Assembly (NCBI GenBank): GCA_002457295.1 | Contig: NTKF01000014.1 | Span: 1-29,637 of the forward strand | Source: Flavobacteriales bacterium MED-G22 | Lineage (GTDB): Bacteria; Bacteroidota; Bacteroidia; Flavobacteriales; Flavobacteriaceae | Reading direction: 5' to 3' | DNA length: 29,637 nt | Shown: piece by piece, positions 1 to 29,637 of the stretch | How the letters are laid out: each line of letters starts with the position of its first letter | How positions within the stretch are numbered: position 1 is the first letter of the stretch | Program-made: the position numbers and the translations under genes | The notes under the pieces: model-generated | The model's input: the letters and a program-made list of their open reading frames with translations, nothing else | Told to the model about the DNA's origin: nothing | Databases searched by the model: none

Positions 1-2962
1 CAATGCAATTTATGTTGGGATACCAGCATCCCAAAAACCAGGTATTTTACACACTCAAAATCAGATAGCTAATTGTACACTAGGAGTATATCTTGAGGGC
101 TTGCTACCTGAAGAAGGAAATACTTATAGGAAACAAAATGAAAGGGTAAGAAACCGGTTTTTATCGAGAGATATGTTTCAAAATGAATTGCACATTATTT
201 GGAATTTTCAAGCTCAATTTCATTCCACCCTAACAGAAGAATTAAAAATTCAAATTATTGGTCAAAAATCTGCCAATAAACATCAACAAGGTGCTGTTTT
301 TTATCAGCGCCCTCTGAAGTCTCAAAAATTCAGAGTGGGTAAGTGTGAGCTCGAAAAAACAAAAACAAAATGCAGTATTTCTGATTTGACCTATCAGGAA
401 ATGTTGGCCTATCAATGGGCTAATCAACTAAAGAAAAATGGTGCTTATCTCGATGAGATTGAAAGACATAAAGCTGCTCATTACTTTATGACAAAAAAGC
501 GATTTTCTTTTAAAAGGTTCAGATTTTATCTTGAAGAAGTAGATAGTATTTTTAATTATAAAGATGATGAAATAATAAAAGGATCTTTTATTCATGCAAC
601 TCTTTCAGATTCTGAAATTTTCGGCAACGGTTGGTTTTCCATTTCTGATTCAGAAAAGGAAATTCTTTGGCATAAACTTCATTTTTTTGATAATAAAGAT
701 AAACTAAAGGAGAATTTAATTCTTACTCATCAGCTTGGATATAGACAAGCCAGTAAAATAGCTCAGATCAATTTGGATCGTCGATATGCTCCTTTAAGCA
801 AAAAGGCCTCCAAAAATATTTTATTTTTCTTAAAGAAAGGTCTAGTATACAACATGGCTGTAATTTTAGCAGGTGTAAAAAGTTCTTTAGGTGCTTCTTG
901 GGAAAACATAGCTTCTAAAGATGTTGACTACATCATAAGAACTGAGTTGAATTTGTATAAATCTAACAAGGGAATGCAATTTGCCCATGCTTTAAATACT
1001 TTTTTAACTGAAGAAATGGAGCTAACCTCAATCCAGTATGCCAAACTTTATGGTGTCTACAGGTCAGACAATACCTTAATGTTAAAATCCAAATATGAAG
1101 TTAGTCCTAATGCTGATCGTGAAATAAATAATTTAAGGGTACCCCTCTTGAAGACGGTTGTATTTCAAATGCGCAAATTATTAAACCTTTTGATTGATAC
1201 TTATGGGCCCATTGATGAAATAAAAGCCAGTTTATCAATTGATCTTAAAATCAATAAATACCAACGTTATTTATATCGACTGGACCAAAAAAGATTGGAA
1301 GGACTGAGAGAAACCTACATGCAGAAGCTTGGTGCTATGGCTGAGAATTTAACTCCTTTAAATCTGACAAAATATGAATTGTGGAAGGAATGTAAAAATA
1401 CCTGTCCTTATACAGGAAAATATATACCCCTAGAAGAACTTTTTTCTGACCGTATAAAGGTTGTCTATATACATCCATGGGAATGGTCTCTAAACGATAG
1501 TATTTTAAATAAGACATTATGTGATGCATCATTAATAAATCAAATTAAGTCAAAAACTCCTGTAGAATATTTTCAAGAGAATGCACCTGAGCATTGGGAG
1601 GGTGTTGTTAAAAGAGCAGCCCGTTTGTTTTCTAACACTAAAGAATTCCCTTCGAGCTATAAAAAATTTAAAAGATTTGTAAAGCGTTATAACAAAAGAA
1701 ATGTATTTAAACATTTGATGGATGATCCAAATGCGATTAGTAGAAAAATTCAGCATTATCTTGAACGAGTTGTTCCTAAAGTTGGCGTTTCTGCTGGACA
1801 TACTAATGCTCTTTTTATAGAAAAGTGGCAACTAAAAAAAGTCTTTGAGCCGTCTGTTTATGAACGATATGATTTAGATTGGAGGTTCGCCGCTTTTGAT
1901 GCCTATATTAATGCTAACAGAGAATTACATTATTTTGAAATTTTAGTCGAGCAAAATAAATACCTCCCCCGATCTAAAAAAATTAATTTTCCTATACCCT
2001 ATGATGATTTTCGAGAAGATTTAAATTACCATCTGCATTCTATTTTGGTATCGCATAAAAAAGATAGTAGAATTCTTAGCACAAGACATAAAATGGTTTC
2101 TATCGATAAAACGGCAACCATAAATAAAGAAGTCTCAGTGCGCGGATCGCTTCATAAAGAATCAATTTATGGACTTCGACAACAGCCTCACTCAGAACTT
2201 AAAAGTTTTCATATTAGAAAACCTATAGAATCTTTCACAACTCTAAAGCAAGTTGAAAAGGTAGTTGATCCTGTTGTGAAATCTATCATGTTGAAGACAA
2301 TTCTTGATCATAATGGATTTAATGGAGATATTATTCCTAGGAATGCTTTTTCAGATTTTTCACAAAGTGGTAAAAAATTTCATAAAGTCTTTATGCCAAA
2401 TGCAAAAGGAGATCCAGTACCAATCAAAAAAGTAAGAATAAGAGAAAATCTTACAGGCACAGCTAAGTTGAAACAAAATTTAAACCAGCATGTAAACCTA
2501 AGAAAGAACCATCACGTAGTTATTTATAAAGACAACACAGGAAAATATCAAGAATATATAACTAGTTTTTGGGAAGCTGTTCAAAGAGCAAGAAAAAAGG
2601 AACCGATCTTTCAGATGCCACAAGATGGAGAGGAATTTGTGACCACCCTAGAAATTAATGATTTGTTCATTTTAGGAATAGATGATCTGAGTCATCCAAT
2701 CAGTGGAGAATCAAAAAGTTTTATTTCTAAGCATTTGTACCGAGTTCAAAAACTTTCTAATTTATTTTATGAATTTCGTTTAGCTTCTGATAATAATTTA
2801 AAAAATTTGGATGCTCCTTCGTATATTAGAATTAATAATTTTGGAAACCGAAAAACAGGTTGGTTAACTTATAATCCAATAAAAGTAAAAATAGATTTAA
2901 CTGGAAATTGGGTTCTTGATCAAGACCCAATTCCTAAACAAATAACAAAATCAATGGATTAA
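1..2962 (+). CDS. cas9: Cas9-family protein, apparently nuclease-dead (5' end outside window)
   Basis: Seen: the frame is open from base 2 to the TAA at 2960-2962 (986 codons), so the true start lies upstream. Residues below are numbered from the internal ATG at 101. Cas9 landmarks in order: QRPLKSQK in the REC region (nt about 305-330), RuvC-II region GPIDEIKASLSIDLK (nt 1205-1249), HNH region CPYTGK...NKTLC (nt 1402-1520), RuvC-III region WRFAAFDA (nt 1880-1903), then C-terminal FWEAVQRARKKEP and LYRVQKLSNLFYEF typical of the WED/PAM-interacting part of type II-C proteins. Catalytic positions are changed: RuvC-II Glu is Ser377 (AGT 1229), HNH Asp/Glu-His is Val455-Tyr456 (1463-1468), RuvC-III His-His is Phe596-Ala597 (1886-1891). 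RuvC-III Asp600 and the probable HNH Asn remain. Inference: it binds a guide RNA and DNA without cutting. RuvC-I is not visible. Family assignment is near certain; inactivity rests on alignment by eye. Confidence 0.95.
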   Translation, partial: NAIYVGIPASQKPGILHTQNQIANCTLGVYLEGLLPEEGNTYRKQNERVRNRFLSRDMFQNELHIIWNFQAQFHSTLTEELKIQIIGQKSANKHQQGAVFYQRPLKSQKFRVGKCELEKTKTKCSISDLTYQEMLAYQWANQLKKNGAYLDEIERHKAAHYFMTKKRFSFKRFRFYLEEVDSIFNYKDDEIIKGSFIHATLSDSEIFGNGWFSISDSEKEILWHKLHFFDNKDKLKENLILTHQLGYRQASKIAQINLDRRYAPLSKKASKNILFFLKKGLVYNMAVILAGVKSSLGASWENIASKDVDYIIRTELNLYKSNKGMQFAHALNTFLTEEMELTSIQYAKLYGVYRSDNTLMLKSKYEVSPNADREINNLRVPLLKTVVFQMRKLLNLLIDTYGPIDEIKASLSIDLKINKYQRYLYRLDQKRLEGLRETYMQKLGAMAENLTPLNLTKYELWKECKNTCPYTGKYIPLEELFSDRIKVVYIHPWEWSLNDSILNKTLCDASLINQIKSKTPVEYFQENAPEHWEGVVKRAARLFSNTKEFPSSYKKFKRFVKRYNKRNVFKHLMDDPNAISRKIQHYLERVVPKVGVSAGHTNALFIEKWQLKKVFEPSVYERYDLDWRFAAFDAYINANRELHYFEILVEQNKYLPRSKKINFPIPYDDFREDLNYHLHSILVSHKKDSRILSTRHKMVSIDKTATINKEVSVRGSLHKESIYGLRQQPHSELKSFHIRKPIESFTTLKQVEKVVDPVVKSIMLKTILDHNGFNGDIIPRNAFSDFSQSGKKFHKVFMPNAKGDPVPIKKVRIRENLTGTAKLKQNLNQHVNLRKNHHVVIYKDNTGKYQEYITSFWEAVQRARKKEPIFQMPQDGEEFVTTLEINDLFILGIDDLSHPISGESKSFISKHLYRVQKLSNLFYEFRLASDNNLKNLDAPSYIRINNFGNRKTGWLTYNPIKVKIDLTGNWVLDQDPIPKQITKSMD
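2906..2932. repeat. Near-perfect palindrome in the 3' end of cas9
   Basis: The arms AATTGGG (2906-2912) and CCCAATT (2926-2932) flank the self-complementary core TCTTGATCAAGA (2914-2925), with a single extra T at 2913. The element is coding (NWVLDQDP) and lies about 30 bases before the cas9 stop. It could be a protein-binding site, or an RNA hairpin shaping the 3' end of cas9 mRNA or ending a transcript from the opposite strand. No long T-run follows on either strand, so a simple terminator is not clear. Confidence 0.6.
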
Positions 2963-3095
2963 ATATGAAACAATTTCTTTTCCACATCAATTTGTATTGC
3001 ATGACTTTACAAAATTGAAAAGATATAAACACATTCATTAAATAAATATAGTGTTGTGGTTTGATTGAATTTGTGGAAAAGAATTGTTTTGTATT
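2962..3095 (+). repeat. Long inverted repeat resembling anti-repeat and CRISPR repeat
   Basis: Left arm 2962-2986 pairs with right arm 3072-3095. There are 18 consecutive Watson-Crick pairs broken only by one bulged T (2974), then two G-T wobbles (2967/3090, 2966/3091) and four more A-T pairs, for about 24 pairs in all. The loop is about 85 bases, far too long for an ordinary terminator. Sequence around the right arm contains GTTGTGG (3053) and TTGTGG (3071), which resemble the 5' ends common in type II-C repeats of Bacteroidota. The pairing is read directly; the CRISPR interpretation is inference. Confidence 0.85.
2962..3095 (+). ncRNA. Candidate tracrRNA / guide-like RNA for the adjacent Cas9
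   Basis: Read on the + strand, the order matches a tracrRNA: anti-repeat-like arm (2962-2986), a hairpin starting at the next base (2987-2996 with 3008-3018, one bulged A), and a weaker hairpin (AACAC 3028-3032 with GTGTT 3051-3055). A repeat-like segment (3072-3095) follows that can fold back on the anti-repeat. The two G-U wobbles in the long stem would be C-A mismatches in a minus-strand RNA, so + is favoured. No exact TAnnTTTG promoter is seen just upstream; processing from the cas9 mRNA is possible. Alternatives are a decayed tracrRNA/array remnant, or a minus-strand tracrRNA whose anti-repeat is 3098-3053. Confidence 0.45.
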
Positions 3096-3615
3096 ATGAA
3101 AAAATAAGGGATTTGTTTTGCCAAGTTAACCGAATAAAAAACAAAAAATAAAGTATACCCAGAAGTAATTTAATAAAGGTGCCTGTAAAGAATCCTATTA
3201 ATGCACCAACAGCTGATTTAATTGATTTTTTCACATCACGATTGCTCCAAAATCCACCAATAAAAGCACCTAAAAAAGGACCAATCAATAAGCCAAAAGG
3301 ACCCAGAAAAAGAAGCCCTACAACCAATCCTATAACACTGCCAACTATACTTTTTTTATCACCACCAAATTTTTTTACACCCCAAATGGAAATAAATTGA
3401 TCCAATACAAAGACGACTAATGCAATAAAAAAGGTGATGCTCAAAAACAAATAGTCCATAGGAATGGCTTCAATACTAAACACTAATAATAACCCTACCC
3501 ATGCTGTCAAAGGTCCGGGAATAATTGGCAATATACTACCTGCAATGCCCAGTAAAGCAAAAAAAAGACCGAAGGCAAATAATATTGTGTTCAATTGGGA
3601 TTGTTTTAAAAACAA
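3094..3615 (-). CDS. DUF456 family membrane protein
   Basis: A protein of 173 residues that is almost entirely hydrophobic, with about four to five membrane segments and many glycines, including G-I-A-G-S-I-L-P-I-I-P-G-P near the N terminus and repeated GxxxG-like stretches (VGSVIGLVVGLL, GPFLGAFIGGF) towards the C terminus. This pattern and length match the DUF456 family of small inner-membrane proteins, whose function is unknown. It converges on cas9 with a 131-base gap; its stop is just past the right arm of the inverted repeat. It is divergent from the lipoprotein gene at 3669. No partner or substrate can be inferred. Confidence 0.8.
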   Translation of the reverse strand: MFLKQSQLNTILFAFGLFFALLGIAGSILPIIPGPLTAWVGLLLVFSIEAIPMDYLFLSITFFIALVVFVLDQFISIWGVKKFGGDKKSIVGSVIGLVVGLLFLGPFGLLIGPFLGAFIGGFWSNRDVKKSIKSAVGALIGFFTGTFIKLLLGILYFLFFIRLTWQNKSLIFS

Positions 3616-3668
3616 GATACAAAATGAATAAAAAAATAATTGTATTTTAGAGGATATAAATCTTAAAA

Positions 3669-4166
3669 ATGCACATTTTAAAACACAGTTTGACTTTGTT
3701 ACTCAGCTTACTGTATCTGTCAGTTTCTGGTTGTTTCTTTTTTGAAGAAACAAAAGTTTCTCTCGCAGAAATTAAAAAATCATCCTCATGGAACTCATCA
3801 GATCAGCCACCTAGTTATGAACAATGTGAAGGTATGGATGTCGACGCTCAAAAAGTATGTTTTGAATCTCAATTAAACACTATTTTTACGAGCTATTTTG
3901 AAAACAACCCCTTATCAGCAAATCAACCTTTAGAAGAAGAAATTATTCTTACATTGAAAATTGATAAAGAGGGTGTTTTCTCTTTAGAAGAATCTAATGC
4001 CTCAGCTTTTCTGCTTGATAACGTCGAAGGATTAGAAAATGAAATTTCCAATGCTATAGCAATGATTCCTCCAGCCCTTCCAGCGATTAAAACAAATGTT
4101 GGTGAACAGGTAGCAACGAAACTCCAGTTGCCTATAATGATTCAGGCTAGCCCTATGGAAGAATGA
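3669..4166 (+). CDS. Predicted lipoprotein of unknown function
   Basis: Encodes 165 residues. The N terminus is a lipoprotein signal: basic start, hydrophobic core (LTLLLSLLYL) and a lipobox ending SVSGC with Cys22. The mature part is acidic and contains two further cysteines, in YEQCEG and KVCFES. The C-terminal third (EIILTLKIDKEGVFSL onward) alternates in a beta pattern, loosely reminiscent of TonB C-terminal-like domains, but I do not recognise a specific family. Its last four bases overlap the start of ruvC (ATGA), so the two are translationally coupled and co-transcribed. The coupling suggests shared expression rather than shared function. Confidence 0.7.
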   Translation: MHILKHSLTLLLSLLYLSVSGCFFFEETKVSLAEIKKSSSWNSSDQPPSYEQCEGMDVDAQKVCFESQLNTIFTSYFENNPLSANQPLEEEIILTLKIDKEGVFSLEESNASAFLLDNVEGLENEISNAIAMIPPALPAIKTNVGEQVATKLQLPIMIQASPMEE

Positions 4167-4717
4167 AATCGGACTCTATCATACTTGGAATTGATCCTGG
4201 CACAACAATAATGGGTTTTGGATTAATTAAAGTGATGGATGATCAATTAAAGATGATTCAACTTCACGAATTGATTTTAAAAAAATATGATGATCACTAC
4301 CTGAAGCTTGAAAAAATTTTTAACCGAACCATTGAAATTATTGAAGAATATTATCCCGACGAGATTGCCATTGAGGCCCCTTTTTATGGCAAAAATGTCC
4401 AATCTATGCTTAAATTAGGAAGAGCACAAGGAGTAGCCATGGCGGCAGGGTTATCTAGACAGATTCCTATTACAGAATATTCTCCTAAGAAAATTAAAAT
4501 GGCCATCACTGGAAATGGTAATGCGAGTAAAGAGCAAGTAGCAAAAATGCTTCAGCAACTTCTATCTATAAAGGAGTTACCAAAAAATCTAGATGCTACA
4601 GACGGTCTTGCTGCTGCGGTTTGTCACCACTTTAATGGTGGTCAATCAAATGCAAAAAAAAACTATTCAGGATGGGCTTCCTTTGTGACAAAAAACCCTA
4701 AAAAAGTGCACGGCTAA
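4163..4717 (+). CDS. ruvC: Crossover junction endodeoxyribonuclease RuvC
   Basis: RuvC resolves Holliday junctions during recombinational repair, together with RuvAB. The 184-residue length is normal. The four acidic catalytic residues of the family are present: Asp11 in LGIDPGT, Glu71 in IAIEAPFYGKN, and Asp144 and Asp147 in LDATDGLAAAVCHH. The segment VQSMLKLGRAQG is also typical. The start overlaps the lipoprotein gene by four bases and hemW begins five bases after the stop, giving a three-gene operon. Despite the shared fold name, this housekeeping gene has no reason to be linked to the RuvC domain of the nearby Cas9. Confidence 0.95.
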   Translation: MKSDSIILGIDPGTTIMGFGLIKVMDDQLKMIQLHELILKKYDDHYLKLEKIFNRTIEIIEEYYPDEIAIEAPFYGKNVQSMLKLGRAQGVAMAAGLSRQIPITEYSPKKIKMAITGNGNASKEQVAKMLQQLLSIKELPKNLDATDGLAAAVCHHFNGGQSNAKKNYSGWASFVTKNPKKVHG

Positions 4718-4722
4718 ATTGT

Positions 4723-5847
4723 ATGGCTGGAATTTATATTCATTATCCTTTTTGTAAGCAAGCTTGTCATTATTGTAATTTTCATTTCTCTACCCAGCTG
4801 AAGCATCAAGAGGCAGTTTTAGAAAGCATGTTTTCTGAGCTCGAAATGCGTTCGTCATTTCTATCTAGCCCAATAGAAAGTATTTATTTTGGGGGTGGTT
4901 CACCCTCTTTGCTAAATTCAAAATGGATTGAAAGGTGGCTAGAATTAATTAGCATGTATTTTGAACTGCAACCCAAAGTAGAAATTACATTGGAGGTAAA
5001 TCCTGATGACGCAACCAAGAGCTATCTAAACTCAATTCGACAAGCTGGTGTTAATAGAATAAGTTTAGGAATTCAAACTTTTGATGCAGTGGCTCTGAAA
5101 CTCATGAATCGTATTCATACAGTCAAACAATCAAAAACTGCCCTTGAAATTACGGCAAATATGTTTAGCAATTATTCGATTGATTTAATCTATGGAATCC
5201 CAGACATTGCAATTGAACAGTGGAATAATGATATTAATAATGCTCTATTTTTCAACCCAGCGCATATTTCGTCCTATGCCTTAACAGTGGAACCTAAAAC
5301 AGTTTTAGCCCATCAAATTGATAAAGGGCAAATCAAAATGTCAGATGACCAAGAAGTGAAAATTCAATACGATCATTTAGTTGATCGACTTTGCAGTTTA
5401 GGATATGATCATTATGAATTATCAAATTTTGGCAAACCCAATTATTATTCAATTAACAATTCAAATTATTGGACTGGAAAACCGTATTTGGGAATTGGTC
5501 CAGGGGCACACAGTTTTGATGGGAAAAATACGCGTTGTTGGAATGTCTCTAACAATCAACTTTATGTTAAAAAAATCAAGGACAACGTGTTACCTCTAAC
5601 TAAAGAAACATTAAAACAAAAAGAGCGGTTTAATGAGTATGTTATGACCCGTTTAAGAACAATGTGGGGTATATCTTTAGAAGAAGTAACAACTCAATTC
5701 GGTGTTCATTTTTCAAACTATGTCGAAAAGCAGACCAACAAACATTTATTAACAAACAATGTTTATTGGGATGGGGACTCCCTAAAAATTAAAAAACACG
5801 CTCGTTTTCTCACTGATGGTATTGCTTCAGATTTCTTTATACTTTGA
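4723..5847 (+). CDS. hemW: Radical SAM heme chaperone HemW
   Basis: A 374-residue protein resembling oxygen-independent coproporphyrinogen III oxidase. The start MAGIYIHYPFC carries the radical-SAM cluster motif C-x3-C-x2-C (Cys11, Cys15, Cys18), followed by the glycine-rich YFGGGSPSLL and the typical EVNPDD, NRISLGIQTFD and SIDLIYGIP segments. HemW lacks the long N-terminal extension and extra residues of true HemN, and the short start here fits HemW, which binds heme and passes it to hemoproteins. It is the third gene of the lipoprotein-ruvC-hemW operon and overlaps the opposing dipeptidase gene by 11 bases at the 3' ends. Confidence 0.88.
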   Translation: MAGIYIHYPFCKQACHYCNFHFSTQLKHQEAVLESMFSELEMRSSFLSSPIESIYFGGGSPSLLNSKWIERWLELISMYFELQPKVEITLEVNPDDATKSYLNSIRQAGVNRISLGIQTFDAVALKLMNRIHTVKQSKTALEITANMFSNYSIDLIYGIPDIAIEQWNNDINNALFFNPAHISSYALTVEPKTVLAHQIDKGQIKMSDDQEVKIQYDHLVDRLCSLGYDHYELSNFGKPNYYSINNSNYWTGKPYLGIGPGAHSFDGKNTRCWNVSNNQLYVKKIKDNVLPLTKETLKQKERFNEYVMTRLRTMWGISLEEVTTQFGVHFSNYVEKQTNKHLLTNNVYWDGDSLKIKKHARFLTDGIASDFFIL

Positions 5848-7228
5848 TTTTTTCAGTTTTTTTGAGTAAGGCAAAATGTTTGTAGAACAAACTAATTGTT
5901 TCAATTCCTTTAAAGAAATTAAACAAACCAAAATGTTCATTGGGAGAATGGATAGCATCAGAATCTAAACCAAACCCCATCAGAATCGATTTGATACCCA
6001 ATTCTTTTTCAAACATTGGTACAATGGGAATGCTTCCTCCACCTCGATGGGGTACAGGAGTAATTCCAAACGATTCTTCATATGCAGCTTTAGCTGCTGC
6101 ATAGGCAATAGAATTAGTTGGTGTGACATAAGCCATACCACCATGATGAGTAGTTACTGAAACTGAAACGCTTCTTGGAGCAAGTTGCTTAAAATAAGAT
6201 TCAAAAAGAACACTGATTTTTTCCCATTGTTGGTGGGGAACTAATCGCATTGAAATTTTTGCAAAGGCTTCACTTGGGATAACGGTTTTGGCTCCTTCTC
6301 CTGTATATCCTCCCCAAATGCCATTGACGTCTAGTGTGGGTCTTATGGAGCGCCTTTCTTCTGTAGAAAATCCTTTTTCTCCTTGGGTTTTTAATAGGCC
6401 AATATCTTTTTTAAAGGCGATTTCATCAAAAGGAGTTTGAGCCAGTTTTTGACGATCTGAATCGGATAGATTGACTACCTCATCGTAGAACCCTGGAATT
6501 GTGATTTTACCTTCTTCATTAGTCAGTTTAGCAATCATTTCACAAAGTATGTTGATCGGATTGGGTACAGCTCCACCATAGAGACCTGAATGAAGATCTC
6601 GGTTTGGACCAGTCACACAAACCTCCATATAGCTCAATCCTCTTAAACCAGTTGTGATGGATGGAATATCTTGAGCTATCATGCCTGTGTCTGAAATTAA
6701 GATCGCATCTGATGCTAGTTTTTCTTTATTGTTTCTCACAAACTCTTCGAGATGATTGCTTCCCACTTCTTCTTCTCCTTCTATCATGAATTTGATATTG
6801 CAGGGAAGTGTTTTTTGAGCTAATAAAATTTCAAGTGCTTTAATATGCATAAATACTTGCCCCTTGTCATCGCAAGCCCCTCGAGCAAAAAGAGCTCCGT
6901 CAGGGTGTAGGCTAGTTGATTTAATAACAGGGTCAAAGGGTGGATTTTCCCACAGATCAAGAGGGTCTGGAGGTTGCACATCATAATGACCATAAACCAG
7001 CACCGTAGGAAATTGTTCTTCTACTTCAACCTGTCCAAACACAATCGGATGCCCATTAGTTTCTATTATCTCAGCCTTTTGACACCCTGCATTCTCAAGA
7101 GCTTCTTTTGTCCATAAGGCCGCCTGTCTCACGCCATCTTTATAGGCTGGATCTGCACTAATTGACGGGATTCTTAAAAAAGATTTTAATTCTTCAATAA
7201 ATTTTTTCTGTTGACTTGATAGCTCCAT
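5837..7228 (-). CDS. M20-family dipeptidase / metallopeptidase
   Basis: A 463-residue zinc peptidase. Motifs of the M20 family are present: VLVYGHYDVQPPDP (His81 as metal ligand, Asp83 as its partner), RGACDDKGQ (bridging Asp near residue 120), and IEGEEEVGSNHL (catalytic Glu and metal-binding Glu near 152-153). The central segment with DLHSGLYGG matches the dimerisation domain of the dipeptidase/CNDP-like branch. No signal peptide is seen, so it likely degrades cytoplasmic dipeptides. The exact peptide specificity cannot be told from sequence. It is transcribed alone, convergent with hemW, and divergent from tRNA-Leu. Confidence 0.88.
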   Translation of the reverse strand: MELSSQQKKFIEELKSFLRIPSISADPAYKDGVRQAALWTKEALENAGCQKAEIIETNGHPIVFGQVEVEEQFPTVLVYGHYDVQPPDPLDLWENPPFDPVIKSTSLHPDGALFARGACDDKGQVFMHIKALEILLAQKTLPCNIKFMIEGEEEVGSNHLEEFVRNNKEKLASDAILISDTGMIAQDIPSITTGLRGLSYMEVCVTGPNRDLHSGLYGGAVPNPINILCEMIAKLTNEEGKITIPGFYDEVVNLSDSDRQKLAQTPFDEIAFKKDIGLLKTQGEKGFSTEERRSIRPTLDVNGIWGGYTGEGAKTVIPSEAFAKISMRLVPHQQWEKISVLFESYFKQLAPRSVSVSVTTHHGGMAYVTPTNSIAYAAAKAAYEESFGITPVPHRGGGSIPIVPMFEKELGIKSILMGFGLDSDAIHSPNEHFGLFNFFKGIETISLFYKHFALLKKTEKIKV

Positions 7229-7301
7229 TAACCTAAATTTCTGACATTAAAATTACACAATGTATTTTTTATAAGACTCACTATTTTTTGGTAAACTTAT
7301 T

Positions 7302-7309
7302 TATATTTG
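7302..7309 (+). promoter_or_regulatory. -7 promoter element for tRNA-Leu
   Basis: TATATTTG is an exact match to the Bacteroidota -7 consensus TAnnTTTG and ends 13 bases before the mature tRNA. A TTG at a convincing -33 distance is not seen. Confidence 0.55.
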
Positions 7310-7322
7310 TCCTCCTTTTACT

Positions 7323-7404
7323 GCGGGTGTGGTGAAATTGGTAGACACGCTAGATTTAGGATCTAGTGCTTCACGGCGTGGGGGTTCGAGTCCCTTCACC
7401 CGCA
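7323..7404 (+). tRNA. tRNA-Leu (anticodon TAG)
   Basis: The acceptor strands GCGGGTG and CACCCGC pair over seven bases with discriminator A at 7404. The anticodon stem is CTAGA/TCTAG with loop TTTAGGA, giving anticodon TAG. The T arm contains GGTTCGAGTCC. A long variable arm (around TGCTTCACGGCGT) makes this a class II tRNA, as expected for leucine. The CCA end is not encoded. Confidence 0.97.
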
Positions 7405-7419
7405 CTTGAGATGACTCTT

Positions 7420-7450
7420 AAACCTCAATATCTATTGGGGTTTTTGCTTT
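7420..7450 (+). terminator. Rho-independent terminator after tRNA-Leu
   Basis: Stem AAACCTCAAT (7420-7429) pairs with ATTGGGGTTT (7434-7443) over ten bases, including one T-G wobble, around the loop ATCT. Ts follow. It lies 15 bases after the tRNA. Confidence 0.85.
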
Positions 7451-7962
7451 TCAAGACTGTTGTTTTTAGAACATTTCTTCAACAAAGGTAGGATTTATGC
7501 ACTTGGTTGAGGTGTTTTAGAGGGGTTGTGAGGATACTTGGCAATTAATAAGCTAATTGAACCTCTTATTTTTGTTGAAATACACATCTTATAAGTGAGA
7601 GTAATGACCCTTTAAACAACGCTATTTTTGACCCGTTGGCAGAGGCAAAGCAAAGACAGTTAGTCTCAAAGACGTATAAAACTATTAATAGTCAAGAAAG
7701 AATGTTAAAAGCCTGAGATAGGAGGTGCATCAGTTGAAATCTAAGTCAGACACACACCTCGTAAATTGCTGCATTTGCTGAAGGTGTCAAGACAGAGCAA
7801 AATAGTTACCATCAACAAGCATAGGTTTAGGCTACTATACTCACAATTTCTCTATTCTAATTTTCTAGTTCAGGAGAACAACTTTTTCCACTTCAGTCGC
7901 TATCAATACAGAAAATTAACCTCTTAAAAATTAACGGCAAATGGGAGGACTTATATGAAAAT
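7451..7962. other. Gene-free region with possible decayed coding fragments
   Basis: There are about 510 bases with no convincing gene or RNA on either strand. A 45-codon open stretch without a start codon (7579-7716, ending S-Q-E-R-M-L-K-A) and another open stretch near 7870-7980 reading K-I-N-G-K-W-E-D-L-Y look protein-like and may be remnants of broken genes. I cannot assign either to a family. The position beside a tRNA gene is a common site of integration and loss, but I saw no second copy of the tRNA 3' end. Confidence 0.35.
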
Positions 7963-8706
7963 TTAATTACCCCTTGCTTGGGTAAAGAGATCAAGTTTAA
8001 TATCATCAAGACCATTATCATCAAAAGGGTATTCCAAATGGTCTTGAATATTATAAAGAGAAACTAAGATGAATTCACTCAAAATTACAATAAAGTATGA
8101 AAGCCAAGCAGGATTGTCCAACCCTATTTTATTGATGATTGAGGGAGTATAAATTAATGGAAAGATATATATGAATATCAAGCAATAAGCTTTAAGACTT
8201 ATAGGGGTTCTATGGTTGTGTACACCAATCAAATTGTCAATGCTTTCAGAAACATCATTGATGAATCTAACAACACGTGGTCGAGCAGATTTCCTAATGT
8301 GTTCAGCATTAAAAGAAGCAAAATCATAGATCGCTTGGATTTTTTCATCTAAATTTTTCGAATCTGGATTTTCTGATCGTAAGTAGTCAAATAGTTCATT
8401 TTCTAAATCTGAAATTATAGTCTTTCCTTCTTTATCGATTTCTTTCTGTTCTACTAGACTCATTTTGAAAAGATTGGATAATGTTTTTAAAGAAGATCGA
8501 AATGAGCTTAAAAACTGCAATGCTTTTTCCCTTCTTCTAAAGGCACCACGAATAGTAAAAACCAATGGAAAAATTATGGCAATACTGATTAGAGTCAAAT
8601 CAATATTATAAACTACATTAAATTTGTAGGCTGTGAAAGGGACCAGAATAGATATAAAAAGAGTAATGAAAGTTCGAAAATTGATAATCGATAGATATCT
8701 TGACAT
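7963..8706 (-). CDS. Integral membrane protein, bestrophin-like layout
   Basis: A 247-residue protein with hydrophobic segments near residues 12-30, 34-52, 171-190 and 200-220. Between the two pairs lies a long, charged, probably cytoplasmic region with helical character (residues 55-165). The end Y-N-I-Q-D-H-L-E-Y-P-F-D-D-N-G-L-D-D-I resembles the conserved 'basic layout' of bestrophin/DUF4239-type proteins, in which an acidic segment follows the last membrane helix. If that is correct it could be an anion channel, but the similarity is short and I hold it loosely. It is divergent from the CotH-like gene with about 40 bases between start codons. Confidence 0.6.
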   Translation of the reverse strand: MSRYLSIINFRTFITLFISILVPFTAYKFNVVYNIDLTLISIAIIFPLVFTIRGAFRRREKALQFLSSFRSSLKTLSNLFKMSLVEQKEIDKEGKTIISDLENELFDYLRSENPDSKNLDEKIQAIYDFASFNAEHIRKSARPRVVRFINDVSESIDNLIGVHNHRTPISLKAYCLIFIYIFPLIYTPSIINKIGLDNPAWLSYFIVILSEFILVSLYNIQDHLEYPFDDNGLDDIKLDLFTQARGN

Positions 8707-8746
8707 AATAATAACTTATTCAATATATTTAACAAAACTAAAGAAA

Positions 8747-9769
8747 TTGAAAAGAACAACATTAGCTTTAATTTTATTTTTCTTTATATCGTCTTTTTCT
8801 AATGGTCAGAGCTATCCTACACCAGATCGTTTGTTTTATGAAATAGAACCCTTAGAACTGAAGCTCACATTTTCATCTAAAGAAGTCAAAATTAACACTA
8901 ATGATTCAACATATGTGGATATTCCATTATTTGTTTTGGATCAAAAAAAATGGGATACGATAAATGTGAGTCTAAGGGCTAGAGGCAACTTTAGACGTTC
9001 AACCTGTTTTTTTCCACCTATACGGATGGAAATAAAAAAGAAAGCGCGAAAGGAGACCCTTTTTGAGCATTATAAAAAAACAAAAATTGTGTTTCCTTGT
9101 CTGATTGAAGATGAAATGAATGATAATATTTTAAAAGAATTCATTGCTTATAAGTTATTTGAATTAGTTTCTCCCTATCATTTTAGAACAAGAGCGTTAA
9201 AATTAAATTATACAGATAGTTCAGAAAAATTGGCCAAAAAGTTTATGCTGCGTGGATTCTTAATTGAAGATGACAGTCGGATTGCAAAGAGAACACAAGC
9301 TAAAGTGTATAAAAAATATATTCATCCTAAATCTCTAGATGCTGAAGGAGCAATTAAGGACGCCATGTTTCAGTATTTTTTAGGAAATACTGATTTTTCT
9401 ATGGCCTATCAACACAACGGGAAATTGGTTCAAGTTGGGGAATCAGTTATTCCAATACCTTATGATTTTGATATGACAGGTTGGGTAAACCCTAGTTATG
9501 CTGTAGCAAACACCTCTTTAGGTCTGAATTCAGTTGAAGAACGTGTTTATAGAGGCTATCAGCGTGAAGTATCAATAATTGAAAAAGTGAGGCAACATTA
9601 TTTAAAATTAGCACCAGATTTTTTTGATATCATAAGTTGTTATGAAACTGAATTTGATTCTCCAAAAGAATTTGAACACATTGTGAAATTCACACAATCT
9701 TTCTTTGAAATATTAGAAAATGACACTTCTTTTCAACAAAATATTATAGATCAGCTAAGAACTCGCTAA
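8747..9769 (+). CDS. CotH-like exported protein
   Basis: The frame is open from further upstream (ATG at 8633 inside the opposing gene), but I choose the TTG at 8747. It yields a clean signal peptide, MKRTTLALILFFFISSFSNG followed by Q, and clears the divergent gene. The result is 340 residues. LRARGNFRR plus FPPIRME, then LKEFIAYKLFEL, LRGFLIED and the late IPYDFDMTGW with catalytic-looking acidic residues, fits the CotH protein-kinase-like fold found in many exported Bacteroidota proteins. The substrate is unknown. TATATTTA (8724-8731), one base off the -7 consensus, may be its promoter. Its stop overlaps the opposing phosphatase gene by four bases. Confidence 0.7.
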   Translation: MKRTTLALILFFFISSFSNGQSYPTPDRLFYEIEPLELKLTFSSKEVKINTNDSTYVDIPLFVLDQKKWDTINVSLRARGNFRRSTCFFPPIRMEIKKKARKETLFEHYKKTKIVFPCLIEDEMNDNILKEFIAYKLFELVSPYHFRTRALKLNYTDSSEKLAKKFMLRGFLIEDDSRIAKRTQAKVYKKYIHPKSLDAEGAIKDAMFQYFLGNTDFSMAYQHNGKLVQVGESVIPIPYDFDMTGWVNPSYAVANTSLGLNSVEERVYRGYQREVSIIEKVRQHYLKLAPDFFDIISCYETEFDSPKEFEHIVKFTQSFFEILENDTSFQQNIIDQLRTR

Positions 9770-10824
9770 TCAAAAGCTAAACTTTTTTTGAATTTGTGAA
9801 AGATTTGTGTGTTATCGTAGATTCCTTTGAACTCTTCTGAATGAGGACCATAACTAAACACAGGAATCATTATGGCTGTGTGCCCAGTGGTAGAAAAAAT
9901 GGTTTTTATTTTATTGTTTTCCATTTCCCCACCTGATATGGCAAGTCCTCCTGTTTCATGGTCACCAGTGACAACAATCAAAGTATTTTTATTTTTTTTC
10001 GCAAAATCTAAAGCAGCCTGAATGGATTCATTAAAATCTTTAAATTCAGAAAGAACATAATCTATATCATTATCATGTCCGCCCCAATCAATTTGTGACC
10101 CCTCCACCATTATGAAGAAAGGAGAGTCTTGTAGGGCTACTTTTTCTAAAGTCGCCAGTAGCATTTTAGATAGCGATGGATTTCTGCCTTCCAAAATTGT
10201 TTTAGGGTCGTCATTGGCTGTAAAATAGCCTATCTTTTCAGCTGAGCTTTTTTCAAACTCTCCAATGCTAGAGACATATGTTCTCGTGTTGTCTTCTAAT
10301 AAGAGATTTCTATTATCTTTTCTAGAAGTAAAATATTTTTTACCACCACCCATAAAATAGTCTACTTCACTTTTCGTTAGTTGAAATGCAATTTCTTCAT
10401 ATTTATAACGAGAGGATACTTTGGCAAAGAAAGACGCAGGAGTTGCATGTACAATTGTTGAAGTAGCTATCAAAGCTGTTTTATATCCATTTGACTGACA
10501 TAATTCTAAAATATTGGGGATAGGATTTTTATTTTCATCTAAACCGATCACCCTATTATGCGTTTTCATTCCACTTGACATGGCAGTGCCGCTGGCTGCT
10601 GAGTCAGTAACTAAATTGTCATAAGAGTGAGTTTTTGACAAACCAATGTATTGAAAGTCTTCAAATGCAGTATGATTGTCGTTTACATAATTTCCAGCAC
10701 TAATCTGAGGTAAACCAGTGCCATCACCTATAAAAAAAATGACATTTATAGGTTTTTGTGCCAGCAAATTTGCTATTGAAATAAAGAAAAATAAAAAATA
10801 AATTGGGGATTTTGAGTAATACAT
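9766..10824 (-). CDS. Alkaline phosphatase (PhoA family)
   Basis: A 352-residue exported enzyme with a signal peptide (IYFLFFFISIANLLAQ). It removes phosphate from monoesters in the periplasm. Seen: metal-binding Asp in FIGDGTGLPQ (Asp34), the nucleophile Ser75 in VTDSAASGTAMSSG, the VHATPASF segment, metal ligands in EGSQIDWGGHDND, and GDHETGG near the C terminus. It is shorter than E. coli PhoA but within the range of bacterial members. It lies downstream of kdtA on the same strand, with 53 bases between, so it may have its own promoter; TATATTTT in that gap is close to the -7 consensus. No Pho box could be identified by eye. Confidence 0.92.
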   Translation of the reverse strand: MYYSKSPIYFLFFFISIANLLAQKPINVIFFIGDGTGLPQISAGNYVNDNHTAFEDFQYIGLSKTHSYDNLVTDSAASGTAMSSGMKTHNRVIGLDENKNPIPNILELCQSNGYKTALIATSTIVHATPASFFAKVSSRYKYEEIAFQLTKSEVDYFMGGGKKYFTSRKDNRNLLLEDNTRTYVSSIGEFEKSSAEKIGYFTANDDPKTILEGRNPSLSKMLLATLEKVALQDSPFFIMVEGSQIDWGGHDNDIDYVLSEFKDFNESIQAALDFAKKNKNTLIVVTGDHETGGLAISGGEMENNKIKTIFSTTGHTAIMIPVFSYGPHSEEFKGIYDNTQIFHKFKKSLAFD

Positions 10825-10877
10825 TTTATTAATGTTTGTCTTGTAAAAATATACTTTTTTATAAAATTAATGCTGTT

Positions 10878-12116
10878 TTAAAGCCTCAAATGAGGCGCCA
10901 AAAAAGAAAGAGTTTTTTTTGTTGCACCACTATGTTGATTTATATAATTTCTGTTGATTGATTGAATTAAGTTATATTTTCCCTCACTTAAAGTTTCATA
11001 TATTGAAATGAATTCAGCTTCATTTTTTACACTAAAAACGCCTTTCTTTTGAACTAGTTCTTGAGCTTCTTTAAAGTTTTGAAAGTTTTTTCCAACAAAA
11101 ACAGGCACCCCAAATACAACCGGCTCTAAAATATTGTGAAGCCCTTTGTTGCCCATACCCCCACCTACATATGCCAAGTGGGCATATTGATAAATTTGAG
11201 CCAATAGACCCACGCTGTCAATAACCAAAATTCTTTTGTCCTCATCTTGAGCACTATTAAATGTAGACCAAACAGCAATTTCTTTATTAATTATGGTTTT
11301 TAGTTTAGAAACCGTATTTGAATTCACTTCATGTGGTGCAATAATTATTTTAGTAGAAGTATAGTCAATCAAATAGTTAAGAAAAAGAGGATAATCTTCT
11401 GGCCAAGTACTCCCTGCAACAAAACATTTTTCACCATTCAAAAAAGATTCAATCTCAAAAATGGGTTTTACTTCTTTAGAGTTTGAAAGCACTCTATCCA
11501 TTCTAAGGTCACCAACACAACTAATGTTCTTAAAGCCATGTTCTACTAATAATTGTTCAGATTGCTGATCGACAACCATAAAACCATCAAGTTTTCGAAC
11601 TAAATCAAGCACCCATTTTCCATAGGGTTTAAATAGAAATTGTGAAGGATAAAATCGGCCACAGAGCGAAAAAGTTTTAATGCTATTCTCTTTTAATAAA
11701 TCAAGGGTGTTTGGCCAAAATTCATTTTTCACAAAAAGAGTCAGATCTGGTTTTAGGAGGGTTAAAAAATTTTTGATGCTTTTTCTTTCATCAAAAGGCA
11801 AATAGCCTAACCAATCAGCTTGTGTATAGTTTTTTTGAACTTCATACCCCGAGGAAGAAAAAAAAGTTATGGCAATAAACCAAGCATTGGAGTTTTCCTT
11901 GATTGCCTCAATGAGTGGACGTGCAAGTTCAAATTCACCCAGAGAGGCACAATGAATCCAAACGCATTTTTGTTGTTGATTTCGAGAGATCGTTTTTAAT
12001 TGACGGAGCGTATGTTTTTGACCTTGGCACTGCAGCTTGATTTTTGCATCAAAAAAACTGCTAAATTTAATTAGTGGTAAGCTAAGAAAAACCAGAATTT
12101 GGTACCAAAAAAACAA
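10878..12116 (-). CDS. waaA: 3-deoxy-D-manno-octulosonic acid (Kdo) transferase
   Basis: Transfers Kdo from CMP-Kdo to the lipid A precursor at the inner membrane. The 412-residue length is normal. A hydrophobic N-terminal anchor (MFFWYQILVFLSLPL) precedes WIHCASLGEFELARP, whose Glu61 is the catalytic base of this GT30 family. Further landmarks are LVKNEFWPN (a variant of the usual TEIWPN), CGRFYP, GSTWPEDYPL in the nucleotide-binding half, IAPHEVN, and AYVGGGMGNKGLHNILEP near the C terminus. It is also named kdtA. It is divergent from a DegT aminotransferase, an arrangement that fits surface-polysaccharide assembly. Confidence 0.93.
   Translation of the reverse strand: MFFWYQILVFLSLPLIKFSSFFDAKIKLQCQGQKHTLRQLKTISRNQQQKCVWIHCASLGEFELARPLIEAIKENSNAWFIAITFFSSSGYEVQKNYTQADWLGYLPFDERKSIKNFLTLLKPDLTLFVKNEFWPNTLDLLKENSIKTFSLCGRFYPSQFLFKPYGKWVLDLVRKLDGFMVVDQQSEQLLVEHGFKNISCVGDLRMDRVLSNSKEVKPIFEIESFLNGEKCFVAGSTWPEDYPLFLNYLIDYTSTKIIIAPHEVNSNTVSKLKTIINKEIAVWSTFNSAQDEDKRILVIDSVGLLAQIYQYAHLAYVGGGMGNKGLHNILEPVVFGVPVFVGKNFQNFKEAQELVQKKGVFSVKNEAEFISIYETLSEGKYNLIQSINRNYINQHSGATKKTLSFLAPHLRL
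10883..10896 (-). terminator. Weak hairpin at the end of waaA
   Basis: GCCTC (10883-10887) and GAGGC (10892-10896) form a short stem inside the last codons of the gene. On the minus strand TTT follows before an A-rich run. It could slow or end transcription before the phosphatase gene, but the stem and T-run are both short. Confidence 0.3.
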
Positions 12117-12200
12117 AATGATGAATTTTAATCAAAAATAGTTTTAAACATTGGGAATGAAAAGACAAAAGCTTTTTTAAATTTAACCCAAAATCTAGCT

Positions 12201-13337
12201 ATGGAAGAAATTAGAATGGTTGATCTTAAAGGTCAATATTCCTTTATCAAAAAAGAAATTGATGTTGCATTAGAACAAATCTTCCAAGACACTGATTTCA
12301 TCAATGGAAAAGCCGTGCGGGCTTTTCAAAATAAATTACAAGATTATTTAGGGATCAATCATGTGATTCCTTGCGCCAATGGAACAGATGCACTTCAAAT
12401 TGCATTGATGGCACTAGATTTAAAACAAGGAGATGAAGTAATAACTGCAGATTTTACTTTTGCCGCTACCGTCGAAGTGATTGCCCTTTTAAAGCTCAAG
12501 CCCGTGCTCGTGGATGTTGATCCCCATACATTCAATTTAGATCCTCAGGCCGTTGCCAAAGCAATTACTCCCAATACAAAAGCGATCATTCCTGTGCATT
12601 TATTTGGTCAAGCTTCATCTATGGAGCCTATTCTTTCTTTGGCAAAGAAACACCAACTATTTGTTGTGGAAGACAACGCGCAAGGCATTGGAGCCACTTA
12701 TACATTTTCTGATGGCAAAAAAGTAAAAACAGGTGTTTTGGGTGATGTCGGAACTACTTCTTTTTTTCCGTCAAAGAACTTAGGAGCCTATGGTGATGGT
12801 GGTGCAATTTTCACTAAAGACAAAGGCCTAGCTGAAAAAATTAGAGGAATTGTCAATCATGGAATGTACACCCGTTATTATCATGATGTTGTAGGGGTAA
12901 ATTCAAGGCTAGATTCACTACAAGCAGCCATATTAAGTGTTAAGTTGAATAATTTAGATTTTTACAACGAAAGAAGAAAAGCGGCAGCCTTATATTATAA
13001 TCAACTTTTAAGTGAGAATAAATACATCATTACACCCTATCGAGAAAAAGAGTGTGATTCGCATGTATACCATCAATATACCCTAAAAATATCAAATCAA
13101 AAGAGAGATGCTTTGGCCTCTTATTTGCAGGGAAAAAAGATTCCTTTTGGAATTTATTATCCCGTTCCATTACATCAGCAAAAAGCCTACAGCCATTATG
13201 GTTTTCAAGAGCATGATTTTCCTTCCACCAATCAATTGGTTAAAGAAGTTATTTCACTACCCATGCACACAGAACTTACGACTCAACAAATAGAATACAT
13301 TTGCAACCACATCTTAAATTTTTTAAATAATGAGTAA
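12201..13337 (+). CDS. DegT/DnrJ/EryC1/StrS-family sugar aminotransferase
   Basis: A PLP-dependent enzyme of 378 residues that aminates a nucleotide-linked keto-sugar for surface glycans. Motifs: MVDLKGQY at the start, CANGTDALQIALMAL, FTFAATVEVIALLKLKPV, EDNAQGIGA, and FFPSKNLGAYGDGGAIF with Lys192 as the PLP-binding lysine. The ending CNHILNFL is typical. The exact sugar cannot be decided; WecE-, WbpE- and PglE-like enzymes share these motifs. It is divergent from waaA and overlaps the next gene by eight bases, so the two are co-transcribed. Confidence 0.9.
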   Translation: MEEIRMVDLKGQYSFIKKEIDVALEQIFQDTDFINGKAVRAFQNKLQDYLGINHVIPCANGTDALQIALMALDLKQGDEVITADFTFAATVEVIALLKLKPVLVDVDPHTFNLDPQAVAKAITPNTKAIIPVHLFGQASSMEPILSLAKKHQLFVVEDNAQGIGATYTFSDGKKVKTGVLGDVGTTSFFPSKNLGAYGDGGAIFTKDKGLAEKIRGIVNHGMYTRYYHDVVGVNSRLDSLQAAILSVKLNNLDFYNERRKAAALYYNQLLSENKYIITPYREKECDSHVYHQYTLKISNQKRDALASYLQGKKIPFGIYYPVPLHQQKAYSHYGFQEHDFPSTNQLVKEVISLPMHTELTTQQIEYICNHILNFLNNE

Positions 13338-14634
13338 CCTATTAGTTCCAAAAAAATATTTTTTTCTTGCCCTTATTTTTTGTCTCCAATCCATTTCAGC
13401 GCAAACCATTTATTTGCATTGTGGGAATCTTTTTGACAGCACCTCTGGCAGGATGCTAAAAAAACAAACAGTAATTGTTGATGGAAACGAAATCAAACAA
13501 GTTGAAACGGGGTATACATATCCTACTGATTCAGCAATAGAAGTAATTGATTTATCAGAAAAAACAGTTTATCCAGGGTTTATTGACTTGCATGTTCATG
13601 TAGAAAGTGAGACAACTAAAAAAAGTTATTTAGATACATATGAAAAGAATCCTGAAGATATCGCTCTAGATGGAGTGGTATATGCTGAAAAAACATTGAT
13701 GGCTGGCTTCACTACAGTACGTGATTTAGGAGGAAGTGGTGTTAATATTGCTCTTTCAAAAGCGATAAACGCAGGCAAAATTGCAGGGCCAAGAATTTTT
13801 ACAGCAGGAAAATCTTTAGCTACTACTGGTGGACATGCAGATCCGACCAATGGGTATAGAAGAGATTTAAGAGGAGATCCAGGGCCCCTTCAAGGTGTTG
13901 TCAATTCCATCGCTGATGCAAAAGAAGCTGTTCGGCACCGCTATAAAAATGGTGCTCATTGGATAAAAATTACCGCAACAGGAGGGGTCTTGAGCGTGGC
14001 AAAAAGTGGGCAAAACCCTCAATTTACTGAAGAAGAAATAGAGGCCATAACCAAAACAGCAAAAGATTATGGATTGGATGTTGCTGCTCACGCTCATGGA
14101 GATGAAGGCATGCAACGTGCTGTTAAAATGGGTGTAAAAACAATTGAACATGGTACTTTGATGAGTGAAAAGACTATGGATTTAATGAAGGAAAAGGGAG
14201 TTTATTTAGTACCCACCATCACCGCTGGAAAAGAGGTCGCTGAAAAAGCTTCAATCCCTGGATACTATCCTGAAATTATTGTGCCTAAAGCACTCAAAAT
14301 AGGGGCACAAATTCAAAACACCTTTGCTAAGGCTTTTAAAAGAGGTGTTCCTATTGCTTTTGGAACTGATGCGGGTGTCTTCCCTCATGGCAAAAATGCA
14401 CTAGAGTTTGGCTATATGGAAGAGGCTGGAATGCCTATGGCAGAGGTGTTGCAATCGGCTACTATTGTTAATGCCAAAATTTTGGACCAAGCATCTGAAT
14501 TGGGTCAAATAGCCCCAGGCTTCAAAGCTGACATGGTGGCTACTCATGAAAATGCACTGCTTGATAGTGGGACCCTTAACGATATTTTTTTCGTAATGAA
14601 AGAAGGTAAAATTTATAAAAACAAAATGGATTAA
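13330..14634 (+). CDS. Exported amidohydrolase (imidazolonepropionase/dipeptidase-like)
   Basis: A 434-residue protein with a signal peptide (YFFLALIFCLQSISAQ). Amidohydrolase metal-site residues are all visible: His88 and His90 in GFIDLHVHVE, Lys213 (probably carboxylated) in WIKITATGGV, His254/His256 in AAHAHGDEG, His274 in TIEHGT, and Asp347 in FGTDAGVFPHG. This set matches the periplasmic Xaa-Pro / acyl-amino-acid dipeptidase branch often annotated as imidazolonepropionase-related. Substrate is probably a blocked peptide or lactone-like compound; not determinable here. It overlaps the aminotransferase gene by eight bases and the opposing fabD by four. Confidence 0.87.
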   Translation: MSNLLVPKKYFFLALIFCLQSISAQTIYLHCGNLFDSTSGRMLKKQTVIVDGNEIKQVETGYTYPTDSAIEVIDLSEKTVYPGFIDLHVHVESETTKKSYLDTYEKNPEDIALDGVVYAEKTLMAGFTTVRDLGGSGVNIALSKAINAGKIAGPRIFTAGKSLATTGGHADPTNGYRRDLRGDPGPLQGVVNSIADAKEAVRHRYKNGAHWIKITATGGVLSVAKSGQNPQFTEEEIEAITKTAKDYGLDVAAHAHGDEGMQRAVKMGVKTIEHGTLMSEKTMDLMKEKGVYLVPTITAGKEVAEKASIPGYYPEIIVPKALKIGAQIQNTFAKAFKRGVPIAFGTDAGVFPHGKNALEFGYMEEAGMPMAEVLQSATIVNAKILDQASELGQIAPGFKADMVATHENALLDSGTLNDIFFVMKEGKIYKNKMD

Positions 14635-15515
14635 AGGGCTTCAAAACTTAACGTTTGAACCTCTCTATTGATCTTTCTAATCAATCCTTGTAAAACTTTC
14701 CCAGGGCCTACTTCAACAAATTCTTCTGCCCCGTTTTCAATCATTTGAGAAACGCTTTGGGTCCATTTTACAGGAGCGGTTAATTGAGCAATCAATTGTT
14801 TTTTAATAAGGGCAGGATCTTTTGTTGGCTGGGCAGACACGTTTTGATAAACAGGGCACTCAGGGGTATTAAACCTAGTGCATTCAATAGCTTCTGCTAG
14901 CTTATTTTGAGCATGTTCCATCAAAGGGGAATGAAAAGCACCGCTCACGGATAAGGGAACCACTCTTTTGGCTCCAGCCTCCTTAAGGGCATCACTGACT
15001 TTATTGACTCCATCTATACTTCCTGATATCACTAATTGTCCTGGACAATTGAAATTTGCTGGAATCACAACTGCATCAGTTTGATTGCAGTGTTGAACAA
15101 CAACTTCATCATCTAAGCCTAAAACAGCAGCCATGCTTCCTTGGGTTATTTCACATGCCTCTTGCATGGCTAAGGCTCTCTTATACACAAGTTGCAAGCC
15201 TTCTTCAAAAGACAGCACTTTGGCGGCTACTAAAGCTGAGAACTCACCTAATGAATGACCTGCAACCATGTCAGGCATCCATTTTTTATTGGCTGTTTCG
15301 AATAGGATTGTTGAATGTAAAAAAATGGCTGGCTGGGTCACTTTAGTATGTTGCAAAGCTTCAGCGTCTTCTCCAAACATGATATCTGTAATAGAAAAAC
15401 CTAATAGTTTATTGGCTGTTTCAAAATGACTTTTGGCTTTTGGATTTGTGTTGTATAGATGTTTTCCCATACCCGGAAATTGGGCTCCTTGCCCTGGAAA
15501 AATAGCTGCTTTCAT
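14631..15515 (-). CDS. fabD: Malonyl CoA-acyl carrier protein transacylase
   Basis: Loads malonyl groups onto acyl carrier protein for fatty-acid synthesis. The 294-residue length is usual for the family. Seen: FPGQGAQFPGMG at the N terminus, the nucleophile Ser88 in AGHSLGEFSALVAA, the malonate-contacting Arg in the following VYKRALAMQ, the catalytic His195 in SGAFHSPLME, and the late VEVGPGKVLQGL. Its start overlaps the stop of folA (ATGA), so they form a two-gene operon. The 3' end overlaps the amidohydrolase by four bases. Confidence 0.95.
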   Translation of the reverse strand: MKAAIFPGQGAQFPGMGKHLYNTNPKAKSHFETANKLLGFSITDIMFGEDAEALQHTKVTQPAIFLHSTILFETANKKWMPDMVAGHSLGEFSALVAAKVLSFEEGLQLVYKRALAMQEACEITQGSMAAVLGLDDEVVVQHCNQTDAVVIPANFNCPGQLVISGSIDGVNKVSDALKEAGAKRVVPLSVSGAFHSPLMEHAQNKLAEAIECTRFNTPECPVYQNVSAQPTKDPALIKKQLIAQLTAPVKWTQSVSQMIENGAEEFVEVGPGKVLQGLIRKINREVQTLSFEAL

Positions 15516-16027
15516 TTGTTTGCTTTACGATAGGTTAGAAAAGAATAATTATAGGGTTGCTCGGCCTGTCTAAAATGATCTTCTTTTGATAGTAATTCCC
15601 AAACGGAGAAATCTATTAATGGGAAAAAGGCATCTCCTTCAAATTCATGATGAATTTGAGTTAATTCAATTTTGTGTGCTAAGGGTAGGAAAAGAGTATA
15701 AATTTCGCCTCCTCCCAAAATAAAGGGCTGCAAATCTTCATCGGTGTTGGCAAGGGCTTCTGCAACACTGTGAACAACTAGAGCCCCTTTTGCGGTATAG
15801 TTTCTATTTCTTGTCAAAACAATATTTGTTCTTTTGGGCAAGGCATAGGGAAGGGACTCAAATGTTTTTCTACCCATAATCACGCAGTGACCTGAGGTTA
15901 ATCTTTTAAACCGCTTAAGATCAGCTGATATATGCCAAATAAGTTTGTTGTCCTTTCCAAGAACATTATTGCTAGAAATGGCAGCGATTAGCGTAATTTC
16001 TTTTTCAATAGCATCAAATTTGTTCAT
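15512..16027 (-). CDS. folA: Dihydrofolate reductase
   Basis: Reduces dihydrofolate to tetrahydrofolate with NADPH, renewing the cofactor used by thymidylate synthase at 17108. The frame opens at 16099, but I take the ATG at 16025-16027 because family homology starts at EITLIAAISSNNVLG and the longer version would run into the divergent gene. The protein then has 171 residues. Seen: KLIWHISADLKRFKRLT with the catalytic Asp, VIMGRKTFESLP, RTNIVLTRN, ILGGGEIYTLFLP and ELTQIHHEFEGDAFFP. It is translationally coupled to fabD and near thyA, a common grouping in this phylum. Confidence 0.95.
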   Translation of the reverse strand: MNKFDAIEKEITLIAAISSNNVLGKDNKLIWHISADLKRFKRLTSGHCVIMGRKTFESLPYALPKRTNIVLTRNRNYTAKGALVVHSVAEALANTDEDLQPFILGGGEIYTLFLPLAHKIELTQIHHEFEGDAFFPLIDFSVWELLSKEDHFRQAEQPYNYSFLTYRKANK

Positions 16028-16076
16028 TAATAGTGTTACTTTTGAAGGCAAAAATACACTTTCTTTGGAAGTTGTT

Positions 16077-17111
16077 ATGCTTGAAGAGTTTCCTCCCATA
16101 AAACACTCTATTTATTTTAATACAGCTTATGTTGGATTAATGCCTATGCCGCTCTACGAATTTAGGCAAGCCCATGACCAAGATTATTTTTTAAATGGGG
16201 ATCTTTATAAACTTGATGCTTACGCAACCATTGAAAAAAAAGGAGAGTCAGTGGCTTCTTTTTTTGGTGCGTCCAAAAACCAAACAATTTTAGTTTCAAA
16301 TTTTTCTGAAAGTATTCGATTTGCATTGTCCATGTTGCCAAAATCCATGCGGTTTTTATTACTTAAAGAGGATTATCCGTCTTTGACGTTAGCTGTTAAA
16401 GAGGCAGGATTTGAATCTACAGAAATTCCAGTTTCATACACTTTAGAGACTGATATTGAAACGATTATAGAAAGTAAAAAAATAGATGTATTAGCTCTAA
16501 GTGTTGTACAATATATTTCGGGTATTGAAATTGATCAAGATTTTCTACTTGAATTAAAAAAGAAATATCCTGACTTATTAATAATTGGTGATGGCACACA
16601 ATTTTTAGGTACAGCACCATTTAACTTTACAAACAGCCCTTTTGACGTCCTTGCAGCAAGTGGTTATAAATGGCTCATGGCTGGGTTTGGAAATGGAGTT
16701 CTTTTTTTTTCAGACTATTTTAAGGCCTTAATAAATAAAAGCCATGACCAAATTATTGAAAAATATTATGTAGGCCATTTTAATATTTTAGCTATCGCCT
16801 CTTTAGCCAAAGCAATAGAGCTGATCCAAGCCAGAGGCTTTTCTCAAATGTTAGACAGAAAAAAGCATTTAACAACGCTATTGAATAATGGCTTGCTGGA
16901 CTTAAAACTTATATCCCCCTTAATTTCAAACAGAAAAAAACATAGCAGTATTTTTGCAATTTCAGATAAAAAAAACCTCTTCGAAAAGCTAATCGAAAAA
17001 AATATAAGATGTGCTCAACGAGGAGGGTTCATTCGGATTTCTCTCCACTTTTATAATTCAGAAAAAGACGTTGAGATTTTACTTTCGTTTCTAAAAGATC
17101 ACGCTATTTAA
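16077..17111 (+). CDS. Class V PLP-dependent aminotransferase-like protein
   Basis: The frame opens at 15945 but the ATG at 16077 is preferred: the earlier part is antisense to folA, and family-like sequence starts at [13 protein letters not shown]. The protein has 344 residues. The PLP lysine is Lys198 in [15 protein letters not shown], preceded by the cofactor Asp in [12 protein letters not shown]. The layout resembles cysteine desulfurase, selenocysteine lyase and isopenicillin-epimerase relatives. No persulfide-carrying cysteine loop is visible, so it is probably not a true cysteine desulfurase. It lies 49 bases from the divergent folA and overlaps thyA by four bases. Confidence 0.83.
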
Positions 17112-17932
17112 ATAGCCACCTTTCCCTTAATATGAGGATGAGGATCATAATTAAGTAAGGTGAAATCTTCAATAGTAAAATCAAAAATTGAGTTTATATT
17201 AGGATTCAAGCGCATGGTTGGAAGTGGCCTAGGCTTACGTGAATATTGTTCTTCTAGTTGTTCTCTGTGATTTGAATAAATATGAACATCTCCAAAAGTA
17301 TGAACAAAATCACCAGGAGATAAGTGGCAAACTTGAGCAACCATAAGTGTCAATAAAGCATAAGAAGCTATATTAAAAGGAACGCCTAAAAATAGATCTG
17401 CACTTCGCTGATAGAGTTGACAAGATAACCTTCCATCGGCTACATAAAATTGGAAAAAGGCATGGCAGGGGGGTAAAGCGGCTTTTTGGTTGGCGACGTT
17501 TTCACTAAAGCTTTGTTGTGTGTTGGGTAACACGCTTGGATTCCATGCAGATACAATCATTCTTCGACTATCTGGATTGGTTTTTATCGTGTTAATTACT
17601 TCTTTGATTTGATCAATCCCTTCACTATTCCAGTTACGCCATTGATGCCCATAGACAGGTCCTAAATCTCCATTTTGATCTGCCCATTCATTCCAAATAC
17701 GCACCCCATTTTCTTGTAAATAGCCAATGTTAGTGTCTCCTTTGAGAAACCATAGTAACTCATGAATAATCGATTTTATATGAACTTTTTTGGTAGTAAC
17801 CAAAGGAAAGCCTTCTGTTAAATCAAAACGCATTTGATAGCCAAAAATACTAGTTGTGCCTGTTCCTGTGCGATCTGTTTTAGTGGTTCCGTGTTTGATA
17901 ATGTGGTCAACTAGATCCAAATATTGCTTCAT
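17108..17932 (-). CDS. thyA: Thymidylate synthase
   Basis: Methylates dUMP to dTMP using methylenetetrahydrofolate, giving dihydrofolate that FolA recycles. The frame opens at 17965; I choose the ATG at 17930-17932 because [15 protein letters not shown] is the usual start. The length is then 274 residues, about ten more than E. coli ThyA because of an insert (around [14 protein letters not shown]) just before the active site. Seen: KTDRTGTGT, the nucleophile Cys156 in [31 protein letters not shown], and GDVHIYSNH. The insert is known in some Bacteroidota ThyA proteins and does not touch catalytic residues. Confidence 0.95.
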
Positions 17933-18023
17933 GAAATTACTTTTTTCAAAAATAAAAGCAATCACTCAAAATCTCACTATTAAAATAGAGGTGTTTATTA
18001 AATAAAGATTAACAATTATAGAT

Positions 18024-18647
18024 CTATTTGTCTTTGCGTTTAGAAAGTTCGTCTCGAACGCGTACGGCCTGCTCATAATCTTCAAGAGCCACTAATTTAT
18101 TGAGTAAATCTTTAAGTTTATCAACAGACATTTTCTTAAGATTCTTTGGAATTGCATTTTTCTTAGTTTGCTCAGTGACAAAATTTTGAATCCAATTATC
18201 TTCTGAGAGTTTTTTGTTTTCTTTAGCACTAAGAGCTGCAGTGAATCCTGCTTTTTTAAGAATTGAATCATAGGTATATATGGGTGCGCTAAAACGTAAA
18301 GCTAAAGCAATAGCATCAGAAGTACGAGCATCAAAAATTTCTTCTATTTTATCCCTTTCACAAATCAGACTTGCATAAAAAACACCATCCACTAGCTTGT
18401 GAATGATAACCTGCTTTACGTGAACAGTGAAACGTTCGGCAAAATTTTTAAATAAATCGTGAGTTAGCGGTCTAGCAGGTTTAATATCTTGTTCCAAAGC
18501 AACAGCAATTGCCTGCGCTTCAAAACCACCAATAATTATAGGTAGTTTGCGGTCTCCTTCTACTTCGCCTAATAACAAGGCGTAAGCACCAGTTTGAGTT
18601 TCACTGTATGAAATTCCTTTAACTTGTAATTTTATTAACTTCATCAA
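18024..18647 (-). CDS. DUF151 (bifunctional nuclease family) protein with UVR motif
   Basis: The protein has 207 residues if started at 18647; the second Met (18644) is equally likely. Residues 1 to about 135 match the DUF151/BFN domain: VKGISYSETQTGAYALLL, LPIIIGGFEAQAIAVAL, RPLTHDLF and ARTSDAIALALRFSAPIYT. The last 35 residues (DKLKDLLNKLVALEDYEQAV then RVRDEL) form a UVR motif like that linking UvrB and UvrC. Family members have been described as nucleases, but the in vivo role is unclear. It is divergent from pdhB and downstream of nothing on its own strand, so probably transcribed alone. Confidence 0.88.
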   Translation of the reverse strand: MMKLIKLQVKGISYSETQTGAYALLLGEVEGDRKLPIIIGGFEAQAIAVALEQDIKPARPLTHDLFKNFAERFTVHVKQVIIHKLVDGVFYASLICERDKIEEIFDARTSDAIALALRFSAPIYTYDSILKKAGFTAALSAKENKKLSEDNWIQNFVTEQTKKNAIPKNLKKMSVDKLKDLLNKLVALEDYEQAVRVRDELSKRKDK

Positions 18648-18746
18648 TTAAGATCTAAAAAATAGATAGAACATTGCACTTCTTTCCAGTTTATAACGAT
18701 TCAATTCTTCTTTTATTGAGTAGCATTTAATTTATAATTAATTGGT

Positions 18747-18754
18747 TAAATTTG
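18747..18754 (+). promoter_or_regulatory. -7 promoter element for pdhB
   Basis: TAAATTTG matches the Bacteroidota TAnnTTTG element exactly, 19 bases before the pdhB ATG, which implies a very short leader. No clear -33 TTG at the usual distance. Confidence 0.5.
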
Positions 18755-18773
18755 CCCTTGATCAGAAAACCAA

Positions 18774-19754
18774 ATGAAAACAATTCAATTTAGAGAGGCA
18801 ATACTTCAAGCCATGACCGAAGAGATGCGTCGTGACGAGACCATTTATCTAATGGGAGAAGAAGTAGCAGAATATAATGGAGCCTATAAAGCTTCCAAAG
18901 GAATGCTAGACGAATTTGGCCCCGAGCGAGTTATAGATACGCCAATTTCCGAATTGGGTTTTGCAGGGATTGGTGTCGGTTCAACAATGACAGGCAACAG
19001 ACCTATCATTGAGTTTATGACCTTCAATTTCGCTTTAGTGGGGATTGATCAAATTATCAATAATGCTGCTAAAATCAGGCAAATGTCTGGAGGACAATTT
19101 CCTTGTCCAATTGTTTTTCGTGGACCTACTGGTTCTGCTGGGCAACTAGCGGCAACCCATTCGCAGGCTTTTGAAAGTTGGTATGCGAATTGTCCTGGAT
19201 TGAAAGTAATTGTTCCCTCTAACCCTTATGATGCTAAAGGCTTGCTAAAGGCTTCTATAAGAGACGATGATCCAGTAATTTTTATGGAATCTGAACAAAT
19301 GTATGGGGACAAAGGGGAGGTGCCAGAAGGTGAATATATTTTACCAATTGGTGTGGCTGAGATAAAAGAAAAAGGCACAGATGTTACCATAGTGTCTTTT
19401 GGAAAAATAATTAAAGAAGCTTATAAAGCTTCTAAAATACTTCAAGAAGAGGGCATCTCTTGTGAAATAATTGACCTTAGAACTGTTCGCCCTTTAGATT
19501 TTGATACGGTTTTCGAATCGGTAAAAAAGACAAATCGATTAGTGATTTTGGAAGAAGCATGGCCTTTTGGAAATGTGGCTACAGAAATCACATATCAAGT
19601 GCAGAGCCAACTATTTGATTATCTCGACGCTCCTGTCATTAAAATAAATACCGCCGATACGCCAGCACCTTATTCACCTGTATTATTACAGGAATGGCTC
19701 CCCAACGCAAATGATGTTGTGGCAGCTGTAAAAAAGGTGATGTATCAAGACTGA
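18774..19754 (+). CDS. pdhB: Pyruvate dehydrogenase E1 component, beta subunit
   Basis: With the alpha subunit it forms the thiamine-diphosphate enzyme that decarboxylates pyruvate for acetyl-CoA formation. The 326-residue length is normal. Seen: REAILQAMTEEMRRDETIYL, the catalytic-site Glu in MGEEVAEYNGAYK, PISELGFAGIGVGSTMTG, FRGPTGSAGQLAATHSQAFE and LRTVRPLDFDTVFESVKK. The alpha-subunit gene is not beside it in this window, so E1 is encoded at two loci or the partner lies elsewhere. A branched-chain 2-oxoacid dehydrogenase beta subunit is the main alternative, less likely given the sequence feel. Confidence 0.9.
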   Translation: MKTIQFREAILQAMTEEMRRDETIYLMGEEVAEYNGAYKASKGMLDEFGPERVIDTPISELGFAGIGVGSTMTGNRPIIEFMTFNFALVGIDQIINNAAKIRQMSGGQFPCPIVFRGPTGSAGQLAATHSQAFESWYANCPGLKVIVPSNPYDAKGLLKASIRDDDPVIFMESEQMYGDKGEVPEGEYILPIGVAEIKEKGTDVTIVSFGKIIKEAYKASKILQEEGISCEIIDLRTVRPLDFDTVFESVKKTNRLVILEEAWPFGNVATEITYQVQSQLFDYLDAPVIKINTADTPAPYSPVLLQEWLPNANDVVAAVKKVMYQD

Positions 19755-19799
19755 CAATCATCACCAAAACACAGATTTTTCTAATCGAACACGAATCCT

Positions 19800-19807
19800 T
19801 ACATTTG
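19800..19807 (+). promoter_or_regulatory. -7 promoter element for the pyrophosphatase gene
   Basis: TACATTTG matches TAnnTTTG exactly, 34 bases before the GTG start, so the gene can be expressed apart from pdhB. Confidence 0.5.
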
Positions 19808-19841
19808 CGTGCCAAAACAAGGATGAAAAACAATTTTTGAA

Positions 19842-22136
19842 GTGAACACAATCTATATACCAATTGCCCTAGCCATATCAGGTTTAATTTTTATGTTTTT
19901 TAAAGCCCTTTGGGTTATGAAGCAAGATGCTGGAAATGAAAAAATGCAAACCATCTCAACTAACATTAAAAAAGGAGCCTTAGCCTTTTTAAATGCAGAA
20001 TATAAAATTTTAGCCATTTTTGTTGTTGCAGCCTCAATAGCTCTTTTTTTTATTTCCAGAGCCGTTGAAACAACGAGTATTCTAATCATTCCTGCTTTTG
20101 TTATGGGGGCTATTTTCTCAGGGCTTGCAGGCAATATAGGAATGAGGATTGCTACTGAATCAAACGCCAGAACCACTCAAGCTGCACGCGAAAGTTTACC
20201 CAAAGCCCTCCAAATTTCTTTTGGGGGAGGAACTGTTATGGGTCTAGGAGTTGCAGGACTTGCAGTGCTTGGATTGTCTCTTTTCTTCCTTTATTTTGTT
20301 CATTATTTTATTAAAGGAGAAGCTTCTTTTTATCAAGAAATGACCATCGTTTTGGAAGCGCTCGCTGGGTTTTCCCTTGGAGCAGAATCCATTGCCTTAT
20401 TTGCTCGCGTTGGTGGTGGAATATATACAAAAGCAGCAGATGTTGGTGCTGATCTTGTTGGGAAAGTAGAAGCTGGAATACCAGAGGATGACCCCCGTAA
20501 TCCTGCTACAATTGCAGACAATGTTGGAGATAACGTTGGTGATGTTGCAGGAATGGGTGCTGATCTTTTTGGGAGTTATGTGGCTACTGTTTTAGCCTCT
20601 ATGGTACTCGGAAATTATATAATAAAAGACATGGCTGCCGCAAATGGAGGTATCTTTGAAGATGCTTTTAGTGGTATGGGTCCAATTCTTTTACCACTAA
20701 TGATTGCTGGGATAGGTATTTTAGCCTCAATAATTGGAACATTTTTTATTAGAATCTCGAATAATAATGCTAAAGAAGCTCAGGTTCAACGTGCATTAAA
20801 TACTGGAAATTTAACTGCTATTGGTATCACAGCAATTACCACCTATTTTTTGGTTGATAATATGCTTCCAGAAACAATGAGAGGTATTGAATTTTTTGGT
20901 GAGGGTACCAAAGACATTCCCAGTCTAAACGTTTTTTATGCAACTGTGGTCGGCCTTGGAGTTGGCTATTTGATCTCTTATTTTACAGAATACTACACTG
21001 CCCTTGGTAAAAAGCCCGTTATGGATATTGTCCAGAATTCATCAACTGGAGCCGCCACAAATATTATTGCAGGCTTAGCCACAGGAATGATATCTACATT
21101 TAGTTCAATATTACTTTTTGCTGTTGCTATTTGGGGGTCATATTATTTAGCTGGCTTCTATGGTGTAGCCATAGCAGCATCGGCTATGATGGCCACAACA
21201 GCAATGCAGTTGGCCATTGACGCATTCGGCCCTATTGCTGATAATGCTGGTGGCGTGGCTGAAATGAGTGAATTGCCAAGTGAAGTTAGAGAAAGAACAG
21301 ATATTTTAGACTCAGTAGGAAACACAACAGCAGCCGTTGGAAAAGGTTTTGCTATTGCCTCAGCGGCTCTAACAGCCCTTGCACTATTTGCTGCCTATGT
21401 TACTTTCACAGGAATTGATGGCATTAACATTTTTAAGGCAGATGTTTTAGCGGCATTGTTTATTGGAGGGATGATTCCAGTGGTTTTCTCTGCCCTTGCA
21501 ATGAAAGCCGTTGGCCGAGCCGCCATGGAGATGGTTGAAGAGGTGAGACGGCAATTTCGAGAAATCCCCGGTATACTTGAAGGAAAAGGAACACCAGAAT
21601 ATGGGAAATGTGTTGATATATCAACCAAAGCTGCTCTACGAGAAATGTTGTTGCCCGGTGTTCTCACAATAGTAACTCCAGTAGTTATTGGATTTCTTAT
21701 GGGAGCCGAAGCTCTTGGAAGTTATATGGCTGGAGTAACTGTCTCAGGTGTTTTGTGGGCGATATTTCAAAATAATGCTGGCGGTGCATGGGATAATGCA
21801 AAAAAATCATTTGAAGCAGGTGTAGAAATCAATGGGGAAATGACTTTTAAAGGGTCAGAATCTCACAAAGCGGCGGTAACTGGAGATACAGTAGGCGACC
21901 CATTTAAAGATACTTCAGGCCCCTCAATGAATATATTAATTAAACTCACTTGTTTGATTGGGTTAGTTATAGCTCCTATTCTTGGAAACCACGATAGCGA
22001 ATCGATGGCAATTCTTAGCCCTTCTGTCCAAAAGGAGATTGTATTAGAAAAAGAGCAAGTTAGTTTAACTGAAAAACTAGATTCTGAGGCTGAGATTAAA
22101 GGAAATAAACAATCTCTTATTCAAGAAGACCATTAA
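19842..22136 (+). CDS. hppA: Ion-translocating membrane pyrophosphatase
   Basis: Couples pyrophosphate hydrolysis to pumping of H+ and/or Na+ across the membrane. The start is GTG at 19842. The protein has 764 residues and many membrane helices. Seen: the substrate loop [20 protein letters not shown] followed by [20 protein letters not shown], the second acidic cluster [16 protein letters not shown], and [14 protein letters not shown] with the late [28 protein letters not shown] has Ala where K+-independent enzymes carry Lys, so K+ dependence is expected. The pumped ion cannot be decided by eye. The last ~50 residues are a charged tail beyond the final helix. It overlaps the opposing kinase gene by 20 bases. 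Confidence 0.96.
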
Positions 22137-22731
22137 TCTTTCTGTCAACCATTTCGGTTACTTTTCCTAAGTCTTCTTTATTTTCGACAAAATCTAAATC
22201 ATCAACATCAACAATAAGCATATTCCCACTATAATTGCTTACCCATGCCTCGTAGCGCTCGTTTAGCCGACTGAGATAATCGATACTAATTGAATTTTCG
22301 TAATGCCGTCCCCTTTTGTGAATCTTATGGACCAAATTCGGAATAGAACTTCTTAAATAGATAAGAAGGTCTGGCCCTTTTATTAAAGATTCCATCAATT
22401 GAAAAATACCAATATAATTTTCAAAATCTCTCTGATTTAGTAACCCCATTGCATTTAAGTTGGGTGCAAAAATATGTGCATCCTCATAAATTGTACGGTC
22501 TTGAATTACCACTCTTTTATTTTGTTTGAATTGGAGTAACTGTTGAAAACGACGACGTAAGAAATAGATTTGAAGATTGAATGACCATCTTTCCATTTGA
22601 TCATAAAAATCATCTAAATAAGGATTGTCAATCACATCTTCATAATGTGCTTCCCACTTATAGTGCTTAGCTAATAACTCAGTAAGGCTCGTTTTTCCAG
22701 CACCAATATTTCCAGCAATAGCAATGTGCAT
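22117..22731 (-). CDS. Deoxynucleoside kinase
   Basis: Phosphorylates deoxynucleosides for salvage into dNTPs. The frame opens at 22755, but the ATG at 22729-22731 puts the P-loop at the usual place: [16 protein letters not shown] with GNIGAGKT at residues 7-14. The protein is then 204 residues. Other signs are [12 protein letters not shown], the QMERWSF region contacting the nucleoside, [13 protein letters not shown] (the DR-S/T motif) and the Arg-rich lid [12 protein letters not shown]. The family includes deoxyadenosine/deoxyguanosine kinases; base preference is uncertain. It is divergent from the methionine operon and overlaps the pyrophosphatase gene by 20 bases. Confidence 0.9.
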
Positions 22732-22853
22732 TGAAAGGGTTTTATTAAAATGCAAAATAGGGTTTTGTGCTTTAAATTGATAATGTTTTAAATATAAATT
22801 TTAATTGGAGCTAAAAAAAAATGAGTTAAATTTTTAAATAATAAAAAAAAATG

Positions 22854-22861
22854 TACTTTTG
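22854..22861 (+). promoter_or_regulatory. -7 promoter element for the methionine/SAM operon
   Basis: TACTTTTG matches TAnnTTTG exactly. Transcription would start about 6-8 bases downstream, just ahead of the first riboswitch stem at 22872. Confidence 0.6.
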
Positions 22862-22871
22862 TTCCCACTAA

Positions 22872-22922
22872 CGAGGAAGGATTTGACTGATTGCAACCTC
22901 GATAAAAAATTGCTAAAGCAGT
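22872..22922 (+). promoter_or_regulatory. SAM-II riboswitch aptamer
   Basis: P1 is CGAGG (22872-22876) with CCTCG (22897-22901). The loop carries GGATTTGACTGATTGCAA, and after P1 comes GATAAAAAATTGCTAAAG. These match the conserved GATTTaac..ATTGCA...GATAAA..GCTAAA pattern of the SAM-II (SAM-alpha) class. The pseudoknot P2 can form between ACTG (22886-22889) and CAGT (22919-22922), at the positions expected. SAM-II senses S-adenosylmethionine and is known from alphaproteobacteria and Bacteroidota. It sits directly before metK and the methionine genes. Confidence 0.9.
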
Positions 22923-22960
22923 GTTGCTTTAAATGAATCCTTCCTGTAAAAGCAACTTTT
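22923..22960 (+). terminator. Riboswitch expression-platform hairpin (terminator or start-site blocker)
   Basis: GTTGCTTT (22923-22930) pairs with AAAGCAAC (22949-22956), followed by TTTT and then the metK ATG at 22963. It begins at the base after the pseudoknot. Loop bases AATCCTTCC (22936-22944) are perfectly complementary to GGAAGGATT (22875-22883), which overlaps P1. SAM binding should therefore hold P1 and favour this hairpin, shutting expression; without SAM the long-range pairing should open it. The short T-run leaves open whether it stops transcription or translation. Confidence 0.7.
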
Positions 22961-22962
22961 AA

Positions 22963-24219
22963 ATGTCATATTTTTTTACCTCTGAATCAGTGAGCGAAGG
23001 TCACCCTGATAAGGTCGCTGATCAAATAAGTGATGCCCTTTTAGATAACTTTTTAGCTTTTGATTCAGAAAGCAAGGTGGCCTGCGAAACGTTGGTCACA
23101 ACTGGGCAAGTCATTCTCGCGGGAGAAGTCAAAAGCAACACTTATTTAGATGTTCAACAGATTGCTAGAGATACAATTAATAGAATAGGCTACACCAAAG
23201 GGGCATATCAGTTTAGTGGAGATTCCTGCGGTGTGATGTCACTAATTCACGAACAATCTCAAGATATTAATCAAGGCGTTGATCGAGCTAAAAAAGAAGC
23301 GCAGGGGGCAGGTGATCAAGGGATTATGTTTGGCTATGCCACTAACGAGACAGACAATTATATTCCTCTGGCCTTAGAGCTATCACACAAAATTTTGATC
23401 GAACTTGCTGCTTTACGGCGTGAAAATAAAGTGGTCAACTATTTACGTCCAGATGCTAAATCTCAGGTTACTATAGAATATGATGAGCATCATAAACCTA
23501 AACGGATTGATACCATTGTAGTATCAACACAACATGATCCTTTTGACAAAGAGGATGAAAAAATGTTGTCTAAAATTAAAGCCGACATCATAAACATACT
23601 TATTCCCCGGGTAATTAATCAATTACCTGAATCGATTCAAAAACTATTTGGTGATGATATTGTCTATCATGTCAATCCAACAGGAAAGTTTGTAATTGGC
23701 GGGCCCCACGGAGATACTGGTCTTACAGGAAGAAAAATTATTGTCGACACCTATGGAGGAAAAGGTGCTCACGGAGGTGGCGCTTTTAGTGGAAAAGATC
23801 CTAGTAAAGTAGACCGAAGTGCCGCCTACGCTGCACGGCATATGGCAAAAAATTTAGTTGCGGCTGGTGTTGCAGATGAAGTGCTTTTACAACTAAGTTA
23901 TGCTATTGGAGTGGTTGAACCCACTTCTATTTTGCTCAATACTTTTGGAACATCAAAATTGTCATTAACTGATGGAGAAATTGCTAAACAAGTGGCACCT
24001 CTCTTTGATATGCGCCCCTATGCCATTGAACAACGGTTAAAATTAAGAAACCCAATTTATGAAGAAACTGCTGCCTATGGGCATATGGGTAGAACCCCTA
24101 AAACCTTAACAAAGGTTTTTGAATCTCCCTATAATGGGAAAATAGAAAAACAAGTGGAATTGTTCACTTGGGAAAAATTAGATCACATTTCATTAATTAA
24201 AAAAACTTTAAAATTATGA
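22963..24219 (+). CDS. metK: S-adenosylmethionine synthetase
   Basis: Makes SAM from methionine and ATP. The 418-residue length is typical of this phylum. Seen: [20 protein letters not shown] at the start, [30 protein letters not shown], and [15 protein letters not shown] with [10 protein letters not shown]. It is the first gene after the SAM-II riboswitch, so its product represses its own operon through SAM. The stop overlaps the start of metY by four bases (ATGA). Confidence 0.97.
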
Positions 24220-25487
24220 GCCAACAATTAGAAACAGCTGCCCTACATGCAGGGCACAACACTAAACAAACGCAGGGGACTAGAGCAGTTCCGATTTATC
24301 AATCAACCTCTTTTGTATTCAACGATTCTGATCATGCAGCAAATTTGTTTTCATTAGCAGAACCAGGATACATTTACACACGTCTAAATAATCCTACTAA
24401 TGATGTGCTAGAACAACGATTAGCAGCTCTAGAAGGAGGAGTAGCTGCGGTAGCAACAGCCTCAGGAACAGCAGCTATAGCAACAACCCTAATGATGTTT
24501 TTAAAAACGGGTGATCACATAGTTGCATCAAACAGTCTATATGGGGGGACCTATAATTTATTAAGCAACACACTGCCCCGTTTTGGCATTACAACAACTT
24601 TCATTGATCCAGATGATCCAGAAAACTTTTCTAAAGCAGTGCAAGAAAATACAAGAGCTTTTTTTGCAGAGTCTCTAGGGAATCCAAAATTGGATGTGTT
24701 AGACCTCAAAGCGATATCAGCCAATGCCAAAAAAGCAAAAGTACCTTTTGTGGTTGATAATACTGTTGCCACTCCCGCCTTATTGAATCCCATTGCACAT
24801 GGAGCAAATATTGTCATTCATTCGTTGACAAAATACATTTCAGGAAATGGAACAAGCATGGGAGGTATAATAATAGACGCGGGAACTTTTGATTGGGGTA
24901 ATGGACAGTTTCCAGAGTTCACAACTCCTTCACCTAGTTATCATGGATTGAATTATCATGAAGCACTGGGTGCTATTGCATTTATTGCTAGAGTCCGCGT
25001 GGAGGGTCTTAGAGACTTAGGAAGTGCGCCTAGTCCATTTAACAGTTTTCAGGTTTTGCAGGGGCTAGAGACCCTACAGGTTAGAATGGCTCAACACTCT
25101 TCTAATGCTCAAGAACTTGCCGAATGGCTTGTAGAGCGTGAAGAAGTAGCATGGGTAAACTATCCTGGATTAAAATCATCAAAATATAATGCTTTAGCCA
25201 ATGAGTATTTACCAAAAGGGAAAAGCGGTATCTTGACTTTTGGATTGAAAAAAGGGTTTGAAGCAGCTAAAAAAGTAGCTGATAACACAAAGATTTTCTC
25301 TCTTTTAGCCAATATTGGTGACACAAAATCCTTAATCATTCATCCTGCCAGCACAACTCACCAACAATTAAATGAAGAAGAGCAAGCTAGCACTGGTGTG
25401 ACAAAAGATTTAGTGCGACTTTCTGTTGGAATTGAAGCTCTTGAAGATTTAAAAGCTGATTTAGAGCAGGCTTTTGAAACGCTTTAA
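24216..25487 (+). CDS. metY: O-acetylhomoserine sulfhydrylase
   Basis: Converts O-acetylhomoserine and sulfide into homocysteine and acetate. The 423-residue length and the start [20 protein letters not shown] fit the MetY branch of the Cys/Met PLP family. Seen: [57 protein letters not shown], and the PLP Lys206 in [17 protein letters not shown]. The late SLANIGDT-like [19 protein letters not shown] is also conserved. It is coupled to metK and eight bases ahead of metX, which makes its substrate. Confidence 0.94.
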
Positions 25488-25495
25488 ATTGCTTA

Positions 25496-26455
25496 ATGGC
25501 CAATCTAAAGACCCTTACTCTAACAAACTTTACTACTCATTCGGGTACGTTTTATAGTCAATTTCCTTTACACTACGAACATTTTGGAGCTGACTATAAA
25601 ACTGCCCCAGTAGTATTAGTTAATCATTCACTCACGGGAGACTCCAGTGTTTGTGGAGAGAAGGGGTGGTGGTCTGAAATGGTGGGACCTAGATTATCAA
25701 TTGATACAGACAAATATGCTATTATAGCTTTCAATATTCCTGGAAATGGAGTGGCGAATAGTCTTTATGACAATTACGAAGATTTTCACACGGGTGATAT
25801 TGCCAAATTATTTTTTTTGGGATTAGACCATCTAGGAATCACTTCGCTTTTTGCAAATATTGGAGGTTCTATTGGGGGTGGAATTGCGTGGGAAATGGCG
25901 GCTCTTTATCCTGATTTAGCCCAATACTTAATTCCAGTTGCAGCTGATTGGAAAGCATCAGACTGGATTATAGCAAATACTTTTTTGCAAAGAAGAATTT
26001 TAGAAAATTCATCTAAGCCCCTCGAAGACGCTAGAATTCATGCCATGTTAACCTACAGAACACCTCATTCTTTGGATTTTCGCTTTTCGAGAAGTATGAA
26101 TCAAGAATTGAATATTTATAATGTAGAAAGCTGGCTATTGCATCATGGGTTAAAATTGGCTAACCGGTTTGACTTAAAGGCCTACATAATGATGAATCAT
26201 TTATTGTCATCAATTAATATAACCCGTGATAATGCAAGCTTTAAAAAAATAGTATCTAAAATTTCAGCTTCTATTCATTTGATATCCATTGATACTGATC
26301 TTTTTTTTACCCCTCATGAGGATCAAAAAACTTACAACAAAGTGAAAGCCTTCAAAAACAATATTTCGTTTCACGAAATTGATTCCATTCATGGGCATGA
26401 TGCATTTCTTATTGAAAACCAAAAAATGTCTCAAATTTTAAAACAAATTTTTTAA
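25496..26455 (+). CDS. metX: Homoserine O-acetyltransferase
   Basis: An alpha/beta-hydrolase-fold acyltransferase that activates homoserine. It has 319 residues, slightly shorter than classical MetX (about 350-380). The oxyanion region is VNHSLTGDS, then the nucleophile Ser125 in IGGSIGGGIAWE, Asp268 in SIDTDLFFTP, and His301 in IHGHDAFLIE. The FNIPGNGVANSLYDNYEDFH segment replaces the longer family loop. Acetyl versus succinyl donor use cannot be decided by eye; the neighbouring metY suggests acetyl. A shortened lid region accounts for the size. Confidence 0.9.
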   Translation: MANLKTLTLTNFTTHSGTFYSQFPLHYEHFGADYKTAPVVLVNHSLTGDSSVCGEKGWWSEMVGPRLSIDTDKYAIIAFNIPGNGVANSLYDNYEDFHTGDIAKLFFLGLDHLGITSLFANIGGSIGGGIAWEMAALYPDLAQYLIPVAADWKASDWIIANTFLQRRILENSSKPLEDARIHAMLTYRTPHSLDFRFSRSMNQELNIYNVESWLLHHGLKLANRFDLKAYIMMNHLLSSINITRDNASFKKIVSKISASIHLISIDTDLFFTPHEDQKTYNKVKAFKNNISFHEIDSIHGHDAFLIENQKMSQILKQIF

Positions 26456-26474
26456 CCCAACTAAAAAAGCCATA

Positions 26475-26900
26475 ATGAAAATTAACCTAAAAAGAATTAA
26501 TGACGATTATCTTTTTAAAGCTACCAATGATAGAGGTCATGAAATAGTGATGGATAACAAGACCAAAGAAGAAGGTTTTGTTCAAGGTGTTAGTCCGATG
26601 GAAACGCTTTTGATGGGACTCGCAGGGTGCAGTAGCATCGACATTATCTATATTTTGAAAAAGCAAAAACTGAATCCAGAAGTGTTGAAAATGGAGGTGG
26701 AAGGTTTTCGAAAATCAGATGAGGTTCCAGCACTTTTTCATACCATAACAATAGTGATATATATAGAAGGAAATTTGCCAGCTGAAAAAGTTCAACGTGC
26801 AGCTGACCTTTCTTTTGAAAAATATTGTTCAGTCTCAAAGACCCTTGAGGCTACCGCCTCTATCACCCATAAAGTTGTATTAAATGGAAAACCGATATGA
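26475..26900 (+). CDS. OsmC-family protein
   Basis: A 141-residue single-domain protein. GVSPMETLLMGLAGCSSIDI carries the first conserved Cys52, and EKYCSVSKTLE carries the second, Cys118; together they form the thiol peroxidase site of OsmC/Ohr proteins. Family members reduce organic hydroperoxides, though many in this subgroup (YhfA-like) are untested. It lies inside the methionine operon, 19 bases after metX and overlapping the next gene by four bases, so it is made when SAM is low. A role in sulfur or thiol handling is possible but only inferred from position. Confidence 0.88.
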   Translation: MKINLKRINDDYLFKATNDRGHEIVMDNKTKEEGFVQGVSPMETLLMGLAGCSSIDIIYILKKQKLNPEVLKMEVEGFRKSDEVPALFHTITIVIYIEGNLPAEKVQRAADLSFEKYCSVSKTLEATASITHKVVLNGKPI

Positions 26901-28063
26901 AAAGAAAAGTTGAGACGCAAGCCATTCATACCCAAATGGATCGCTCAGATTTTTTAGAACATTCTACTCCAATGCATCTCACCTCCAGTTTTGTTTTTGA
27001 AGATGCAGAAGACATGCGTGCCTCTTTTGCTGAAGAAAAACAACGCAATATTTATAGTCGGTTCACCAATCCTAATAATGATGAGTTTATTGAAAAAGTT
27101 TGCTTGATGGAAGGTGCTCAAAGGGGAGTTGCCTTTGCATCAGGAATGGCTGCAGTATATTCCACATTTGCGGCTTTGCTGAAGGCAGGAGATCATATTC
27201 TTTCTTCACGTTCCATTTTTGGTTCTACCTATGCTCTGTTCAACAAATATTTCCCTAAGTGGGACATTAATACATCTTATTTTGAATGGGATCAGATCAA
27301 TAAAATTGGCGATCTAATACAACCAACTACAAAAATACTTTATGTAGAATCACCAACCAATCCTGGCGTTGACATCATTGATTTACAACTTCTTGGCGAT
27401 TTGGCAAAAAAACATAATTTAATTTATGTTGTGGACAATTGTTTTGCCACACCCTATTTGCAGCAACCTATTCGTTTTGGAGCAGATTTAGTTATCCATT
27501 CGGCCACTAAGTTGATTGATGGGCAAGGCCGTGTTTTGGGAGGAGTTACAGTTGGTTCTGTTTCTTTAGTCCAAGAAATCTATTTATTTGCGAGAAATAC
27601 TGGGCCCTCATTGTCTCCCTTTAATTCTTGGATTTTATCTAAAAGTTTAGAAACCTTGGCGGTACGTATTGATCGACATTGCTCTAATGCACTTTCAATT
27701 GCAGAACGATTAGAAAAACACACTAAGATTAATTATGTCAAATACCCTTTTTTAAAATCCCATCCACAATTTAAAATTGCAAAAAAGCAAATGCGACAGG
27801 GTGGCAACGTAATTGCTTTTGAAATTTTAGGAGGAGAAGAAAAAGCGATCCAGTTTATTGACAACTTAAAAATGTGTTCAATCACCTCAAATCTTGGAGA
27901 TTCTAGGAGTATTGTCACCCACCCGGCTTCATCAACACATAGTAAATTATCCGTTGAGGAACGACTTCTTGTTGGGATTACTCCAGGGTTAATAAGGCTT
28001 TCAGTGGGGTTAGAACATATTGATGATTTGTGGCATGATGTAGAACAAGCATTAAATGTGTAA
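26897..28063 (+). CDS. metZ: Trans-sulfuration-family PLP enzyme, probable O-succinyl/acetylhomoserine sulfhydrylase
   Basis: A second Cys/Met-metabolism PLP enzyme, 388 residues, distinct from MetY. Seen: YSRFTNPNNDEFIEKVCLME, FASGMAAVYSTFAALLKAGD, ESPTNPGVDIIDLQLL, and PLP Lys205 in IHSATKLIDGQGRVLGG. The segment DGQGRVLGG with the preceding RFGADLV is typical of MetZ-like sulfhydrylases. Cystathionine gamma-synthase is the main alternative. The product would be homocysteine (or cystathionine) for the methionine synthase that follows. It overlaps the OsmC gene by four bases and shares one base with the next start (TAATG). Confidence 0.8.
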   Translation: MKRKVETQAIHTQMDRSDFLEHSTPMHLTSSFVFEDAEDMRASFAEEKQRNIYSRFTNPNNDEFIEKVCLMEGAQRGVAFASGMAAVYSTFAALLKAGDHILSSRSIFGSTYALFNKYFPKWDINTSYFEWDQINKIGDLIQPTTKILYVESPTNPGVDIIDLQLLGDLAKKHNLIYVVDNCFATPYLQQPIRFGADLVIHSATKLIDGQGRVLGGVTVGSVSLVQEIYLFARNTGPSLSPFNSWILSKSLETLAVRIDRHCSNALSIAERLEKHTKINYVKYPFLKSHPQFKIAKKQMRQGGNVIAFEILGGEEKAIQFIDNLKMCSITSNLGDSRSIVTHPASSTHSKLSVEERLLVGITPGLIRLSVGLEHIDDLWHDVEQALNV

Positions 28064-29073
28064 TGAACAAAATAAGGGAAATAATAAAAGAAAGAATTCT
28101 TGTTTTAGATGGGGCCATGGGTACTATGATCCAAAGTCACAAACTAAAGGAAGAAGACTACAGGGGTTTAGAATTAAAAGATCATCCTATGCCTCTGCTT
28201 GGCAACAATGATTTATTGTCAGTAACTCAACCTGAGATTATTAAAGGAGTTCATAGAGCCTATTTAGAAGTAGGAGCAGATATTATAGAAACCAATACAT
28301 TTTCATCAACCAGTATTGGGATGTCTGATTATGGACTTGAGGAATGGGTTCATAAAATAAATTATGAAAGTGCTAAAATTGCTAAAGAAGTAGCCAATGA
28401 ATACAATATACTAAATCCAAAAAAGCCTCGGTTTGTAGCTGGATCTATAGGGCCAACCAATAAGACTGCAAGCATGTCGCCAGATGTTAATCAACCTGGT
28501 TTTAGGGCTGTAGATTTTGATGAATTAGTTTTAGCTTATTCAGAACAAATTGTAGGCTTGAAAGAAGGAGGTGTTGATCTTCTTTTAATCGAAACCGTGT
28601 TTGACACCCTTAATGCGAAAGCAGCCTTGTTTGCTGTTTCACAAATTAAAGAGCAACAACAATGGGAAGTGCCTGTTATGCTCAGTGGTACCATCACTGA
28701 TGCAAGTGGTAGAACACTTTCAGGCCAAACGGTGGGCGCATTTTATATTTCATTACAACATATGGATTTATTAAGCATTGGTTTTAATTGCGCCCTTGGC
28801 GCTGATCAATTGTTGCCCTATGTGAAAGAACTTTCAATGATTTCAAATTCTTTTATCTCTGCTCATCCCAATGCAGGGCTTCCTAATGCTTTTGGAGAAT
28901 ATGATCAAAGCCCAGATGAAATGCAAAATCAGATCCAACGCTATTTAGATCAGAATTTGGTCAATATTATTGGTGGTTGTTGTGGCACCACCCCTGAACA
29001 TATTGCTAAAATTGTTGCAATAACTGCTAATTCTAGCCCAAGAAAAATAAATCTAACTGTTGATGCTTCCTAA
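28063..29073 (+). CDS. metH: Methionine synthase, homocysteine-binding half (split MetH)
   Basis: Encodes only the N-terminal homocysteine S-methyltransferase module, 336 residues. The start [20 protein letters not shown] and the zinc cysteines, Cys243 in [12 protein letters not shown] and Cys306-Cys307 in [12 protein letters not shown], match MetH module 1. It ends at a real TAA rather than running on. The folate-binding module begins in another frame 11 bases before this stop, so the enzyme is made as two chains. This split is common in flavobacteria. Both chains are needed to move a methyl group from methyl-folate via cobalamin to homocysteine. Confidence 0.93.
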
Positions 29074-29637
29074 AAAAAAACCTTTGTGTCTGTCAGGTTT
29101 AGAACCTCTCATCATAACAAATGAAACCAATTTTGTCAATGTGGGGGAGCGAACTAATGTCACAGGTTCAAGAAAGTTTTTAAGATTAATTGAGAACAAT
29201 GAATATGATCAAGCGCTAGAAATTGCAAGAGAACAAGTTGAAGGAGGTGCTCAAATCATTGACATCAACATGGATGAAGGGATGATTGATGGAGTGGAGT
29301 CGATGACCACTTTTCTCAATCTAATAGCCGCAGAGCCTGATATTGCTCGTGTGCCGGTGATGATAGATAGCTCAAAATGGGAAATCTTAGAGGCTGGTCT
29401 TAAAACCATTCAAGGAAAAGGGATAGTTAATTCGATTAGTTTAAAAGAAGGGGAAGAAGTATTTCTAAACCAAGCTCGAAAAATTAAACAATACGGAGCT
29501 GCTCTAATCATTATGGCTTTTGATGAAGAGGGTCAGGCTGACAATCTAGATCGACGGATTGAAATTTGTAAACGATCCTATGATTTATTGGTGGATCAAG
29601 TGCATTTTCCACCTGAAGATATCATCTTTGATCCCAA
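29063..29637 (+). CDS. metH: Methionine synthase, folate/cobalamin half (split MetH; 3' end outside window)
   Basis: The open frame starts with ATG at 29063, inside the end of the preceding gene, and runs to the window edge (191 codons seen). [20 protein letters not shown] is the start of the MetH pterin-binding (methyltetrahydrofolate) module, followed by [34 protein letters not shown] and [15 protein letters not shown], all typical. The cobalamin and activation modules should follow beyond the edge. The 11-base overlap suggests coupled translation with the first half. Confidence 0.92.

What the first reader, a model, noticed from the sequence alone, without database searches (positions are those of the whole stretch)
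1..2962. Naturally nuclease-dead Cas9 with an intact reading frame
Seen: at least 986 codons without a stop or frameshift. Four catalytic positions in three motifs are changed: RuvC-II Glu to Ser (1229-1231), HNH Asp/Glu-His to Val-Tyr (1463-1468), and RuvC-III His-His to Phe-Ala (1886-1891); only the RuvC-III Asp (1898) is kept. Known: in SpCas9 these correspond to E762, D839/H840 and H983, and RuvC-II/III substitutions stop non-target-strand cutting while the HNH His stops target-strand cutting. Inference: neither strand is cut, yet the guide- and DNA-binding parts are maintained, which suggests repurposing, for example as an RNA-guided repressor like nuclease-dead TnpB (TldR) proteins, rather than decay.
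Basis: partly seen in the sequence, partly recalled or inferred. Interest (0 to 1): 0.95.

Follow-up and report, generated by a model that had tools for sequence, protein, structure and literature searches.

The report
Domesticated dead Cas9 with fixed guide
Many uncultured Flavobacteriaceae carry, at one fixed chromosomal spot, a Cas9 whose DNA-cutting residues are replaced, together with a shortened tracrRNA-like gene and one or two conserved guide-like RNA elements but no detected CRISPR array, so this Cas9 likely serves as a built-in RNA-guided gene regulator instead of an immune nuclease.

Summary
The window's Cas9 has lost five of seven catalytic residues (RuvC-I read from its full-length twin). 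Of 235 listed related protein clusters, 97 have both nuclease sites altered (HNH His→Tyr in 94), 135 have all intact and 3 fit neither. The dead ones placed on a tree form one clade. They sit in one place (DUF456 beside 36 of 37 loci), without detected CRISPR arrays; Cas1 was found in none of 23 such genomes. RNA parts survive: a tracrRNA core with a shortened anti-repeat, and a crRNA-like element (window 3034-3068) whose 12-nt guide end and 15-nt repeat are identical in 24 of 24 group-1 loci examined. Repeat and anti-repeat still pair, with one two-sided A-U to G-C change. A LuxR-type HTH gene precedes dCas9 in group 1. Best reading: a domesticated, non-cutting, RNA-guided regulator. One candidate target (a putative sRNA gene upstream of aroB) is the best or joint-best guide match in five of five genomes of one subclade. 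Against: 11 of 24 longer copies are broken or truncated, 13 loci keep only the C-terminal end or less, and nothing has been measured.

The parts
2..2962 (+). nuclease-dead type II-C Cas9 (dCas9), 5' part cut off by the window's start
   Evidence: open frame of 986 codons; HNH_4 Pfam hit; solved Cas9 matches; full-length twin P0002
1229..1231 (+). RuvC-II Glu position, Ser here
   Evidence: aligned with live Cas9s
1463..1468 (+). HNH acid-His position, Val-Tyr here
   Evidence: His→Tyr in 94 of 97 dead relatives
1886..1900 (+). RuvC-III motif: HH..D reads FA..D here (Asp kept)
3034..3052 (+). predicted guide of a single crRNA (TTCATTAAATAAATATAGT); last 12 nt (3041-3052) identical in 24 of 24 group-1 loci examined
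3053..3068 (+). shortened CRISPR repeat GTTGTGGTTTGATTGA; first 14 nt equal the start of the repeats of 15 of 18 live loci compared
3094..3615 (-). DUF456 gene, conserved convergent neighbour
   Evidence: Pfam; next to 36 of 37 dead-type loci
3669..4166 (+). lipoprotein-like gene (label by eye), conserved neighbour
   Evidence: no Pfam hit; synteny
4163..4717 (+). ruvC (Holliday-junction resolvase), conserved neighbour
   Evidence: Pfam; 34 of 37 dead-type loci
4723..5847 (+). hemW-like radical SAM gene, conserved neighbour
   Evidence: Pfam; 34 of 37 dead-type loci

Best explanation
The gene at 2-2962 encodes a Cas9 whose nuclease residues are replaced, and it likely works, with a shortened tracrRNA and a single crRNA that would be encoded directly behind it, as a predicted RNA-guided DNA-binding regulator that would not cut. 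Shown here by sequence: the substitutions, their single-clade distribution, the fixed locus, the absence of a detected array and Cas1, the conserved tracrRNA core and crRNA-like element, and their maintained complementarity. Inferred: both RNAs are made; the crRNA repeat pairs with the shortened anti-repeat; the complex binds DNA matching the roughly 12-14-nt guide end and blocks or recruits transcription there, as engineered CRISPRi does. In group 1 a LuxR-type HTH protein from the gene just upstream would control the operon or act with dCas9. In the window the tracrRNA and HTH gene would lie upstream of base 1 and are inferred from relatives. Candidate target in one subclade (inferred): a putative small-RNA gene upstream of aroB.
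For: Family: 97 of 235 clusters dead, 135 fully live, 3 neither; dead rows form one clade with SH-aLRT 99, outgroups on the live side. Locus: DUF456 beside 36 of 37 dead-type loci and 0 of 26 live loci, ruvC and hemW beside 34 of 37 (the others' contigs end); my array finder saw arrays at 22 of 26 live and 0 of 37 dead-type loci; Cas1 in 0 of 23 genomes, control positive in 9 of 14. tracrRNA core upstream on the opposite strand in 19 of 19 dead loci that reach the cas9 start. crRNA-like block identical in 24 of 24 group-1 loci with diverged flanks; two units in 13 of 13 group-2 loci. Pairing: position 15 is A-U in 18 of 18 live loci compared and G-C in 9 of 9 group-1 loci; G-U becomes A-U at positions 1 and 7 in 10 of 10 group-2 loci; the internal U-U mismatch is kept. 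dN/dS 0.08-0.13 in the 11 of 33 comparisons with measurable dS. Fold: whole-length Cas9, Foldseek E to 2e-31, TM about 0.5. Bridge-helix arginines and most C-terminal blocks are kept well. HTH: PF00196 above cut-off in 2 of 6 tested (best E=3e-8), LuxR/GerE fold. Target.
Against: 11 of 24 longer dead copies are broken or truncated and 13 of 37 loci hold only the C-terminal end or less. Every pair with measurable dS includes at least one broken copy. Several basic residues invariant in live Cas9s are lost too, e.g. R243, R261, R290, K334. The crRNA-like element survives in 12 of 13 remnant loci that lack the tracrRNA, and in 4 of 38 genus genomes without any Cas9 match. Exact 12-mer guide matches are not above the reversed-pattern control, and no target was found for the type-1 or group-2 guides. 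7 of 294 natural AT-rich intergenic 19-mers match elsewhere as well as the guide does. In 7 of 10 group-2 loci the element is not among the tracrRNA's top four partners by my score. No HTH relative was found in group 2. No promoter for the crRNA was identified, and most records are metagenome bins.
Confidence: 0.72

Rival explanations
1. A dying CRISPR remnant: the system lost its array and adaptation genes, Cas9 lost catalysis, and all of it is drifting to deletion.
For: 11 of 24 longer copies are broken or truncated. 13 loci keep only C-terminal pieces or less, two of them fused in frame to the HTH gene. Patchy presence: 9 of 38 and 10 of 17 genomes in two genera have any match.
Against: Full-length open frames at 33-54% identity to P0002 with the same inactivating changes, low dN/dS, and co-conserved RNA parts with a compensatory change point to long selection after catalysis was lost.
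Confidence: 0.15
2. A guide-less complex: AATAAATATAGT is a promoter of a repeat-only RNA, so dCas9 would hold tracrRNA plus repeat without a guide and act as a structural or autoregulatory RNA-binding protein.
For: TATAGT resembles a -10 box by eye; the conserved block starts only about 14-19 nt before the repeat; no target is found in most genomes.
Against: The Bacteroidota box TAnnTTTG (recalled) that precedes most tracrRNA cores is absent here by eye; nothing like the block precedes repeats in the live loci; group 2 keeps a second unit with a different conserved guide end, AGTTAAAATTT.
Confidence: 0.12
3. An RNA-RNA pair: the crRNA-like RNA works by base pairing with the sRNA upstream of aroB, and dCas9 is only a chaperone or now dispensable.
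For: The crRNA element and the complementary aroB-upstream element both persist in G018, G019 and G023, whose dCas9 is deleted.
Against: The aroB element was not seen in the 16 other genomes whose aroB upstream region was held, although the crRNA element occurs in group 1 as a whole. Repeat and anti-repeat conservation needs the tracrRNA and Cas9.
Confidence: 0.1
4. A residual nickase or anti-CRISPR-like decoy, as proposed for phage II-C2 Cas9 with a dead RuvC.
For: HNH Asn kept in 97 of 97 and HNH His kept in 3 of 97.
Against: The HNH His or its acid partner is changed in all 97, and RuvC has at least one catalytic residue changed or missing in all 97, by the rule used to class them. The genes found are in chromosomal surroundings, and the scan of viral contigs found no relative.
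Confidence: 0.03

Closest known systems
Type II-C CRISPR-Cas9 of Flavobacteriaceae (live relatives)
   Same: about 40% identity over the whole length; same tracrRNA core on the strand opposite cas9; same first 14 nt of the repeat in 15 of 18 live loci compared
   Different: the live systems keep all catalytic residues, a longer anti-repeat and mostly an array beside cas9 (22 of 26), and lack the DUF456 synteny; the dead ones have one or two fixed guides and no detected array
TldR (nuclease-dead TnpB repressors)
   Same: inactivated RuvC, short fixed guide, domestication by loss of cutting; guides as short as 6 nt suffice there (PMC13418256, passages seen)
   Different: TnpB ancestry, phage or transposon setting, no tracrRNA (recalled); here Cas9 with two-part RNA in a chromosomal setting
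dCas12f with a sigma factor in Bacteroidota (recalled; not found in the library)
   Same: a dead Cas effector next to a transcription-factor gene in the same phylum
   Different: Cas12f; here Cas9 with a LuxR-type HTH gene; an ECF sigma gene lies divergently upstream in group 1 but is not part of the operon
scaRNA (Francisella) and tracr-L (Streptococcus) gene repression by live Cas9
   Same: RNAs with 9-15 bp of target complementarity direct Cas9 to repress (PMC8730458, passages seen)
   Different: there Cas9 stays a nuclease and serves immunity too; here the catalytic residues, a detected array and Cas1 are gone
phage-encoded II-C2 Cas9 with inactivated RuvC
   Same: naturally inactivated RuvC in a Cas9
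   Different: HNH apparently active there and phage-borne (PMC12669027, passages seen); here both sites are changed and the setting is chromosomal

Membership tests
type II-C CRISPR-Cas system | Cas9 fold of type II-C | tested here: met
   Foldseek best hits ThermoCas9, Nme1Cas9, CbCas9, GeoCas9 (model pLDDT 74.5, pTM 0.47); sequence tree
type II-C CRISPR-Cas system | catalytic RuvC and HNH sites | tested here: not met
   five of seven residues lost in the window's protein; both sites changed in 97 of 235 clusters
type II-C CRISPR-Cas system | tracrRNA gene | tested here: met
   core in 19 of 19 dead loci that reach the cas9 start, anti-repeat shortened; would lie outside this window
type II-C CRISPR-Cas system | CRISPR array | tested here: not met
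   0 of 37 dead-type loci, 22 of 26 live loci; finder needs 3 copies of an exact 22-mer and sees only the flanks held
type II-C CRISPR-Cas system | Cas1 adaptation | tested here: not met
   0 of 23 genomes, control 9 of 14; the genomes are draft bins
TldR-like RNA-guided repressor (works like) | nuclease-dead effector with a short fixed guide | tested here: met
   residues changed and guide ends conserved; that the guide is used is inferred
TldR | TnpB homologue | tested here: not met
   Cas9 by sequence and fold
TldR-like RNA-guided repressor (works like) | guide-directed binding and repression of a target | not testable with these tools
   candidate site only

The most novel reading that the evidence does not exclude
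A vertically inherited family of Cas9 proteins lost both nuclease sites once in a marine Flavobacteriaceae ancestor and became a native CRISPRi system: LuxR-type HTH partner, dCas9, trimmed tracrRNA and one hard-wired guide, aimed in one subclade at a small-RNA gene upstream of aroB, with the crRNA-sRNA pair outliving dCas9 where dCas9 was lost.
Probability: 0.4. Interest if true: 0.97.

Novelty: new variant of a known kind. Interest (0 to 1): 0.9.

Why it matters
RNA-guided repressors without cutting are known from TnpB, and live Cas9 can repress with short guides. A whole Cas9 lineage that lost both nuclease sites, its array and its adaptation genes, yet kept a matched tracrRNA and a fixed crRNA, would be nature's own CRISPRi. 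It would show how an immune nuclease becomes a housekeeping regulator, and the trimmed repeat:anti-repeat duplex (11-16 pairs) makes minimal guide-RNA design testable. The literature searches aimed at naturally dead or inactive Cas9 did not show such a family; the library lacks most subscription journals and preprints.

Tried and rejected
Guide targets: exact 12-mers in 10 group-1 genomes were not above the reversed-pattern control (13 non-self hits against 17 in the 9 genomes other than G013, which has 25 hits of its own). No seed match at a conserved place inside the locus. No ortholog pair with seed matches of 8 nt or more in both among 257 G017-G012 pairs, with only 398 kb of G012 held. 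Up to 3 mismatches in 10 type-1 genomes gave no shared site by eye. The viral collection gave 5 stretches with the exact 19-nt guide against 8 for the reversed guide. The idea that the conserved block is a leader was dropped because the live loci have nothing like it before their repeats. A scan of genome contigs with P0001 alone found nothing; the alignment found 63 loci. The scan of viral contigs found no relative. Rfam at gathering cut-off names only tRNAs at four loci.
Full report
What was checked. The open frame 2-2962 and all reported substitutions are present at the stated coordinates. Pfam sees HNH_4 and only a sub-threshold RuvC_III. The best solved match by sequence is CbCas9. The full-length twin P0002 (1140 aa) supplies the part missing from the window; its RuvC-I reads GLTLEPN, so the Asp is Thr. 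Five of seven catalytic positions are lost (RuvC-I Asp, RuvC-II Glu, HNH acid, HNH His, RuvC-III His). The RuvC-III Asp and HNH Asn are kept.

A family. Two protein searches listed 235 clusters of at least 600 aa (best 120 of 864 hits, best 120 of 121). In 97 both nuclease sites are altered, in 135 every residue is intact, and 3 fit neither. Among the 97, the HNH His is Tyr in 94 and the acid is Val in 86; RuvC-II Glu is kept in 52 and RuvC-III Asp in 13, so the window's Glu-to-Ser change is a subgroup trait. One of the 97, P0166, has otherwise live motifs and may be separate. A tree of 68 rows puts 33 group-1, 7 group-2 and one further dead sequence (L072) in one clade (SH-aLRT 99), with live Cas9s and outgroups on the other side (quick method, L025 is a long branch). 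This fits one loss of function followed by descent.

A fixed place. Of 63 loci found in named genomes, 37 are dead-type and 26 live. DUF456 follows 36 of 37 dead-type loci, ruvC and hemW 34 of 37 (the other contigs end), and DUF456 none of the 26 live ones. A finder that needs three copies of an exact 22-mer saw arrays at 22 of 26 live and 0 of 37 dead-type loci. Cas1 was found in 0 of 23 genomes with a dead Cas9 or remnant; the control rang in 9 of 14. In group 1 a LuxR/GerE-type HTH gene lies 68-104 nt upstream on the same strand in 8 of 8 longer loci that hold it whole (a ninth, L004, has part of it at its contig end). Pfam GerE passes its cut-off in 2 of 6 tested and is weaker or absent in the others. 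Two of the 15 related proteins carry source names with LuxR or CsgD among those shown, and more share them. The predicted fold is LuxR/GerE-like over about 65 residues (best E 4e-3). No relative of it was found in group-2 loci.

RNA parts. On the strand opposite dcas9, just upstream, 19 of 19 dead loci that reach the gene's start keep the core CTTATCACAATAAGGC...GCCG...ATCCCGCTTCGGTGGGATTTTT with small changes. The same core occurs in 25 of 26 live loci (L047 lacks that region). In 14 of 19 dead loci, by my reading, an exact Bacteroidota-type -7 box (TAnnTTTG; consensus recalled) sits 6-9 nt before the core, and the other 5 have near matches, so the RNA would start with a shortened anti-repeat. 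Directly behind dcas9 on its own strand is a crRNA-like element. In the window it is TTCATTAAATAAATATAGT (3034-3052) followed by GTTGTGGTTTGATTGA (3053-3068). In 24 of 24 group-1 loci examined (13 longer copies, 10 remnants and the window; L056 left out because its contig ends first), AATAAATATAGT plus GTTGTGGTTTGATTG is identical while both flanks have diverged. Group 2 has two units in 13 of 13 loci, with guide ends AGTTAAAATTT and AAGTATAGT.

Pairing. The shortened repeat and anti-repeat still match, with the same two-base internal mismatch as in live systems. I compared 18 of 26 live, 9 group-1 and 10 group-2 loci. Pair 15 is A-U in 18 of 18 live and G-C in 9 of 9 group-1 loci: a two-sided change, perhaps one inherited event. 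Pairs 1 and 7 go from G-U to A-U in 10 of 10 group-2 loci, whose duplex mostly ends after pair 13; L005 and L025 each have one extra mismatch. Scoring every place in each locus, the element is among the four best partners of the tracrRNA start, after its own antisense, in 9 of 9 group-1 loci but only 3 of 10 group-2 loci.

Selection and decay. Of 33 pairwise comparisons, 11 have measurable synonymous divergence, with dN/dS 0.081-0.133; each involves at least one broken copy, so the breaks look recent or may be assembly faults. Of the 24 longer dead copies, 12 are intact, 1 runs off its contig and 11 are broken or truncated; 13 loci are remnants. In two genera, 9 of 38 and 10 of 17 genomes have any match. 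The model of P0002 resembles whole Cas9s (pLDDT 74.5; Foldseek E to 2e-31, TM about 0.5). Of 445 columns invariant in 25 live Cas9s, several bridge-helix arginines (R59, R62, R71; domain label recalled) and most of the C-terminal blocks 901-1100 are retained, while the HNH acid (E644) and also some basic residues elsewhere (R243, R261, R290, K334) are lost.

Target. Exact seed matches are no more frequent than the control. But in the subclade whose guide is TTTCATAAATAAATATAGT, the best or joint-best non-self match in five of five genomes (up to 3 mismatches allowed) is the same site about 80-115 nt upstream of aroB (in G023 another site ties at 2 mismatches). The site matches 18 contiguous nt in G017, whose dCas9 is intact, and 15 in G004, whose dCas9 has one in-frame stop. 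It has one or two mismatches in G018, G019 and G023, where dCas9 is deleted. It looks like an sRNA gene running against aroB: a -7 box at the same place (exact in four of five, one letter off in the fifth), arms that could pair and a terminator-like end; the arms form in the computed fold of only two of five, the terminator hairpin taking one arm in others. The guide would pair with the strand that carries the sRNA's own sequence, the strand that CRISPRi blocks best (recalled). Of 1000 dinucleotide shuffles of the guide, 1 reached 18 contiguous nt in the 1.99 Mb of G017 searched; of 294 natural AT-rich intergenic 19-mers, 7 did, for reasons not checked. The site was not seen upstream of aroB in the 16 other genomes whose region was held. 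It is a candidate, not a demonstrated target.

Puzzle. The crRNA-like element also survives where dCas9 and the tracrRNA are gone: 12 of 13 remnant loci (the thirteenth contig ends before it), and 4 of 38 genus genomes without any Cas9 match, with 0-2 mismatches there. Remnants were found through the neighbouring C-terminal pattern, so this count is biased. Recent loss, or a Cas9-independent role of the RNA, could explain it.

Literature. Seen as passages: PMC12669027 mentions a phage II-C2 Cas9 with an inactive RuvC but apparently active HNH; PMC8730458 reviews scaRNA and tracr-L; PMC13418256 reports TldR guides as short as 6 nt. The searches, seen as listings, showed no doubly dead Cas9 family. 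The dCas12f-sigma system is recalled only.

Verdict. The best-supported reading is a domesticated, non-cutting, RNA-guided regulator with a hard-wired guide. Catalytic substitutions, clade, place, RNA elements and their complementarity are shown by sequence. Expression, complex formation, DNA binding and the regulated gene are inferred. That the bacteria are largely marine is read from record titles, not tested.

Noticed in passing
L053:9779-10297 and L058:8714-9292: In two remnant loci a deletion fuses the HTH gene in frame with the last part of dCas9.
   Followed up: partly
L031, L033, L040, L041, L044, upstream of dcas9: Part of group 2 keeps a second conserved non-coding block (about TTTTTTGCTTTGATTGTTATGCTAC) between the PPIase gene and the tracrRNA; meaning unknown.
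   Followed up: no
upstream of the HTH gene, e.g. L048:9506 and L034:9518: Three ACC...TTAC direct repeats about 21 bp apart, scoring above all 60 shuffles in 7 of 12 loci tested; possibly HTH operators.
   Followed up: partly
L072 (G065): Early-branching dead Cas9 whose tracrRNA-like region has a small inverted repeat where the anti-repeat would be, with two crRNA-like units.
   Followed up: partly
protein P0166: A Cas9 with RuvC-I Asp to Asn and HNH His to Tyr but otherwise live motifs; perhaps a second, independent inactivation.
   Followed up: no
G013, 25 sites: The 12-mer AATAAATATAGT occurs 25 times in this genome (one is the crRNA itself), several as aacattAATAAATATAGTaaacaaa, partly inside open frames; looks like a dispersed repeat.
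   Followed up: partly
L333:1501 (G013): An inverted repeat holding a 15-nt guide match lies behind a glutamine-synthetase-like frame (label by eye), similar in layout to the aroB element.
   Followed up: no
window 22867-22926: SAM-II riboswitch (Rfam RF01726) upstream of an S-adenosylmethionine synthetase gene and further methionine-type genes; ordinary.
   Followed up: yes
window 7323-7405: tRNA-Leu gene; ordinary.
   Followed up: yes
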